From an uncultured Lysobacteraceae bacterium (lineage in GTDB: Bacteria; Pseudomonadota; Gammaproteobacteria; Xanthomonadales; Xanthomonadaceae), in contig CADECF010000003.1 in assembly GCA_902825775.1 (NCBI GenBank), positions 235,800 through 299,799 of the forward strand: a DNA stretch of 64,000 bases, written 5' to 3'. A program made the position numbers and the translations under genes. How positions within the stretch are numbered: the stretch's first letter is position 1; the number at the start of each line of letters is the position of its first letter. The notes beneath the pieces were generated by a model. The model did not search any database. It was not told where the DNA came from and worked only from the letters and a program-made list of their open reading frames with translations. This document shows positions 1-64,000 of this stretch, piece by piece.

Positions 1-1
1 C

Positions 2-1567
2 CTGAAAGCGCCGGTCGACCTGTTGTGGAACGGCGGCATAGGCACCTATGTCAAAGCCAGCAGCGAAACGCACGCCGACGTCGGCGATCGCGCGAACAAT
101 GCGTTGCGCGTCAACGGCAACGATTTGCGGTGCAAAGTGGTGGGCGAGGGCGGCAACCTGGGTCTGACCCAGCTCGGCCGCATCGAGGCCGCATTGCACG
201 GCGTGCTGCTCAATACCGATTTCATCGACAACTCGGCCGGCGTGGACACCTCCGACCACGAGGTCAACATCAAGATCCTGCTCAACGGGCAGGTGCAGGC
301 CAAGAAGCTCAAGGTCGAAGATCGCAACAAGCTGCTGGCGTCGATGACCGATGAGGTCGCCGGCCTGGTCCTCAACGACAACTACCGCCAGAACCAAGCG
401 ATCAGCCTGATGGAGCGGATGAGCCTGACTAGGCTCGGTTCCAAGCAGCATTTCATCCGCACGCTGGAGTCGCAGGGCCTGCTCGATCGCCAGATCGAGT
501 ACCTCCCGTCCGACGCGGAGATCGCCGAGCGCAAAGCGCGCGGGGTCGGTTTGACGCGTCCGGAACTGTCGGTGCTGCTCTCGTACGCCAAGCTGGTCGC
601 TTTCCAGCAACTGCTCGAATCGGACGTGCCGGAGGATCCTTATCTTTCCAAGGAACTGGTGCGCTATTTCCCGGAGCCGCTGCAGCAGAAATACGCCAAG
701 GCGATGGAACAGCACCGCCTGAAGCGCGAGATCATCGCCACCGCGGTCACCAACTCCACGATCAACCGCATGGGCGCGACCTTCCTGCTCCGCATGCAGG
801 AAGACAGCGGACGCACGCCGGGCGAAGTCGCGAAGGCCTTCACGATCACCCGCGAAGCGCTGGAAGCGCGCGAACTGTGGGCGCAGATCGACGCGCTCGA
901 CGGCAAGGTGGCCGAGTCGACCCAGATCGATGCGCTGCAGACGATTTGGACGCTGCAACGCTCGTTCACGCGTTGGTTGCTGGCGCGGCCGGGCGCGATC
1001 CCGGACATCGCCACGGCGGTATCGCGCTACCACGACGGCTACAGGAACATCCGCGCCGGCGAGAACATCCTGCCCGATTCGCAGCGGCCCGGTTATGAGG
1101 CCAGCCTGAAGGACTGGGCGGAGAAGGGCGTGCCGGCCGAACTCGGCGGGCAATTGGCGGCGCTGCCGTATCTGGAGCCGTGCTGCGACATCATCGAGGT
1201 CGCGCGCGAGCGCAAGCTGAAGCCGATCGACGTGGCCAAAGTTCATTTCCGCCTGGGCGAGGCGTTGCGTGTGCCGTGGCTGGAGGAGCAGATCGACAAA
1301 CTGGTAGTGGACGGCCGTTGGCATGCCGTCGCCCGCGGCGTGCTGCGCGATGAGTTGGCTACCCAGCAGCGGATCCTGGTCGGACAGGTGCTGGCGATGC
1401 CGGGCGGCGATGCCGACGGCAAGGTCAAGCAGTGGCTCGAACGCGACGATGCATCGCTGCGCTTCACGCTGGCGATGCTCAACGAGCTGGCTACGCAGAA
1501 GTCGCTGGACTATCCGACCGCGTCGGTGGCCGTGCAGCGTTTGTCGCAGCTCGCTTCGCGCGGATAG
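2..1567 (+). CDS. gdhB: NAD-specific glutamate dehydrogenase, large type (3' part, 5' end outside window)
   Basis: This is the C-terminal third of the large (about 180 kDa) NAD-dependent glutamate dehydrogenase, which oxidises glutamate to 2-oxoglutarate and ammonia in the cytoplasm. The reading frame is already open at base 2, and the first residues ([14 protein letters not shown]) match the conserved end of the catalytic region of this family. About 521 codons remain, ending in TAG. The rest is the helical C-terminal domain. The true start lies upstream of the window. The 55-base palindrome that follows separates it from NAD kinase. Confidence 0.93.
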
Positions 1568-1590
1568 CCAGGTCGCGCGGGCTTCGTAAA

Positions 1591-1645
1591 GTCGAGCTTG
1601 CTCGACTGCTCTTCTCACAGGCAAGAGCAGTCGAGCAAGCTCGAC
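1591..1645. repeat. Dispersed palindrome, family A (23-bp perfect arms)
   Basis: Arms at 1591-1613 and 1623-1645 are perfect reverse complements around a 9-base loop. The core GTCGAGCTTGCTCGAC recurs in variant form at 25353-25419 and, with CGGAGC in place of CGAGC, at 55858-55937. It lies between gdhB and nadK, and its RNA would fold into a strong hairpin. Confidence 0.9.
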
Positions 1646-1698
1646 TCTACAAAGGACCGGCTTGCGTTAAGCTGGACGCTCACCGGATGAGGTCGCCC

Positions 1699-2487
1699 AT
1701 GACACAGACGCCTCGCATCGCTTTCCTGTCCAGCCCCACCGAGGGCGCGCAAGGCGCGCTCGCGCAACTCGTCGCGCGCTACGGGCAGGTGGAGCCGGCC
1801 GATGCCGACGTGATCTGCGCGCTGGGCGGCGACGGTTTCATGCTGCAGACCTTGCACAAGCACGGCAGCCTGGGCAAGCCGGTGTACGGCATGAAGCTGG
1901 GTACGGTCGGCTTCCTGATGAACCACTATCCCGAAGACGGCGCCGAGACCGGGCCGACGCTGTTGGAACGCATCGCCCAGGCCGAACCCGCGGTATTGCG
2001 GCCGTTGGAAATGGTCGCTTCCACCGAATCGGGCGCGTCGGTGGGTTCGCTGGCGTACAACGAAGTCTCGCTGCTGCGGCAGACGCGGCAGGCCGCGCAG
2101 GTGCGGATCGATTTGAACGGCCAAACCCGACTCGACGAACTGGTCTGCGATGGCGTGATGGTGGCCACGCCCGCCGGCAGCACCGCCTACAACTATTCCG
2201 CTCACGGGCCGATCCTGCCGCTGGGTTCGAGCGTGATCGCATTGACGCCGATCGCGCCTTTCCGGCCGCGGCGCTGGCGCGGCGCGCTGCTGAAAGCCGA
2301 CACGGAAGTGCGTTTTCGGATCCTCGATCATTACAAGCGTCCGGTCAGCGCCACGGCCGATTCGCACGAGGTCCGCGACGTGGTCGAAGTGACGATCCGC
2401 GAGTCGCGCGATCGCACGGTGACGTTGCTGTTCGATCCCGAGCACAACCTCGAAGAACGGATCCTGAGCGAACAGTTCGTCGTCTAA
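1699..2487 (+). CDS. nadK: NAD kinase
   Basis: NAD kinase phosphorylates NAD+ to NADP+ in the cytoplasm using ATP or polyphosphate. The 262-residue product carries the diagnostic GGDG motif at residues 43-46 and the conserved YNEVSLL stretch near residue 117. The C-terminal half keeps the [17 protein letters not shown] segment of the family. The start at 1699 ([10 protein letters not shown]) places the first beta strand at the N-terminus. An in-frame ATG at 1687 would add four residues, and the frame is also open much further upstream, but that would overlap gdhB and the palindrome. Confidence 0.95.
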
Positions 2488-2506
2488 GCGAATCGTTTGT
2501 GCTGTT

Positions 2507-2532
2507 GTGGGAGCGGCTTCAGCCGCGAGCTC
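2507..2532. repeat. Family C repeat, left half
   Basis: This 26-base unit (core GGAGCGGCTTCAGCCGCGAG, itself palindromic) is the exact reverse complement of 3671-3696. The two copies bracket the 5'-nucleotidase gene. The same family occurs as hairpins at 14055-14136, 19916-19992 and 53555-53636. Confidence 0.88.
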
Positions 2533-2541
2533 TTCCCTTGC

Positions 2542-2612
2542 CTGTCATCCCGAGCGAAGCGAGGGATCTGCTGCCGGAACAAGCAGATCCCTCGCTTCGC
2601 TCGGGATGACAG
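2542..2612. repeat. Family B palindrome (31-bp perfect arms)
   Basis: Arms at 2542-2572 and 2582-2612 pair perfectly. The core is CATCCCGAGCGAAGCGAGGG. Relatives are at 3590-3658, 27875-27981 and 32135-32224. It lies between nadK and the 5'-nucleotidase gene. Confidence 0.9.
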
Positions 2613-2667
2613 CCGAGAGGGGCCTTCGTCGCTGGCGGTGAGACGCCATGTGTGCAGAATAAGCAGC

Positions 2668-3576
2668 ATGAGCGAAACCGCCTCCAATCCTCCGCTCGTC
2701 GTCGCGATCACCGCCAGAGCGCTGTTCGACCTGGAAGACAGCCACGGCCTGTTCGAGCGCGATGGGATCCAGGCCTATGCCGATCACCAGCGCAGCCGCG
2801 AAGACGACATCCTGGAGCCCGGTATCGCTTTTCCGCTTGTGCGCAAACTGCTGGCGCTGAACGACGGTGCGCCGACCGAGGCGCCGCATGTCGAGGTGAT
2901 CCTTTTGTCGCGCAATTCGTCCGATACGGGCCTGCGCATTTTCAATTCCATCCAGCACCACAATCTCGGGATCGTGCGCGCCACTTTCACTTCCGGTGCG
3001 CCGACCTGGCCTTATATCAAACCGTTCGGTGCGCAACTGTTCTTGTCCGCAAACCCGGACTCGGTGAGGCGCGCGCTAGAGAACGGCGTGGCGGCGGCGA
3101 CCATCCTGCCCGCCAAGGCTGCGCAACAGCGCAGCGACCAGCTGCGGATCGCCTTCGACGGCGATGCGGTGATCTTCGGCGATCAGGGCGAGCGCTACTC
3201 GCGCGAGCAGGGCGTGGAGGCTTTCGGTCGCTACGAGCGCGAGAACGCGCACGAGCCTCTGCCGGGCGGGCCGTTCCGCGGGTTTCTCGATTCGTTGCAC
3301 CGTTTGCAGGCCGCATTTCCTACCGGAGACGATGCGCCGATCCGCACTGCGCTGGTTACCGCACGCTCCGCGCCCGCGCACGAGCGCGTGATCCGCACGC
3401 TGCGCGCATGGGAAGTGCGGTTAGACGAGGCGTTGTTCCTGGGCGGGCGCGACAAGGGGCCGTTCCTCGAGGCCTTCGGCGCCGACATATTCTTCGACGA
3501 TTCGCTGCACAACATCGATTCGGCGCGGCAGCATGTGGCGGCGGGACATGTGCCGCATGGTGTCGCGAACAGCTGA
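2668..3576 (+). CDS. 5'-nucleotidase, cytosolic cN-I-like family
   Basis: The 302-residue product matches the bacterial 5'-nucleotidase family related to eukaryotic cytosolic nucleotidase I, which dephosphorylates nucleoside monophosphates. Family stretches include AISARALF-like VVAITARALFDLEDSH at the N-terminus, LSRNSSDTGLRIFNSI in the middle, an acidic RIAFDGDAVIFGD motif typical of HAD-like active sites, and a C-terminal GADIFFDDS. No signal peptide is seen, so it should act in the cytoplasm. The start at 2668 gives the usual MSE N-terminus. A CAGAAT box lies 7 bases before the ATG. The gene is symmetrically bracketed by family B and C repeats on both sides. Confidence 0.85.
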   Translation: MSETASNPPLVVAITARALFDLEDSHGLFERDGIQAYADHQRSREDDILEPGIAFPLVRKLLALNDGAPTEAPHVEVILLSRNSSDTGLRIFNSIQHHNLGIVRATFTSGAPTWPYIKPFGAQLFLSANPDSVRRALENGVAAATILPAKAAQQRSDQLRIAFDGDAVIFGDQGERYSREQGVEAFGRYERENAHEPLPGGPFRGFLDSLHRLQAAFPTGDDAPIRTALVTARSAPAHERVIRTLRAWEVRLDEALFLGGRDKGPFLEAFGADIFFDDSLHNIDSARQHVAAGHVPHGVANS

Positions 3577-3589
3577 TGCACTCTAATGC

Positions 3590-3658
3590 TGTCATCCCGA
3601 GCGTAGCGAGGGATCTGCTTACCCGTGAAGCAGATCTCTCGCTGCGCTCGGGATGACA
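3590..3658. repeat. Family B palindrome (imperfect 31-bp arms)
   Basis: Arms at 3590-3620 and 3628-3658 pair with a few mismatches. It begins 13 bases after the 5'-nucleotidase stop and is the mirror partner of the family B copy at 2542-2612. Confidence 0.87.
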
Positions 3659-3670
3659 TACAGAGGAAAA

Positions 3671-3696
3671 GAGCTCGCGGCTGAAGCCGCTCCCAC
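3671..3696. repeat. Family C repeat, right half
   Basis: This is an exact reverse complement of 2507-2532. A truncated second copy (GCCGCTCCCAC) follows at about 3700. Together with the upstream half it brackets about 1.1 kb containing the 5'-nucleotidase gene. Confidence 0.88.
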
Positions 3697-3722
3697 AAAA
3701 GCCGCTCCCACAAAAGCCGGCG

Positions 3723-4286
3723 CTACAAAGGCAAGCGGATGTCCGACAGCTTCCAGCGGAGGCCGTCGCGGGTCATTACGAATTGGATAGGCCGCCCCGA
3801 ATCGTCCTGCACGGTAGCGGTGAAGCGCGAAAGCGATTCGTAGCGGTATTTGGCGCCATCGAAGGGCCGGGGTGCGGCGGGTGCCGGCGTTTCCCCATCC
3901 GCAGCCTGCGGTGCGGGCGCAGGCGCGGATGAAAAACCGTCGCCGACGCGTTTCCACACTTTCCGCCCTTCCATCATCGCGCCCAAGCCGGTCGGGGTGA
4001 CCATGGCTTCGACGACACCGCCGACCACTCCGCCGGCGATGGACAATCCGATCGCGCCCAGCGCGCTCGACTGGATGTCCGGTCCGGCCTCGCGCACCAG
4101 GCGATCGGTCAGCTGCGCTTTCAAGCTGGCGCGCAACGCGGGGAAATCGACCTGCTTGGAGAGCGCGGCGGCATCCTGCCTTTCCACGGCGGATCGGATC
4201 GCGCGCACCGTGAGATAGGGTCCGGCGCCGACATAGGCGACCAGCGCGATCAGCAGCGCGACAGCCACCCAAAGCCATTTCTTCAT
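3723..4286 (-). CDS. DUF2939-like membrane-anchored protein
   Basis: The 187-residue protein starts with MKKWLWVAVALLIALVAYVGAGPYL, one N-terminal membrane segment or uncleaved signal. The segment after it (VRAIRSAVERQDAAALSKQVDFPALRAS) and the C-terminal part (KYRYESLSRFTATVQDD) match DUF2939, a family of unknown function. A central alanine/proline-rich stretch (about residues 118-140) looks like a linker. Its ATG lies 30 bases past the stop of the DUF2461 gene upstream, so it may be the last gene of that minus-strand run. Confidence 0.75.
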   Translation of the reverse strand: MKKWLWVAVALLIALVAYVGAGPYLTVRAIRSAVERQDAAALSKQVDFPALRASLKAQLTDRLVREAGPDIQSSALGAIGLSIAGGVVGGVVEAMVTPTGLGAMMEGRKVWKRVGDGFSSAPAPAPQAADGETPAPAAPRPFDGAKYRYESLSRFTATVQDDSGRPIQFVMTRDGLRWKLSDIRLPL

Positions 4287-4315
4287 CGCGGAACTCCGGT
4301 TCGCGGCAGGCATGT

Positions 4316-5002
4316 TCAGAACTCCAGATCCAGCGCTGCGCAAAGATAGTCCACGAACGGCGCCAACCCAGCCAGGTCCTTTTCCAAGGTCTGGCGCAGC
4401 TTCGGACCCAGCATCGTGCTGTCTTCGATGGCGCGCACGGCGACGAAATTCTTGTGCTTGAGATCGTCGATGAACTCGAAATCGGCCGAAAAGCCGCGCG
4501 GCGGGCGCACCAGCATCTCGTCGGATTCGAAATCGTAACGCCGCGCGAAAGCCGGCGCATGGGCGGCGGCTTTCCAGCCGCCCGGGTTCTCGAAGATGAA
4601 CTGGCGGATGCGCCGCTGCGTCTCCGGCTCCGGATGCCACAAGCCCGCGCCGATGAAGCACTCGCCCGGTTCCACGTGCAGATAGAACGAAGGCGCCGCT
4701 ACCTGCTTGCGCCGTTCGTGGTACAGCCGCGCGCCTTGCCAGGATTTGTAGGGCGCTTTGTCGTTCGCGAAACGAGTATCACGGTAGATGCGGAACAACG
4801 AACCGTTGCTGGGCCGCGGATCGGAGCGGAAATGCTCGCTGACCTCCTTCAATGCGGGCTGCAGATCGGTCAGCAGACGCAGGAAGGGACCGCGCAGATG
4901 GGTCTCGTAATCGTCCTTGTGCGCATGGAACCACTCGCGGTTGTTGTGCCTGGCGAGCGCGCGCAGGAATTTGAAGGTCTTGTCGCTGAAATACGCCGTC
5001 AT
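4316..5002 (-). CDS. DUF2461 (TIGR02453) family protein
   Basis: The 228-residue soluble protein matches the DUF2461 family, which has no established function. Conserved stretches include FSDKTFKFLRALARHNNREWF at the N-terminus, LFRIYRDTRFANDKAPYK near residue 70 and FYLHVEPGECFIGAGLW near residue 108. Its ATG overlaps the end of the exonuclease I gene (4999-5002, ATGA arrangement), which implies translational coupling to sbcB. No DNA-repair function has been shown for the family as far as I know. Confidence 0.85.
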   Translation of the reverse strand: MTAYFSDKTFKFLRALARHNNREWFHAHKDDYETHLRGPFLRLLTDLQPALKEVSEHFRSDPRPSNGSLFRIYRDTRFANDKAPYKSWQGARLYHERRKQVAAPSFYLHVEPGECFIGAGLWHPEPETQRRIRQFIFENPGGWKAAAHAPAFARRYDFESDEMLVRPPRGFSADFEFIDDLKHKNFVAVRAIEDSTMLGPKLRQTLEKDLAGLAPFVDYLCAALDLEF

Positions 5003-6441
5003 CGCAGGTCCGTTCCGATGTTTTCGCCCCAGGCCGCCAGGCGGTCGAGCAGTTCTCGCTTTTTGCCATCCTCGATGTGGGCGGCGCGTAAAACCGCTAT
5101 CTCGGCGTTGAAAGCGTCGAGCGTGAATTCCGACAAGCCGCTGTCCTCGATCAGCCTATGGCGGCGATACGCATTCCAACGTTCGTGCTCGGCCATGCTC
5201 AACGTGTCCGGCCAGTTGCGTGCCCGGTAGCGGAACAGCACTTCTGCCAACCGCGGATCTTGGAAACCGAAATCGCGCTGGCCCAGTTGCGCCGGCAAGG
5301 TGCTGCGCACCTGGCCGAACTTGCGTTTGTCGCCGTCGCCGATGAAGCCGTCGTACAACGCGGCGTCGGCATCGGCCGGCGTGCGTTCGGCTTCGTTCGC
5401 ATAGATGCGTCGCACTTTTTCGGCCAATGCGGGGCCGGCGGCGCGCAGTTTTTCGGCGCGCAGCGCCGCGACGTCGGGATCGATGCCCAGTCGCTCGAAA
5501 TCCGCTGGACGCAGGTGATCCCAGGCCACCAATGCGGGGCAGCGGTTCAAATGCACTTCTTTTAATCCGATGCGTTTCTCGCCTTCGGGCAGGTCCGCCG
5601 CGGGCGTGTAGAGGCGGTCGGCGATCTCGTCGGCGGGCAGGTCGAGCAGCGCGTCCGGTTCGCCGTCCAAATCGAACACGATCACGCGGCTGTCGATGCG
5701 CGGGTGCCTCGCCAAAGGCAGCACGGCCGCCGCACTGAGCCGGCTCGCCGGATAGCGTTGCGAGACGTGCAGCGCCGGCACCATGCCGACCACGTCCAGC
5801 AAGCCGGCCGCACGGCGCTTGTCGCGCAAGCCCAGAGCGTAATCCCAGAATCGCGGCTGGGCCTTGCGCAGCAGGCGCGCCATGCCGATCAGTGCGCGCA
5901 CGTCGGAAAGCGCCTCGTGCGCGTCGCCTTGCCGTACCGCGTTGGCGGCGGCCAGATGCTCCAGCCGGAACGAAGCGAACCCATCTTCGCGCTTGGGCCA
6001 TTCGATGCCGTCCGGCCGCAGCGCGTGCGCAAGACGCAGCACGTCGAGCAGGTCCCAGCGCGAATTGCCGCCGCGCCATTCGCGTTCGTAGGCGTCGTAG
6101 AAATTGCGGTAGAGGCCGTAGCGGACGAATTCGTCGTCGAAACGCAAGGAGTTGTAGCCGACGCTGCAGGTTTCCGGCCGCGCCATTTCCTCGAAGATGC
6201 GGGCGAAGGCTTCGGCCTCGTTGACGCCGTCGCGCTGCGCGTCCTGCGGGGCGATGCCGGTGATCAGGGTGGCGATGGGCGAGGGCAGCAGGTCGTCGGC
6301 GGGTTTGACGAAAAAATCGATCGGTGCTTCGACTTCGTTCAACTCGGCATCGGTGCGTATCGCCGCGAATTGCGCGATCCGTGTCCGGCGCGGGTCGCTG
6401 CCGAATGTTTCCAGGTCGTAGAACAGGAAGCTGGCCGGCAT
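4999..6441 (-). CDS. sbcB: Exodeoxyribonuclease I
   Basis: Exonuclease I degrades single-stranded DNA 3' to 5' and works in mismatch repair and recombination. The 480-residue product is close to the 475 residues of the E. coli enzyme. The DEDD exonuclease fold starts with FYDLETFG (Asp9, Glu11 as metal ligands) and contains the DALSDVRALI segment that carries later acidic ligands. The start at 6441 overlaps the kmo stop by one base (TAATG), so it may be translated by re-initiation after kmo. A much longer upstream reading exists in this frame but is antisense-like noise across kmo. Confidence 0.93.
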   Translation of the reverse strand: MPASFLFYDLETFGSDPRRTRIAQFAAIRTDAELNEVEAPIDFFVKPADDLLPSPIATLITGIAPQDAQRDGVNEAEAFARIFEEMARPETCSVGYNSLRFDDEFVRYGLYRNFYDAYEREWRGGNSRWDLLDVLRLAHALRPDGIEWPKREDGFASFRLEHLAAANAVRQGDAHEALSDVRALIGMARLLRKAQPRFWDYALGLRDKRRAAGLLDVVGMVPALHVSQRYPASRLSAAAVLPLARHPRIDSRVIVFDLDGEPDALLDLPADEIADRLYTPAADLPEGEKRIGLKEVHLNRCPALVAWDHLRPADFERLGIDPDVAALRAEKLRAAGPALAEKVRRIYANEAERTPADADAALYDGFIGDGDKRKFGQVRSTLPAQLGQRDFGFQDPRLAEVLFRYRARNWPDTLSMAEHERWNAYRRHRLIEDSGLSEFTLDAFNAEIAVLRAAHIEDGKKRELLDRLAAWGENIGTDLR

Positions 6442-7823
6442 TACGCGACGTCCTGCAGCGGTTGCAGCCGGGCCAGCACCTCGGCATCGACGGCTTGCCA
6501 ATCGACGGCATCCAGCGAATCCAGTCCTTGCGTGGCCCGGACCAGGATTTCGCGCTGTATGTCGCTGCGTTCCAGCGCGACGGAGTATGGGATCAGCATG
6601 AACGTGACCATCGTGTAATGCGGTACGAAGCGGTCTGGATGGCGTTCCTGCAGCTTGCGTTCGAGTTCGCGTTGCAGCAGGAAATCCGGGTCGTCGACGC
6701 GATCTCGCATCTCCAGATAGTTTTCCAGCGCCATCTGCTGGATGGCGGCCGCGTTGGGCTTGCGCTCGGCTTCGAAAGCCGCGAAAGCGCTGGCCAGATC
6801 GCTGTCGGCTGCCTCGAGCTTGCGCGCCAACGCGACGCAATCCTCGAACGCGCAGTTCATGCCCTGGCCATGGAAGGGGACCATCGCATGCGCCGCATCG
6901 CCGAGCAGCACGGCGCGGCCGTCAAGATGCCAGCGGTCGAGGTAGAGCGTAGCGAGCAGGCCCGGCGGATTGCGCTGCCAGTCTTCCTCCAATTTCGGGA
7001 TCAGCGGCAGCGCGTCGGCGAAATCGCGTTCGAACAGCGCGCGCGCGTCGGCCACGGATTTCAGGGTGGCGAAGCTGGGATCGCCTTCGTTGGGCAGGAA
7101 CAGAGTGACGGTGAAAGTCTTCTCGTCGTTGGGCAGCGCGATGCACATGTAAACGCCGCGCGGCCAGATGTGCAGAGCGTTGGGCTCGATCCGGAAGCCG
7201 CCGTCGGCCGCGGGCGGAATCTCCAGCTCTTTGTAGGAGTGGTCGAGGAATTCGGTGCGTTCGCCGAGATCGGAGCGTTTGTTCATCGCCGCGCGCAGCG
7301 CCGAGCCCGCGCCGTCGGCGCCGACCAGGGCGCGGAATGCGGTTTCGTGCGATCGGTTGGTGCGATCGTCGTGGAAGCGCGCGGTGCAGGCATCGAAATC
7401 GACGCTGTCGAGGCGGCGGTCGAAGTGAAGTGTGGCGCCGGCGCGTTCGGCGAGGCCGAGCAGGGTGATGTTGAGGTCGCCGCGATGCACCGACCAGATC
7501 ACTTCCGAGTCGTCGCGCCCGTAGCGCTGCAGCTGCAGACTGCCGTCGAGGAAATGCACCATGCGGCCGCGCATCATTACGGCCTGCGCCATCACCGGTT
7601 CGTCGGCATTGGCTTGTCGCAGGGCATTGCGGCCGCGTTCGGCCAGAGCCAAGTTGATCGAACGGCCGCCTTCGTAGCCCTTGATCCGCGGATCGCCGCG
7701 TTTTTCGTAAACATCGATGCGCCAGCCGCGCCTGGCGAGCAGCGTGGCGAGCAGGGCGCCGGCGAGACCCGCGCCGACGATGGTGAGGGACTTCTCAGTC
7801 GAAGTGTTCAAGACGTCATCCAA
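6441..7823 (-). CDS. kmo: Kynurenine 3-monooxygenase
   Basis: This flavoprotein hydroxylates L-kynurenine to 3-hydroxykynurenine with NADPH and O2. The 460-residue product shows the FAD-binding VGAGLAGALLA motif near residue 17 and the second flavin motif GDAAHAMVPFHGQGMNCAFEDC near residue 310, which is highly characteristic of KMO. It lies downstream of kynU in the same orientation, but the two are separated by the inverted-repeat GIY-YIG element and a hexamer tandem repeat, so it may need its own promoter. The next gene, sbcB, overlaps by one base. Confidence 0.94.
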   Translation of the reverse strand: MDDVLNTSTEKSLTIVGAGLAGALLATLLARRGWRIDVYEKRGDPRIKGYEGGRSINLALAERGRNALRQANADEPVMAQAVMMRGRMVHFLDGSLQLQRYGRDDSEVIWSVHRGDLNITLLGLAERAGATLHFDRRLDSVDFDACTARFHDDRTNRSHETAFRALVGADGAGSALRAAMNKRSDLGERTEFLDHSYKELEIPPAADGGFRIEPNALHIWPRGVYMCIALPNDEKTFTVTLFLPNEGDPSFATLKSVADARALFERDFADALPLIPKLEEDWQRNPPGLLATLYLDRWHLDGRAVLLGDAAHAMVPFHGQGMNCAFEDCVALARKLEAADSDLASAFAAFEAERKPNAAAIQQMALENYLEMRDRVDDPDFLLQRELERKLQERHPDRFVPHYTMVTFMLIPYSVALERSDIQREILVRATQGLDSLDAVDWQAVDAEVLARLQPLQDVA

Positions 7824-7832
7824 ATACGATCT

Positions 7833-7879
<47 letters not shown>

Positions 7880-7884
7880 CTTAA

Positions 7885-8270
7885 AGCCGTCATTCCCGCG
7901 AAGGCGGGAATCCAGCGACTTTGCTCTGACCCGTAATCTCATCCCAAAGATCGTTCCAATACGGATTCTTTTCCTCGATCAGCCTGACTTTCCAAGCCCG
8001 GTTCCACTTCTTAATCTGCTGCTCACGGGCAATGGCAGAAAACATGTCGCCATGAAGCTCGAACCAAACCAATTTACCGATGCCGTACCGTTTCGTGAAA
8101 CCTTCGATGACATGCATCGCGATGCTGCCATGTCCTGCCGATCAGGTTGCTGGTGACGCCGATATACAACGTCGCATTCCGGTCTTTCGCCATTATGTAA
8201 ACCGCCGGTTGTTTTTCCATAACCGTCCAAGCCAAGTCGCTGGATTCCCGCCTTCGCGGGAATGACGGCT
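7885..8270. mobile_element. Small element with 37-bp perfect terminal inverted repeats enclosing a GIY-YIG gene
   Basis: The ends at 7885-7921 and 8234-8270 are exact reverse complements over 37 bases (core CATTCCCGCGAAGGCGGGAA). They enclose only the broken GIY-YIG nuclease gene. The whole unit is 386 bp and sits between kynU and kmo, 8 bases past the kynU stop. The same 37-base ends, with one base changed, flank a 163-bp unit at 34020-34182. That it moves, or once moved, is an inference from structure; no target-site duplication is evident. Confidence 0.65.
7890..8220 (-). pseudogene. GIY-YIG endonuclease family gene, frameshifted
   Basis: From 8220 one frame reads MEKQPAVYIMAKDRNATLYIGV..., the GIY-YIG core with the usual VYIM/LYIG strands, then QHRD and out of frame to a stop. 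From 8117 a second frame carries the rest of the domain (VIEGFTKRYGIGKLVWFE, then EQQIKKWNRAWK and NPYWNDLW). Joining them needs removal of about one base near 8118-8121, so this copy has a net one-base insertion. The C-terminus runs into the inverted repeat, which encodes the last residues (AGFPPSRE) and the stop. Small stand-alone GIY-YIG proteins of about 100 residues are common; their cellular role is mostly unknown. Confidence 0.85.
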
Positions 8271-8278
8271 AAAAGCGA

Positions 8279-9556
8279 CTATCCCGGCCACATTTCGACT
8301 GTTCTGATAAAACGAAGCACATCAGTAAAATTGTTGTATAGCGGCGCAGGCGAAATACGGATCACATCCGGTTCCCGCCAATCGCCCAGAACGCCCTGAG
8401 TCGCTAGGTAATCGAACAGCTGACGTCCGCGCTCGCGTCCACCCACGACTCGCAACGACAATTGACAGCCGCGCCGTTCAGGCTCGCTCGGGGTGGCGAT
8501 CTGCAGCGTGCCGGAAAGACGTTCACGTATCAGCATTTCCAAATAACCGGTGAGCTTCACCGACTTCTCGCGCAACGCCGCCATACCGGCGCGTTCGAAC
8601 AGTTCCAGCGAGCCGCGCAACGGCGCCAGGCCCAGGATCGGCGGATTGCTGAGTTGCCAGCCGTCCGCGCCCGGCGTCGGTACGAATTCCGGGCCCATGC
8701 GGAAACGCGTCGATTGCTGATGGCCCCACCAACCCGCGAAACGCGGCCGATCGCTGCGCGCATGGCGCGCATGCACGAAACAGCCGGCCACGGCGCCCGG
8801 GCCGGAGTTCATGTACTTGTAATGGCACCAGACGGCGAAATCCGCATCGCTATCGTGCAATTGCAACGGAATATTGCCCACCGCGTGGGCGAGATCGAAA
8901 CCGACGATAGCGCCTGCGGCGTGGCCCAAGCGTGCTATTTCCTTCAGATCGAACGCCTGGCCGTTGCGGTATTGCACGCCGGGCCAGACGATCAACGCCA
9001 CGCGCGAACCGTGCTCGGCGATGGCGCGCTCGATGGATTGCATCGAAAAGGTGCCGTCCGGTTCGTCCGGTTGCAGTTCGATCAGGTCGTTCGCCGGATC
9101 GAAGCCATGGAACCGGACTTGCGATTCCAGCGCATAGCGGTCCGACGGGAATGCGCCGGCTTCCATCAGGATCGCGTGCCGTTCCCGCGTCGGCCGATAG
9201 AAGCTGACCATCATCAGATGAAGATTGGCGGTGAGCGAATTCATCGCCACCACTTCACCGGGATGCGCGCCGACGACGTTAGCGAGCGGGTCGCGGACCA
9301 GCTCGTGATAAGGCATCCACTGCGCCTGGCCGGTGAAATGGCCTTCGACCGCTTCCATCGCCCATTTGTCCAACACTTCTTCGACATGCGCTCGCGCGGA
9401 TTTGGGCTGCAGTCCGAGCGAGTTTCCGCAGAAGTAAGCCTGTTCCGCGCCGCCGTGCCGCGGAATCAGGAATTCGTTGCGGAACGCGCGCAGCGGATCG
9501 GCGTCATCCTGCGCCTGCGCGTAAGAGTAGGAATCCATGTCGTTCATTTCGGACAT
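8279..9556 (-). CDS. kynU: Kynureninase
   Basis: This PLP enzyme cleaves kynurenine or 3-hydroxykynurenine to (3-hydroxy)anthranilate and alanine. The 425-residue product keeps FCGNSLGLQPK near residue 42, the PLP-aspartate stretch GFDLAHAVGN (Asp221) and the Schiff-base lysine in HYKYMNSGPG (Lys247). The start at 9556 (MSEMNDMDSY) lies 14 bases after the ACMSD stop. Its stop is immediately followed by the GIY-YIG inverted-repeat element, which separates it from kmo. Confidence 0.95.
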   Translation of the reverse strand: MSEMNDMDSYSYAQAQDDADPLRAFRNEFLIPRHGGAEQAYFCGNSLGLQPKSARAHVEEVLDKWAMEAVEGHFTGQAQWMPYHELVRDPLANVVGAHPGEVVAMNSLTANLHLMMVSFYRPTRERHAILMEAGAFPSDRYALESQVRFHGFDPANDLIELQPDEPDGTFSMQSIERAIAEHGSRVALIVWPGVQYRNGQAFDLKEIARLGHAAGAIVGFDLAHAVGNIPLQLHDSDADFAVWCHYKYMNSGPGAVAGCFVHARHARSDRPRFAGWWGHQQSTRFRMGPEFVPTPGADGWQLSNPPILGLAPLRGSLELFERAGMAALREKSVKLTGYLEMLIRERLSGTLQIATPSEPERRGCQLSLRVVGGRERGRQLFDYLATQGVLGDWREPDVIRISPAPLYNNFTDVLRFIRTVEMWPG

Positions 9557-9570
9557 CGGCTACGTAGGCA

Positions 9571-10581
9571 TCAAGCGAAGCGGGAGGCGGGCAGGCCCAG
9601 CCATTCCAGCGCGGTCCCGTGGTACAGGCGGGCCTGCTCGGCCGGATTCAAGTCGAGCGCGGCGATGCCTGCGCCCGGCTCCTGTTCTCCAAGCGGGAAG
9701 GGATAGTCCGTGCCCAGCATCACCCGTTCCACGCCACAGGTGTCGATCAGGTATCGCAACGCACGCGGATCGGCGACCCAGGAGTCGAAGAAGACGCGGT
9801 GCAGATACTCGCGCGGATTGCGCGGATTGTCGGTGGCGACCAGGTCGGGACGCATGTTGAACCCGTGTTCGATGCGGCCGATGGTGTACGGAAACGCGCC
9901 GCCGCCGTGGGCGAAGCAGACTTTGAGTTTCGGCAAGCGTTCCAGCACGCCGCCGAAAATCAGGCAGCATGCGGCGCGCGCCTGTTCTGCCGGCATGCCG
10001 ACCAGCCAGGGCAGCCAATACTTGGGCATGGTGTCGGTGCCCATCATGTCCCAGGGATGCACCAGGATCGCCGCGCCCAGTTCGCTTGCAGCTTGGAAGA
10101 ATTCGAACAGTTCCGGCGCGTCCAGATTCCAGTCGCCGATGTGGGAACCGATCTGCACGCCCTGAAGGCCCAACTGGTCCATGCAACGTTCGAGTTCTTG
10201 CACGGCCAGCCGCGGAGACTGCAGCGGCACCGTGCCGATGCCGGCGTAGTGGCGCGGATGCTGGCGGCAGGTTTCCGCCATATGGTCGTTGAGCGCGGCA
10301 TGCAGTTCCAGCGCGTGGTGCGGCTTGGCCCAGTAGCTGAACATGACCGGCACCGTGCTGATCACCTGCACCTGCACGCCGAAACGCGCGTAGTCGGCGA
10401 TGCGTTCGTGCGGATCCCAGGTCTTGGGCCAGATCTCGCGGAAGAATTTGCCGTCTTTGTATATGCGGTGGCGGCCGTCGTCGCCGTGATGGATCACGGG
10501 GAAGCGGTTGTCGCCGTATTTGGCGGCGAGGTCCGGCCAGTCGCGCGGCAGGTAGTGGGCGTGGGTGTCTATTTTCAGCAT
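9571..10581 (-). CDS. nbaD: 2-amino-3-carboxymuconate-6-semialdehyde decarboxylase (ACMSD)
   Basis: ACMSD decarboxylates the ring-opened product of 3-hydroxyanthranilate to 2-aminomuconate semialdehyde, steering flux away from quinolinate and NAD. The 336-residue amidohydrolase begins MLKIDTHAHYLP, giving the metal-binding HxH (His7, His9), and has the ACMSD-typical QVQVISTVPVMFSYW and a C-terminal MLGTDYPFP with the catalytic aspartate. The start at 10581 is preferred over an upstream one because HxH should be at the extreme N-terminus. It is the third-last gene of the minus-strand kynurenine cluster. Confidence 0.93.
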   Translation of the reverse strand: MLKIDTHAHYLPRDWPDLAAKYGDNRFPVIHHGDDGRHRIYKDGKFFREIWPKTWDPHERIADYARFGVQVQVISTVPVMFSYWAKPHHALELHAALNDHMAETCRQHPRHYAGIGTVPLQSPRLAVQELERCMDQLGLQGVQIGSHIGDWNLDAPELFEFFQAASELGAAILVHPWDMMGTDTMPKYWLPWLVGMPAEQARAACCLIFGGVLERLPKLKVCFAHGGGAFPYTIGRIEHGFNMRPDLVATDNPRNPREYLHRVFFDSWVADPRALRYLIDTCGVERVMLGTDYPFPLGEQEPGAGIAALDLNPAEQARLYHGTALEWLGLPASRFA

Positions 10582-10592
10582 TGTATTTGGCA

Positions 10593-10940
10593 CTAAAAAA
10601 TCCACATTTCCGGGTGAACTACGATGTCCTCCCACGGATGGTCGGCAGAAAAGAAGACGATCTTCTCGCCGTTCTGCATGCCCACTTCGAAAGAACGGTC
10701 ATCAAGTCTCGCCCAGCTCACGGCCTCTAAACCGACCAAGCGCTGAAGCGGAGAGATGTCGAGCCATCCACCATCGAAAACGGTCATAGGCGGTTCTTCG
10801 CCCAGAACGTCCACTCTGCCCATGGCCTGGATGGTCCTGGATTCGAAATGGAACTGGACATCCCACTTGCCGACACCAATTTGGTTCAATTGGCGCCCGA
10901 CAATGTCGGGGATTGCGAAATCTGTGCTAATCGGAAGCAT
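10593..10940 (-). CDS. Unknown 115-residue protein inside the kynurenine cluster
   Basis: I do not recognise this gene. It encodes a small, soluble, beta-rich protein beginning MLPISTDFAIPDIVGRQL. Its C-terminal half (LVGLEAVSWARLDDRSFEVG, then NGEKIVFFSADHPWEDIVVH) faintly resembles small proteins of the DUF6188/immunity-like kind, but this is weak. It sits 8 bases after the HAO stop and 11 bases before the ACMSD start, so it is in the operon. Its base composition looks less GC-rich than its neighbours. No catalytic motif is visible. Confidence 0.6.
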   Translation of the reverse strand: MLPISTDFAIPDIVGRQLNQIGVGKWDVQFHFESRTIQAMGRVDVLGEEPPMTVFDGGWLDISPLQRLVGLEAVSWARLDDRSFEVGMQNGEKIVFFSADHPWEDIVVHPEMWIF

Positions 10941-10948
10941 CGCGGCCC

Positions 10949-11479
10949 TCAGGTGTCCGGCATCACATACTTCGACGGCGCCGGGTTCAGGTGCCCGCAG
11001 TGCTTGCAAGTCCGATGTTCGACGGAGGAATAGAACCGCTCGAACACCGGCGGAAAGTCCTTTTCGATGTCGTGCAGGAAGAAATACTCTTCGTAAATCT
11101 TGTGGTTGCAGTTCTCGCAGAACCACATCAGGCCGTCGTCCTCGTGCGGCAGGCGCTTGCGTTCGATAACCAGACCGATGGAGTTGGGCCCGCGCTGAGG
11201 CGAGTGCGGCACGCGCGGCGGCAGCAGGAAGGTTTCGCCTGCCTTGATCGGGATGTCGCGGACTTTCCCGCCCTCTTGGATGCGCAACGTCATCTCGCCT
11301 TCGAGCTGGTAAAACCATTCCGGACCTTCGTCCCAGTGATAATCGGTGCGCTGGTTCGGCCCGCCGACCACCATCACGATGAAGTCGCCGTCGTAGACGC
11401 ATTTGTTGCCGACCGGCGGTTTGAGCAGATGGCGATGCTCTTCGATCCAGGCCTGGAAATTCAGCGGTGCGGCTAGCAT
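10949..11479 (-). CDS. nbaC: 3-hydroxyanthranilate 3,4-dioxygenase
   Basis: This cupin opens the ring of 3-hydroxyanthranilate with O2 to give 2-amino-3-carboxymuconate semialdehyde. The 176-residue length fits the bacterial enzyme. The iron ligands are visible as His48, Glu54 and His92 in [16 protein letters not shown] and [10 protein letters not shown]. Two C-terminal CxxC pairs (Cys121/124 and Cys158/161) form the rubredoxin-like second metal site of bacterial HAOs. The start at 11479 lies 4 bases after the deaminase stop. Confidence 0.95.
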
Positions 11480-11483
11480 GGCG

Positions 11484-11912
11484 CTACTCCTTGATCCGCG
11501 CGACGCATTTGAGTTCGATCGCGATCGGCGTCGGCAGGGCGGTGATCCCGAGCGTGGTTCGGCAGGGCGCGCTGGCCACATCCGGGAAATGCTCGGCCCA
11601 GACGGCATTGTAGGCCTTGAAGTCGTGCGCCATGTCGGTGAGGTAGACGGTGACGTCGACCAAGTCCTCCCAGCGCGCGCCGCTGGCTTCCAGTACGGCG
11701 CGGACGTTGGCGAAGACCGCATGCGTCTGCGCGACGATGTCGTACTTTCGGACGCGCCCGTCGGCGAACATCTCGTTGCCGGGGATGGCATCGGTGGCTG
11801 GATCGCGCGGGCCGATGCCGGACAGGAAAAGCAGTTCGCCGACGCGGCGCGCGTGCGGATAGGCGCCGACGGGTTTCGGCGCGGCGCTGGCATTGATCGA
11901 TGATGAGGTCAT
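11484..11912 (-). CDS. nbaF: 2-aminomuconate deaminase, RidA/YjgF family
   Basis: The 142-residue protein is a RidA-family member of the length found for Pseudomonas 2-aminomuconate deaminase, which converts 2-aminomuconate to 4-oxalocrotonate. The family core is clear: [20 protein letters not shown] at the N-terminus and a C-terminal [19 protein letters not shown] with the substrate-binding arginine. The precise substrate is inferred from the neighbouring HAO, ACMSD and semialdehyde dehydrogenase genes rather than from a residue signature. Confidence 0.88.
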
Positions 11913-11926
11913 GGCGATTCCTGCGC

Positions 11927-12580
11927 TCAGTCCATCAGCGAAATGGAATCGATGGCCGTGCGGTACGCGGCGGCGACCTCATCCGCAGCGGCGACGTCGA
12001 TCGATAGTTGCCGCACGCGGCCGTTTTCGAGGCTGTAGACCCAGCCATGCACCGCCACCTGCTGGCCGCGCGCCCACGCGTCCTGCACGATCGTGGTCTG
12101 GCAGACGTTGAGCACCTGCTCGATCACGTTGAGCTCGCACAGGCGTTCGTGGCGCGACCGGACCGGGCCCGCTTCTTCCAGCAGGCCTTCGTGCTTCTGC
12201 ATCACATCGCCGACGTGGCGCAACCAGTTGTCGGCCAGGCCGACACGGGTGCCGGTGAGCGTGGCATGGACGCCGCTGCAGCCGTAATGGCCGACGATCA
12301 GGATATGTTCGACCTTCAGCAGATCGACCGCGAACTGGATCGCGCTCAAGCAATTGAGATCGGTATGCACCACCAGATTGGCCACGTTGCGGTGCACGAA
12401 CACTTCGCCCGGATCCAGTCCCAGGATCTGGTTGGCCGGCACGCGCGAATCCGAGCAGCCGATCCACAAATACTTGGGGGTTTGCTGTTTCGAGAGCCGG
12501 TCGAAGAAGCCGGGATCCTCGCGGACCACGCGTTCGGCCCATTCGCGGTTGTTGCGCAGCAGTTCGTCGAGCGCGGTCAT
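11927..12580 (-). CDS. can: Beta-class carbonic anhydrase
   Basis: This cytoplasmic zinc enzyme interconverts CO2 and bicarbonate. The 217-residue product has the zinc ligands Cys42 (with the Asp44-Arg46 dyad, CSDSR), His98 and Cys101 (VGHYGCSG). Its start overlaps the stop of the upstream aldehyde dehydrogenase by four bases (ATGA), so it is translationally coupled to the aminomuconate pathway. A plausible reason is handling of the CO2 released by ACMSD, but that is inference. Confidence 0.95.
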   Translation of the reverse strand: MTALDELLRNNREWAERVVREDPGFFDRLSKQQTPKYLWIGCSDSRVPANQILGLDPGEVFVHRNVANLVVHTDLNCLSAIQFAVDLLKVEHILIVGHYGCSGVHATLTGTRVGLADNWLRHVGDVMQKHEGLLEEAGPVRSRHERLCELNVIEQVLNVCQTTIVQDAWARGQQVAVHGWVYSLENGRVRQLSIDVAAADEVAAAYRTAIDSISLMD

Positions 12581-14004
12581 GACAGTGCGATGCCTATGTT
12601 CTTGGGTTCGGTGAAGAAACGCATCGCCTCGGCGCCGCCTTCGCGGCCCAGGCCGGACTGGCCCATGCCGCCGAACGGCGTGCGCAGGTCGCGCATCAGC
12701 CAGCTGTTGATCCAGACGATGCCGGCATGGATCTCGGCGCCGATGCGGTGCGCGCGATTCAGATCGCGGGTCCATATCGACGTGGCCAGGCCGTAGTCGC
12801 CGGTATTGGCCAGCGATAGCGCCTGATCGTCGTTGTCGAAGGGTTGCAGGGTTACGACCGGACCGAAGATCTCGTCGCGGTTGGTCGCGCAATCCGGGCC
12901 GAGGCCTTCGACGACGGTGGGTTCGACGAACCAGCCCGGGCGCTCCAGAATTTTGCCTCCGCACAGTATCTGGCCGCCTTCATCGCGCGCGCGCGCGATC
13001 GCGGCCACGACTTTGTCGAAATGCGCCTGCGACACCAGCGGCCCGAGCTGTACGTCGCTGTCGATCGGATCGCCTACGCGCAATGCCGACGCGCGTTGCA
13101 CCAGCGCATCGCGGAACTGGCTGTAGATGCCGCGCTCGACCAGGATGCGCGATCCGCACAGGCAGATCTGGCCGCTGTTCTGGAAGGCCGAACGCACGAT
13201 CGTATCGAGATGGTCGCGCCAGTCGCTGTCGGCGAAGACCAATGTCGCGTTCTTGCCGCCCAGTTCCAGCGATACTTTCTTCAACATCGGCGCGGCGATG
13301 CCGGCGATGCGCTTGCCGACGGCCGTGCTGCCGGTGAACGAAATCGCCTTGACGGCGGGATGGGAAACGATCGCTTCGCCGACGCTCGGGCCGAGACCGT
13401 TGACGATGTTGAGGACGCCTTTCGGAAAACCGATCCCGGCCATCAGCTCGCCGAGCATGGTCGCGGTCTGCGGGGTCACTTCGGACGGTTTTGCGACGAC
13501 GGTATTGCCGGCGGCGAGTGCGGGCGCGATCTTCCAAGTGAACAGATACAGCGGCAGGTTCCACGGCGAAATCGTACCGACCACACCCAGCGGCTGCCGC
13601 AGCGTGTAGTTCAGCCCGGCCTGGCCGTGATGCGATTCGCTGGCGAACTGGGTCGCCGCATGCGCGAAGAAACGCAGGTTGGATACGGCGCGCGGAATTT
13701 CCATTTCGCGTGCGAGTTTCAACGGCTTGCCGCCATCGCGGGACTCGGCGTGGGCGAAATCCTCGAGGCGCGCTTCCAGCGCATCGGCGAGTTTTTCGAG
13801 CCAGCGTGCGCGTTCGGTGTTGGGCAGTTTCGACCAGGCGGGGAATGCGGCCTGCGCGGCAGCGACGGCCGCTTGGACATCGCTCGCGTCGCCATCGGCG
13901 ACCTGGGCGAAAGGTTTCCCGGCGGCCGGATCGAAGACGTCGAGCCAGCGCCCGTTGGCCGGGGCGCGCGCCTTGCCGTCGATCCAGTGAGGGAGCTGTT
14001 GCAT
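12577..14004 (-). CDS. nbaE: 2-aminomuconic 6-semialdehyde dehydrogenase
   Basis: This NAD-dependent aldehyde dehydrogenase oxidises 2-aminomuconate semialdehyde to 2-aminomuconate. The 475-residue protein shows the general base in SLELGGKN (Glu247), the catalytic cysteine in NSGQICLCGSR (Cys281), and FTGSTAVGKRI of the NAD fold. The cysteine context ICLC fits the hydroxymuconic/aminomuconic semialdehyde subfamily. The substrate call rests mainly on the operon. It overlaps can by four bases. A repeat-containing gap of about 165 bases separates it from the SDR gene upstream. Confidence 0.9.
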   Translation of the reverse strand: MQQLPHWIDGKARAPANGRWLDVFDPAAGKPFAQVADGDASDVQAAVAAAQAAFPAWSKLPNTERARWLEKLADALEARLEDFAHAESRDGGKPLKLAREMEIPRAVSNLRFFAHAATQFASESHHGQAGLNYTLRQPLGVVGTISPWNLPLYLFTWKIAPALAAGNTVVAKPSEVTPQTATMLGELMAGIGFPKGVLNIVNGLGPSVGEAIVSHPAVKAISFTGSTAVGKRIAGIAAPMLKKVSLELGGKNATLVFADSDWRDHLDTIVRSAFQNSGQICLCGSRILVERGIYSQFRDALVQRASALRVGDPIDSDVQLGPLVSQAHFDKVVAAIARARDEGGQILCGGKILERPGWFVEPTVVEGLGPDCATNRDEIFGPVVTLQPFDNDDQALSLANTGDYGLATSIWTRDLNRAHRIGAEIHAGIVWINSWLMRDLRTPFGGMGQSGLGREGGAEAMRFFTEPKNIGIALS

Positions 14005-14054
14005 GCCCTTTAGCTTAACCGATAGCTTTGTGAAGCGGTTTTCGTAAGGGATTT

Positions 14055-14136
14055 TGTGGGAGCGGCTTTAGCCGCGAGCTTTTCGAAAACCCGGCACTAT
14101 TGAGGAAAGGAGCTCGCGGCTAAAGCTGCTCCCACA
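14055..14136. repeat. Family C hairpin repeat
   Basis: Arms at 14055-14080 and 14111-14136 pair with one mismatch. The core is GGAGCGGCTTTAGCCGCGAG. It lies between the SDR gene and the aldehyde dehydrogenase gene and may act as a partial terminator or mRNA stabiliser. Confidence 0.88.
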
Positions 14137-14170
14137 ATAGCCGCTCCTACAAAAACTATACGAAGCAGGG

Positions 14171-14956
14171 CTAAATGGAATTCATGCGGCCGCCATCGAC
14201 CGCCAGGCTCACGCCGTTGATATAAGCCGCCGCCGGCGAACATAAGAAGGCGATCACGCCCCCGGTTTCCTCGGGCTTGGCGAAGCGGCCGGCGGGCACG
14301 GTGGCGCGCATGGCGGCGATCACGGCGTCCTCGGACTTGCTCTGCGCTTTGGCGCGATCGTGCACGATCTGCTCGACGCGCGAAGTTTCGGTATAGCCCG
14401 GCAGTACGTTGTTGACGGTGATGCCCAGCGGCGCCAGTTCGCGCGACAGGGTCTTGGCCCAGCTGGCGACGGCGCCGCGCACGGTATTCGATACGCCCAA
14501 TCCGGCGATCGGTTCCTTGACCGAAGTCGAAACCACGTTGACGACACGGCCCCAATTCGCCGCTTGCATGCCCGGCAACACCGCCTGCAGCAGAAGGTGG
14601 TTGGCGATCAGATGCCTGTTGAACGCATCCAGGAAGGCTTCAGGCTCGGCGCTCTGCGCGGGACCGCTGGGCGGACCGCCGGTGTTGTTGACCAGGATAT
14701 GCACCGGCCTTTCGGCGGCGAGGGCTGTCGCGAGGGTCCGTAATTCTTCGCTTTTCGATACGTCGGCGGCGATCCAGCCGTGCCGCTGCTCGCCGCTGCG
14801 GGGCAGGGCGTCGGCGACTTGCCGCAGCGCTTCGGCGCGGCGCGCGAGCACGGTCACATCGGCGCCGAGCAGGGCGAGTTCGTGGGCCGTGGCGCGGCCG
14901 ATGCCTTCGGAAGCGCCGCAGACGAGCGCGTGTTTGCCGCTGAGATTCAGGTCCAT
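14171..14956 (-). CDS. SDR-family protein lacking the YxxxK active site
   Basis: The 261-residue protein has an SDR fold: ALVCGASEGIGRATAHELAL (NAD(P)-binding glycine motif), ILVNNTGGPP, and a C-terminal FLCSPAAAYINGVSLAVDGG. At the catalytic site the usual Ser...TyrxxxLys is replaced: after VVSTSVKEPIAGLG comes SNTVRGAV, so Tyr is Ser and Lys is Arg. This resembles the beta-ketoacyl-ACP-reductase-like SDR subgroup that departs from the catalytic tetrad. It precedes the kynurenine genes in the same orientation, but a 165-base gap with a hairpin lies between, so membership in the pathway is uncertain. Confidence 0.85.
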   Translation of the reverse strand: MDLNLSGKHALVCGASEGIGRATAHELALLGADVTVLARRAEALRQVADALPRSGEQRHGWIAADVSKSEELRTLATALAAERPVHILVNNTGGPPSGPAQSAEPEAFLDAFNRHLIANHLLLQAVLPGMQAANWGRVVNVVSTSVKEPIAGLGVSNTVRGAVASWAKTLSRELAPLGITVNNVLPGYTETSRVEQIVHDRAKAQSKSEDAVIAAMRATVPAGRFAKPEETGGVIAFLCSPAAAYINGVSLAVDGGRMNSI

Positions 14957-14969
14957 GGATTTCCCTGGC

Positions 14970-15602
14970 TTAGGCTTCGCGCGACCGCATCATGCCGGCG
15001 ACCGCTCGGGCATCGGGATCGGTTTGGCCGGACAATGCGACGATCACCGCGTGGCGATTGGCTTCCGGATGGTTCTGGCTGAGCTTGAACTTCATTTCGA
15101 TGCGCTGCGGCACGAAACGGAAACCGACGATACCGCGCAACTGGCTGCGGTGATCGTCGCGCTCGGGTTCGAATTCCCAATCGCTGCCGACCAGCGCTTC
15201 GAAGCGCCGGCTCAGTCGCGATACCAGGTCGGCCAGGCCGGCTTCATCGTCGTAGCGCTGCAGCGTGCCGCGCAGGTGGGCGACGGCGTAGTTCCAGGTC
15301 GGGACGCGCGCGGCTTCTTCCTTGTCCGGATACCAGCCGGGCGACACGTAAGCATGCGGGCCGTGCAGGATCATCAGCACGTCGCCTTCGTGGCGCGCCT
15401 GCGGATTGGGCTTCGCCCAATGGCCTTCGATCAGCACCGCGTCGCCGTCGCGGCGATACAGCACCGGCAAGTGGCTCGCATGGGTTTCGCCTTGCGCATC
15501 GGTGGTGATCAGCGTGACGAATGAGTCGGCCGCGATCAGCGCGTCCAGTTGCGCCAGTTCGGCTTCGGCGAACGCGCGCGGCAGGTACATCTGCGCGCTC
15601 AT
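14970..15602 (-). CDS. PaiB-like FMN-binding (negative transcriptional regulator) family protein
   Basis: The 210-residue protein matches the PaiB family, a split-barrel flavin-binding fold once linked to repression of sporulation and degradative enzymes in Bacillus. Family stretches include MYLPRAFAE at the N-terminus, THASHLPVLYR, GPHAYVSPGWYP and VPTWNYAVAHLRG, and the C-terminal FKLSQNHPEANR. The start at 15602 overlaps the preceding small gene by four bases. Its role here is not shown by neighbours. Confidence 0.88.
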   Translation of the reverse strand: MSAQMYLPRAFAEAELAQLDALIAADSFVTLITTDAQGETHASHLPVLYRRDGDAVLIEGHWAKPNPQARHEGDVLMILHGPHAYVSPGWYPDKEEAARVPTWNYAVAHLRGTLQRYDDEAGLADLVSRLSRRFEALVGSDWEFEPERDDHRSQLRGIVGFRFVPQRIEMKFKLSQNHPEANRHAVIVALSGQTDPDARAVAGMMRSREA

Positions 15603-15901
15603 GCGCGGCTGCCGAGTTGCTGGATCATGCGCGGACGCAGGCTTTCGTCGGTCAATCCCTGCGGCGGCGCGATTTCGGCAAGGCTGAAGCCGCGCGCCAG
15701 GGCGTCGTCCTCGTCCAGGCCGTCGAAGGCTACGAATTCCGCGTCCATCATCATCGCGCGGGCAGTGTCCTCGCTGTCGTAAACCAGCGTGTTGCCGTCG
15801 CTGTCGAAGACATCGGCGACGCCCGATTCGTGCACGTGCAGGCGCGCCCATACGATCGTGCGGCCGAGCGTGGCCAGCCACCATTCGTAGCGGCCGCTCA
15901 T
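15599..15901 (-). CDS. Unknown 100-residue acidic protein
   Basis: I do not recognise a named family. The protein starts MSGRYEWWLATLGRTIVWARL and is rich in Asp and Glu (VADVFDSDGNTLVYDSEDTA, then FDGLDEDDALARGF). No signal, membrane segment or catalytic motif is seen. It overlaps its neighbours by four bases on both sides (ATGA with the membrane protein gene upstream and with paiB downstream), so the three genes form one tightly coupled unit. Confidence 0.72.
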   Translation of the reverse strand: MSGRYEWWLATLGRTIVWARLHVHESGVADVFDSDGNTLVYDSEDTARAMMMDAEFVAFDGLDEDDALARGFSLAEIAPPQGLTDESLRPRMIQQLGSRA

Positions 15902-16206
15902 GCCGCACCTGCCAGCGACCACAGCCATAGCAGGCCGGCGCAAACCAGGCCGAACAGGATGGTCATCAACGACAGCCGCGCAGGCGTGGCCAGGCCGCTG
16001 AATTGCGGGTCGTGCGTCTGCCGGTAGCCGCCGGCTAGCAGCCACCACAGTGCGGACGGTTTGAGGAAGGCACCCGGACCGAGTTGTTCGGCGATCGCCG
16101 GGTGGCGGTCGCGCACATGCACCAGCGCCAGCGGCCAGAAGATCACGAATGCGCAGGCGCCGGCGATGGCGATGGCGACGAAGAGGAGGGCGAAGAAGAG
16201 GATCAC
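15898..16206 (-). CDS. Small two-helix membrane protein
   Basis: The 102-residue protein has a hydrophobic N-terminal segment (about residues 2-30, MILFFALLFVAIAIAGACAF) and a C-terminal one (about 78-99, LSLMTILFGLVCAGLLWLWS). Between them lies a polar loop. I do not recognise a family. It is the first gene of a three-gene unit with the 100-residue protein and paiB, joined by ATGA overlaps. The start is 23 bases from the palindrome that follows asnS. Confidence 0.72.
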   Translation of the reverse strand: MILFFALLFVAIAIAGACAFVIFWPLALVHVRDRHPAIAEQLGPGAFLKPSALWWLLAGGYRQTHDPQFSGLATPARLSLMTILFGLVCAGLLWLWSLAGAA

Positions 16207-16228
16207 GTTCTGGCGTTACCTTCGATTC

Positions 16229-16324
16229 CCGTCATTCCTGCGAAAGCAGGAACCCATTTTGACGTTGTTGTTCTTGTTCGAAAATCAAGATCAAAATGGG
16301 TCCCAGCTTTCGCTGGGATGACGG
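16229..16324. repeat. Family E hairpin repeat downstream of asnS
   Basis: Arms at 16229-16262 and 16291-16324 pair with several mismatches (cores GTCATTCCTGCGAAAGCAGG and CCCAGCTTTCGCTGGGATGA). It is related to the CGTCATTCCCGCGAAGGCGG repeats at 7885 and 34020. It ends 5 bases from the asnS stop and may serve as its transcription end. Confidence 0.82.
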
Positions 16325-16329
16325 TGTGG

Positions 16330-17730
<1,401 letters not shown>

Positions 17731-17733
17731 ACC

Positions 17734-17763
17734 TTGAATCCTGCGTTTTAGAAACGATATAGG
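17734..17763 (+). promoter_or_regulatory. Candidate sigma-70 promoter for the Fe-S carrier gene
   Basis: TTGAAT at 17734-17739 and TATAGG at 17758-17763 are 18 bases apart, 33 bases before the ATG at 17796. A TAGAAT box at 17783-17788, seven bases before the same ATG, is a competing -10 that would give a leaderless message. Confidence 0.45.
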
Positions 17764-17795
17764 TCGTGCAGTTTAACAAGAGTAGAATGCGGTTC

Positions 17796-18134
17796 ATGGC
17801 CATTACCCTCGCTCCCGCCGCTCTCGAACGCGTCAAGGGCTATCTTGAGGACACGCCGGCCGCCATCGGCCTGCGTTTCGGCGTCAAACGCACCGGTTGT
17901 TCCGGCTGGGGTTACGTGGTCGATCTGGCCCGCGACCAACGCGAAGGCGATACGGTCAGTGAGCAGGACGGCGTGCGGATCTATGTGGATGCCGACAGCC
18001 AGTCCCTGGTCGACGGCACCGAGATCGACTTCCTCAAGCAGGGCCTCAACGAGCAGTTCGTGTTCCGCAATCCCAACGTGGCCGCCGAGTGCGGGTGCGG
18101 GGAGAGCTTCACGACGGATGCCGAGGCGGCCTGA
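17796..18134 (+). CDS. A-type iron-sulfur cluster carrier (HesB/IscA family)
   Basis: The 112-residue protein is an A-type carrier that delivers Fe-S clusters to apoproteins. The three conserved cysteines are present in RTGCSGWGY (near residue 36) and AECGCGESF (near residue 101), in the C-x(n)-CxC pattern. The sequence fits IscA/SufA-like members; ErpA cannot be excluded and there is no isc or suf operon beside it. The start at 17796 (MAITLAPAAL) is preferred; a second in-frame ATG is at 17787. Confidence 0.9.
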   Translation: MAITLAPAALERVKGYLEDTPAAIGLRFGVKRTGCSGWGYVVDLARDQREGDTVSEQDGVRIYVDADSQSLVDGTEIDFLKQGLNEQFVFRNPNVAAECGCGESFTTDAEAA

Positions 18135-18144
18135 GCCGGCTTTT

Positions 18145-18345
18145 AGCCCTCTCCCGCTTGCGGGAGAGGGTTGGGTGAGGGCGCGCGGGGCATCAGATAG
18201 CCTCGTCGCTTTCTGGAGAAGGCAAAGTCACTGGATCTTGCGATCCCCGGCCATTGCGCATAGCGCGATGGCGCTCAGCGCCGCACGAGCCAGTGGCTCG
18301 TAAGCGCGGCGCTTCGCCCCCGCCTTCGCGGGGATGACGGCCTCA
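18145..18345. repeat. Composite repeat tract before rpsF (family F plus family D remnants)
   Basis: The 396-base gap before rpsF holds no gene that I can support. It opens with the palindrome CCCTCTCCCGCTTGCGGGAG and continues, to about 18235, as a diverged copy of 34064-34156 (shared landmarks GAGAGGGTTGGG, GCCTCGTC, CTGGAGA, AAAGTCACTGGA). A further stretch ends in CGCCTTCGCGGGGATGACGG at about 18321-18340, a family D arm. The rest (18346-18530) is the rpsF leader and promoter region. Confidence 0.8.
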
Positions 18346-18491
18346 GAGCTCTCTCCCGGTTGCGGCGAAAGGCCGCCGGGTTGGCCCAGATTTGCCTCCA
18401 AGTCCTTGAACCGCCATAATATCCGGCTCCCGATCCATCGGGAGACCTTGCTCCACCGCGCCCAGCCCGGGCGGTCGGGGAGCTGTTCGGC

Positions 18492-18507
18492 CCGGATGCG
18501 AATCCGG
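18492..18507 (+). promoter_or_regulatory. rpsF leader hairpin with GCGA tetraloop
   Basis: CCGGAT at 18492-18497 pairs with ATCCGG at 18502-18507 around a GNRA-type loop GCGA, 23 bases before the rpsF ATG. Bacterial rpsF leaders are known to bind S6:S18 for autoregulation. Whether this hairpin is part of such an element is inference. The Shine-Dalgarno AAGGA lies between it and the ATG. Confidence 0.4.
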
Positions 18508-18530
18508 ACTACATCCACAAGGAATCAAAA

Positions 18531-18962
18531 ATGCGTCATTACGAGATCGTATTCCTGGTCCATCCGGACCAGAGCGAGCAGGTGCCAGCCATGGTCGAGC
18601 GCTACAAGGGCTTGATCGAGAACGCCGGCGGCAAAGTCCACCGTCTCGAGGATTGGGGCCGCCGCATGCTGGCCTATCCGATCCAGGACCTGGTCAAGGC
18701 CCACTACGTGCTGCTCAACATCGAAGTCGGCCAGGAAGGCCTGAACGAGCTGGTCGATGGCTTCCGCTTCAACGACGCCATCCTGCGCCATCTGGTCATG
18801 AAGCGCGACGACGCCGTGACCGAGATGTCGCTGATCATGAAGAACAAGGACGAGAAGGGCGACAAGCCGGAGCGCGGCGAACGCCGCCGCCGTGACGAGG
18901 ACAGCGAAGGCGCGATTGGTACCGCCGACATTGCCACCGACGAACCCGCCGAAGCCGCCTGA
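18531..18962 (+). CDS. rpsF: 30S ribosomal protein S6
   Basis: S6 binds S18 and 16S rRNA on the platform of the small subunit. The protein begins [20 protein letters not shown] and contains the conserved [20 protein letters not shown]. At 143 residues it carries the acidic, charged C-terminal tail typical of gammaproteobacteria (after about residue 110). It starts the rpsF-rpsR-rplI cluster; rpsR follows after 11 bases, with no priB in between, unlike E. coli. Confidence 0.97.
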
Positions 18963-18973
18963 GGAGCACCGAC

Positions 18974-19204
18974 ATGTCCAAGTTTTTCCGCCGCCGCAAG
19001 TTCTGCAAGTTCACCGCCGAGGGCGTGGTCGAGATCGACTACAAGGATCTCAACACCCTGCGCCAGAACCTCACCGAGACCGGCAAGATCGTGCCGAGCC
19101 GCATCACCGGCACCAAGTCGCGCTACCAGCGCCAGTTGGCCAGTGCGGTCAAGCGCGCGCGTTTCCTGGCGTTGATCCCGTACACGGACAACCACAACGC
19201 GTAA
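18974..19204 (+). CDS. rpsR: 30S ribosomal protein S18
   Basis: S18 pairs with S6 on the 30S platform. The 76-residue basic protein starts [18 protein letters not shown] and contains [18 protein letters not shown] and [21 protein letters not shown], hallmark segments of the family. A GAGGAG ribosome site lies just upstream. A 184-base gap with an inverted repeat separates it from rplI. Confidence 0.97.
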
Positions 19205-19212
19205 CGTTTTAC

Positions 19213-19312
19213 TCCTTCCCCTTCAAGGGGAAGGCTGGGATGGGGATGGTTTTCGCGCTCGCGCAAAGTCTAAACCCATCCCCACCCAACCCTCCCCTTG
19301 AAGGGGAGGGCT
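19213..19312. repeat. Family G imperfect inverted repeat between rpsR and rplI
   Basis: CCTTCCCCTTCAAGGGGAAG near 19213 and CCTCCCCTTGAAGGGGAGGG near 19290 are each palindromic and are also roughly reverse complements of each other, with GGGATGGGGATGG and CCATCCCCACCC inside. The tract fills most of the gap between two ribosomal protein genes and could uncouple their mRNA levels. Confidence 0.82.
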
Positions 19313-19388
19313 AAAAAATCCAAAACCTGTCATTCGGACAGCCACAGTTGCGGCGCACCGCGTCGCTAACGAATACGGAGTCAAACCC

Positions 19389-19844
19389 ATGCAACTGATC
19401 CTGCTGCAGAAAGTCGTGAACCTCGGCAACCTTGGCGACAAGGTCAACGTCAAGCCGGGTTACGGCCGCAACTACCTGGTGCCGCAAGGCAAGGCCGTGC
19501 CGGCCACGGAAGCCAACCTGGCCCAGTTCGAAGCCAAGCGCGCCGAATACGAAGCCAAGGCCAAGGCCATCCATGAAGAGGCCGAAGGCCGCCGCGCCAA
19601 GCTGGAAGGCGCCAGCGTAACCCTGCATGCCAACGCGTCGACCGAAGGCAAGCTGTACGGCTCGATCGGCCCGCGCGACATCGCTGAGGCGCTGACCAAG
19701 GCCACCGGCGTGAACGTCGAGAAGTCGGAAGTGGTGATGGGCGAAGGCGCCATCCGCCACATCGGCGAGTTCGAGGTCATCGTGCACCTGCACGCCGACG
19801 TCGAAACCCCGGTCAAGGTCATCGTGGAAGCCGAAGCCGCCTAA
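19389..19844 (+). CDS. rplI: 50S ribosomal protein L9
   Basis: L9 binds 23S rRNA near the L1 stalk and helps reading-frame fidelity. The 151-residue protein starts [20 protein letters not shown], the N-terminal domain, followed by [19 protein letters not shown], a long charged helix and the C-terminal domain with [15 protein letters not shown] strong intrinsic terminator follows 22 bases after the stop. Confidence 0.97.
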
Positions 19845-19866
19845 GCCTGCGGTTCAAGTTACACAG

Positions 19867-19901
19867 AAACGGGCGCCCGCAAGGCGCCCGTTTCGTTTTT
19901 T
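19867..19901 (+). terminator. Rho-independent terminator after rplI
   Basis: AAACGGGCGCC (19867-19877) pairs perfectly with GGCGCCCGTTT (19883-19893) around a five-base loop and is followed by CGTTTTTT. It closes the rpsF-rpsR-rplI unit. Confidence 0.9.
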
Positions 19902-19915
19902 GTGGGGGCGGCTTT

Positions 19916-19992
19916 TGTGGGAGCGGCTTCAGCCGCGAGCTGTTACCAGATGATCGCGACCACAAAAGCTCGCGGCTGAAGCCGCTCCCACA
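19916..19992. repeat. Family C hairpin repeat (26-bp perfect arms)
   Basis: Arms at 19916-19941 and 19967-19992 are perfect reverse complements of the GGAGCGGCTTCAGCCGCGAG family. It lies between the rplI terminator and dnaB. Confidence 0.9.
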
Positions 19993-20070
19993 AGGTGCGT
20001 CGCAGCATTTGCGATTCCCACCGGTTATCCACATGGTTATCTGCAACCGCTTCCGGCAGGAGCGACTACG

Positions 20071-21543
20071 ATGACCGACCCGATACCCTTTCTTTCCGTC
20101 AGCCACACGCGAGCCCAGGATCCCAACAACCCGATGTCCGCACGCCCCGGTTTCCGCAACGACCTCCGCAACGACCGTGGCGACAGCCGCATCGAGCAAC
20201 TCCGTGTGCCGCCGCAGTCGGTCGAAGCCGAACAGGCGGTGCTCGGCGGCTTGATGCTGGCGCCCGATGCCTTCGACCGCATCGCCGACCAGCTCACCGA
20301 CAACGATTTCTACCGCCGCGATCACCAGCTGATCTTCCGCGCGATCCGCGAGCTGGCCGAGCGCAACCGGCCTTACGACGCGGTCACCCTGGGCGAATGG
20401 TTCGAATCGCAGGGCCTGATCGAGCAGGTCGCCGGCGGCGCCTATCTCGTCGAACTGGCCAGCACCACGCCGTCCGCCGCCAATATCGCGGCCTATGCCG
20501 AGATCGTGCGCGACAAGGCCGTGCTGCGGCAGCTGATCGATGTCGGCACCAATATCGTCAACGACGGCTTCCAGCCCGAAGGCCGCGACAGCAGCGAACT
20601 GCTGGCCAAGGCCGAGCAAGAAGTGTTCGCCATCGCCGAAGCCGGCGCGCGCGGGCGCAGCGACTTCACCAGCGTGCACAAGGCGCTGTCCGAAGCCTTC
20701 GACGTGCTGCAGACGCGCTACGCCAACGGCGGCAGCATCACCGGCCTGCCGACCGGCTATAGCGAATTCGACGATATGACCGCCGGCCTGCAGCCCACCG
20801 ACCTGGTGATCCTGGCCGCGCGCCCGTCGATGGGCAAGACCACGCTGGCGCTGAACATGGCCGAATACGCCGCGCTCAAAACCAAGAAAGCCGTGGCCGT
20901 GTTCTCGATGGAAATGTCGGCCAGCCAGCTGGCGCTGCGCCTGATCTCCTCGGTCGGCCGCGTCAACGCCACCCGCCTGCGCACCGGCCAGCTGGAAGAC
21001 GAGGACTGGAGCCGCGTCACCAGCGCCATCCGCATGCTGCGCGAAGTGAAAGTGTTCATCGACGATACCCCGGCGCTATCGCCGGAAGTGCTGCGCAGCA
21101 AGGCGCGACGCTTGAAGCGCGAGCACGATCTGGGCCTGATCGTGATCGACTACCTGCAGCTGATGGCCGTGCCCGGCAACAGCGAGAACCGCGCCACCGA
21201 AATCTCGGAAATCTCGCGCGGCCTCAAGGCGCTGGCCAAGGAACTCAACGTGCCGGTGATCGCGTTGTCGCAGCTGAACCGCTCGCTGGAAACGCGCACC
21301 GACAAGCGTCCGGTAATGGCCGACTTGCGCGAATCGGGCGCCATCGAGCAAGACGCCGACCTGATCGTCTTCATCTACCGCGACGAGTACTACAACAAGG
21401 AAAACTCGCCGGACAAGGGCTTGGCCGAGATCATCATCGGCAAACAGCGTAACGGCCCGACCGGAGCGATCAAGCTGAAGTTCTTCGGCGAATACACCCG
21501 CTTCGACAATTTAAGCCATGACAGCGTTGGCGCTTTCGAATAG
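20071..21543 (+). CDS. dnaB: Replicative DNA helicase
   Basis: DnaB is the hexameric fork helicase. The 490-residue product has the N-terminal primase-interaction domain (SVEAEQAVLGGLMLAPDAFD), and the RecA-like core with Walker A (AARPSMGKTTLAL), Walker B (LGLIVIDYLQLM) and the arginine-rich C-terminus (IIIGKQRNGPTG). The start at 20071 is chosen because AGGAG lies 8 bases upstream. A start at 20134 (MSARPGF) resembles shorter annotated versions but has no ribosome site. A likely relic of a second dnaB 3' end lies at about 22396-22438. Confidence 0.96.
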   Translation: MTDPIPFLSVSHTRAQDPNNPMSARPGFRNDLRNDRGDSRIEQLRVPPQSVEAEQAVLGGLMLAPDAFDRIADQLTDNDFYRRDHQLIFRAIRELAERNRPYDAVTLGEWFESQGLIEQVAGGAYLVELASTTPSAANIAAYAEIVRDKAVLRQLIDVGTNIVNDGFQPEGRDSSELLAKAEQEVFAIAEAGARGRSDFTSVHKALSEAFDVLQTRYANGGSITGLPTGYSEFDDMTAGLQPTDLVILAARPSMGKTTLALNMAEYAALKTKKAVAVFSMEMSASQLALRLISSVGRVNATRLRTGQLEDEDWSRVTSAIRMLREVKVFIDDTPALSPEVLRSKARRLKREHDLGLIVIDYLQLMAVPGNSENRATEISEISRGLKALAKELNVPVIALSQLNRSLETRTDKRPVMADLRESGAIEQDADLIVFIYRDEYYNKENSPDKGLAEIIIGKQRNGPTGAIKLKFFGEYTRFDNLSHDSVGAFE

Positions 21544-21610
21544 GGCATAGCCCTGACCAAGCCGCCTCGCGGCTCGCTCGGTTCTGTCGTCACCCGTCAT
21601 CTGGGGCTTC

Positions 21611-22219
21611 GTGCAGAAAGTCGATCTGAAAAGAGAGCTCAAACACCTCTACCAGCCATCCGCCAAGGAAGTGGTTCGGGTCGAAGTGCCGCCTCTTCGG
21701 TTCCTCATGATCGACGGGGAGGGTGATCCCAACACGTCGCCGGCGTATGCGAACGCGATAGAAGCGCTGTTCACCGTCTCCTACACGGCCAAGTTCATGG
21801 TGAAGAAGGGGGCGCAAGGTATCGATTATGCCGTCATGCCTCTAGAAGGCCTTTGGTGGTCGGACGATATGTCCGCCTTCGTCGCCAACGATAGGTCTAA
21901 ATGGAAGTGGACGATGATGATCATGCAGCCCCATTTTGCGGAGGCGGCAGCCATTCAAGAGTCCATGGCAGAGGCGAAGCGAAAGAAAGCGCTTTCAGCG
22001 ATAAGCGAACTCAGGCTGGAGAACTTCACCGAGGGGTTGTGCGCCCAGACGCTCCACGTCGGCCCCTTCAGCGAGGAAGGCCCGACTATCGCGCGAGTCC
22101 ATGATTTCATCCGCGCGCGCTCCGCGCTTGCCGGAAAGCATCACGAAGTGTATTTGAGCGACATACGCCGCGCCGATCCGAGCAAATGGAGAACCATCAT
22201 CCGCCAACCGATGGAATGA
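21611..22219 (+). CDS. GyrI-like small-molecule-binding domain protein
   Basis: The 202-residue protein matches the GyrI-like (SOUL/AraC-effector) domain family that binds small ligands. Typical segments are EVPPLRFLMIDGEGDPNTSP and AIEALFTVSYTAKFMVKK near the N-terminus, PLEGLWWSD in the middle and VYLSDIRRADPSKWRTIIRQP at the end. There is no HTH domain. The start is GTG at 21611. Composition appears less GC-rich than dnaB and alr. It lies between dnaB and a relic of a dnaB 3' end, suggesting it was inserted here. Confidence 0.85.
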   Translation: MQKVDLKRELKHLYQPSAKEVVRVEVPPLRFLMIDGEGDPNTSPAYANAIEALFTVSYTAKFMVKKGAQGIDYAVMPLEGLWWSDDMSAFVANDRSKWKWTMMIMQPHFAEAAAIQESMAEAKRKKALSAISELRLENFTEGLCAQTLHVGPFSEEGPTIARVHDFIRARSALAGKHHEVYLSDIRRADPSKWRTIIRQPME

Positions 22220-22395
22220 CGGCCAACCCTTCATTTCGGCCGATGCGCTGGTCCTGTGCCGACGATATTCAGATGAGACGTTTGATGCGCAAGTCAGGCA
22301 GCGGTCGCTTCAATCATGGGAGGCTCTCGATCGTGAACCGTTGTTTGCTGGCATTCGTTACCGGTAAAGGGCCAGACGGTAGCCGCACGGCTAAC

Positions 22396-22438
22396 GACAA
22401 CCTGGCCCACTATCCGGCGGGCGGCTTCGAGTAGGGCA
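22396..22438 (+). pseudogene. Probable relic of a dnaB 3' end
   Basis: In frame this segment reads DNLAHYPAGGFE followed by TAG, close to the real DnaB C-terminus DNLSHDSVGAFE. The bases around both stops match as TTCGARTAGGGCA (21535-21547 and 22426-22438). Upstream similarity fades quickly. The region 22220-22438 contains nothing else I can support as a gene. A partial duplication accompanying insertion of the GyrI-like gene would explain it, but the match is short. Confidence 0.45.
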
Positions 22439-22651
22439 ATGCGCCGCGAACGGGTCGAATCGGATGCGTTGCGCAGCGTGGGCTACGATCCCGATCGGCG
22501 GATACTCGAGATCGAGTTCGCGGCCGGCACTGTCTACCGTTACTTCGATGTGCCCGAAGCGTTGTACGCAGGCCTGATGACCGCGGCCTCGCACGGCGAA
22601 TTCTTCAGCGACCATATCCGCGATGCGGGCTTCGAATACGAGTTGCGATAG
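22439..22651 (+). CDS. KTSC-domain protein
   Basis: The 70-residue protein matches the KTSC domain, named for a conserved Lys-Thr-Ser-Cys-like pattern and linked to RNA or nucleic-acid metabolism only by association. Seen here are SDALRSVGYDPDRRILEIEF and GTVYRYFDVPEALYAGLM, then SHGEFFSDHIR. Function is unknown. Its ATG follows four bases after the dnaB-like relic stop, so it would have been the gene directly after dnaB before the insertion. Confidence 0.78.
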   Translation: MRRERVESDALRSVGYDPDRRILEIEFAAGTVYRYFDVPEALYAGLMTAASHGEFFSDHIRDAGFEYELR

Positions 22652-22688
22652 CTCCCGACAACCCTCTTCTCCAGCGCCGATCCGCCAT

Positions 22689-22694
22689 TACAAT
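22689..22694 (+). promoter_or_regulatory. Candidate -10 box for the alr leader ORF
   Basis: TACAAT ends six bases before the ATG at 22701, so transcription from it would start at or next to that ATG and give a leaderless message. No good -35 is evident. No Shine-Dalgarno precedes the ATG. Confidence 0.4.
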
Positions 22695-22700
22695 GCGGAC

Positions 22701-22781
22701 ATGGCCAGACCCGCCTCCGACGCAATCGCTTCGACGTCCAGCGCCGCTACCTCGACCGGCAGCTTCGGGTCGGCGCGATGA
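22701..22781 (+). CDS. 26-residue leader peptide coupled to alr
   Basis: A short frame from ATG at 22701 encodes MARPASDAIASTSSAATSTG and six more residues and stops in TGA at 22779-22781. The TGA overlaps the alr ATG (22778-22780) as ATGA. The peptide is rich in Ser, Ala and Thr. A TACAAT box lies six bases before its start. I infer that ribosomes loading on this ORF re-initiate at alr. It has no recognisable homology, and its coding status is uncertain. Confidence 0.4.
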   Translation: MARPASDAIASTSSAATSTGSFGSAR

Positions 22782-23896
22782 GCGACCCTTCCCGGCCCAC
22801 CCGCATCGTGGTCGACCTCGACCACCTGGCCTTCAACCTGCGCAGCATCCGCGCCCATGTCCGCGTGCCGGTGATGGGCATCGTCAAAGCCAATGCCTAC
22901 GGCCACGGACTGGTGCCGGTGGCGGCGCATCTGCAGGCGCAGGGCGTGGAGCAGTTGGGCGTCGCATTCCTGGAGGAGGGCGTCGCCCTGCGCCGCGCGG
23001 GGATCACGGCCCCGATCCTGGTGATGGGCGGCATCTTCGGGCCGCAGGCGGCGCAATTCATCGCCCACGACCTCGAGATCACCGTGTCTTCGATCGACAA
23101 GCTGCACCAGGTCGAAGCGGCCGCGCAGGCGCTGGGACGCAAGGCGGTCATCCACCTGAAGATCGATACCGGCATGGAGCGCATCGGCGTGCACAGCTAT
23201 TCCGCCGGGCCTTTCGTCGAAGCGGCCGCGGCGTCGCGATGGTGCGTGGTCAAGGGCGTGTATTCGCATCTGGCCTGCGCCGACGATCCTGCCTCGCCGA
23301 TGACGGCATTGCAACTCGAACGGTTCCTCGAAGCCTGCGAACACTTCAACCGGATCGGCGCACCGATGCCGCTGCGCCATCTGGCCAATTCCGGCGGCGT
23401 ACTGCATTTTCCGCAGACCCATCTGGACATGGTGCGGCCGGGCATCGTGCTGTACGGCGTGCTGCCCGATCCGGCCTCGCTGCCCGCGGTGGCGGTGAAG
23501 CCGGCGCTGTCGCTGGTTTCGCAAGTGGTCTACTTCAAGGTCGTCAAAGCCGGTAATCCGGTCAGTTACGGCGCCACTTGGGCGCCCACGCACGACACCC
23601 GCGTAGTGACCGTGCCGATCGGCTACGGCGACGGTTATCCGCGCGGACTGTCTTCGCGAGGGCAGGTGCTGATCCGTGGCCGCGCCTATCCGGTCGTCGG
23701 CAGGATTTGCATGGACCAGTTCATGGTCGACATCGGCGGCGACAGCGCCTGGAACGAGGACGAAGTCGTCTTGATCGGCGCGCAGGGCGACGCCGCGATT
23801 CCAGTCGAATCGCTCGCCCAGGCGGCCGGCCAGATTCCCTATGAAGTGCTGGTCGGCCTCAACGAGCGGATCCCGCGCGAATACCGCCACAGCTGA
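22778..23896 (+). CDS. alr: Alanine racemase
   Basis: This PLP enzyme interconverts L- and D-alanine, supplying D-Ala for peptidoglycan. The 372-residue product shows the Schiff-base lysine in GIVKANAYGHG (Lys37), IDTGMERIG, and the catalytic tyrosine region in VSYGATWAP with GYGDGYPRGL. The start overlaps the stop of the 26-codon leader ORF. The next gene, phrB, follows after 47 bases. Confidence 0.96.
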   Translation: MSDPSRPTRIVVDLDHLAFNLRSIRAHVRVPVMGIVKANAYGHGLVPVAAHLQAQGVEQLGVAFLEEGVALRRAGITAPILVMGGIFGPQAAQFIAHDLEITVSSIDKLHQVEAAAQALGRKAVIHLKIDTGMERIGVHSYSAGPFVEAAAASRWCVVKGVYSHLACADDPASPMTALQLERFLEACEHFNRIGAPMPLRHLANSGGVLHFPQTHLDMVRPGIVLYGVLPDPASLPAVAVKPALSLVSQVVYFKVVKAGNPVSYGATWAPTHDTRVVTVPIGYGDGYPRGLSSRGQVLIRGRAYPVVGRICMDQFMVDIGGDSAWNEDEVVLIGAQGDAAIPVESLAQAAGQIPYEVLVGLNERIPREYRHS

Positions 23897-23943
23897 GCCG
23901 GGCCGCTTGATGCGGCCTGCACAGGGCCCGGCGATACTGCGCC

Positions 23944-25356
23944 ATGCCCAACGCCCTGGTCTGGTTCCGCAACGATCTGCGCCTGGCCGACAATCCGGCG
24001 TTGCAGGCGGCGTTGGACGAAGGCTACGCGCCGGTCTGCATCCATATCCATGCCCCCGATGAAGAGGGCGATTGGGCGCCGGGCGCGGCCTCCAATGCCT
24101 GGCGTCACCGTTCGCTGGCGGCATTGGATGCGGATCTGCGCCGGCACGGTTCGCGGCTGCGCCTTTTTTTCGGGCCCACGCTGCCGACCTTGCAGACTCT
24201 GCTGATGGCCTGCGATGCCGAAGCCGTGTTCTGGAACCGTCGCTACGAGCCCGCCATCGAACAGCGCGACACCGCCATCAAGAAGAAGCTGCGCGCACAG
24301 GGCGTCCGCGCGGAAAGTTTCAACGGCAGCTTGTTGTTCGAACCCTGGGCGTTGCAGACCAAGCAGCGCGGTCCCTATCAGGTGTTCACGCCGTTCTGGC
24401 GCGCCGCGCTCGCCGACTGGCGCCGGCAAGCGACGCACGACGCGCCCGATCGCATCGAAGACGTGGAAGAAGGGCCCGACGGCGTCGCGCTGGACGCGCT
24501 GAAACTGGCGCCATCGCAACGCTGGGACGAAAGTTTCTGGGAAACATGGCCGCCGGGCGAGGCGGGCGCGCACGAAGCGCTCGAAATCTTTGTCGACGGC
24601 GCGCTGCACGGCTATCGCGAACAGCGCGACCGTCCCGACCGCACCGGTACATCGCGCCTGTCGCCGCATCTGCATTTCGGCGAGATCGCGCCGTGGCGCG
24701 TGATCGCGAAACTGGAGCACGCGCGTTCTGCGGGCACGGACGCCGATATCGACGGGTATATCCGCCAATTGGGCTGGCGCGAGTTCGCCCATCATCTGCT
24801 GCATCACTTTCCCGATACGGCCGACCACAACCTCAACCCGCGTTTCGAAAAGTTCGAATGGGCGCGGCGCCATCCGCGCCAACTCGAAGCCTGGCGTTCG
24901 GGCGCGACCGGCGTGCCGATCGTCGATGCCGGCATGCGCGAGTTGTGGCAGGCTGGCTGGATGCACAACCGCGCTCGGATGGTCGTCGCCAGCTATCTGT
25001 GCAAACACCTGCGCCAGCATTGGCTGGAAGGCGCGCGCTGGTTCTGGGACACGCTGGTGGACGCCGACCTGGCCAACAACACGCTCGGTTGGCAATGGGT
25101 CGCCGGCACCGGCGCGGATGCGTCGCCGTATTTCCGCGTGTTCAACCCGGCGACGCAGGCGGAGAAATTCGATCCGGACGGCGCCTACATCGCGAAGTGG
25201 GTGCCGGAACTCGCGGCCTTGCCTGTGCCGGCGCGGTTCGCGCCGTGGCTGCATCCGCAGTTGGCGGCGACCTACGCGCCGCACTATCCGAGCAAACCGA
25301 TCGTGGACTTGGCCAAAGGCCGCGACGCTGCGTTGGCGGCCTACCGCGCCTTGTAG
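23944..25356 (+). CDS. phrB: Deoxyribodipyrimidine photolyase (class I)
   Basis: Photolyase repairs UV cyclobutane pyrimidine dimers with light, using FAD and an antenna chromophore. The 470-residue product opens with ALVWFRNDLRLADNPAL, typical of the photolyase Rossmann domain, and contains the FAD-binding C-terminal motifs WHNR-like WMHNRARMVVASYL and DLANNTLGWQWVAGTGAD. The TAG stop lies inside the family A repeat (GTAGAG). A GATACT box lies five bases before the ATG. Confidence 0.95.
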   Translation: MPNALVWFRNDLRLADNPALQAALDEGYAPVCIHIHAPDEEGDWAPGAASNAWRHRSLAALDADLRRHGSRLRLFFGPTLPTLQTLLMACDAEAVFWNRRYEPAIEQRDTAIKKKLRAQGVRAESFNGSLLFEPWALQTKQRGPYQVFTPFWRAALADWRRQATHDAPDRIEDVEEGPDGVALDALKLAPSQRWDESFWETWPPGEAGAHEALEIFVDGALHGYREQRDRPDRTGTSRLSPHLHFGEIAPWRVIAKLEHARSAGTDADIDGYIRQLGWREFAHHLLHHFPDTADHNLNPRFEKFEWARRHPRQLEAWRSGATGVPIVDAGMRELWQAGWMHNRARMVVASYLCKHLRQHWLEGARWFWDTLVDADLANNTLGWQWVAGTGADASPYFRVFNPATQAEKFDPDGAYIAKWVPELAALPVPARFAPWLHPQLAATYAPHYPSKPIVDLAKGRDAALAAYRAL

Positions 25357-25419
25357 AGTCGCTTGCTCGACTGCCTTCGCGCGGTGGCCAGGAAAGCAGT
25401 CGAGCGAGCTCGACTCTAC
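25353..25419. repeat. Family A hairpin repeat after phrB
   Basis: GTAGAGTCGCTTGCTCGACT at 25353 pairs with the reverse complement ending at 25419, with a two-base gap in the left arm. The phrB stop codon TAG (25354-25356) is part of the repeat. Confidence 0.88.
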
Positions 25420-25484
25420 AAAAGCCGCGTTGACCGGTCTTTGCGGCCATGATTCACTGATCCCAACGTTATCGGGAGCACGAG

Positions 25485-26957
25485 ATGCCCAAGCAGGGCG
25501 TAGGTAAGCCGGGCCGCAAGCGAGCCAATCGGAAGGAGGCCATGTCGCGCGTCGATACGGCATGGCTGCGCATGGAACGCCCGACCAACCCGATGATGAT
25601 CACCGGCGTGCTGATGTTCGCCGAGCCGATGGCGCTGGCCAGGCTGAAGGACGTGGTCGAAAAGCGCTTCCTCGATTACGCCCGCTTCCGCCAGAAAGCG
25701 GTGGATACCGCCGCCGGCGCATCCTGGCAGGACGACGAGCATTTCGATCTCGACTGGCACGTGCAGTTGGCGGCCCTGCCTGGGCGCGGCGACAAGAAAG
25801 CGCTGGAACGTTTCGTCAGCCAGTTGGCTTCGAGCCCGCTCGACAAATCCAGACCGCTCTGGCAGTTCCATCTGGTCGAAAAATACGATGGCGGCTCGGC
25901 CTTGGTGGCACGCATCCATCACAGTTATGCCGACGGCATCGCGCTGGTGCAGGTGCTGTTGTCGCTGACCGACACCAAGGCCGTGCCCGACAAGCGTAGC
26001 GAACTGGACAAAGCGTGGTTGAAGCAGGATGGCGCCGAAGTCGCGCGCCGGGTCGGCGCAGTCGCGCGCTACAGCAAGCTCGGCGGCAAAGTCCTCGAAA
26101 AAGGCATGGAGATGTACCGCGACCCGACCCTGGCGGCGATGCTGGCCAAGGAGGGCGGCGAAATCGCACGGGAGCTGATGTACGCATTGTCGCTACCCGA
26201 CGATCCGCCGTCGATGCTGCGCGGCAAACTCGGCGTCAGCAAGCGCGTGGCTTGGGCGCCGCCGCTGGATCTGGAAGAGGTCAAAGCCGTCGGCCGCGCC
26301 TGCGATTGCACGGTCAACGACGTATTGATGGCCGCTGCGGCCGGCGCGCTACGCGATTACATGCTCGAGCGCGGCGACGATGTCGACGGTATGACCTTGC
26401 GCGCGACGGTCCCGGTCAACCTGCGCCCGCTCGAACATGCGCGCAAGCTCGGCAACCACTTCGGTCTGGTCTTCCTGGACCTGCCGGTCGGCGAGGGCAA
26501 TCCGATCCGCCGGCTCGAACATGTGGCTGAGTGCATGAATCAGTTGAAGAACTCACGTCAAGCCATTGTCGCATTTGGACTTTTGGCGGCATTGGGCATG
26601 GCGCCGGCGGCGGTGCAGGGTGTGGCGCTGGAATTGTTCAGCCGCAAGGCCAGCGCGGTGGCGACCAATGTGCCGGGTCCTCAGCAGCCGCTGTACATGG
26701 CCGGCTGCATGCTGCGCGAGATGATGTTCTGGGTGCCGCAGACAGGCTCGATCGGCATCGGCATCTCGATCCTCAGCTACAACGGCCGCGTCCATTTCGG
26801 CCTGATCGCCGACGCCAAACTGATCCCCGACCCGGACGCCGTGATCCGTCGCTTTGGCGCGGAGTTCGACAAGTTGCTGTACCTGTCGCTGATGGGCAAC
26901 TGGGATCGTTCCATGGATTCGGTATCGGCCGAGGCGCTGATGGCCGACATCGGCTGA
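25485..26957 (+). CDS. Wax ester synthase/diacylglycerol acyltransferase (WS/DGAT) family
   Basis: The family esterifies fatty alcohols or diacylglycerol with acyl-CoA to make storage lipids. The 490-residue protein carries the catalytic HHxxxDG as HHSYADG at residues 145-151, preceded by PLWQFHLVE, and has the conserved NDVLMAAAAGALRDYM and NVPGPQQPLYMAG segments. An ATG at 25485 has GGGAG six bases upstream. An internal start at 25542 (MSRVDTAWLRM) has AAGGAGG very close and would remove a 19-residue basic extension. It stands alone between repeats and the OmpA gene. Confidence 0.9.
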   Translation: MPKQGVGKPGRKRANRKEAMSRVDTAWLRMERPTNPMMITGVLMFAEPMALARLKDVVEKRFLDYARFRQKAVDTAAGASWQDDEHFDLDWHVQLAALPGRGDKKALERFVSQLASSPLDKSRPLWQFHLVEKYDGGSALVARIHHSYADGIALVQVLLSLTDTKAVPDKRSELDKAWLKQDGAEVARRVGAVARYSKLGGKVLEKGMEMYRDPTLAAMLAKEGGEIARELMYALSLPDDPPSMLRGKLGVSKRVAWAPPLDLEEVKAVGRACDCTVNDVLMAAAAGALRDYMLERGDDVDGMTLRATVPVNLRPLEHARKLGNHFGLVFLDLPVGEGNPIRRLEHVAECMNQLKNSRQAIVAFGLLAALGMAPAAVQGVALELFSRKASAVATNVPGPQQPLYMAGCMLREMMFWVPQTGSIGIGISILSYNGRVHFGLIADAKLIPDPDAVIRRFGAEFDKLLYLSLMGNWDRSMDSVSAEALMADIG

Positions 26958-27066
26958 ACGGGACGTATGCGGCGATCCCGCCGTTAGGGATCCCGTCACC
27001 CGCTGCTGACGCAGGCGTGATTAGCTTGTCGGCGCGAAATTCCACTCCAACGACGAGGAGCGTCCT

Positions 27067-27801
27067 ATGAACCTGTTCAAGCAATCCGCGATTGCGACGG
27101 CGGTAGCGGGAAGCATGCTGCTGACGGGCTGCATGAGCACCGGCGGCGGCTACAACGGCGGTTATTACGGCAATCAGCCGCCCCCGCCGCAAGACCAGCA
27201 AGGCCAGCCGCAGCAGCAAGGCGGTATGAGCAAGACCGGCAAGGGTGCCCTGATAGGCGCCGCCATCGGCGCGGCCGCGGGCCTGCTCAGCGGCGGCGAC
27301 GCCACCGAGCGCCGTCAGCGCGCGCTGGTCGGTGTGGGTGTCGGCGCCCTGAGCGGCGGCGCTATCGGCGCCTACCAGGACCGCCAGGAAAAGATTCTGC
27401 GCGAACGTACGGCCGGCACCGGCGTCGACGTGGTCCGCCAGGGCGACAACATCACCCTCAACATGCCCAGCGGCATTACCTTCGGTTTCGACAGCGCCAA
27501 TCTCGACCCGGGCTTCTATCCGGTGCTCGACAACGTCGCCAACACGCTGCAGGAATACAACCAGACCATCATCGAAGTGGCCGGCCATACCGACAGCGTC
27601 GGCACGGACTCGTACAATCAGGCTTTGTCCGAACGCCGCGCCAATGCGGTCGGCAACTACCTGATGAGCCGCGGTGTGATGCGCGATCGCTTCATCATCG
27701 TCGGCGCGGGCGAATCGCGGCCGATCGCCAGCAACGACACCGACTCGGGCCGGGCGCAGAACCGGCGCGTGGAGATCACGTTGGTGCCGGTGAGGTCGTA
27801 A
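27067..27801 (+). CDS. OmpA-family lipoprotein
   Basis: The 244-residue protein has a lipoprotein signal with lipobox LLTGC (Cys about residue 22), a Gly/Pro/Gln-rich spacer, two glycine-zipper segments (KGALIGAAIGAAAGLLSGG and LVGVGVGALSGGAIGAY), and a C-terminal OmpA domain. The OmpA domain shows the peptidoglycan-binding pattern TDSVGTDSYNQALSERRA and GRAQNRRVEI. It should tether the outer membrane to peptidoglycan, like E. coli YiaD. CGACGAGGAG lies upstream of the ATG. Confidence 0.93.
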   Translation: MNLFKQSAIATAVAGSMLLTGCMSTGGGYNGGYYGNQPPPPQDQQGQPQQQGGMSKTGKGALIGAAIGAAAGLLSGGDATERRQRALVGVGVGALSGGAIGAYQDRQEKILRERTAGTGVDVVRQGDNITLNMPSGITFGFDSANLDPGFYPVLDNVANTLQEYNQTIIEVAGHTDSVGTDSYNQALSERRANAVGNYLMSRGVMRDRFIIVGAGESRPIASNDTDSGRAQNRRVEITLVPVRS

Positions 27802-27827
27802 GCCGTTTCGTTTAATGCGTCAACCGG

Positions 27828-27855
27828 ACGGGCCGCGAAAGCGGCCCGTTTTTTT
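27828..27855 (+). terminator. Rho-independent terminator after the OmpA lipoprotein gene
   Basis: ACGGGCCGC pairs with GCGGCCCGT around a GAAA loop and is followed by seven T residues. Confidence 0.9.
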
Positions 27856-27874
27856 CATGCGGTCATCCAAACGC

Positions 27875-27981
27875 CTCAAGCTGTCATCCCGAACGCAGTG
27901 AGGGATCTGCTTGTGCTTTTCGCTCTTCGGCCAGAATGCGACGTCGGAGATCCCTCACTGCGTTCGGGATGACAGCTTGAG
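27875..27981. repeat. Family B palindrome (34-bp perfect arms)
   Basis: Arms at 27875-27908 and 27948-27981 are perfect reverse complements (core CATCCCGAACGCAGTGAGGG). They lie between the OmpA terminator and the convergent minus-strand pair of genes. Confidence 0.9.
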
Positions 27982-27995
27982 CGGACCCGCTTTTC

Positions 27996-28070
27996 GTAGA
28001 TGCGAATTCATTCGCACGCTTTTCGGCCGCCTGCGGGACATCAAAAGCGTGCGAATGAATTCGCACCTAC
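27996..28070. repeat. Family I inverted repeat overlapping a stop codon
   Basis: Arms at 27996-28022 and 28044-28070 pair with one mismatch (core TGCGAATTCATTCGCACGC). The stop codon of the minus-strand gene at 28067-28069 lies inside the right arm. Confidence 0.85.
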
Positions 28071-28945
28071 GCAACAGCGCCTTGCTCGGCTTTCGCCCGG
28101 CTCAACAACGCATGCAGCATCTCGGTCGACAATCCATGCAGCACCAGCCGGAACCCGGCGCGCAGCGTGGTCAACGGTACCAGCGGATGCTTATTGTTGA
28201 GGAAAACCAGATATTCGGGTTTCTTCAGCAGCGTCGCCGAATAGATGCCGATCACCTCGTCCAGCTGCAGCGAATTGGTCGCGCGCCAGAAATCGTTGTC
28301 GGTCAGGAACAGCTGGTACACCGGCGTGTAGACCTCGATCGCGGTCTGCAGATCGATGAAGTTGGTCCACCGGTCCGGCATGTCCTCGAGCCGCAGCGGC
28401 GGCTGATCGATCATCGAGAAGTCCAGCCGCGCCGGCGGCTCGATCGGCTTGCCGCCGAGCGCACGGTTGAGATTGATCACGAAATTGAAAAGATTCAGGT
28501 CGTGCTGCAGGAACACGTCGTCGCGCAGCGCGTCGATATCGGCCGGCTTCAGCGGATGCGACGGCAGCGCCTGGCCGGGCAGCGCGTTCGCGCCGATGAA
28601 GGCCAGCACCTGCGAACCCAGGTGGAAATGGCGCAGGATCAGCCAGTTCGCTTCCGGTCGCACGAACGTCTTCATGCCCCAAACGATCATCCGATGCAGG
28701 ATCCGCGACGAGGTCAGATCGTTCGGCATCAGGATCTTGAGCAACTGGATCAGCACGATCGCCAGCCGCGCCAGCGGACGCACCACCGGCAATACGAACT
28801 GGCGCGAACGCGATGCCGCATCCGACAGCCAGGCGCGTTTGACTTCGTCGGCCAGCGGCCCGCTGGCATCCAGATAAAGCGCCAGCCACGGATTGGGATC
28901 GCGCGGATCGTGCGGCGCATACAGCCATGCTTCGGTCTTGCTCAC
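28067..28945 (-). CDS. Unknown 292-residue protein paired with the ketosynthase fusion
   Basis: I cannot assign a function. The protein begins MSKTEAWLYAPHDPRDPNPW, has a hydrophobic stretch near residues 55-75 (VRPLARLAIVLIQLLKILMP) that could be membrane-associated, and a histidine-containing segment LRHFHLGSQVLAFIGANA. The rest is soluble-looking and helical (FLQHDLNLFNFVINLN, then DRWTNFIDLQTAIEVYTPVY). Its ATG overlaps the stop of the ketosynthase fusion by four bases, so they are translationally coupled and likely act together. The TAG stop is contributed by the repeat. Confidence 0.8.
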   Translation of the reverse strand: MSKTEAWLYAPHDPRDPNPWLALYLDASGPLADEVKRAWLSDAASRSRQFVLPVVRPLARLAIVLIQLLKILMPNDLTSSRILHRMIVWGMKTFVRPEANWLILRHFHLGSQVLAFIGANALPGQALPSHPLKPADIDALRDDVFLQHDLNLFNFVINLNRALGGKPIEPPARLDFSMIDQPPLRLEDMPDRWTNFIDLQTAIEVYTPVYQLFLTDNDFWRATNSLQLDEVIGIYSATLLKKPEYLVFLNNKHPLVPLTTLRAGFRLVLHGLSTEMLHALLSRAKAEQGAVA

Positions 28946-30819
28946 CGGATCATCTCCAACTGCCTGGCGTAGAGCGCGGCGACATGCCGCGCATCATCGA
29001 CGATGTCGTCGGCGATGTCGCGCCCGCCGATCGCCAGCGCGGTTTCCACCGCCGCCAGCCAGCGCTGCAAATGAGCGACGTCGTTCTCGCCGTGATAGGC
29101 GAGGAAGGTGAAGCTGCGCCCCAGCCAGCCCAACCGCTGCCGCAACAGCGGCAGCAGCGCGGGGACGATGCGCTGGCCCGTGCCTTCGATGATGTACATC
29201 GCGCCGAGCAGGCCCAACGCGTCGGGTTGCGCGGCGCGCGCGTGCAGATACGCGTTGAGCGCTTCGCCGCCGGGGTTGCGCTTGAGTTCGTCGAGCGAGG
29301 CGACTTTGCCGCCGGCATTGCGGTAATCCTCGAACAGCACGTTGTAATCGAACTGCTCGTCGTCGGCGTGATGGTGCACGGTATCGCGCAGCACGGCGTA
29401 TTTGGGCGTGAGATGGTCGGCGGCTTTGCGCATCCACAAGCTGCCTTCGCGCACTTGCGGCACCCATTGCTCCATCCAGTCCACGTAGTCCGCCTTGCCG
29501 ACGCTGCCATCGAGGATCTTGCCGACCAGCGGGGTTTTCCAGACCCGGCTGCGGTAGTCGTGCCAGACCAGCGCCAGCTCGCGCAACAGACGTGCGACCT
29601 CGGGCAGTTGCTTGTCGTCGGCCGCATGCGGCGGTGCCGGCAATGGTACGGGCGACGGCGGATCGATCGTGTGCGCCGCCGCCGCCGTGGCTTGCGAAGC
29701 GGGAGTATCCGCATCGACGACCTTCAGCAGCGCGAAGGCGACGGTGAAACGCCCGGATTCCGGTACGAACAGCAAGATGCGCTGTCCCGGCTGCGGCCGG
29801 CGCTCGCGCAGGAAGTCGTCGAGCATGGTGAAGATCGACGCGGAGCCCAGATTCCCGCGGAATTTCAGGTTGCTGTACCACTTCTCTTCGGGGATATCGA
29901 GTTGCGCCAGTTGCAGGCATTGCTTGACCACCGGCGCGAAACGTTCCGACGAGTAGTGGCAGAGGAAGTGGTCGACCGCGGCGGGATCGATGGCGCCGGT
30001 CTGGGCGAGCTTCACGTATTCGTGCGTGGCCACGTCGAACAGTTGCGGCAGCAGACGGATATCCTGGCGCAGCAGCATCGCGCCGGCCGTGTCCGCGGCG
30101 GTGAAGTCCTCGTGGTCTCCCCACAACTGTCCGTCCGGCGCCCGGCCGGCCTGCATGCACAGCGGCAATTCGCCCGAGAAGGATTTCAGATGCAGTTGTT
30201 CCAGCTTCAGTGCGAGGCCGGTGCCAGGACGCGTGGACAGGCGCCACGCCCCGGCGCCGTCGGACAGCATCCAACGCAGGAAATGGGCGTCGAAATCGGC
30301 GTTGTAGCCGCCCGGCGCGAAACGCGAGCGCTTGAACAGCCGCGACGGGAATTCCGCCGCCGCCACGACCGCCTGCCGGTGCTGCCCATGCTGCAGGGCC
30401 AGCGCCGCATGCTGCAGCGCCGCCATGCCCGAAGCGCAGACGCCGTGATGGCTGGCGGTGGTCATCGCCGGTGCGCGCAGTTCGGCCTGCAGCATGTTGG
30501 CGAAGCCGGGCAGGATCAGGTCGCCCGACGAGCTGGCCGCGGCCAGCAGATCGATCTCGCGCAAGGCCGCCTGCGCATCGCCGCCCAGACAGGCGCGCAC
30601 CGCATGGGCCGCGAGCGCCGCGCAAGTATGCGTGCTGCGGCCTTGTTCGTCGATGGCGTAATGGCGGGTCTGGATGCCGTTCTCGCCCAGGATGCGGCGT
30701 TTTATCCGCGGCGACAGGGCATTGATCGGCGCGATGTAACGGTCGATATCGTCGTTGCCGACCGGATCGCCCGGGAAATAAGCGCCGGTGGAGGTGATAT
30801 AGACGTCGTCGAACCGCAT
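28942..30819 (-). CDS. Beta-ketoacyl synthase III-like / heme-oxygenase-like (iron-containing redox enzyme) fusion
   Basis: The 625-residue protein has two domains. Residues 1-367 form a KAS III-type thiolase fold with an intact catalytic triad: Cys128 (HHGVCASGM), His288 (FLCHYSSE) and Asn323 (FRGNLGSAS). A Pro/Ala linker (about 368-402) leads to a helical domain (about 403-625) with HHHADDEQFDYNVLFEDYR and AMYIIEGTGQRIV, resembling TenA/PqqC/heme-oxygenase-like iron enzymes. The ketosynthase half resembles StlD/DarB, which condense fatty-acyl units in dialkylresorcinol biosynthesis. The product is unknown. TATAAA upstream (about 30843-30848) and AAGGA precede the ATG. Confidence 0.87.
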   Translation of the reverse strand: MRFDDVYITSTGAYFPGDPVGNDDIDRYIAPINALSPRIKRRILGENGIQTRHYAIDEQGRSTHTCAALAAHAVRACLGGDAQAALREIDLLAAASSSGDLILPGFANMLQAELRAPAMTTASHHGVCASGMAALQHAALALQHGQHRQAVVAAAEFPSRLFKRSRFAPGGYNADFDAHFLRWMLSDGAGAWRLSTRPGTGLALKLEQLHLKSFSGELPLCMQAGRAPDGQLWGDHEDFTAADTAGAMLLRQDIRLLPQLFDVATHEYVKLAQTGAIDPAAVDHFLCHYSSERFAPVVKQCLQLAQLDIPEEKWYSNLKFRGNLGSASIFTMLDDFLRERRPQPGQRILLFVPESGRFTVAFALLKVVDADTPASQATAAAAHTIDPPSPVPLPAPPHAADDKQLPEVARLLRELALVWHDYRSRVWKTPLVGKILDGSVGKADYVDWMEQWVPQVREGSLWMRKAADHLTPKYAVLRDTVHHHADDEQFDYNVLFEDYRNAGGKVASLDELKRNPGGEALNAYLHARAAQPDALGLLGAMYIIEGTGQRIVPALLPLLRQRLGWLGRSFTFLAYHGENDVAHLQRWLAAVETALAIGGRDIADDIVDDARHVAALYARQLEMIR

Positions 30820-31069
30820 GCGATTTCCTTATTCGTGCCTGCTTTATACCGAAAAGCCGGGTCGACCCGTAGCGCGCGGACCGGGCCGGGGCTCCAAGCG
30901 GATCGGGTCGCCCGGGCCCGCCCGCAGACGCCACCGTATTGATGCGGCCTGCGATCATGCCGGACAAGACCGCGCCACGAAGTCGATAGGAATGTCGCGC
31001 GGAATATTCAATAATCCGCGATAGGAACCCAAGATCCGAAGATCGCCGCAGATCTTCGCCACGGAGCGT

Positions 31070-32098
31070 ATGGCCCAGAGCGCAATCGCAGCGATGCCCA
31101 CCTCCATGCCGCATGAACGGCCTTTCATAGCGGCGGATGTCGGCGGAACTCATGCGCGCATCGCGCTGATGCGGGCGGGCATCGGCGGCGGCGCGGCGAC
31201 CATGCTGCATTACCGGCAGTACGTTTGCGCCGAGCACGACAGTCTGTCGGCCATCCTGCGCGATTTCATCCAGACATCGGATGCCGACGGCGTCGAACAT
31301 GCCGCGATCGCGATCGCCGGCGTGCTGCATGGCGACGAGCTGGTCAATACCAACCTGCCATGGCAGGTGTCGTTGTCGCGGATGCGGCGGGAATATTCGT
31401 TGACCGAGCTGGTGCTGATCAACGATTTCGAAGCGATTGCGCGCGCGACGCCTTATATCGATCCCGCTGCAGCCACGTTGCTGGCCGGTCCCGCGCTGGC
31501 CGCGCCGCCGGGACCGACCTTGGTCATCGGCCCCGGCACCGGCCTCGGCGCCGCGTTATGGATGCCGCCCGCATCGCACGGAGCGCGCTCCACCGTCATG
31601 GCGACCGAAGCCGGCCATGCCGCGCTCGCGCCTGGCAACGAGCGCGAACTGGAACTGCTGCGCAGGCTGCTGCGGCAGTGGCCGCACGTCGACAACGAAC
31701 GGGTGTTGTCGGGTCCGGGCCTGCTCAACACCTATCGCTGCTTCTGCGAAATGGACGGCGTCGCGCCGCGATGGACTAACCCCGCGGATATCGCCGCAGC
31801 CGCGCAACGCGGCGACGATGCGCAGGCGCTCGAAGCGCTGCGGACCTTCTGCGCCATGCTCGGCAGCCTGGTCGGCGATCTGGTGCTGACGTTCGGTGCG
31901 CAGGCCGTGTATCTGGCCGGCGGCATACCGGCGCATATCCGGCCGTTCCTGCAGCAGAGCGATTTCGTCGAACGCTACCTCAACAAGGGCGTGCTGCGCA
32001 GCGTGCTGGCCAACGTGCCGGTATGGCTGATCGAGCACGGACGCTTCGGCTTGATCGGCGCTGCGGCTTGGTACATGGATCATCGCGCGGCAGAATGA
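31070..32098 (+). CDS. glk: Glucokinase
   Basis: Glucokinase phosphorylates glucose at C6 with ATP in the cytoplasm. The 342-residue protein matches the Glk family: phosphate-binding FIAADVGGTHARIALM near residue 19, LINDFEAIARATPYI, VIGPGTGLGAALWM, and the C-terminal VYLAGGIPAHIRPFL. It is divergent from the ketosynthase fusion; the 250-base gap between them contains both promoters and no other gene. It could feed glucose from glycan breakdown at the downstream locus, though it has its own position. Confidence 0.93.
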   Translation: MAQSAIAAMPTSMPHERPFIAADVGGTHARIALMRAGIGGGAATMLHYRQYVCAEHDSLSAILRDFIQTSDADGVEHAAIAIAGVLHGDELVNTNLPWQVSLSRMRREYSLTELVLINDFEAIARATPYIDPAAATLLAGPALAAPPGPTLVIGPGTGLGAALWMPPASHGARSTVMATEAGHAALAPGNERELELLRRLLRQWPHVDNERVLSGPGLLNTYRCFCEMDGVAPRWTNPADIAAAAQRGDDAQALEALRTFCAMLGSLVGDLVLTFGAQAVYLAGGIPAHIRPFLQQSDFVERYLNKGVLRSVLANVPVWLIEHGRFGLIGAAAWYMDHRAAE

Positions 32099-32134
32099 TT
32101 GGCGAGCGGGCTTCCGGTACCCGGACCTCGGTTT

Positions 32135-32224
32135 TGTCATCCCGAATGCAGTGAGGGATCTGCTTCCCGTTTTCCACGCTGCCGCACGACGAACAGCAGA
32201 TCCCTCACTGCGTTCGGGACGACA
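32135..32224. repeat. Family B palindrome
   Basis: Arms at 32135-32164 and 32195-32224 pair almost perfectly (core CATCCCGAATGCAGTGAGGG). It lies between glk and the aspartylglucosaminidase gene. Confidence 0.88.
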
Positions 32225-32265
32225 GCAGTTCAGATGCAATCTAAAAATTCAAAGCGAGGCCTCCG

Positions 32266-33270
32266 TTGACCACACGCCGCGACTTCCTCCAAACCTCCTT
32301 GCTCACCGCCGGTGCGCTGGCATTGCCGCGCGCTGTTCGCGCCGCCGCATCACCCGGTGGAGCGAAAGTCGTATCGACCTGGGACTTCGGCGTGCCCGCC
32401 AATCAGGCCGCCTGGCAGGTCTTGGCGCGTGGTGGTTCGGCGCTCGACGCGGTCGAAGCCGGTGCGCGTTGGGCCGAGGGCGATCTGTGCAATCCGACCG
32501 TCGGCCGTTGCGGCAATCCCGACCGCGACGGCGTACTGACCCTGGACGCCAGCATCATGGACGGCGACGGCCGTTGCGGTTCGGTGGCGGCGTTGCAGGA
32601 CATCGCGCATCCGGTGTCGGTCGCACGGCGCGTGATGGAAAAAACCCCGCATGTGATGCTGGTAGGCGAGGGCGCGCAGCAGTTCGCCGTGCAGCAAGGT
32701 TTCGCGAAGGAAAAACTGCTGACTCCGCAGGCCGAAAAAGCCTGGCGCGAATGGTTGAAGACAGCGCAGTACCAACCGCAGATCAATGCCGAACGCGCCA
32801 AAGTGCCGGGCAACAAGGACAACCACGACACGCTGGGCATGCTGGCGCTGGATGCGGACGGCAAGCTCGCCGGCGCATGCACCACCAGCGGCATGGCGTG
32901 GAAACTGCACGGCCGCGTAGGCGACAGCCCGATCATCGGTGCGGGCCTGTACGTGGACAACGAAGTCGGTGCGGCCACCGCGTCCGGTGTGGGCGAGGAA
33001 ATGATCCGCAACGCGGCGAGCTTCCTGGTCGTCGAACTCATGCGTCAGGGCCGGACGCCCGCCGAAGCCTGTCGCGAGGCCATAGACCGCGTGGTGCGCA
33101 AGCGGCCCGAAGCCAGCAAGACCTTGCAGGTCTGCTTCCTGGCGCTGAACAAGCACGGCGAGGTCGGTGCTTTCGCGCTGCACAAAGGTTTCGTCTATGC
33201 CGTCTGCGATGCAGGCAAGCAGGATGCGCTGCTCGACGCGGGTTCGGTCTATGCGACCGAACAGAAGTGA
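32266..33270 (+). CDS. N4-(beta-N-acetylglucosaminyl)-L-asparaginase (aspartylglucosaminidase)
   Basis: This Ntn hydrolase cuts the GlcNAc-Asn bond of N-glycopeptides, giving aspartate and GlcNAc. The 334-residue precursor starts with a Tat signal (TTRRDFLQTSLLTAGALALP) and should be exported folded. Autocleavage is expected before Thr189 in NHDTLGMLALD, which becomes the nucleophile; WDFGVPANQAAW, DLCNPTVGRCGNPDRDG and GDSPIIGAGLYVDNEVGAAT are family signatures. The start codon is TTG at 32266, preceded by GCGAGGC. The stop overlaps the cutC GTG start. Confidence 0.93.
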   Translation: MTTRRDFLQTSLLTAGALALPRAVRAAASPGGAKVVSTWDFGVPANQAAWQVLARGGSALDAVEAGARWAEGDLCNPTVGRCGNPDRDGVLTLDASIMDGDGRCGSVAALQDIAHPVSVARRVMEKTPHVMLVGEGAQQFAVQQGFAKEKLLTPQAEKAWREWLKTAQYQPQINAERAKVPGNKDNHDTLGMLALDADGKLAGACTTSGMAWKLHGRVGDSPIIGAGLYVDNEVGAATASGVGEEMIRNAASFLVVELMRQGRTPAEACREAIDRVVRKRPEASKTLQVCFLALNKHGEVGAFALHKGFVYAVCDAGKQDALLDAGSVYATEQK

Positions 33271-34007
33271 GCGCGACGGAACGACCTCTGCTGGAGATCG
33301 CCGCCAATTCGGTGGCCTCCGCGCTGGCCGCGCAGGACGGCGGCGCCGACCGCATCGAATTGTGCGAGAACCTGGGGGAGGGCGGTACGACGCCGTCGCA
33401 CGGCACTTTGGCCGTGGTCCGCGAGCGCTTGCGGATTCCGGTGTATGCTCTGATCCGTCCGCGCGGCGGCGATTTCCTTTACGACGATGCGGAATTCGAG
33501 GTCATGCGGCGCGACATCGAGCATTGCCTGCGATTGGGATGCGATGGCGTAGTGATTGGCGCGCTGGATGCCGACGGTGCCGTCGACGCGGTGCGATGCC
33601 GCGAACTGATCGCCGCGGCCGGCACGATGGGCGTCACCTTCCACCGCGCTTTCGATGCGGCGCGCGATCCCTCGCAAGCGCTGCAGGCCATCATCGGATT
33701 GGGTTGCGAGCGGGTGCTTACTTCCGGTGGCGCGACAGATGCGTTCAGCGGCGCAGCCAGTATCGCAGACCACGTGAAAGCAGCCGGCGATCGTCTGCGT
33801 GTGATGGCCGGCGCAGGCGTCACCGCAGACAATATCCGCCAGATCGCCGAGCGTAGCGGCGCACGAGAACTCCACGCGTCCGCGCGAAGCTTGCATGCTT
33901 CCGCGATGCGATATCGCCACGGCGGGTTGCTGGGACTCGAGCCTGAGCGCATACAGACCGATGTCGAACGGGTGCGGGCGTTGGTGGCTGCATTGCGGGA
34001 ACTGTGA
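33267..34007 (+). CDS. cutC: CutC-family TIM-barrel protein
   Basis: The 246-residue protein matches CutC, a TIM barrel once linked to copper tolerance in E. coli, a role since questioned. Seen are LLEIAANSVASALAAQDGGA, DRIELCENLGEGGTTPSHG, IPVYALIRPRGGDFLYDD, and ERVLTSGGATDAFSG. The start is GTG at 33267, overlapping the aspartylglucosaminidase TGA (GTGA). The tight coupling to glycan enzymes suggests a sugar-related rather than copper role; this is inference. Confidence 0.92.
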   Translation: MSATERPLLEIAANSVASALAAQDGGADRIELCENLGEGGTTPSHGTLAVVRERLRIPVYALIRPRGGDFLYDDAEFEVMRRDIEHCLRLGCDGVVIGALDADGAVDAVRCRELIAAAGTMGVTFHRAFDAARDPSQALQAIIGLGCERVLTSGGATDAFSGAASIADHVKAAGDRLRVMAGAGVTADNIRQIAERSGARELHASARSLHASAMRYRHGGLLGLEPERIQTDVERVRALVAALREL

Positions 34008-34019
34008 TTCCGCTTTTTA

Positions 34020-34182
34020 AGCCGTCATTCCCGCGAAGGCGGGAATCCAGTGACTTCCGCTTTAGCCCTCTCCCGCTTGCGGGAGAGGGTTGGGAGAGGG
34101 CGCGCGGAATGGCAGATGGCCTCGTCACGATCTGGAGAGGCCTTAAAGTCACTGGATTCCCGCCTTCGCGGGAATGACGGCT
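34020..34182. mobile_element. MITE-like unit with the 37-bp inverted repeats and an internal family F palindrome
   Basis: Ends at 34020-34056 and 34146-34182 are perfect 37-base reverse complements, identical to the GIY-YIG element ends except for one base (CAGTGACTT for CAGCGACTT). Inside is a roughly 90-base segment (34064-34156) shared with 18145-18235, starting with CCCTCTCCCGCTTGCGGGAG. No protein is encoded. A gene-less relative mobilised in trans would look like this. It fills half of the 334-base gap between cutC and the GH92 gene. Confidence 0.6.
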
Positions 34183-34271
34183 TACAAGATGCGTCGTAAC
34201 TCAAACGGTGCGTCGTCAATCCAACCCTGCTGCACTGCGTCATGCTTTCCAAACCCAGTCATGATTCCATT

Positions 34272-34283
34272 TAGATCGATCTA
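34272..34283. promoter_or_regulatory. Candidate LacI-type operator 1 before the GH92 gene
   Basis: TAGATCGATCTA is a perfect 12-base palindrome with a central CG, as in LacI-family operators. It lies 59 bases before the GH92 ATG, and a LacI-family gene is two genes downstream. Confidence 0.45.
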
Positions 34284-34286
34284 GAC

Positions 34287-34300
34287 CGTCGATTTCGACG
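34287..34300. promoter_or_regulatory. Candidate operator 2 before the GH92 gene
   Basis: CGTCGATTTCGACG is an inverted repeat with six-base arms and a two-base centre, four bases after the first palindrome. It could be a second operator site or part of the same control region. Confidence 0.3.
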
Positions 34301-34341
34301 TTTCCACGTCTCCCGTCTGCGACACGCCCGGATAGCCGCCC

Positions 34342-36774
34342 ATGCGTCAACAGCTAGTGCCGTGGTACCGCAAGCGCGCGCATCACATTCTGCTGACCGC
34401 ATGTGCGGTCTTGATGACTTCATGCCCACCTGCGCTCGCCTCCGAAGACCTGGCCGCGCGCGTCAACACCTTCATCGGCAGCCAGGACGACGGCAATACC
34501 TTCCCCGGCGCGTCGGCCCCGTTCGGCATGATCCAGGTCAGCCCGATCGGCACGCACTATTCGGGATGGCGTTACGACGATCCCAAGATCCGCGGTTTCG
34601 GCCATTTCTTCCTGTCCGGTGCCGGTTGCTGGGAGCAGGGCGGGCAGGTGTCGGTCTTGCCGGTGACCGGAAAGATCGGTCCGGGCGCCGCGTTCGACAC
34701 GAACAAGACGGAAAGCTTCGACCAGAAGACCTACGCATCGGCCTACAGCCATGACGGCGAAGTCGGGCAGGCCGGCTACTACAAAGTGCGTCTGACCGAT
34801 TACGGCGGCATCGATGCCGAAACCACCGCGTTGACCCGCGCTGCGGCAGAGCGCTACACGTTTTACGGCGGCAAACAGGGCCACATCCTCGTCAATCTGG
34901 GCCAAGCCAACGAACGCCATCGGGTGATGCGCAGCGCATTGCGCATCGTCGGCGACCGCAGCGTGGAAGGCGAAGTGGAAACGCTCAGCTTCTGCGGCGG
35001 CACGCGCTATACGACCTGGTTCCGGTTGCGGTTCGACCGGCCTTTCAAAGGCCATGGCACCTGGAATAACGCCGGAGGCAAGCCGGATTCGCGCGAAAGC
35101 AGTGCGGGCGAGGCGGCCAACGGCGCATGGCTGACCTTCGATCTGGGCAAATCGAAAGCGGTGACCATCGTCAGCGCGGTGTCGCATGTCGATGCGGCAG
35201 GCGCACGCAACAATCTGCAATCCGAAGGCATGCTGGGCAAGCGACTGCTGCGCTTCGACGAAATGAAACAGCGCGCGCAGGACGTCTGGCGCAAGGAATT
35301 GGCCACCGTACGCATCGACGGCGGCAACGCCGACGACCGCGCCGTGTTCTATACCGCGTTGTACCACGCGTTGCTGCAACCGCTGACCGGCAACGATGCC
35401 GACGGCCGTTATCGCGGTTGGGACGACCGCATCCACCGTGCGGACGGCTGGACCTACTACGAATTCTTCTCGCTGTGGGACACCTATCGCACCCAGAACC
35501 AGCTGCTGGCGATGTTGCGCCCGCATCGCGCACGCGATATCGCCGCTTCGGTGTTGAAAATCGACGAACAAGCCGGCTGGCTGCCGCGCTGGGGCTACGC
35601 CAACTACGAAACCAACATCATGACCGGCGACCCGGCGACGCCGTTCCTAGCCGACCTGTGGCGCTTCGGCGCGCTCGAAGGTCGCGAGCGAGAAGCCTAT
35701 GCAGCGTTGAAGCAGAACGCGGATGGCTTGCCGCCTGCGGCCTCGAGGATGGCGGGGCGCTCGGGCAACGAGAGCTATCTCAAGCAAGGCTTCGTTCAAT
35801 ACGACAAGACCTTCAAACCCAAGGGCATGGACGTCGATCCGCATCACGGCGGCTCGGCCACCTTCGAATACGCGTTGGCGGATTGCGCGCTGTCGCAAGT
35901 GGCGCAAGGTTTGGGCGAAACAGCCGACGCGGCCCGCTACCGCGAACGCGGCCGCAACTGGCACAAGCTCTGGGACGCGAGCGTGCGCGACAAGCAACGC
36001 GGCTACGCCGGTTTTCCACGGCCGCGCACGCTCGACGGCAAGTGGTACGCGCCCACGGAAGGCGCCTACAGTCCGGCGTCCGATCACGGCTTCCACGAAG
36101 GCACCGCCTGGCAATATCAATGGCTGGTGCAGCAGGACGTGCCGGGTTTGGTGCAAGCGATGGGCGGCAAGGCCAAAGCCATAGCGCGTTTGGATACGTT
36201 TTTCGCTTACGGCGATCTGCTCGCCAATCCATCGACCGCCGCGCGCAAGGACTGGGTGGTCGGACCTTACAGCTACTACAACCAATATCGCTACAACCCC
36301 AACAACGAACCCGATCTGCACGCGCCGTGGATGTACACGCTGATCGGCGAACCGTGGAAGACGTCCACCGTGCTTCGCGCAGCGCAGGGCTTGTTCGCCA
36401 ATGCGCCCAACGGCGTCACCGGCAACGACGATTTGGGGACGATGTCGGCCTGGTATCTGTTCAGCGCGATCGGCCTGTATCCGGCCGTGCCCGGCACGGG
36501 CCAGTTGCTGCTGCATACGCCGCGTTTCGCAGCCATAGAACTGGATCTGGGCGAGGGCAAGACGCTGCGGATCCAGGCGCCGGGCGCCGGCGACGGCATG
36601 CGTTACGTGACCGGCGTGCGTATCGGCGGCGAATCGAGCGACCGCGTTTGGGTGGACTGGCGGCAAATTCGCGATGGCGGCACGGTCGCATTCGATCTGG
36701 GCGCGACGGCAGGCGCAGCCTGGGGAACGCGCCCGGCGGATCTGCCGGTATCGCCCTGCGCGGCCGCGCGTTGA
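34342..36774 (+). CDS. GH92 family exo-alpha-mannosidase
   Basis: GH92 enzymes are calcium-dependent exo-mannosidases that trim alpha-mannosyl residues of N-glycans or mannans, often alpha-1,2. The 810-residue protein has an N-terminal export signal (hydrophobic 12-31, then ALAS), then the GH92 N-terminal part (VNTFIGSQDDGNTFPGASAP, HYSGWRYDDPKIRGFGHFFL) and catalytic domain (GGSATFEYALADCALSQVA, NNEPDLHAPWMYTLIGEPWK, GNDDLGTMSAWYLFSAIGLY). LMTSC could also be read as a lipobox, making it a surface lipoprotein. Linkage specificity is not readable from sequence. Confidence 0.94.
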   Translation: MRQQLVPWYRKRAHHILLTACAVLMTSCPPALASEDLAARVNTFIGSQDDGNTFPGASAPFGMIQVSPIGTHYSGWRYDDPKIRGFGHFFLSGAGCWEQGGQVSVLPVTGKIGPGAAFDTNKTESFDQKTYASAYSHDGEVGQAGYYKVRLTDYGGIDAETTALTRAAAERYTFYGGKQGHILVNLGQANERHRVMRSALRIVGDRSVEGEVETLSFCGGTRYTTWFRLRFDRPFKGHGTWNNAGGKPDSRESSAGEAANGAWLTFDLGKSKAVTIVSAVSHVDAAGARNNLQSEGMLGKRLLRFDEMKQRAQDVWRKELATVRIDGGNADDRAVFYTALYHALLQPLTGNDADGRYRGWDDRIHRADGWTYYEFFSLWDTYRTQNQLLAMLRPHRARDIAASVLKIDEQAGWLPRWGYANYETNIMTGDPATPFLADLWRFGALEGREREAYAALKQNADGLPPAASRMAGRSGNESYLKQGFVQYDKTFKPKGMDVDPHHGGSATFEYALADCALSQVAQGLGETADAARYRERGRNWHKLWDASVRDKQRGYAGFPRPRTLDGKWYAPTEGAYSPASDHGFHEGTAWQYQWLVQQDVPGLVQAMGGKAKAIARLDTFFAYGDLLANPSTAARKDWVVGPYSYYNQYRYNPNNEPDLHAPWMYTLIGEPWKTSTVLRAAQGLFANAPNGVTGNDDLGTMSAWYLFSAIGLYPAVPGTGQLLLHTPRFAAIELDLGEGKTLRIQAPGAGDGMRYVTGVRIGGESSDRVWVDWRQIRDGGTVAFDLGATAGAAWGTRPADLPVSPCAAAR

Positions 36775-36870
36775 GGCATGCGGCCATGCCCTTCGCCTGC
36801 CATCGCCCGCATCGTGCAATGATCCGCAGCGATACGAACCTTCGCGTACGCGCTTGGCGGTGACGAAGCG

Positions 36871-37920
36871 ATGACCGGATCGCGCAACGAACACAAAGCC
36901 GTGACCGTCACGGACATCGCCCGCGGCAGCGGCGTATCGCGCGCGACCGTGTCGCTGGTGTTGCGCGGCAGCCCGCTGGTGCACGCGGATACGCGCGCCA
37001 AGGTCGAGGCGGAACTCAAGCGCCAGGGCTACGTCTACAACCGCAGCGCAGCCAACTTGCGGCGCCGCACTTCGTCGACCGTGGCGCTGGTGATCAACGA
37101 CCTGTCCAACCCGTTCTTCGCAGAATTCGCCGCCGGCGTCGACGACGTGGTCGTAGCCGAAGGCTATGTCACCTTGCTCGGCAACACCGGCGAATCGCCC
37201 GAACGCGAGCAGGCGGTGCTGGCGTCGCTGATGGAACACCAACCCGCAGGCGTCATCCTGTCGCCGGCCGAGCATAGCGATGGCGAGCGATTGGAACGCG
37301 TGCTCGGCATGCAGGCGCCGGTGCTGGTGTTCAATCGCGAACTGCCCGGCGCGCACTGGGATTTCCTGGCGCTAGACAACCGCCGCGGCGCGCGGCTGGC
37401 GACCGAACATCTGCTGCAACTCGGGCATCGCCGCATCGCTTTCTTCGGCGGACACGCCGATTCCAGCTCATGCCGCGAGCGCCGCCTGGGTTATGCCGAT
37501 GCGATGGCTGCCGCCGGCATCGCGGTCGCGCCGGAATCCCTGATCGAAACCGCACCCACGCGCCTGGACGCGGCGACGCACAGCGACGCCTTGTTCGCGA
37601 ACGCGAGCGCCGCACCTACCGCGGCGGTTTGCTACAACGACACGGTCGCGCTCGGCCTGATGCTGGGCCTGGCAGCGCACGGCCGCCGGCCCGGCCACGA
37701 TTTCGCGCTGACCGGTTTCGACGATATTCCCGAAGCGGCACTCACCGTGCCCTCGCTGACCACCGTCGCGGTCGATCCGCGCGCGCGCGGCCGGCAGGCC
37801 GCCGAACTATTGCTGCAACGCATCCGCCAGCGCGACCAGCCGGCGCAACAAACGGTCGCGCCGGTGCGGTTGCTGGTGCGGGCGAGCAGTTGTCCTCCTC
37901 CCAATCGAGACGGCGCATGA
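36871..37920 (+). CDS. LacI-family transcriptional regulator
   Basis: The 349-residue repressor has an N-terminal HTH (VTVTDIARGSGVSRATVSLV, residues about 10-30), a hinge helix region and a periplasmic-binding-like sugar domain (VALVINDLSNPFFAEFAAGV, DNRRGARLATEHLLQLGHRR, GFDDIPEAALTVPSLTTV). It likely senses a mannose-derived sugar and represses this locus. The transporter start overlaps its stop (ATGA), so it is co-transcribed with the sugar catabolic genes. Palindromes at 34272-34300 are candidate targets. Confidence 0.94.
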   Translation: MTGSRNEHKAVTVTDIARGSGVSRATVSLVLRGSPLVHADTRAKVEAELKRQGYVYNRSAANLRRRTSSTVALVINDLSNPFFAEFAAGVDDVVVAEGYVTLLGNTGESPEREQAVLASLMEHQPAGVILSPAEHSDGERLERVLGMQAPVLVFNRELPGAHWDFLALDNRRGARLATEHLLQLGHRRIAFFGGHADSSSCRERRLGYADAMAAAGIAVAPESLIETAPTRLDAATHSDALFANASAAPTAAVCYNDTVALGLMLGLAAHGRRPGHDFALTGFDDIPEAALTVPSLTTVAVDPRARGRQAAELLLQRIRQRDQPAQQTVAPVRLLVRASSCPPPNRDGA

Positions 37921-39242
37921 CCGGAACCGGTATTCCACCCTCGTCCACGGAACGCTCGGCGAATTCGACCGCCGGCGCGAAACCCACCGTCGATACCCGC
38001 GTGGCTTTTGCGGCGGTAACCGCGATTTTCTTCATGTGGGGTTTCCTCACCGCGCTCAACGATGTGCTGATCCCGCATCTGAAAGCCGTGTTCGAACTCG
38101 ACTGGACGCGCACGATGCTGATCCAGTTCACGTTCTTCGGCGCCTATTTCGTGATGTCGGTGCCCGCGGGGTGGGTGGTGGACCGGGTCGGCTACAAGCT
38201 CGGCATCGTGATCGGCCTGGTAGTGGCCGGCTGCGGTGCGTTGCTATTCCTGCCGGCCGCGCAGATCCAGTGGTACTACTTGTTTCTGGGCGCGCTTTTT
38301 ATCCTCGCCAGCGGCATCACGCTGCTGCAGGTTTCCGCCAATCCTTACGTCAGCCTGCTTGGCGATCCGGGTCGCGCCGCCAGCCGCTTGAATCTCGCTC
38401 AGGCGCTGAATTCGCTGGGCCATACGACCGCGCCGTGGGTCGGCGGCATGTTGATCCTCGCGACCGCCGTGCTGAGCGCCGAACAGCTCGCGGCGCTCTC
38501 CCAGCAGCAGCAACAGGCCTACCAATTGGCGCAGGCCCAATCCGTGCAGATTCCCTACCTCGGATTGGCACTGGCGCTGTTCGTGCTGGCGGTGATCGTG
38601 TTCGTACTGCGCTTGCCCGCGTTGACCGAGGCGACCGAGCGCGCCGAACGGCGCCGCCACACGTTCTCCGAGGTGTTGCGCATCCCGCACGTGCGTTGGG
38701 GCGTGCTGGCGATCTTCGTCTATGTCGGCGCGGAAGTCGCTATCGGCAGCTTCCTGATCAACTACATCGCGCAAGCCGATGTCGGTGCGATGAGCGAAGC
38801 CAGCGCGGCCAAGTACGTGTCGTTCTATTGGGGCGGGGCGATGGTCGGCCGTTTCGTCGGTTCGGCGTTGTTGTTGCGGGTGAGCGCGCGCCGGCTGTTG
38901 GCCTTGTATGCGGCCATCGCCTGCGTCTTGTTGTTGACCACGGTGTCCAGCCATGGACAGGTGGCGATGTGGAGCGTGATCTCCATCGGCCTGTTCAATT
39001 CGATCATGTTCCCGACGATCTTCACGCTGGGCATCGAGCGTCTCGGTCCGATGACCGAGAAAGCCTCCAGCTTGCTGGTGATGGCGATCGTCGGCGGCGC
39101 CGTTGTGCCGCTGGCGCAAGGCTTCCTGGCCGATCGCGTGGGCGTGCAAGCCGCGTTCGCGCTGCCGCTGATCTGCTATGCGTACATCATCTGGTACGGC
39201 CTTTACGGTTCGCGACTGGCGCCGGAGGCGCCCGAGGCATGA
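37917..39242 (+). CDS. FucP-type MFS sugar transporter
   Basis: The 441-residue protein has about twelve membrane segments and belongs to the FucP/glucose-galactose:H+ symporter group. Seen are FFMWGFLTALNDVLIPHLK, FFGAYFVMSVPAGWVVDRVG, and ASGITLLQVSANPYVSLLG, all typical. It should import a monosaccharide such as mannose, fucose or glucose across the inner membrane. The position between the LacI regulator and a fructokinase/isomerase pair favours mannose or fructose. It overlaps both neighbours by four bases. Confidence 0.92.
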   Translation: MTGTGIPPSSTERSANSTAGAKPTVDTRVAFAAVTAIFFMWGFLTALNDVLIPHLKAVFELDWTRTMLIQFTFFGAYFVMSVPAGWVVDRVGYKLGIVIGLVVAGCGALLFLPAAQIQWYYLFLGALFILASGITLLQVSANPYVSLLGDPGRAASRLNLAQALNSLGHTTAPWVGGMLILATAVLSAEQLAALSQQQQQAYQLAQAQSVQIPYLGLALALFVLAVIVFVLRLPALTEATERAERRRHTFSEVLRIPHVRWGVLAIFVYVGAEVAIGSFLINYIAQADVGAMSEASAAKYVSFYWGGAMVGRFVGSALLLRVSARRLLALYAAIACVLLLTTVSSHGQVAMWSVISIGLFNSIMFPTIFTLGIERLGPMTEKASSLLVMAIVGGAVVPLAQGFLADRVGVQAAFALPLICYAYIIWYGLYGSRLAPEAPEA

Positions 39243-40228
39243 CCCAGGCCAGGACGATCGTCTGTTTCGGCGAAGCCCTGATCGATTTTCTCGCGCAGCC
39301 GCCGCAAACGGCGGGCGTGCCACGCGCGTTCCTGCAGTTCGCCGGCGGCGCGCCGGCCAATGTGGCTGTCGCGGTCGCTCACCTGGGCGGGGACGCGCAA
39401 TTCGTCGGCATGATCGGTGCGGACATGTTCGGCGATTTCCTGCTCGACAGCCTGCGCGAAGCCGGCGTAGGCACCGATTTCGTGGCGCGTACCGATCGCG
39501 CGAATACCGCGCTCGCCTTCGTCGCATTGGATGCGGAAGGCGAGCGCAGCTTCAGTTTCTATCGTCCGCCGTCCGCCGATTTGTTGTTCCGAGTCGACGA
39601 CCTCGACCCGAAGTGTTTCAGCGACGCCGCCGCATTTCACGTCTGCTCGAACAGCCTGACCGAAACGGGAATTGCCGAGGCGACGTTGGCGGGCATGCGG
39701 CGCGCGCGCGAGGCGGAAACTTTGGTCAGCATGGATTTGAATCTGCGACCGGCATTGTGGGCGCGGGGCACGGATCCTTATCCGCGGCTTTGGAGCGCGT
39801 TGGAAGCCGCCGATCTGGTCAAGCTCGCCCGTTCGGAACTGGAATATCTGGCGGCGCCGTTGAATGGCGGCGAACAAGCGGTGTTGGCGCGCTTATGGCG
39901 CGGCCGCGCGCAAATCGTCCTCGTCACGGACGGCGCGGGCCCCATCCGCTGGTTCACTCGCCAGAGCGCCGGCGAAGTGGCTAGCTTCGACGTGGGTGCG
40001 GTGGACACCACCGCGGCCGGAGATGCGTTCGTCGGGGGCCTGCTTTTCAGCCTCGCGCAGCACGGCATCGATGGCGCGAAACTCATCGATTTCCTGAGCG
40101 ACACCGCGGCCCTGACCGACGCGCTGCGCTTCGCGGCTGCCGTCGGCGGCCTCGCCGTGACCCGCCATGGCGCTTTCGCCGCGATGCCGCGGCTTCCCGA
40201 TGTCCAAGCTTTGCTGGCGACCGCATGA
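39239..40228 (+). CDS. PfkB-family carbohydrate kinase, probable fructokinase
   Basis: The 329-residue ribokinase-like enzyme has FGEALIDFLAQP at the N-terminus, FAGGAPANVAVAVAHLGGDA (substrate-binding di-glycine) and the anion hole/catalytic base DTTAAGDAFVGGLLF near residue 260. The family includes fructokinases and 2-keto-3-deoxygluconate kinases. In this operon, directly before an AGE-type isomerase, phosphorylation of fructose to fructose-6-phosphate is the simplest role. ATGA overlaps exist at both ends. Confidence 0.9.
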   Translation: MTQARTIVCFGEALIDFLAQPPQTAGVPRAFLQFAGGAPANVAVAVAHLGGDAQFVGMIGADMFGDFLLDSLREAGVGTDFVARTDRANTALAFVALDAEGERSFSFYRPPSADLLFRVDDLDPKCFSDAAAFHVCSNSLTETGIAEATLAGMRRAREAETLVSMDLNLRPALWARGTDPYPRLWSALEAADLVKLARSELEYLAAPLNGGEQAVLARLWRGRAQIVLVTDGAGPIRWFTRQSAGEVASFDVGAVDTTAAGDAFVGGLLFSLAQHGIDGAKLIDFLSDTAALTDALRFAAAVGGLAVTRHGAFAAMPRLPDVQALLATA

Positions 40229-41427
40229 ATACGACCGACACGACTCCACCGCCCGATTTCCGTTCGCCGGCATTCCTGCGCGCGCACATCGCGCAGACCA
40301 TGGCGTTCTACCACCCGCGCGCCATCGACCCGGCAGGCGGTTTCTTCCACTATTTCCGCGACGACGGCAGCGTTTACGACGCCAGCCATCGGCACTTGGT
40401 CAGCAGCACCCGTTTCGTCTTCAACTATGCGATGGCCTATCGCGAGTTCGGCAACGACGAATATCTCGATGCGACGCGGCACGGGTTGGACTATCTGCGC
40501 CAGGCGCATCGCGATCCGGCGACCGCCGGTTATGCCTGGACGCTGCGCGACGGCGTTCCGGAAGACCGTACCCACCACTGCTACGGCGTCGCCTTCGTGC
40601 TGCTCGCCTATTCCACTGCGTTGAAGGTTGGCATCGAAGAAGCGCGAGCGTGGATGGACGAGACCTGGCGCTTGCTCGAAGCGCGTTTCTGGGAACCGGA
40701 AGCAGGCCTGTACAAGGACGAAGCCGACGCGGATTGGAATTTCTCAGCCTATCGCGGCCAAAACGCCAATATGCACATGTGCGAGGCGATGTTGGCGGCG
40801 TATGAAGCCAGCGGGGAGCGTCGTTACCTGGATCGCGCGCTGCGATTGGCCGACGGCATGACGCGTCGCCAGGCCGCCAAGGCCGATGGACTGGTCTGGG
40901 AACATTACGATCGCGAATGGAATATCGACTGGGATTACAACCGCGACAATCCCAAGCACCTGTTCCGGCCGTGGGGCTTCCAGCCGGGCCATCAGACCGA
41001 ATGGGCCAAGCTTCTGTTGATACTGGATCGCCATATCGAAGCCGATTGGCTGCTGCCGACCGCGCGGCATCTTTTCGATACGGCGCTGGCGCGTGCCTGG
41101 GATGAGCGTCGCGGCGGCATGTATTACGGCTTCGCGCCGGACGGAAGCGTCTGCGACGACGACAAGTATTTCTGGGTGCAGGCCGAATCGCTGGCCGCAG
41201 CGGCTCTGCTCGCTTCTCGCACCGGCGATGCGCAGTATTGGGGATGGTACGAACGGCTGTGGGCGTATTCGTGGAAGCACTTCGTCGACCACCGCTACGG
41301 CGCCTGGTATCGCATCCTCGACGCCGATAACCGCAAATACAGCGACGAGAAAAGTCCAGCGGGCAAGACCGACTACCACACGATGGGCGCATGCTACGAA
41401 GTGCTGAATGTGCTGCGTATCCCTTAA
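40225..41427 (+). CDS. AGE-family sugar epimerase/isomerase, probable mannose isomerase
   Basis: The 400-residue alpha/alpha-barrel protein matches the N-acylglucosamine 2-epimerase superfamily. Seen are GGFFHYFRDDGSVYD, RHLVSSTRFVFNYAMAY, HHCYGVAFVLLAYSTALK, ANMHMCEAMLAAYEASGE and DNPKHLFRPWGFQPGHQTEW, with the conserved histidines and arginine of mannose isomerases (YihS/ManI-like). Converting mannose to fructose fits the adjacent fructokinase. GlcNAc 2-epimerase activity cannot be excluded, since aspartylglucosaminidase releases GlcNAc. Confidence 0.88.
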   Translation: MNTTDTTPPPDFRSPAFLRAHIAQTMAFYHPRAIDPAGGFFHYFRDDGSVYDASHRHLVSSTRFVFNYAMAYREFGNDEYLDATRHGLDYLRQAHRDPATAGYAWTLRDGVPEDRTHHCYGVAFVLLAYSTALKVGIEEARAWMDETWRLLEARFWEPEAGLYKDEADADWNFSAYRGQNANMHMCEAMLAAYEASGERRYLDRALRLADGMTRRQAAKADGLVWEHYDREWNIDWDYNRDNPKHLFRPWGFQPGHQTEWAKLLLILDRHIEADWLLPTARHLFDTALARAWDERRGGMYYGFAPDGSVCDDDKYFWVQAESLAAAALLASRTGDAQYWGWYERLWAYSWKHFVDHRYGAWYRILDADNRKYSDEKSPAGKTDYHTMGACYEVLNVLRIP

Positions 41428-41451
41428 CCGCCGCACGGGGGCCGATCTGCG

Positions 41452-44088
41452 ATGAAGGCGCCGCGACATACGTTGCGAACCTGCCTGGCGGCGATCGCGA
41501 TCGCATGGGCAACGCTCGCAACGGCTGCGTCCCTGGCATCGCGTGAGCTCCGCGACAGCTGGCAGTTCCGCTTGTCGCCGCACGATGCCGGGGCTTCCGC
41601 ACACGCATCGGCGACGAGCTGGCGTCCGGCGCGGGTCCCCGGCAACGTCCACACCGATTTGCTGGCCAATGGCCTGATCGCCGATCCGTACGTGGGTGCA
41701 GCCGAGGCAGAGCTGCAGTGGATCGGCCTCGCGGATTGGGAATACCGCACCCGTTTCGATGTGGACGCGGCCACATTGCGACGGCCGCATGCCGAGTTGG
41801 TGTTCGAAGGCCTGGACACCTTCGCCGACGTCTATTTCAATGGGGAAAAACTGCTCTCGGCCGATAACAGCCATCGTACTTGGCGCGTGCCGGTGCAAGG
41901 TCGGTTATCGGCAAGCGGCAACGAGCTGCGTGTCGTGTTCCATTCGCCGATACGGCGATTGTTGCCGCTAGTGCAGGCGATGCCGCACAAACTCGCGGGC
42001 AATTACCCGTCGCCCTTTGGCGACGAGCCGAAGGACGCGATGACCGCCAACTTCGCGCGCAAGCCCGGCTATCACTATGGCTGGGACTGGGGTCCGCGCT
42101 ACGTGACCGCAGGCATCTGGCGGCCCGTTCGGCTGGAGAGTTGGGATGGCTTGCGCATAGGCGATCTGCATATCAGACAGTCGAAAGTGAGCGGCGATGT
42201 CGCCGAGCTCGCCGCCGAATTGGAGATCGAAGCCGGGCATTCGCAAGAAGCCACCATCGAGATCGAATATCTCGGTCCCGATGGCGCCGCAGTGACTGCG
42301 GTGCGACAAAAGATGAAACTCGCAGCGGGCACTCATAAGGCCGTTTTGCCGGTAAGCATCGAACGTCCGCGACGCTGGTATCCCATCGGTTATGGCGAAC
42401 AGGTCTTGTACCGATTTACGGCACGCATCGCCGGCGACGATGGGGCGCAGGCGCAATCCAGCCGCCGTACCGGCTTGCGCAGCATCGAGTTGCGTCGCGA
42501 TCATGATCGCTGGGGTCGCGGCTTCGCCTTCGTGATCAACGGCATCCCCATTTTCGCCAAGGGCGCCAATGCGATCCCGTTCGACGCTTTTCCCGCTCGC
42601 GCGACGCAGGCGCAGGTGCGTCGTGTGCTCGAGTCCGCGCGCGATGCGCACATGAATATGATCCGAAATTGGGGCGGCGGCTATTACGAAAGCGACGAAT
42701 TCTTCGATTTGGCCGACGAACTGGGCCTGCTGGTCTGGCAGGACTTCATGTTCGGCGGCGGCATGCAGCCCGGTTACGACGCCGCATTCCGCGTGAACGT
42801 CCGCGCCGAAGCGCGCGGGCAGGTGCGGCGTCTGCGCAACCATCCGAGCATCGTGTTGTGGTGCGGCAACAACGAAGAAGAGACCGCGTGGAAGGACTGG
42901 GGAACCGGTAAGAAATTGACTGCGGAAAATCCTGCATTCGCAAGTAAGGTGTGGAACGGTTATGTGCAACTGTTCGGTAAGGATTTGCGCGAAATCGTGG
43001 CGGATGAGGGCGGCGGGGTGCCGTACTGGTCCAGTTCTCCCGGCAACGATCTGGATGGGCCCAGCAACGATTCCAACAGCGGCGACAAGCATTATTGGGC
43101 GGTATGGGCCGGCTCCGAACCGGTCGAGCGCTATCTCGACGAAACCCCGCGTTTCATGTCCGAGTACGGTTTGCAGGGTTGGCCGGCGATGTCCACCCTC
43201 CGCAGCTTCGCGAAACCGGAAGATCTGCGCATCGATTCGCCCGTGGTCCGGGCCCACCAGAAGTTCATGGCCGGAGACGGGAACCGGCGTCTGCTGCATT
43301 ACATCCGCGCAGACTACGGCGAACCGCGCGATTTCGAGCACTTCGTCTACCTGAGCCAGGTGATGCAGGCCGAAGGCATCGAACTGGCCGCCTTGCACCA
43401 TCGCGCTTCGCGCCCGCGCACGATGGGCTCGCTGTACTGGCAGCTCAACGATGTTTGGCCGGGCGCTTCGTGGTCGAGCATCGACTATTACGGTCGTTGG
43501 AAGCCGTTGCATTTCCATGCGCGGCGCTTCTTTGCCGATATCGCCGTCGCCGCCTTGCGTCGCGCAGGCGAAACGCAGGTCACGCTGATCTCGGACAAGA
43601 CAGTCCCGGTGGCGGCGGAATGGCGCCTGCGCGTGCTCGACTTCGACGGGAAGATGTATCGCGACGAGCGCAAACCGGTGGTATTGGCGCCGTTGGCGGC
43701 GATGCCGGTCGCGGCGTACAGCGATGCGGAATTGCTGCGAGGCGCGGATCCCACCCGCACCGCAGCCGTATTCGAGCTGTGGGCGGAAGGCGTCGCCGTG
43801 TCGCGCCGTATCGTCTATTTCGAAGCGCCCAAGGCGCTGGCATTGCCCGATCCCGGGCTGAAAGCGGCGCTGAAGCGCGATGGCGAGGGCTATCTTCTCG
43901 AATTGCGCGCCCGAGCTCTGGCTCGCGCGCTCTGGGTCGATTTCGGAAGTCTCGACGCCGAACTGTCGGACAACGCGCTGACCCTGCTGCCCGGAGAGAC
44001 CGTTGCGTTGCGGGTGCGATCCGGCGCGAGCCTGGCCGAACTGCGGCGCGCGATGGAATTACGTTGGTTAGGCACACAACTGAGGTGA
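41452..44088 (+). CDS. GH2 family beta-mannosidase
   Basis: This enzyme removes beta-linked mannose, for instance the core Man-beta-1,4-GlcNAc of N-glycans. The 878-residue protein has a signal peptide (cleavage near ALATAASLASR), an N-terminal sugar-binding domain (EYRTRFDVDAATLRRPHAEL), and the GH2 barrel with acid/base Glu475 in LWCGNNEEETAW and nucleophile Glu571 in MSEYGLQGWPAM. The WNRGGNYYxSDEF-like NWGGGYYESDEFFD is typical of beta-mannosidases. GH47 follows after 7 bases. Confidence 0.93.
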   Translation: MKAPRHTLRTCLAAIAIAWATLATAASLASRELRDSWQFRLSPHDAGASAHASATSWRPARVPGNVHTDLLANGLIADPYVGAAEAELQWIGLADWEYRTRFDVDAATLRRPHAELVFEGLDTFADVYFNGEKLLSADNSHRTWRVPVQGRLSASGNELRVVFHSPIRRLLPLVQAMPHKLAGNYPSPFGDEPKDAMTANFARKPGYHYGWDWGPRYVTAGIWRPVRLESWDGLRIGDLHIRQSKVSGDVAELAAELEIEAGHSQEATIEIEYLGPDGAAVTAVRQKMKLAAGTHKAVLPVSIERPRRWYPIGYGEQVLYRFTARIAGDDGAQAQSSRRTGLRSIELRRDHDRWGRGFAFVINGIPIFAKGANAIPFDAFPARATQAQVRRVLESARDAHMNMIRNWGGGYYESDEFFDLADELGLLVWQDFMFGGGMQPGYDAAFRVNVRAEARGQVRRLRNHPSIVLWCGNNEEETAWKDWGTGKKLTAENPAFASKVWNGYVQLFGKDLREIVADEGGGVPYWSSSPGNDLDGPSNDSNSGDKHYWAVWAGSEPVERYLDETPRFMSEYGLQGWPAMSTLRSFAKPEDLRIDSPVVRAHQKFMAGDGNRRLLHYIRADYGEPRDFEHFVYLSQVMQAEGIELAALHHRASRPRTMGSLYWQLNDVWPGASWSSIDYYGRWKPLHFHARRFFADIAVAALRRAGETQVTLISDKTVPVAAEWRLRVLDFDGKMYRDERKPVVLAPLAAMPVAAYSDAELLRGADPTRTAAVFELWAEGVAVSRRIVYFEAPKALALPDPGLKAALKRDGEGYLLELRARALARALWVDFGSLDAELSDNALTLLPGETVALRVRSGASLAELRRAMELRWLGTQLR

Positions 44089-44095
44089 TATTGCT

Positions 44096-45484
44096 ATGAA
44101 AGCGACCCTATCGACCGCGCTGGCCGCCGTTGCATTCGCTCTCTCGTCGTTGCCTGCGCATGCGGCATCGGACGAGTCGGTGACCGATGCCCAAGCTGCG
44201 GTGCTGGCGCAACGCGTCAAGGCCGAAACCAAGCACGCGTGGCAGGGTTACAAGCGTTATGCCTGGGGCCATGACGACCTGAAACCATTGAGCAAAGGTT
44301 CGCGCGACTGGTACGAACAATCCTTGCTGATGTCGCCTGTGGACGCCCTGGACACGCTGATCCTGATGGGCCTGGACGAAGAAGCCACGGAAGCGCGCGA
44401 ACTGATCGTGGCCAAGCTTTCTTTCGATCATGATCTGTACGTGCAGAATTTCGAGGTGACCATCCGTCTGCTCGGCGGTCTACTGTCCGCCTATCAGATG
44501 ACCGGCGACGAGCGCCTGCTCAAACTTGCCGAAGATCTGGGCAAACGCCTGCTGCCCGTGTTCGATTCCAAGACCGGTTTGCCGTACACGCACGTCAACC
44601 TGCGCACGGGCCAGATTCGGGGCAAGGTCAGCAATCCGGCCGAGACGGGCACGCTGCTGATCGAATTCGGCACTTTGAGCAAGCTGACCGGCAATCCGGT
44701 CTATTACGACAAGGCCAAACGCGCCTTGGTCGAAACCTATAAGCGACGTTCCAAGATCGGTTTGGTCGGTGCCGCCATCGACGTCGAAACCGGCGAATGG
44801 ACGCGCGCCGACAGCCATATCGGCGGCGGCATCGACTCCTATTACGAATATCTCTACAAATGCTGGCTGCTGTTCGGCGATGCCGAGTGCAAGAAGATGT
44901 GGGACGACAGCATCCCGGCCGTGAACCGTTACCTGGCCGATGAGGTGCGCGACGGCGAGCTCTGGTACGGCCGCGCCGACATGAACACCGGCAAGCGCAC
45001 CGCGACGCGCTATGGCGCGCTGGACGCCTTCATGCCCGCGTTGCTGGCACTGGGCGGCGATCTGCCGCGTGCGGGCCGTCTGCAGGAGTCGGGTTCGAAG
45101 ATGTGGCGGCTGCACGGCATCGAGCCCGAATCGCTCGACTACGCCACCATGAAAGTCACATCCGGCGCCTATCATCTGCGTCCGGAGATCGTCGAATCCG
45201 CCTATTACCTCTACCATTTCACCGGCGATGCCAAGTACCGCGCCATGGGCCGCGAGTTCTTCGAGGATTTCGTCCGCCATTGCCGCACCGAACACGGCTA
45301 TGCGGCCTTGAAGGACGTGCGGACGATGGAAAAAGACGACTCGATGGAGAGCTTCCTGTTCGCCGAGACGTTCAAGTACTACTACCTGCTGTTCGCGTCG
45401 CCGAAGGCCTTGGATTTCGACGGCATCGTCTTCAATACCGAGGCGCATCCTTTGCGCCGCGGCGAGGGCGCAGCCAAGAAATAG
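44096..45484 (+). CDS. GH47 family alpha-mannosidase (bacterial class I)
   Basis: GH47 enzymes are calcium-dependent inverting alpha-1,2-mannosidases, best known from ER/Golgi N-glycan trimming and rare in bacteria. The 462-residue protein has a signal peptide (cleavage near PAHAASDES), then WQGYKRYAWGHDDLKPLS, DALDTLILMGL, VTIRLLGGLLSAY, HIGGGIDSYYEYLYKCWLL, and YHLRPEIVESAYYLYHFTGD, all characteristic. A DSMESFLFAETFKYYYLLF segment with a catalytic acid is at the C-terminus. It ends the glycan operon before a terminator. Confidence 0.93.
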   Translation: MKATLSTALAAVAFALSSLPAHAASDESVTDAQAAVLAQRVKAETKHAWQGYKRYAWGHDDLKPLSKGSRDWYEQSLLMSPVDALDTLILMGLDEEATEARELIVAKLSFDHDLYVQNFEVTIRLLGGLLSAYQMTGDERLLKLAEDLGKRLLPVFDSKTGLPYTHVNLRTGQIRGKVSNPAETGTLLIEFGTLSKLTGNPVYYDKAKRALVETYKRRSKIGLVGAAIDVETGEWTRADSHIGGGIDSYYEYLYKCWLLFGDAECKKMWDDSIPAVNRYLADEVRDGELWYGRADMNTGKRTATRYGALDAFMPALLALGGDLPRAGRLQESGSKMWRLHGIEPESLDYATMKVTSGAYHLRPEIVESAYYLYHFTGDAKYRAMGREFFEDFVRHCRTEHGYAALKDVRTMEKDDSMESFLFAETFKYYYLLFASPKALDFDGIVFNTEAHPLRRGEGAAKK

Positions 45485-45505
45485 TTTCGCACGCGATCGA
45501 CGGAC

Positions 45506-45530
45506 AACGGACCGCCCAGGCGGTCCGTTT
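45506..45530. terminator. Bidirectional terminator between the GH47 gene and a convergent gene
   Basis: AACGGACCGCC and GGCGGTCCGTT form a strong hairpin followed by T-rich sequence on the plus strand. It lies between the GH47 stop and the stop of the convergent DUF4136 gene. Confidence 0.75.
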
Positions 45531-46210
45531 CATTTCGCGTCGCTCTCCGCGGCTTTGGGCAGTTGTGCGAGGGCCTGGTCGGCGACGGCATCCAGCCGCG
45601 CCTGGGTGCCGTCTTTCGCTCCGTGCACGGTACCGGTGTAAAGCGCGCGCCACAGCACACGGATCGCGCCGGGCTCGAGAACTTCGACCATCAGCCCGCC
45701 TTGCACGTAATCGGTCGTCTCCATTTTCATGCGCAGGCTGCCATCGCCGCCGCGCGCGACGATCTGAGAACAACCGCCGGCGCGGCACTCTATCGCCGCT
45801 TCGGGCGCGGAAGCCGGCGCGTTGTCGACCATTTTCGCATCCTGCATGTCGCGCACGCCGACCCGATAAGCCACGTTGAAGTCCGCTTGCGATTGCGTCT
45901 CCGCCAGGCGATAGCCTTTGGCCTGCAGTGCCTTATCGATCGCCGCCTTGATGCGCGCCCTCAGCTGGATATCCTGCACACGGATATCGGTCTCGGCCGC
46001 CAGCCGTTGCGGCATCGCGATCCACGCATAACGCGGGCCGGGCAGGGACGAGGCGGCTTTCGACACCGTGACCTGCGACGCCGGCGCCTGTGCGGCTGCG
46101 ACGACCGAACATGCCATCGCCGCCAAGGCGAGGCAGAAGGTCCATAGCTGGCGCCGGGCGCCGTCGAATGCATAGCGGCCCGCAGCCGTACCCGTTGCCA
46201 TCGGAGCCAT
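45530..46210 (-). CDS. DUF4136-like exported protein
   Basis: The 226-residue protein has a basic N-terminus, a hydrophobic segment (LWTFCLALAAMACSVVAAAQ, about 22-41) that acts as signal or anchor, and a DUF4136-like domain: YAWIAMPQRLAAETDIRVQD, AIDKALQAKGYRLAETQSQA, DFNVAYRVGV. The MACSV cysteine may be a lipid site (AMAC). Family members are envelope lipoproteins of unknown role. Start choices include 46210 and 46201; an upstream ATG at 46300 would run through the shared promoter region. Confidence 0.75.
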   Translation of the reverse strand: MAPMATGTAAGRYAFDGARRQLWTFCLALAAMACSVVAAAQAPASQVTVSKAASSLPGPRYAWIAMPQRLAAETDIRVQDIQLRARIKAAIDKALQAKGYRLAETQSQADFNVAYRVGVRDMQDAKMVDNAPASAPEAAIECRAGGCSQIVARGGDGSLRMKMETTDYVQGGLMVEVLEPGAIRVLWRALYTGTVHGAKDGTQARLDAVADQALAQLPKAAESDAK

Positions 46211-46320
46211 CGTTCTTACCTCGCCTGTCGACCATCCGCGCATTCGATCGATGCCGGGTCCGTATCGGCCCGGCATCGCTTCGCTTCGGACTATGGACAA
46301 GCGGGCGCGCAGCGAACAGC

Positions 46321-46353
46321 GTAGTTTTACGTCGCCGGCCTACGTAGAACTAC
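46321..46353. promoter_or_regulatory. Inverted repeat in a divergent promoter region
   Basis: GTAGTTTTACGT at 46321-46332 and ACGTAGAACTAC at 46342-46353 pair with one mismatch around a 9-base GC-rich centre. It lies in the 245-base gap between the divergent DUF4136 and GNAT-like genes, which otherwise holds no gene. It could be a regulator-binding site or a hairpin. Confidence 0.4.
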
Positions 46354-46455
46354 CCATCGCCACGGTAGGCGAAACCCGGCGGCGCCACTGCAACCCGTGA
46401 CGGCCATCCGGTAGACAATAGCCGGACGTCGAAAATGCGCACCCGAGGAGGAACG

Positions 46456-46959
46456 ATGGATTACCGCCTTCTGATCAAGAAACTCGATATGCCCGCCGAC
46501 TTTTCCCCGCCGGTGCGCTTGGTTCACGATGGCATCGTCGCCACCGCGATCGCACGGGCCGATCTCGAGGACGATGTGCGCGGCATCAATCAAAGCCTCG
46601 ATTTGATCCGCCGAACCCGAGGCGGCGGCTGGCCCACCGATCCCGTCGCCGAAGAATTCAATTTCGTCGATCTGGTCTGGCACGAGCTCGAGTTCCGCGA
46701 GCGGGATTCCTTCACTTATGTCCTGAGGGATAGCGAGGGCGGCTATCTCGGCTGCTGCTACCTGTACCCGATGGGGCGGCGCACGCCGCTCACCGACAGC
46801 TTGCTGCGCTACGACGTCGATGTCAGCTGGTGGGTCACTCCGGCCGCTTACGAAGCGGGGTATTACGAAAATACGTACCGCGCGCTTCGTCACTGGCTCG
46901 CGACGGAATACCCGTTCTGGAACGGATACTTCTCGAATCGCGAGATCCCAACGGAATAG
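46456..46959 (+). CDS. GNAT-fold N-acetyltransferase-like protein
   Basis: The 167-residue protein resembles small GNAT family proteins: DSFTYVLRDSEGGYLGCCYL covers the beta4-beta5 region and DVSWWVTPAAYEAGYYENTY follows, where GNATs bind acetyl-CoA. The classic Q/RxxGxG/A loop is not clear, so catalysis is uncertain. A strong GAGGAGG ribosome site precedes the ATG at 46456. Substrate is unknown. Confidence 0.65.
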   Translation: MDYRLLIKKLDMPADFSPPVRLVHDGIVATAIARADLEDDVRGINQSLDLIRRTRGGGWPTDPVAEEFNFVDLVWHELEFRERDSFTYVLRDSEGGYLGCCYLYPMGRRTPLTDSLLRYDVDVSWWVTPAAYEAGYYENTYRALRHWLATEYPFWNGYFSNREIPTE

Positions 46960-47007
46960 CGATAGTCGCCGGCCGTCCTGCAGTCGCGAAACAAGCGAGG
47001 ACTCGGC

Positions 47008-49422
<2,415 letters not shown>

Positions 49423-49479
49423 CGTGTCTCCATCGGTGAGGCGAGGCCGCTTTCGCGGCCCCGCCAGTTTCGAGCGCTG

Positions 49480-49707
49480 TTATTTCGCCTCGATGACTCT
49501 TCGCCCGCCGCGCCACTTGGCGACATACGGCAGAGCGAACAAGTACAGGCCGGTCGCCAGGAGCAATGCGAGCGGGAACAGCGGCACATAGGACACCCAT
49601 ACGATGGGATTCTCCTGCGCCAAAGCGATGAAAGTGACGATGACGGTCAACGTAAACGCTATGGCCACCCAGCGGTGGAACTGCCGAATCCACTTGTTCC
49701 AGTTCAT
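49480..49707 (-). CDS. Small two-helix inner-membrane protein
   Basis: The 75-residue protein starts MNWNKWIRQFHRWVAIAFTL and has two hydrophobic helices (about 13-31 and 38-60), followed by a basic tail KWRGGRRVIEAK. The N-terminal WNKWIRQFHRW resembles the start of PepSY-like membrane proteins but the rest is absent. Function is unknown. It lies 58 bases upstream of the UvrA-like gene and may be co-transcribed with it. Confidence 0.7.
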   Translation of the reverse strand: MNWNKWIRQFHRWVAIAFTLTVIVTFIALAQENPIVWVSYVPLFPLALLLATGLYLFALPYVAKWRGGRRVIEAK

Positions 49708-49806
49708 GCAGCGCTCCTTTGGCGATAGATAACCTCGGTTCCCGGCGATCCGCCGGTGGGCACATTACAGCGGTTGCGGACATGCGTTGCGGCGATTGCG
49801 GACGGC

Positions 49807-50217
49807 TCAGCTCGCTTGATTGATGCGGATATGGTTGCCGGCAGGATCGCGGAAAGCGCAGTCGCGGATCCCGTACGGCTGATCGGTAGGCTCCTGGATC
49901 ACTTCGGCGCCGGTGGCCTGCAGCTTGTCGAACACGCTTTCGAGATCGGCGGTCTCCAGGATGATCATGCCGTAGGTGCCCTTGGCCATCATCTCGAAGA
50001 TCATGCGGCGCTCGTCGTCGGTGATGCCCGGGCTCGCGCCAGGCGGATGCAGGACGATGGACGTGCTGGGCTGGCCGACGGGGCCGACCGTGATCCAGCG
50101 CATGTTGTTGTAGGCGACGTCCTTGCGGACTTCGAAGCCGAGCGTGTCGCGATAGAAGGCCAGCGTCGCGTCGGCGTCGGTATGCGGCAGGAAGCTGGAG
50201 TGAATGGAGAGGTTCAT
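49807..50217 (-). CDS. VOC (glyoxalase-fold) family protein
   Basis: The 136-residue protein has the vicinal-oxygen-chelate fold: HSSFLPHTDADATLAFYRDTL at the N-terminus, MRWITVGPVGQPSTSIVLHP, and YGIRDCAFRDPAGNHIRINQ with a C-terminal metal-type glutamate region. The substrate is unknown. A start at 50226 (MIAMNLS) is also possible. It follows the AraC-type regulator by 28 bases in the same orientation, so the pair is probably one unit. Confidence 0.85.
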   Translation of the reverse strand: MNLSIHSSFLPHTDADATLAFYRDTLGFEVRKDVAYNNMRWITVGPVGQPSTSIVLHPPGASPGITDDERRMIFEMMAKGTYGMIILETADLESVFDKLQATGAEVIQEPTDQPYGIRDCAFRDPAGNHIRINQAS

Positions 50218-50245
50218 GGCAATCATCCGTGTGGTGGGTGAGTGG

Positions 50246-50701
50246 TCATGCTAGATCGGGCTTGGTGGCCGGCGCTTCTCGATTCCTGATCGGACGTGTG
50301 ATTTGTTTGGCGACGCACGGCGGGATCCCCGCCGCCGCGTCGGCTTGCTGGCCCTGATAAGTGCTGGGCGGCATGCCGACCAATTCGGCGAAACGGGTGC
50401 TGAAAGTGCCCAGCGACGAGCAGCCGACTTCGAAGCAGACCGCGGTGACGCTGAGGTCGCCGCGCCGCAACAGCGCCATTGCGCGCTCGATGCGCCGCGT
50501 CATCAAATAGCTGTACGGCGATTCGCCGTAAGCGAGCTTGAACTGACGGCTCAGATGCCCGGCCGACAGGTTCACACCGCGCGCGAGCGCCTCGACATCC
50601 AGCGGCTGCGCGTATTCGCGGTCCATCCGGTCGCGGACGCGGCGCAGCAGCGCGAGTTCGCGAAGATGAGGCGTGTCGGCAGGTCCGCTGGTCATCTGCA
50701 T
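50246..50701 (-). CDS. AraC-family regulator, DNA-binding domain only
   Basis: The 151-residue protein consists mainly of the AraC double-HTH domain (RVRDRMDREYAQPLDVEALA, NLSAGHLSRQFKLAYGESPY, VCFEVGCSSLGTFSTRFAEL). There is no separate effector domain; the C-terminus is a short tail. Such short AraC proteins often control an adjacent VOC-family gene, as here. It is therefore the likely regulator of the gene that follows. Confidence 0.9.
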   Translation of the reverse strand: MQMTSGPADTPHLRELALLRRVRDRMDREYAQPLDVEALARGVNLSAGHLSRQFKLAYGESPYSYLMTRRIERAMALLRRGDLSVTAVCFEVGCSSLGTFSTRFAELVGMPPSTYQGQQADAAAGIPPCVAKQITRPIRNREAPATKPDLA

Positions 50702-50756
50702 GATCGTGTCACGTCATACCGGAGCGCTCAAGAGACGCCGTGGCAACGTCACCTAT

Positions 50757-50803
50757 AGAAAAAGGGCCGAAAACGCTAGCGATCGCTAGATTTCTCGGCC
50801 CCT
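50757..50803 (-). terminator. ssrA terminator with a GCGATCGC-centred palindrome
   Basis: On the minus strand GGGCCGA-type arms (50764-50770 with 50795-50801) enclose CTAGCGATCGCTAG, a perfect 14-base palindrome, and are followed by a T-rich tract on the minus strand (CCCTTTTTCT). It lies about 30 bases after the tmRNA 3' end. Confidence 0.75.
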
Positions 50804-50831
50804 TCTGCCCGCAAAAAACGGACGTCTCTAT

Positions 50832-51185
50832 TGGTGGAGGTGGGGGGAATCGAACCCCCGTCCGAAGGCACTCCATCCCCGGCACTACATGCTTAGCTCG
50901 CCGTTAGTTCTCGGATCTGGGCAACACAGCGCGCAAAGCACACCCAGACACACACCCGCTAAGGTTGAACCGCGGTTGGCGGGTCGCCGCCGCGATCGAT
51001 TCCGTGATAATGACCCTACATCCACGAGCACGGACACAAGTGGGTTCGGGGCTTACGCCTTAAGCGGCGAGAGCGTAGTTGTCGTCGTTGGCAACTAGAG
51101 TTTTGCAGCTGGATTAACGAGGAAAGCTACCCCCTCGGCATGCGCCAAGCGATTTTGCGACCCCCGTCGAAGCCAGTGCACCCCC
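50832..51185 (-). ncRNA. ssrA: tmRNA (transfer-messenger RNA)
   Basis: tmRNA rescues stalled ribosomes with SmpB and tags the unfinished protein for proteolysis. On the minus strand the 3' end reads GGTTCGATTCCCCCCACCTC followed by CACCA (T-arm and acceptor with encoded CCA), and the 5' end GGGGGTGCACTGGCTTCGAC matches the start of one-piece tmRNAs. The tag frame at 51092-51060 encodes (A)NDDNYALAA then TAA, the classical proteobacterial tag. The length is about 354 nt. The 5' end is placed by pairing of the acceptor stem and could shift by a base or two. Confidence 0.95.
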
Positions 51186-51211
51186 GGGTTGTCGATGTCG
51201 CCGACAGGACC

Positions 51212-51239
51212 AGTATAGGGCGTGCCGGCCCCGTCTCAA
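51212..51239 (-). promoter_or_regulatory. ssrA promoter (sigma-70)
   Basis: On the minus strand TTGAGA (51239-51234) and TATACT (51217-51212) are 16 bases apart and lie 27 bases upstream of the mature tmRNA 5' end, consistent with a short processed leader. Confidence 0.75.
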
Positions 51240-51299
51240 GGGTTGCCGTGCCGATCCACAGGGCGCGTTCACGGGCGCCGGGGCGGCTATGCTGGCGCA

Positions 51300-53519
51300 A
51301 TGAGCCCCCAAGCCCGCCCGCCCGCGTCGATGCCGCCGCCCGCCGAGTACGGCAAACACCTGCCGGTCACGCCGTTTCGCGGTTATCTGCTGGCGTTGGC
51401 GGTGCTGATCGGGTCGGTGGTGTCGGTGATCCTGTTCTGGCGCAATGCTTACGAACGCGAGATGCGGGCCGCCGAGGCGGATTTCGTCGCCGGCACGCAG
51501 CAGATCGCGGCGCTCATCCAGCAGCGGATGATCAATTACGAACTGGCGCTGGGCGGCGGCGCCGCGCTGTTCGGCAGCGTGCGGCCGACCCCTCAGCAAT
51601 GGCAGTCCTTCGTCGAGGGGCTGGACACCCGCGAGCGGTTTCCCGGCCTGCTGGGCATGGGTTTCGCGCCTTATGTAACGCCGGCCGGGCTGCGCCAACT
51701 TCAGATCGAGAACTACGATGCCGGTTACGGCCTGTTCCGCGTTCGGCCGCCCGGCGTTCGCCCCTATTACGGACCGATCCTGTACCTGGCGCCGATGACG
51801 CTGGAAAACAGCAGCGTCGTCGGCTACGACATGTTCTCCCATCCCGTGCGGCAGGCGGCGATGATCGCCGCACGCGACAGCGGCAAGCCGCGCCTGTCCG
51901 GACCGGTCGACCTGCTGCAGGACAGAGTCGCCGGCGTGCGGCAAAGGGGGCTGCTGCTGTACGCGCCCATCTATCGCCTCGGCGACGTGCCCAACAACCT
52001 GCAGGCGCGGCGCCAATCGCTGCAAGGTTGGGTGTACATCCCGTTCCACATACCTTCGTTCGTGCAGACGGCGCTACCGTTCCGCGATCGCTACGACGGC
52101 ATCGAGCTGCAGATCTACGACGATACCGGTCCGCAAGCGGAATTATTGTATTCCGACGTGGCGTTCGGAAAATCGGAAGACGCCGCCTTCGCGCGCAGCG
52201 TGAAATCGCAGGCGTATGGACGGGATTGGCGCCTGGACTTCCGCTCCGGCCCTGCCGAAGCGATCAGTCCCGGCCTGGCCGGGTTGCGCACGATCCTGCT
52301 GATCGGTTTGCTGTCGTCATTGCTGCTGTTCTGGCTGGCCATGCTGCTGGCGCGGACCGAAAACCGCGCGCGGCAGATCGCCACGCAGCTGACCGAAGAT
52401 TACCGGCGCAGCGAGCAACGGTTCCGGATGGCGATGGTGTATTCGGCGATCGGCAAGGCGCTGCTGGATCGCGAAGGCCGCGTGGTCGAGGCCAATCCTG
52501 CGCTGGGCGACATCGTCGGACGCGAGCCCGAACGGCTGACCGGTGCGGCATTCTCTTCCCTGTTCGACGACGCCACCGATCCGATCCGCACGACCGAGAT
52601 GGAAACGGTCGCCGAGGGCGTGTACCGGACCACGCGCCATTTGCACCGCGACGGCGAGCTCCGCTATGTGCAGCTCACTTACGCGCCTATTCCAGGCAAT
52701 GTGGGGCAAGACATCGCCCGCCTGGTGCAGGTCGAAGACGTCAGCGAACGGCTGCAAGCCGAGGCGCAGGTGCGTGCCCTGAACCGCACGCTGGAAAGCC
52801 GCGTCGCGCAACGCACGCGAGAGCTGACCGCCATCAACAACGAGCTGGAATCTTTCGCGTACAGCATCTCGCACGATCTGCGTACGCCGTTGCGCTCGAT
52901 CGAAGGCTTCAGTCGATTGCTTTCCGAGCGCTACCAGCAGCAGCTCGACGAAGCCGGCCGCGACTATCTGACGCGCATCCGCAATGCCACCTCGCGGATG
53001 AGCGAGTTGATCGAGGCGTTGCTGAAGATGTCCCGCCTCAGCCGCGGCCAGCTCAACCCCTTGCCGCTGGACCTGAGCCAGCTAGCCGCCGAAGTCGTCG
53101 CCGAACTGCGCAGCGCCGAACCGGCGCGCGAAGTCGAAATAACCATCGCGCCGGACATGAAGGCCGTCGGCGATCCGCCGCTGGTGCGCAATTTGCTGAC
53201 GAACCTGTTGGGCAATGCCTGGAAATTCACCCGTGGTTGCGCGCGGCCGCGGATCGAATTCTTCCAGCAGACGCAGGGCGTTGCGGACGAACCGGTTTTC
53301 GTGGTGCGCGACAATGGCGCCGGTTTCGAAGCCGATTACGTCGGGAAATTGTTCCGCCCGTTCCAGCGGCTGCACAGCCAGGAGCAATTCAGCGGCCATG
53401 GCATCGGCTTGGCCTCGGTCAGGCGGATCGTCGAACGCCACGGCGGTACCATTCAAGCCGACGGCAAGCCGGACGAGGGCGCGACGTTCAAATTCACGCT
53501 GCCTGGCGAAAACGCCTAA
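51300..53519 (+). CDS. CHASE-PAS sensor histidine kinase
   Basis: The 739-residue membrane kinase has an N-terminal membrane segment (about 28-48), a periplasmic CHASE domain (IAALIQQRMINYELALGGGA, then FPGLLGMGFAPYVTPAG), a second membrane segment (about 325-347), a PAS domain, a coiled region and the kinase core. H-box FAYSISHDLRTPLRSIEGFS, N-box NLLTNLLGNAWKF, G-boxes DNGAGFE and GHGIGLASVRRI are present. No response regulator gene adjoins it, so it is an orphan. It diverges from ssrA; TATGCT lies six bases before the ATG. The ligand is unknown. Confidence 0.93.
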   Translation: MSPQARPPASMPPPAEYGKHLPVTPFRGYLLALAVLIGSVVSVILFWRNAYEREMRAAEADFVAGTQQIAALIQQRMINYELALGGGAALFGSVRPTPQQWQSFVEGLDTRERFPGLLGMGFAPYVTPAGLRQLQIENYDAGYGLFRVRPPGVRPYYGPILYLAPMTLENSSVVGYDMFSHPVRQAAMIAARDSGKPRLSGPVDLLQDRVAGVRQRGLLLYAPIYRLGDVPNNLQARRQSLQGWVYIPFHIPSFVQTALPFRDRYDGIELQIYDDTGPQAELLYSDVAFGKSEDAAFARSVKSQAYGRDWRLDFRSGPAEAISPGLAGLRTILLIGLLSSLLLFWLAMLLARTENRARQIATQLTEDYRRSEQRFRMAMVYSAIGKALLDREGRVVEANPALGDIVGREPERLTGAAFSSLFDDATDPIRTTEMETVAEGVYRTTRHLHRDGELRYVQLTYAPIPGNVGQDIARLVQVEDVSERLQAEAQVRALNRTLESRVAQRTRELTAINNELESFAYSISHDLRTPLRSIEGFSRLLSERYQQQLDEAGRDYLTRIRNATSRMSELIEALLKMSRLSRGQLNPLPLDLSQLAAEVVAELRSAEPAREVEITIAPDMKAVGDPPLVRNLLTNLLGNAWKFTRGCARPRIEFFQQTQGVADEPVFVVRDNGAGFEADYVGKLFRPFQRLHSQEQFSGHGIGLASVRRIVERHGGTIQADGKPDEGATFKFTLPGENA

Positions 53520-53554
53520 ATTTTGAAGCCTGCTTATTTTGCGGGAGCGGCTTT

Positions 53555-53636
53555 TCGTGGGAGCGGCTTCAGCCGCGAGCTCTTTCTCCAAGATCAGCGC
53601 TGGCCGAAGAGCTCGCGGCTGAAGCCGCTCCCACGA
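53555..53636. repeat. Family C hairpin repeat (30-bp perfect arms)
   Basis: Arms at 53555-53584 and 53607-53636 are perfect reverse complements of the GGAGCGGCTTCAGCCGCGAG family. It lies between the convergent kinase and smpB genes. Confidence 0.9.
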
Positions 53637-53676
53637 AAGTCACAAAAAGCCGTTCACGCAAAGGGAGAAGGGTGGC

Positions 53677-54183
53677 TCAGGCGTCTTTGTTGTGCCGGCG
53701 CATCAGGCGCTGCTTATCGCGGGCCCAGTCGCGTTCCTTGGCCGCTTCGCGCTTGTCGTGCGACTGCTTGCCCTTGGCCAGCGCCAACTCGGCTTTCACT
53801 TTGTTGCCTTTCCAGTACAGCGCGGTGGGCACCAGGGTGTAGCCGTCGCGTTGCACGCGGCCGATCAGTTCGTCGATCTCGCGCTTGTGCAGCAGCAGCT
53901 TGCGGGTGCGGTGGGCATCGGCCACGACATGGGTCGACGCCGAGATCAGCGGCGTCATCTGTGCGCCGATCAGGAACAGCTCGCCCTTGAGCACCATCGC
54001 GTAGGCCTCGACGATGTTCGCCCGGCCGGCGCGGATCGCCTTCAATTCCCAGCCCTGCAGGGCCAGGCCGGCTTCGAACCGCTGCTCCAGGTGGTAGTCG
54101 TGGCGCGCGCGCTTGTTGAGCGCGATCGTCCCGCCGCCGTTTGCCTTATCCTTGCCGGCCTTCTTGTTGGAAGTCTTGCTCAT
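53677..54183 (-). CDS. smpB: SsrA-binding protein
   Basis: SmpB binds tmRNA and is essential for trans-translation. The 168-residue protein has a basic start ([20 protein letters not shown]), the OB-barrel with [35 protein letters not shown]-like [35 protein letters not shown], and the C-terminal tail [20 protein letters not shown] that sits in the ribosome A site. The gene encoding its RNA partner, ssrA, is 2.5 kb away. A further ATG at 54192 is possible. Confidence 0.96.
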
Positions 54184-54229
54184 CGTGTCCATTGTCCCCG
54201 ATGGGGGCCTGGCGCGCTAATTTCCCGCC

Positions 54230-54655
54230 ATGCCCACCATCCGCCGCACCGCCCTGGTCGAACATTCCGCCGCCCGCATGTTCGCGCTAGTCAACGATAT
54301 CGACGCCTATCCGCGCCGTTTCGACTGGTGCGAATCGGCGCAGGTGCAGGAGTCCGGCGAAGGCCGCGTCGTGGCTCGGCTGGATCTGAAGCTGGGCAGC
54401 TTCCGCACCTGGTTCGTCACCGAGAACACGCTGGCGCCACCGCACCATATCGACATGAAGCTGCGCGATGGGCCGTTCAAGCAGCTCGGCGGGCGCTGGG
54501 AATTCCATGCGCTGGACGAATCGGCCTGTAAGGTGACGTTGACGCTGACTTTCGAGGCCGCTTCCAAGCTGTTGGCGCCCGCGGTGGCGCTGGGACTTCA
54601 GGGCTTGGCCGACCGTATGGTCGACGATTTCGTTCGCACCGCGGACCGCGCTTGA
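54230..54655 (+). CDS. ratA: RatA/COQ10-like START-domain protein
   Basis: The 141-residue protein is a SRPBCC/START-fold protein of the RatA/Coq10 family, which binds ubiquinone or other lipids; a toxin role reported in E. coli is disputed. Typical segments are TALVEHSAARMFALVNDIDA and RRFDWCESAQV, FRTWFVTENTL, DGPFKQLGGRWEFHAL. It is divergent from smpB, as in most gammaproteobacteria. A TAATTT box lies six bases before the ATG. Confidence 0.93.
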   Translation: MPTIRRTALVEHSAARMFALVNDIDAYPRRFDWCESAQVQESGEGRVVARLDLKLGSFRTWFVTENTLAPPHHIDMKLRDGPFKQLGGRWEFHALDESACKVTLTLTFEAASKLLAPAVALGLQGLADRMVDDFVRTADRA

Positions 54656-54665
54656 GGCCGCAGGC

Positions 54666-54920
54666 ATGAAAATCGAAGTGGTGCTGGCTTGGCCGCGACA
54701 CGCCGAATCGGCGACGCTGCAACTGCCCGCCGGCGCGCGCGTGGCCGATGCGGTCGCGGCTGCCGGTTGGAGCGACCTGCCGGGAATCGATGGCTATGCG
54801 ATCTTCGGCCAGCGCGCCCAGGCCGATACGGTGCTGAGCGAAGGAGATAGGGTCGAGTTGCTGCGGCCTCTGCAGGCCGATCCCAAAGATGCGCGGCGAC
54901 GCCGCGCGCGCAAGGCTTGA
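54666..54920 (+). CDS. rnfH: RnfH-family ubiquitin-like protein
   Basis: The 84-residue beta-grasp protein belongs to the RnfH family, formerly annotated as RatB antitoxin. The sequence starts MKIEVVLAWPRHAESATLQL and contains VADAVAAAGWSDLPGIDGYA and DRVELLRPLQADPKDARRRR, the typical C-terminus. It follows ratA by 10 bases. Its biochemical role is not established. Confidence 0.9.
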   Translation: MKIEVVLAWPRHAESATLQLPAGARVADAVAAAGWSDLPGIDGYAIFGQRAQADTVLSEGDRVELLRPLQADPKDARRRRARKA

Positions 54921-54933
54921 GCGAGTGCCGCGA

Positions 54934-55338
54934 TCAGCGGCCGCGCTTCTTCTTGTCGTCTCTCTTCAGGTTGTAGCCGAACTGCTTGGGCGCCAGCAGC
55001 GCCAGCTGTTCGTCCTGCTCGGGGAAGTATTCGCCTTCCCATTTGGTCAGGCTGTCGTTCTCGAAATGCAGGGTGAGATTCTTGATCTCTGTCTTGCCGA
55101 CGCGGCCGATGCGCTGGGTGGTGGTGTAGTCCCAGCGGTCGTGGTGGAACGGGTCGGCGATCGACGGCGAACCGAGCAGCGCAGCGACCTGCTGCTTGCC
55201 CATGCCGGGCTGCAATTGGTCCACCGCGGTCTTTTCCAGCAGGTTGCCCTGGTAGATCGGCTGCCGGTACAGGATGCCGCAGCCAGCGGTCAGGGCGGCG
55301 AGGACGACGAGTAGGACGGCTTGGCTCGGCTTGCGCAT
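54934..55338 (-). CDS. bamE: Outer membrane assembly lipoprotein BamE
   Basis: BamE is a lipoprotein subunit of the BAM complex that inserts beta-barrel proteins into the outer membrane. The 134-residue precursor has a lipobox LTAGC (Cys20), then IYQGNLLEKTAVDQLQPGM and KQQVAALLGSP, and the conserved DRWDYTTTQRIG. The C-terminal tail is strongly basic (LKRDDKKKRGR). It is convergent with rnfH and divergent from fur. Confidence 0.94.
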   Translation of the reverse strand: MRKPSQAVLLVVLAALTAGCGILYRQPIYQGNLLEKTAVDQLQPGMGKQQVAALLGSPSIADPFHHDRWDYTTTQRIGRVGKTEIKNLTLHFENDSLTKWEGEYFPEQDEQLALLAPKQFGYNLKRDDKKKRGR

Positions 55339-55445
55339 TCAGGGTTCGCGGCAGGGGCGGAATGCGGCGATAATACACCGAAGCCACGCGGCCCCGCCCG
55401 CGCCCGCCAATGCGTTCATCCTTGGTTATCGCGCTCGGAGTGCAG

Positions 55446-55847
55446 ATGGAATCGCAAGATCTACGCAAGGTCGGCCTGAAGGTCACCCATCCCCGGATGC
55501 GGATCCTGGAGTTGCTGGAACAGACCAAGCCGCGGCACATGACCGCCGAAGACATCTACCGGCATCTGCTGGAAGAGGGCGAGGAAATCGGCCTGGCCAC
55601 GGTCTACCGCGTGCTGACCCAGTTCGAAGCCGCCGGCCTGGTGCTCAAGCACAACTTCGAGGGCGGGCATGCGGTCTATGAACTGGACCGCGGCGGTCAT
55701 CACGACCATATGGTGGACGTCGATACCGGCAAGATCATCGAATTCGAAAGCGTCGAGATCGAGAAGCTTCAGCACGAGATCGCCGCCCGGCACGGTTACC
55801 TGCTGGAAGAACACTCGCTGGTGCTGTACGTCCGCAAGAAGCGTTGA
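55446..55847 (+). CDS. fur: Ferric uptake regulator
   Basis: Fur represses iron-uptake genes when loaded with Fe(II). The 133-residue protein has the winged HTH (KVTHPRMRILELLEQTK, TAEDIYRHLL, IGLATVYRVLTQFEAAGL) and the metal-binding domain (GGHHDHMVDVDTGKIIEFE). It contains no cysteine, so the CxxC structural zinc site of E. coli Fur is absent, as in some Pseudomonas-type Furs. The start at 55446 (MESQDLRKVGL) is conserved. TAATAC upstream at about 55371 is a possible -10. Confidence 0.95.
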   Translation: MESQDLRKVGLKVTHPRMRILELLEQTKPRHMTAEDIYRHLLEEGEEIGLATVYRVLTQFEAAGLVLKHNFEGGHAVYELDRGGHHDHMVDVDTGKIIEFESVEIEKLQHEIAARHGYLLEEHSLVLYVRKKR

Positions 55848-55857
55848 GCCGCCTTTT

Positions 55858-55937
55858 GTAGAGCGGAGCTTGCTCCGCTGCTCTCGGTAGATGCGAAAGC
55901 CCAAAGATCAAGGGCAGCGGAGCAAGCTCCGCTCTAC
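55858..55937. repeat. Family A palindrome between convergent fur and recN
   Basis: Arms at 55858-55881 and 55914-55937 are 24-base perfect reverse complements (core AGCGGAGCTTGCTCCGCT). Its position between two stops suggests a bidirectional transcription end. Confidence 0.88.
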
Positions 55938-55947
55938 AGGAGCCGGA

Positions 55948-57630
55948 CTAGTCGACGTTGCTGAGAAGACGCTTGGCCGCGGCGCGCGCTTCCTTACTGA
56001 CTTCGACACCGCCCAGCATCCGCGCCAATTCCTCTGCGCGCGCCTTTGCATCGAGTTTTTCGACTGCGCTCTGGGTCACGCCATCGCTGGCCGCCTTGCT
56101 GACGCGATAGTGCGCATGGCCTTGCGCCGCCACCTGCGGCAAGTGCGTCACGCATAGCGCCTGGCGTTTTTCGCCGAGCGCGCGCAGCTTCTGGCCGACG
56201 ATCTCCGCGACCGCGCCGCCGATGCCCGAATCGACTTCGTCGAACACCATCGTCGGCACCAGGTCGCCGCCCAATGCGGCCACTTCGATCGCCAGCGAGA
56301 TGCGCGACAGCTCGCCGCCCGAGGCGACCTTGCGCAACGGCCGCGGCGGCTGGCCGGCATTGGCCGAAACCAGGAATTCGACGCGCTCGGCGCCGTTGGC
56401 GTCGGGCCGTTCGGCCGCATTGGGTTCGAGCGTGACTTCGAATTTGCCGCCGCCCATGCCCAGTTCGCCGATCAGGGCCGTGGTGGATTTGGACAGCGCT
56501 TTGGCCGTCTTGGTGCGGGCTTCGGTGAGTTTGCCGGCGGCGGATTGCCACTGCTTGCGGGCGGCGGCGATCTCGCCGTCGAGCGCCGTTACGCGTTGTC
56601 CCGCGCTGCGCAGCGAGTCCAACTCCGCAGCTACCGCATCGCGCTGCGTAGCGAGTTGCTCGGGCGCGACGCGGTGCTTGCGGGCAAGATCGTGGATGCG
56701 GCCCAGCCGACGTTCCATGTCCTCGAATTGCGCCGGATCCAGATCGAGATCTTCGCGAATCCGTTCGATCAGCGCGATCGCCTCGTCGAGCTGGATCGAT
56801 GCCGCATCGAGCAGGGCATCGATGTCGGCCAGGCGCGGCTCGTGTTCGACCACGCGCATCAACTCGCTGCGGGTCTGCTGCAGTTGCCGGGTCATCGACG
56901 GCGCATCTTCGCCGGCCAGGCGCGCGAATGCGCCGTCGCAGGCGGCGATCAGCGCCGCCGCATGCGCGTGCCGGCGATGGGTTGCGCCGAGCTCGGCGAT
57001 AGCTTCGGGCTCCAGCGCTTCGCGTTGCAGTTCCGCGAATTGGTGTTCGAGATAAGCGATGCGTTCGGACACGTCGCCCTGCTTGGACAAGGCTTCGCGC
57101 TCGCGCAGCAAAGCGTTCCAATGCGCAGCGGCGACCTCGACCGCGGTCAAAGCCGCCTCGTGGCCGCCGAAGCCATCGAGCAAAGCCAGTTGGCTGGCTT
57201 TGGACAGCAGCGCCTGATGCTCGTGCTGGCCGTGGATTTCGACCAGCAAACCGGCCAATTCGCCCAATTGCGCCAATGTCGCCGGGCGGCCGTTGATCCA
57301 GGCTCTGGAACCTCCGTCGGCGCGCAGGGTGCGGCGCAGTTGGCAGTCGTCGCCTTCGTCCCGGCCTTCATCCAGCATGTCCTGCTCGCGCAGCCAATCG
57401 CGGGCGGGTAAGGCGTCGGCCAGATCGAACTGCGCGCTGAGTTCGGCGCGTTCGGCGCCGTGCCGGACCATGCCGCTGTCGGCGCGCAACCCGGACAGGA
57501 AGCCCAGCGCATCGACGAGCAGCGATTTGCCGGCGCCGGTTTCGCCCGAAATCACGGTCAGGCCCGCGCCGAATTCGAGTTCGGCGGCTCGGACGACGGC
57601 GAAGTCCTTGATGGTCAGTAGCGTCAGCAT
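55948..57630 (-). CDS. recN: DNA repair ATPase RecN
   Basis: RecN is an SMC-like ATPase acting in double-strand break repair. The 560-residue protein starts MLTLLTIKDFAVV, has Walker A GETGAGKS at residues 29-36, a long central coiled coil and a C-terminal signature LRKVASGGELSRISLAIEV followed by Walker B VPTMVFDEVDSGIGG. The start at 57630 is chosen because the family begins at ML(T/I). A CACAAT box lies seven bases upstream of it. No LexA box was seen by eye. Confidence 0.96.
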   Translation of the reverse strand: MLTLLTIKDFAVVRAAELEFGAGLTVISGETGAGKSLLVDALGFLSGLRADSGMVRHGAERAELSAQFDLADALPARDWLREQDMLDEGRDEGDDCQLRRTLRADGGSRAWINGRPATLAQLGELAGLLVEIHGQHEHQALLSKASQLALLDGFGGHEAALTAVEVAAAHWNALLREREALSKQGDVSERIAYLEHQFAELQREALEPEAIAELGATHRRHAHAAALIAACDGAFARLAGEDAPSMTRQLQQTRSELMRVVEHEPRLADIDALLDAASIQLDEAIALIERIREDLDLDPAQFEDMERRLGRIHDLARKHRVAPEQLATQRDAVAAELDSLRSAGQRVTALDGEIAAARKQWQSAAGKLTEARTKTAKALSKSTTALIGELGMGGGKFEVTLEPNAAERPDANGAERVEFLVSANAGQPPRPLRKVASGGELSRISLAIEVAALGGDLVPTMVFDEVDSGIGGAVAEIVGQKLRALGEKRQALCVTHLPQVAAQGHAHYRVSKAASDGVTQSAVEKLDAKARAEELARMLGGVEVSKEARAAAKRLLSNVD

Positions 57631-57706
57631 GGATGCAATTGTGCCGTGCGGCCCGCCAGCCTGCCATCGGCCGGTCGCGCCGCTTGCGACTGTCGTCATT
57701 CCTGCT

Positions 57707-57712
57707 TATACC
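57707..57712 (+). promoter_or_regulatory. Candidate -10 box six bases before the ankyrin gene
   Basis: TTGCGA (57684-57689), 17 bases, then TATACC (57707-57712), then six bases to the ATG. The same geometry is seen before hrcA. This would give a leaderless message. Confidence 0.4.
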
Positions 57713-57718
57713 GTCGAG

Positions 57719-58492
57719 ATGACCAGCGAATCGCCACCGACCGAGCACGCGCCGACCATCCTTGGCGACACCGACCCGATTGCCGTCCATGTCGTGGACG
57801 CGATTCGCAGCGGCGATAGGAAGGCGTTGCGGCGCTGGCTCGATGAGCATCCCGGCTGGGCCAACGTCCGCATCGCCGGCAGCGATGGCAACTGCGGAGT
57901 AGGGCAGCGTTCGCTCCTGCACATCGCGACGGATTGGCCCGGGCATTTTCCCGAGGTGGCAGGCACCATCGCCGATCTCGCCGCTGCGGGCGCGGACCCC
58001 AACGTCCGTTTTGCCGGCGGCTTCCATACCGAAACTCCGCTGCACTGGGCGGCCAGTTCGGACGATGTCGATGCCTTGGATGCCTTGCTCGATGCCGGTG
58101 CCGACATCGACGCGCCCGGCGCGGTGATCGGCGGCGGCACGCCCTTGGCCGACGCGAGGGCGTTCAAGCAATGGCGGGCCGCGCAACGATTGGTAGCGCG
58201 CGGCGCCTACGTGAGCCTGGTCGATGCCGCGACGCTCGGCATGATCGATCGCGTGCGCGAATGCATGGCCGAAAAACCCGAGCCGGAAGCCGTGAACTGC
58301 GCATTTTGGGGCGCCTGCCACGGCGGCCGGCAGGACTGTGCGGAATATCTGTTGGAACGCGGCGCCGATTTGGATTGGATCGCGCTTTGGGAGCCGCTGA
58401 CCCCGTTGGACGCGGCGGTGCGCAGCGACGCCGGCGAACTCGCCGCCTGGCTGCGCGGCCGCGGCGCGAAATCCGCCCGGGAACTCGGCTAG
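57719..58492 (+). CDS. Ankyrin-repeat protein
   Basis: The 257-residue protein has several ankyrin repeats, e.g. RSLLHIATDWPGHFPEVAGT, TPLHWAASSDDVDALDALLD, AGADIDAPGAVIGGGTPLAD and CAEYLLERGADLDW. Ankyrin repeats mediate protein-protein contact; the partner is unknown. No signal peptide is seen. It overlaps a convergent gene by four bases: both stop codons share the palindrome CTAG (58489-58492). Confidence 0.82.
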   Translation: MTSESPPTEHAPTILGDTDPIAVHVVDAIRSGDRKALRRWLDEHPGWANVRIAGSDGNCGVGQRSLLHIATDWPGHFPEVAGTIADLAAAGADPNVRFAGGFHTETPLHWAASSDDVDALDALLDAGADIDAPGAVIGGGTPLADARAFKQWRAAQRLVARGAYVSLVDAATLGMIDRVRECMAEKPEPEAVNCAFWGACHGGRQDCAEYLLERGADLDWIALWEPLTPLDAAVRSDAGELAAWLRGRGAKSARELG

Positions 58493-58947
58493 GCGGGTAT
58501 CTTCAGCACCATCAGTGCGAAGGCGATCCAGGCCGGAATCAGGCTGGCCGCACCGAAGAGGTCCCAACGCCCGAGCATCGCCCGGCACGTGTCCCAATCG
58601 GCGTCCGGCTGCAGCGCGTAATCTCGGATGCGGCGTTGCAGCGGCGCAAGCCACAGAAACATCAGCCCGGAAAACGCGAACAGCCCCAGACCCCACGCGA
58701 TCCAGCCCACGCGCAGCACCGGCAAGCCGCCGAAGACCGCCGCCGAGAAGCCGCTGAGGATGATGAAAGCCACGGCGGGAATAGTGAACAGCCGGTCGCT
58801 GCCGATGATGCCGTCCATGGCATCGGCCAGCGCCGCGGGGCTGCGGCGGTGTTTGATCCGGTGGATCCAGAACAGGCCCGTGGTGATATTGCCCAGGAAC
58901 AGCACCACCGCCGTCAGATGCAGCAATTTCAGCCATAAATAGATCAT
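58489..58947 (-). CDS. DUF2269-like integral membrane protein
   Basis: The 152-residue protein has four hydrophobic segments (about 1-22, 50-70, 76-98, 126-150). It begins MIYLWLKLLHLTAVVLFLGN and contains GSDRLFTIPAVAFIILSGFS, consistent with DUF2269, a family of unknown function related by topology to small heme or redox membrane proteins. The start at 58947 is chosen because the first helix begins there. Its stop shares CTAG with the ankyrin gene. Confidence 0.75.
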   Translation of the reverse strand: MIYLWLKLLHLTAVVLFLGNITTGLFWIHRIKHRRSPAALADAMDGIIGSDRLFTIPAVAFIILSGFSAAVFGGLPVLRVGWIAWGLGLFAFSGLMFLWLAPLQRRIRDYALQPDADWDTCRAMLGRWDLFGAASLIPAWIAFALMVLKIPA

Positions 58948-59068
58948 CGCGATGCCCCGTCCTGCGTCCGATCGGCGCGCAGAAACGCTAGCACCGGCCG
59001 TTCCGCATTCCCGCTGACAGCTGTCAGACATCGCGGATGCGGTTTGCATATCGCCGGGCCGCTGCTGC

Positions 59069-59097
59069 TTGCGCGTATCGGCGCGCCGGCTTATACC
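59069..59097 (+). promoter_or_regulatory. Candidate hrcA promoter giving a leaderless mRNA
   Basis: TTGCGC at 59069-59074 and TATACC at 59092-59097 are 17 bases apart, and the hrcA GTG (59104) lies six bases after the -10. No Shine-Dalgarno precedes the GTG. No CIRCE element was found. Confidence 0.4.
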
Positions 59098-59103
59098 GCC
59101 AGG

Positions 59104-60159
59104 GTGGCCAGACCTTCCGACGACTCATCCCTCGACCCGCGCGCACGCCAGCTGCTGCGCACGCTGATCGCGCGCTACATCCGCGACGGCGAGCCGGTCG
59201 GCTCGCAGACCCTGGCGCGCCACGCCGGCCTGGACGTCAGCCCGGCCACGATCCGCAACATCCTGGCCGATCTGGAAGACACCGGCCTGCTCAGCGCACC
59301 GCACGCCTCGGCCGGGCGCATACCCACCGCGCAGGGCTACCGGGTGTTCGTCGACAGCCTGCTGCAGGTCAAGCCGCTGGCCGAGGGCGAATTGTCGCGG
59401 CTGAGGAACGAATTGCCGGCGGGGGCGGGCACGCAGAACCTGCTCGGCAACGCGTCCGAACTGCTGTCGGCGATGACCCATTTCGTCGGTGTGGTCAGCG
59501 TGCCGCAGCGCGAACAGTTCGCGTTCAAGCACATCGACTTCGTGCCGCTCGACGGCCTGCGCGTGCTGGCGATCCTCGTGTTCGCCGACAACGACGTGCA
59601 GAACCGCATCCTGCAGACGCGCCGGCTGTACGGCCCGACCGAGCTGGAACGCGTCGCCAATTACCTCAACACCCATTTCGCCGGGCGGCCGCTGGCCGAC
59701 ATCCGCGCCACGCTGCTGCACGAGATGCGCAGCGCCCGCAGCGAGATGGAGAATCTACTGGCCCAGACGGTGGAATTGGCCGAGCAGGCCCTGGCGCCGG
59801 GCGCGGAGGACATGCTGCTGGCCGGGCAGACCCGCCTGATCGGCGTGCAGGATCTGGCCGATCTGGACCGGCTGCGCGAACTGTTCGAAGCCTTCGCCCG
59901 CAAACGCGAGATCCTGCAACTGCTGGAGCGCACCGTGCACGCTCCCGGAGTGCGCATCTTCATCGGCGAAGAGACCGGCCTGGCGCCATTGGAAGGCGTG
60001 TCGCTGGTCACCGCGCCCTATGCCGCAGGCGGCCGGGTGCTGGGGGTATTGGGCGTGATCGGTCCGACCCGGATGGCCTACGACCGGATCATCCCGGTCG
60101 TGCAGGCCGCGGCCGATGCGCTGGGTTCCGCCTTGAATCCCGGGGCCAAGCCCTCATAG
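59104..60159 (+). CDS. hrcA: Heat-inducible transcription repressor HrcA
   Basis: HrcA represses heat-shock genes by binding CIRCE. The 351-residue protein has the winged HTH near the N-terminus (LLRTLIARYIRDGEPVGSQT, DVSPATIRNILADLEDTGLL), then SAPHASAGRIPTAQGYRVFV, and the C-terminal GAF-like region (VGVVSVPQREQFAFKHIDFV, ETGLAPLEGVSLVTAPY). The start is set at GTG 59104 by family length; an in-frame ATG at 59044 would add 20 residues. It starts the hrcA-grpE-dnaK run. Confidence 0.93.
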   Translation: MARPSDDSSLDPRARQLLRTLIARYIRDGEPVGSQTLARHAGLDVSPATIRNILADLEDTGLLSAPHASAGRIPTAQGYRVFVDSLLQVKPLAEGELSRLRNELPAGAGTQNLLGNASELLSAMTHFVGVVSVPQREQFAFKHIDFVPLDGLRVLAILVFADNDVQNRILQTRRLYGPTELERVANYLNTHFAGRPLADIRATLLHEMRSARSEMENLLAQTVELAEQALAPGAEDMLLAGQTRLIGVQDLADLDRLRELFEAFARKREILQLLERTVHAPGVRIFIGEETGLAPLEGVSLVTAPYAAGGRVLGVLGVIGPTRMAYDRIIPVVQAAADALGSALNPGAKPS

Positions 60160-60201
60160 GTTGTCGGGTAGGGCGGCAGGACGACCGCCCGGAACCTGGA
60201 C

Positions 60202-60720
60202 ATGACCGCAACCGAACAACGACCCGACGATGCGGCCGCCGAAGCGGCCCTGGACACCGACCATCCCCTGTACGGCCTGATCGAAACCCTGAAGAGCGAC
60301 CTGGAACAACTCCGCGCCGAATCGCTGCGCGAACGCGCCGATCTGGACAACCAGCGCAAGCGCCTGGCGCGCGACGTGGACATGGCCCGCAAATTCGCCA
60401 ACGAACGCTTGCTGGCCGAGCTGTTGCCGGTATTCGACAGCCTGGAAGCCGCGTTGCTCACCGCCCCGCAAAACGACCCGCTACGCGCCGGCGTGGAGCT
60501 GACGTTGCGCCAGTTGCACAAGGTGGCCGAAGCCAACGGCCTGATCGAAGTGGCGCCGATGCCCGGCGACAGTTTCGACCCCGAACGCCACCAGGCCGCC
60601 AGCGTCGTCGAGGCCGCAGGCATACCGCCGGGCGCCGTCGCCCAGGCTTTCCAGAAAGGTTATGTGTTGAACGACCGCTTGCTGAGGCCGGCCATGGTAG
60701 TGGTCGCCAAGCACGATTGA
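60202..60720 (+). CDS. grpE: Nucleotide exchange factor GrpE
   Basis: GrpE releases ADP from DnaK. The 172-residue protein has the long N-terminal coiled coil ([40 protein letters not shown]) and the C-terminal beta domain with [32 protein letters not shown] and [20 protein letters not shown]. Spacing to hrcA is 42 bases. A hairpin repeat and a sigma-32-like promoter separate it from dnaK. Confidence 0.97.
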
Positions 60721-60727
60721 CCGATTC

Positions 60728-60804
60728 GTAGCCCGGGTAAGCGAAGCGCACCCGGGGAACCGAGCCGCGGCGTCACCCGGGTGCGCTTCGCTTACCCGGG
60801 CTAC
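60728..60804. repeat. Family H palindrome between grpE and dnaK (29-bp perfect arms)
   Basis: Arms at 60728-60756 and 60776-60804 are perfect reverse complements (core CCCGGGTAAGCGAAGCGCAC). It begins 8 bases after the grpE stop and may attenuate readthrough into dnaK. Confidence 0.9.
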
Positions 60805-60830
60805 AGCGAGTCAAAAAATGGGACTAACGG

Positions 60831-60858
60831 CTTGAAGTGCCTGCCGCCGGCCCCAGAT
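60831..60858 (+). promoter_or_regulatory. Sigma-32-type heat-shock promoter for dnaK
   Basis: CTTGAA at 60831-60836 and CCCCAGAT at 60851-60858 are 14 bases apart, close to the sigma-32 consensus CTTGAA-N(13-17)-CCCCATnT. It lies about 60 bases before the dnaK ATG. Confidence 0.75.
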
Positions 60859-60918
60859 TACGCACATCGGCGGCATCGGCCGTCCCAAAAATTCAGATTT
60901 GAGAGAGGGAGCAACACC

Positions 60919-62841
60919 ATGGGCAAAATCATCGGCATCGATCTCGGCACGACCAATTCGTGCGTGGCGATCATGGAGGGCGGCAAGGCCCGCGTCATCG
61001 AGAATTCCGAAGGCGACCGCACCACGCCTTCCATCGTCGCCTACAGCAAGGACGGCGAGGTATTGGTCGGCGCCTCGGCCAAGCGGCAGGCCGTCACCAA
61101 TCCCAAGAACACCTTCTACGCCGTGAAGCGCCTGATCGGCCGCAAGTTCAAGGATGCCGAAGTGCAGAAGGACCGCGACCTGGTCCCGTATGCGATCGTC
61201 GAGCACGAAAACGGCGACGCCTGGGTCGCGACCAGCGACGGCAAGAAACTGTCCGCGCAGGAAGTCTCCGCGCGCATCCTCGAGAAGATGAAGAAGACCG
61301 CCGAAGCCTACCTGGGCGAGACGGTCACCGAAGCCGTGATCACGGTGCCGGCCTACTTCAACGACAGCCAGCGCCAGGCCACCAAGGACGCCGGCAAGAT
61401 CGCGGGCCTGGACGTCAAGCGCATCATCAACGAACCGACCGCGGCCGCATTGGCCTATGGCCTGGACAAGGCCGGCGGCGACCGCAAGATCGTCGTCTAC
61501 GATCTGGGCGGTGGCACGTTCGACGTGTCGATCATCGAAATCGCCAATGTCGACGGCGAGAAGCAGTTCGAAGTGCTGGCCACCAACGGCGATACGTTCC
61601 TGGGCGGCGAAGATTTCGACAAGCGCGTCATCGATTACCTCGTCGACGAATTCCAGAAAGAGCAGGGCATCGACCTGCGCAAGGACCCGCTGGCGCTGCA
61701 ACGCCTGAAGGACGCGGCCGAACGCGCCAAGATCGAACTGTCGTCCTCGCAGCAGACCGAAGTGAACCTGCCGTACGTGACGGCCGACGCTTCCGGTCCC
61801 AAGCACCTCAACCTGAAACTCACCCGCGCCAAGCTCGAAGCCCTGGTCGAAGACCTGATCAAGAAAACCATCGAGCCGTGCAAGATCGCGCTGAACGACG
61901 CCGGCCTGCGCGCCAGCGAAATCAGCGAAGTGATCCTGGTCGGCGGCCAGACCCGCATGCCGAAAGTGCAGCAGGCCGTGGCCGATTTCTTCGGCAAGGA
62001 ACCGCGCAAGGACGTCAACCCCGACGAAGCCGTAGCGCTGGGCGCCGCGATCCAGGGCGGCGTGCTGGCCGGCGACGTCAAGGACGTGCTGCTGCTCGAC
62101 GTGACCCCGCTGAGCCTGGGCATCGAAACGCTGGGCGGCGTGTTCACCAAGATCATCGAGAAGAACACCACCATCCCGACCAAGGCGTCGCAGACTTTTT
62201 CGACGGCCGAAGACAATCAGTCGGCAGTGACGGTGCATGTCCTGCAAGGCGAGCGCGATCAGGCCCGCTACAACAAATCGCTGGCCAAGTTCGACCTGTC
62301 CGGCATCGAGCCGTCGCCGCGCGGCATGCCGCAGGTGGAAGTGTCGTTCGACATCGACGCCAACGGCATCCTGCACGTGCACGCCAAGGACAAGAAGACC
62401 GGCAAGGAGCAGAAGGTCGAGATCAAGGCCGGCTCGGGCCTGTCGGAAGAAGAGATCCAGCGCATGGTCAGCGATGCCGAAGCGCATCGCGAAGAAGACA
62501 AGAAATTCCACGAGCTGGTCAACGCCCGCAACCAGGCCGATGCGCTGATCCACGCCACCCGCAGCGCCATCAAGGAACATGGCGACAAAGTCGGCGGCGA
62601 GATCATCGGCAAGACCGAAGCCGCATTGGCCGACCTCGAGACGGCGATGAAGGGCGACGACAAGGCCCAGATCGAAGCCAAGTCCAAGGCCTTGGAGGAA
62701 GCCGGCCAGTCGTTGTACGCCGCAGCGGCCGCCGCGCAGCAACCGGGCGCGGAAGGCGATGCCGGCGCGTCGTCGGCCTCGAAGAACGAAGACGTCGTCG
62801 ACGCCGAGTTCACCGAGGTCAAGGACGACGAGAAGAAGTAA
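60919..62841 (+). CDS. dnaK: Chaperone DnaK (Hsp70)
   Basis: DnaK is the ATP-driven Hsp70 chaperone. The 640-residue protein begins [20 protein letters not shown], contains the phosphate-2 loop [16 protein letters not shown] and ADP-binding [17 protein letters not shown], the linker [14 protein letters not shown], and a substrate-binding domain ending in an acidic KDDEKK tail. GAGAGAGGGAG lies upstream of the ATG. It has its own sigma-32-like promoter. Confidence 0.98.
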
Positions 62842-62863
62842 GCTCGGGATACAGAATGGAGAG

Positions 62864-62901
62864 ACGGGAGACGTGGTCCGCTGCGTGCTCCCGTTTCTTT
62901 T
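62864..62901 (+). terminator. Hairpin terminator-like sequence after dnaK
   Basis: ACGGGAG (62864-62870) pairs with CTCCCGT (62888-62894), followed by TTCTTTT. It lies between dnaK and the hemoglobin gene and could lower readthrough towards dnaJ. Confidence 0.55.
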
Positions 62902-62937
62902 GAAGTTCGACCACCGGCAATGCGGACGGATCTCGCA

Positions 62938-63426
62938 ATGACTTCATCGATCTTGGAAACTCCGGCACCGCCAAGCCTGTACGAATGGGCCGGCGGCATG
63001 GCCGCGCTCGAAAAACTGACCGACGCCTTCTACGGCAAAGTCGAACTCGATCCGCTGCTGCAGCCGGTGTTCGCGAAGATGGACCCGGATCATCCGCGGC
63101 ACGTCGCGCGTTTCCTCGCCGAAGTGTTCGGCGGCCCGAAGTCGTATTCGGACGGCCACGGCGGCCATGCGGAGATGATCAGGCATCATCTGGGCCGCCA
63201 TCTGCAGGAAGCGCAGCGCCGCCGTTGGGTGCAACTGCTGATCGACGCCGCCGATGAGGTTGGCTTGCCGGACGATCCCGAATTCCGTTCCTCGTTCGTG
63301 GCGTATATCGAATGGGGTACCCGCCTGGCGGTGATCAACTCGCAGCCGGGCGCAGAAGTCGTCGAAGACCAGCCCATGCCGCAATGGGGTTGGGGCGAAG
63401 CCAAAGGGCCGTACGTCGCGCCATGA
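62938..63426 (+). CDS. Group II truncated hemoglobin
   Basis: The 162-residue protein is a group II (trHbO-like) truncated hemoglobin: LYEWAGGMAALEKLTDAFYG, DPLLQPVFAKMDPDHPRHVA, FLAEVFGGPKSYSD and GHAEMIRHHLGRHL, which provides the proximal histidine region. Such proteins bind O2 or NO, or scavenge peroxide. A C-terminal extension (PQWGWGEAKGPYVAP) is typical. An ATG at 62920 would add six residues. It is inserted between dnaK and dnaJ. Confidence 0.92.
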   Translation: MTSSILETPAPPSLYEWAGGMAALEKLTDAFYGKVELDPLLQPVFAKMDPDHPRHVARFLAEVFGGPKSYSDGHGGHAEMIRHHLGRHLQEAQRRRWVQLLIDAADEVGLPDDPEFRSSFVAYIEWGTRLAVINSQPGAEVVEDQPMPQWGWGEAKGPYVAP

Positions 63427-63466
63427 GCGACGCCGGCGAATTTTTGCAATCTAAGAAAACCAATAC

Positions 63467-64000
63467 ATGAGCAAGCGGGATTACTACGAAGTACTGGGTG
63501 TGGCGCGCACGGCGACCGATGAGGAGCTGAAAAAAGCCTATCGGCGTTGCGCGATGAAATACCACCCGGACCGCAATCCCGGCGACAAGGAATCCGAAGC
63601 CTCGTTCAAGGAGTGCAAGGAAGCCTACGAAGTGCTGTCCGACGGCGGCAAACGCCGCATGTACGACGCGCACGGCCATGCCGCGTTCGAGCACGGCATG
63701 GGCGGCGGCAACAGCGGACCGGCCGGTTTCGGCGACGTCGGCGATATCTTCGGCGACATCTTCGGCAACATTTTCGGCGGCGGCGCCTCGCGTGGCCCGC
63801 GCCGCGGCGCGGACATCGGTTACGTGATGGAGCTGGACCTGGAAGAGGCCGTCGCCGGCCTCGAAAAACGCATCGAAATCCCTACGCTCGCCGCCTGCGA
63901 GCATTGCAAGGGCAGCGGTTCGGAAGACGGCAAGCTGGAAACCTGCGACACCTGCCGCGGACACGGCCAGGTACGCATGCAGCGCGGCATTTTCTCGATG
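63467..64000 (+). CDS. dnaJ: Chaperone DnaJ (Hsp40), 3' end outside window
   Basis: DnaJ stimulates the DnaK ATPase. The 178 residues seen include the J domain ([23 protein letters not shown] in [10 protein letters not shown]), a Gly/Phe-rich linker ([20 protein letters not shown]) and the start of the zinc domain ([16 protein letters not shown]). The gene continues past the window. It lies 40 bases after the hemoglobin gene. Confidence 0.97.

Follow-up and report, generated by a model that had tools for sequence, protein, structure and literature searches.

The 64,000-nt window analysed here, from an uncultured Lysobacteraceae bacterium, raises the question of why a small gene for a GIY-YIG nuclease stands between two inverted repeats in the space that separates kynU from kmo, and of what ties the gene to the repeats. 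A sequence-only reading of the window had described perfect 37-base inverted repeats around a stand-alone GIY-YIG gene, whose C-terminal codons and stop lie in one of them, and had proposed that the nuclease plays for these repeats the part of a RAYT transposase. The repeats were found exactly as described (Table 1), enclosed in arms of 51 nt (7880-7930 and 8225-8275) that are 90% complementary, and the stop codon (7890-7892) falls in the arm, where the frame ends in ...GFPPSRE*. As regards the gene, its identity stood but its integrity did not: both pieces match the Pfam GIY-YIG domain, but they lie in two frames. The copy at the same kynU-kmo place in a congeneric genome (L042, in G002) is one open frame of 109 codons, so the window copy represents either a frameshifted pseudogene or a sequencing error. 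The frameshift had escaped the earlier reading, as had the membership of the repeat in a described class, the CGTC REPs. The window copy is apparently a decayed member of a large and apparently undescribed system. Two other readings of the locus were discarded: no transcription terminator-like site was found at the unit, which removes the arms as terminators, and an Rfam search of positions 7600-8600 returned no RNA family match at E<=0.1, which removes a known RNA family. A TGCCGT hexamer repeat (7834-7881) adjoins the unit on the kmo side, and in G002 a different short repeat, GCAACA, occupies that place.

Table 1. Position of the features of the unit and its surroundings in the window; the last line lists loci of a second subfamily by locus name.
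Feature	Position	Strand	Description
CGTC-tagged REP, arm 3' of the gene	7885..7921	+	perfect 37-nt inverted repeat, tag outward; contains the stop codon of the second frame
CGTC-tagged REP, arm 5' of the gene	8234..8270	-	perfect 37-nt inverted repeat, tag outward
GIY-YIG gene, N-terminal piece	8074..8220	-	48 codons from the ATG at 8220, then a stop (frameshifted); PF01541 E 5.7e-5
GIY-YIG gene, C-terminal piece	7890..8117	-	75-codon ORF in the other frame, with its end in the REP arm; PF01541 E 0.0021, which taken alone misses the curated cut-off
Complete unit, with the broken GIY-YIG gene between its two REPs, in the kynU-kmo gap	7880..8275	-	51-nt arms
kynU, upstream neighbour (context)	8279..9556	-	425-aa ORF; name from the sequence-only reading; homologues aligned
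kmo, downstream neighbour (context)	6441..7823	-	460-aa ORF; found in 57 of 59 family genomes
Gene-less tag-out REP pair, same class as the unit arms	34024..34178	.	cores at 34024-34050 (+) and 34152-34178 (-)
UPF0213-like loci with other hairpin repeats	L105, L107, L108, L110; L236, L242, L254; L372, L373, L375, L378, L380, L381		

Each arm reads CGTC-ATTCCCGC-GAAG-GCGGGAAT-CCA followed by a short extension, GCGACTT, and the CGTC tag, 8-bp stem, 4-nt loop and CCA tail of the CGTC-1 REPs are all present (Di Nocera 2013). According to the accessible part of that report, CGTC REPs are known from five phyla, mostly from alphaproteobacteria, and include RPE-4 and RPE-6 of Rickettsia conorii as well as dRS3 of Neisseria, itself a CGTC-1 REP; in the same part it is stated that no transposase gene was found associated with them and that they "apparently lack a dedicated transposase". 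As DNA, the arms form hairpins of -9 kcal/mol (z -2.66 for the 3' arm; z -2.38 for the 5' arm, calculated on 8233-8269). In the lowest-energy DNA fold (7886-7922 and 34021-34057) the GTC tag is paired with a GAC in the tail, which recalls the guide pairing of IS200/IS605 ends; by eye, this GAC is absent from some arm classes. The 27-nt core occurs four times in the window, compared with a mean of 0 in 100 dinucleotide shuffles. When up to two mismatches are allowed, the whole genome (3.76 Mb) has 82 copies, 41 being exact, against 0 for the reversed-pattern control. Neighbouring REPs less than 600 bp apart in this genome form pairs with the tag outward in 17 of 17 cases, and the two habits of CGTC-1 REPs, multiple copies and a predominance of tag-out (HH) pairs, are therefore both found here. 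In 16 of these 17 close pairs the starts lie 56-204 bp apart, too short for the gene, against 351 bp in the GIY-YIG unit. Several gene-less pairs carry an additional palindromic repeat, GCCCTCTCCCGCTTGCGGGAGAGGG, at about the same place, with a recurrent spacing near 127 bp. Among 28 arm types, hand-picked to share one geometry, stem bases were seen to covary: 39 changes were two-sided (10.6 in shuffles) and none was one-sided; G-T intermediates did not appear, which we take as a hint that the repeat is recognised as DNA rather than RNA.

Apart from L032, which we infer to be UvrC, the own genome holds three GIY-YIG loci: the one in the window, L031 on contig C5, which is intact, and L033 on C3, which is broken. 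It had been suggested that other gene copies with the same 37-base ends be looked for; all three loci are indeed flanked on both sides by inverted CGTC-like palindromes, but the arm class differs at each (TTCCCGCG stem; GTCATCCCGAACGCAGTGAGGGATCT; CCCAGCGAAAGCTGGGACCCATTTTG), and some arms, GTCATCCCGAACGCAGTGAGGGATCT for example, fall outside the four published CGTC REP families. The intact L031 protein matches PF01541 (GIY-YIG) at E 2e-12 as its sole Pfam match, with no HuH Y1 transposase domain. Residues Y7, Y18, G20, R28, E65 and N84 are invariant in 17 chosen sequences, as is typical of the GIY-YIG superfamily, and the catalytic residues are presumably among the conserved Tyr, Tyr, Arg, Glu and Asn. 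The structure model (pLDDT 92.6) has as its nearest solved folds UPF0213 protein BH0048 (1zg2), Slx1-Slx4 and UvrC, with weak E-values (best 5.3e-3), and the sequence search agrees, with UPF0213 (1zg2), Slx1-Slx4 and UvrC as best matches. Since branched DNA is the substrate of Slx1 (title of entry 6sei), a hairpin or cruciform may be proposed as that of the present enzyme. With a median dN/dS of 0.084 (56 usable of 100 pairs), the GIY-YIG gene is under purifying selection.

How general is the association of gene and repeat? Inverted arms were scored within 300 bp of each gene, with a main cut at 20 that was set after the first results had been viewed. In the own family a relative of the L031 protein occurs in 52 of 149 genomes, and 56 of 76 distinct loci reach this cut (58 at a score of at least 18), compared with 0/100 neighbouring genes and 0/1580 random placements; one place in G121 is left out of the 76, and a second partial match beside L059 is not counted separately. 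Across the phylum, a profile match at E<=1e-8 was obtained in 104 of 299 genomes, a count that takes in more distant relatives, and outside the own family 61 of 90 loci score at least 20 (placements, 0/1350). The corresponding figure for loci of named species is 66 of 80 against 4 of 1200 placements, in a set that overlaps the family set (L288, of Lysobacter sp. Root494, is L088); two or all of these four placements may be REP pairs elsewhere. As in a REPtron, the gene thus lies between inverted REPs mostly, but not always, arms of score 20 being absent at 20/76 family, 29/90 phylum and 14/80 named loci. Among 14 family loci with weak arms, six have REPs nearby (within 1 kb), none of them in a scored pair, and the remaining eight have none. 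The tag points outward at 101 of 121 loci of the family and phylum sets (inward at 10, untypable at 10) and at 56 of 66 in the named set (6 inward, 4 untyped), and the unit has a median span of 414 bp. Genes without repeats, together with repeats unlinked to the gene, had been named beforehand as the mark of a chance association; the three locus sets mostly gave the opposite picture.

The gene is present in three of the CGTC-carrier species named in the accessible part of Di Nocera 2013. Their arm scores were 42 in Azospirillum lipoferum 4B, 31 on pNL2 of Novosphingobium aromaticivorans and 18, a weak value, on pSymB of Sinorhizobium meliloti. The score in Aeromonas caviae was 23. On plasmid AZO_p3 of A. 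lipoferum 4B the unit (L403) separates sufB from sufC, two neighbours in a gene cluster, much as the unit of the window separates kynU from kmo. In Neisseria gonorrhoeae NZ_CP119140, a replicon filed as a plasmid and chromosome-sized, the gene (score 26.5) stands within 16 ATTCCC-N8-GGGAAT motifs spread over 4.3 kb; we take this motif to be dRS3. More distant GIY-YIG genes, 25 loci in all, behave differently: the 16 of the own class all score below 16, and of the nine outside it three reach 20, with another type of repeat. A second subfamily, resembling UPF0213, also tends to be enclosed by inverted hairpin repeats, but of different types, frequently CTGAGC...GTCGAAGG. In a set of 30 loci 29 were scored, L400 being left out as the own L031 locus, and 12 reach 20, or 8 once the places that belong to the main subfamily (L391, L393, L398, L401) are subtracted. 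Two genomes (L104, L108) have open frames of 274 and 298 residues in which the distant GIY-YIG domain runs on, in frame, into a second domain that by eye resembles a TadA-type deaminase.

If the enzyme belongs to the repeat, then the sequences of both should vary together. Over both sets of loci, protein distance and arm distance are correlated (Mantel r 0.525, n=104; permuted maximum 0.233 in 3000), and so they are within the family (r 0.62, n=47; permuted maximum 0.48 in 5000) and in the family without its most distant loci (r 0.34, n=43; permuted maximum 0.32 in 5000). Genus labels were assigned for part of the genomes only in this test. The genome background was removed by exchanging arms only between loci of one genome: in 25 genomes with 57 loci, 0 of 20000 such permutations matched the fit of the real assignment to the nearest outside relative. 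Enzyme and repeat co-diverge, as they do in REPtrons.

Gene presence is also linked to the abundance of the cognate REP, another feature of REPtrons, with exceptions that we name below. Among the 149 family genomes, class-A REPs (exact pattern) number 1004 in the 52 genomes with the gene against 53 in the 97 without, and permutation confined to the 12 mixed genera gave 19/20000. The link is specific to the class of the arms. At least three class-A REPs are found in 18/21 genomes with class-A arms and in 18/128 of the others (p 1e-10), or 18/21 and 12/128 when at least five are counted (p 1e-12); for class B the figures are 6/6 and 15/143 at three copies or more (p 4e-6), and 4/6 and 13/143 at five or more (p 0.002). 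The cross terms between classes A and B gave p 0.18 and 0.15 at the lower threshold, and 0.07 and 0.10, near significance, at the higher one. Among the exceptions, G036, G050 and G100 carry 6-13 class-A REPs with no gene detected; G035 keeps a gene remnant between REP arms; G002 and G129 hold 89 and 30 class-B REPs, with loci that lack class-B arms; and G041, G095, G106 and G108 each have 54-80 class-B REPs and a GIY-YIG gene that is not flanked by inverted arms. Upstream of the gene in G106 (L090), class-B REPs of either orientation are densely packed, with 13 matches within 1 kb.

Association, specific pairing and the link with abundance hold, with the exceptions given. They argue that the unit in the window is probably a decayed copy of a REPtron in which the CGTC REPs have as their cognate enzyme a stand-alone, SLX1/UPF0213-like GIY-YIG nuclease instead of a HuH/Y1 RAYT. 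We class it as a REPtron variant rather than as a RAYT because the defining enzyme and the tag differ. The proposal that a GIY-YIG nuclease takes the part of RAYT for these repeats is, in this sense, supported by association and co-divergence; that the enzyme cuts REPs and thereby mobilises them appears rather likely, as an extrapolation from these patterns.

Co-divergence could also arise if the nuclease were a maintenance enzyme that resolves REP hairpins or cruciforms, in repair or chromosome care, with the REPs being spread by something else. The nearest folds, UPF0213 and the branched-DNA nuclease Slx1, would suit such a role, and so would the behaviour of the gene itself. Its closest copies within a genome are 38-82% identical (25 genomes), and units are syntenic within close species, notably in the Pseudomonas oleovorans/mendocina group, and lie elsewhere beyond them; named pairs with at least 60% identity share both flanks in 43 cases, one in 50 and none in 1102, short contigs being counted. 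The gene is for these reasons no active transposon. Near-identical genomic copies, as expected of an IS or MITE, are found for the REPs themselves but not for the gene, and no fresh insertion with a clean junction was seen among the loci compared. We conclude that spread, if any, is of the REPs, the nuclease remaining single-copy per class, since gene copies are so divergent and units stay put. Orthologous RAYT genes likewise hold their genomic position (accessible part of Nunvar 2010). However, an enzyme that merely cares for REPs needs no position between two tag-outward REPs, nor a stop codon inside the arm (11/51 units), and gene and cognate REPs are gained and lost jointly between related genomes. 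We therefore regard a pure maintenance role as unlikely.

A second alternative is that RAYTs or another enzyme move the REPs and that the GIY-YIG gene is cargo caught between two of them. A Y1 transposase gene does occur in 16 of 20 REP-bearing genomes tested, and 16/17 close REP pairs of the own genome leave too little room for the gene, with other material in the six gene-less pairs that were read. Sought in flanks of 450 nt against 300 for GIY-YIG, inverted arms that reach 20 surround 17 of 30 Y1 loci in those 20 genomes, but they are of another type: 14 of the 17 show GT(A/G)GG (e.g. TTGTAGGAGCGGCTTCAGCCGCGAGC of the own genome), which is the head of RAYT REPs in the accessible part of Nunvar 2010. 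One Y1 arm, at L268, also contains the letters CGTCGC; the others show no match to a loose CGTC/GTCAT pattern. The Y1 loci thus serve as a positive control and separate the two systems. Moreover, four genomes (G037, G086, G095, G115) carry 13-37 class-A REPs and a GIY-YIG match with no Y1 match at E<=1e-5. On these two grounds RAYT was rejected as the likelier mover of CGTC REPs. Cargo, finally, would neither track the arm sequence within a genome nor predict the abundance of a REP class, and we hold this explanation to be quite improbable.

GIY-YIG enzymes include homing endonucleases, so a free-standing gene of this type might insert itself into existing REP pairs, and gene-less pairs in the same orientation do exist. 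The kynU-kmo junction bears on this; it was read in 30 family genomes out of the 57 in which kmo was matched. The unit is there in four of the 30 (G000, G002, G057, G058) and, from another search, in G024. At the other 26 it is absent, with gaps of -26 to 221 nt, for example 4 nt in G017, of the same genus as G058, against 455 nt in the window; empty sites in relatives, which the sequence-only reading had proposed to compare, are thus common, and its remark that the unit breaks the spacing of the two genes was correct. None of the 26 gene-less junctions, all of one type, holds a tag-out REP pair waiting for a gene, although homing would call for one; a lone REP is found in G041 and a degenerate REP-like palindrome in G016. 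At this site, then, insertion of a homing-type gene into a REP pair is very unlikely to account for the unit. The copies in G057 and G024 are nearest to proteins other than the nearest one of the window copy, which suggests that the unit may have arrived separately, more than once, at this one junction; the flanks are too diverged for any target-site duplication to be read. Chance is practically negligible as an explanation, and so is any general tendency of REPs to collect at gene ends: published REPs are mainly intergenic and often near gene 3' ends (accessible part of Di Nocera 2013), but arms at 0/100 neighbouring genes and 4/4130 placements stand against 56/76, 61/90 and 66/80 GIY-YIG loci, controls by which chance was rejected, in addition to the lack of a terminator-like site at the unit and the 0/16 distant loci of the own class that reach a score of 16.

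Returning to the cognate nuclease, the following mechanism may be envisaged. The enzyme would recognise its own REP as a hairpin or cruciform, through stem sequence and GTC tag, and wherever the DNA is extruded or single-stranded it would nick or resolve that structure, at the tag or close by. In this way REPs and tag-out REP pairs might begin to be copied or joined, in trans, to new sites, while the gene's own unit, with the same arms, would rarely move or be lost. Each genome would keep a single such nuclease or a few, every one of them single-copy and matched to a multi-copy REP class of its own.

On balance we lean towards a wider proposal, namely that GIY-YIG nucleases are the missing mobilisers of CGTC REPs across Pseudomonadota and perhaps beyond, including dRS3 of Neisseria: a second kind of REPtron, of independent origin, in which the element is spread by a GIY-YIG enzyme acting on hairpins, with a UPF0213-like subfamily paired to another hairpin repeat (CTGAGCTTGTCGAAGG type). 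A candidate partner is thereby named for a widespread repeat class whose mobilising enzyme was left open in the accessible part of Di Nocera 2013. Should the proposal be true, the REP way of life would have two origins, with nuclease chemistries that are unrelated and coexist in the same genomes, and a family of hairpin-specific nucleases would be at hand with more than 100 enzyme-substrate pairs (121 loci with an arm score of at least 18). One small protein, once purified, and a handful of oligonucleotides would suffice to put the cognate pairing to the test. In the open PMC literature, searched by title and start of abstract with preprints and subscription journals outside the scope, no earlier link between GIY-YIG and REPs was found. 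In the accessible part of PMC9465073, GIY-YIG and RAYT genes are merely entries of one table; the text-searched part of the papers citing Di Nocera 2013 contains no mention of GIY, and the terms "palindrom" and "inverted repeat" are absent from PMC1564403, a phylogenomic study of GIY-YIG.

Among known systems, the RAYT or TnpA-REP REPtrons are the most alike. Their hallmarks, in the accessible part of Nunvar 2010, are inverted flanking REPs at all times, co-evolution of gene and repeat, and a gene presence that follows the abundance of the cognate REP. The present system shares with them a gene between two inverted REPs of a multi-copy class, the co-divergence of enzyme and REP, the link of gene presence to cognate REP abundance, few gene copies, and REP pairs as apparent non-autonomous forms. 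It differs in that RAYTs are IS200/IS605-like HuH Y1 enzymes of GTAG REPs, whereas the enzyme here is a GIY-YIG nuclease of an unrelated superfamily, and its arms are tagged CGTC/GTCAT in place of the GT(A/G)G head. Cleavage of single-stranded DNA and strand transfer are known for TnpA-REP (accessible part of Corneloup 2021), whereas any activity of the GIY-YIG nuclease on REPs is predicted; both systems occur together in the same genomes. With the CGTC REPs of Di Nocera 2013 the arms have in common the tag, stem, loop, CCA tail and tag-out (HH) pairs, and what sets them apart from the published description is a recurrent partner, the GIY-YIG gene. The resemblance to GIY-YIG homing endonucleases lies in the superfamily and in a selfish-looking gene, but there is no intron and no added DNA-binding domain in the 96-residue protein, and gene-less kynU-kmo sites do not show an uninterrupted REP pair. 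Fold and active-site residues, finally, are those of the UPF0213 and SLX1-like nucleases. In eukaryotes SLX1 acts together with SLX4 and is not repeat-borne, and distant homologues of the own class have inverted arms in 0 of 16 cases, whereas the gene described here mostly lies between inverted repeats.
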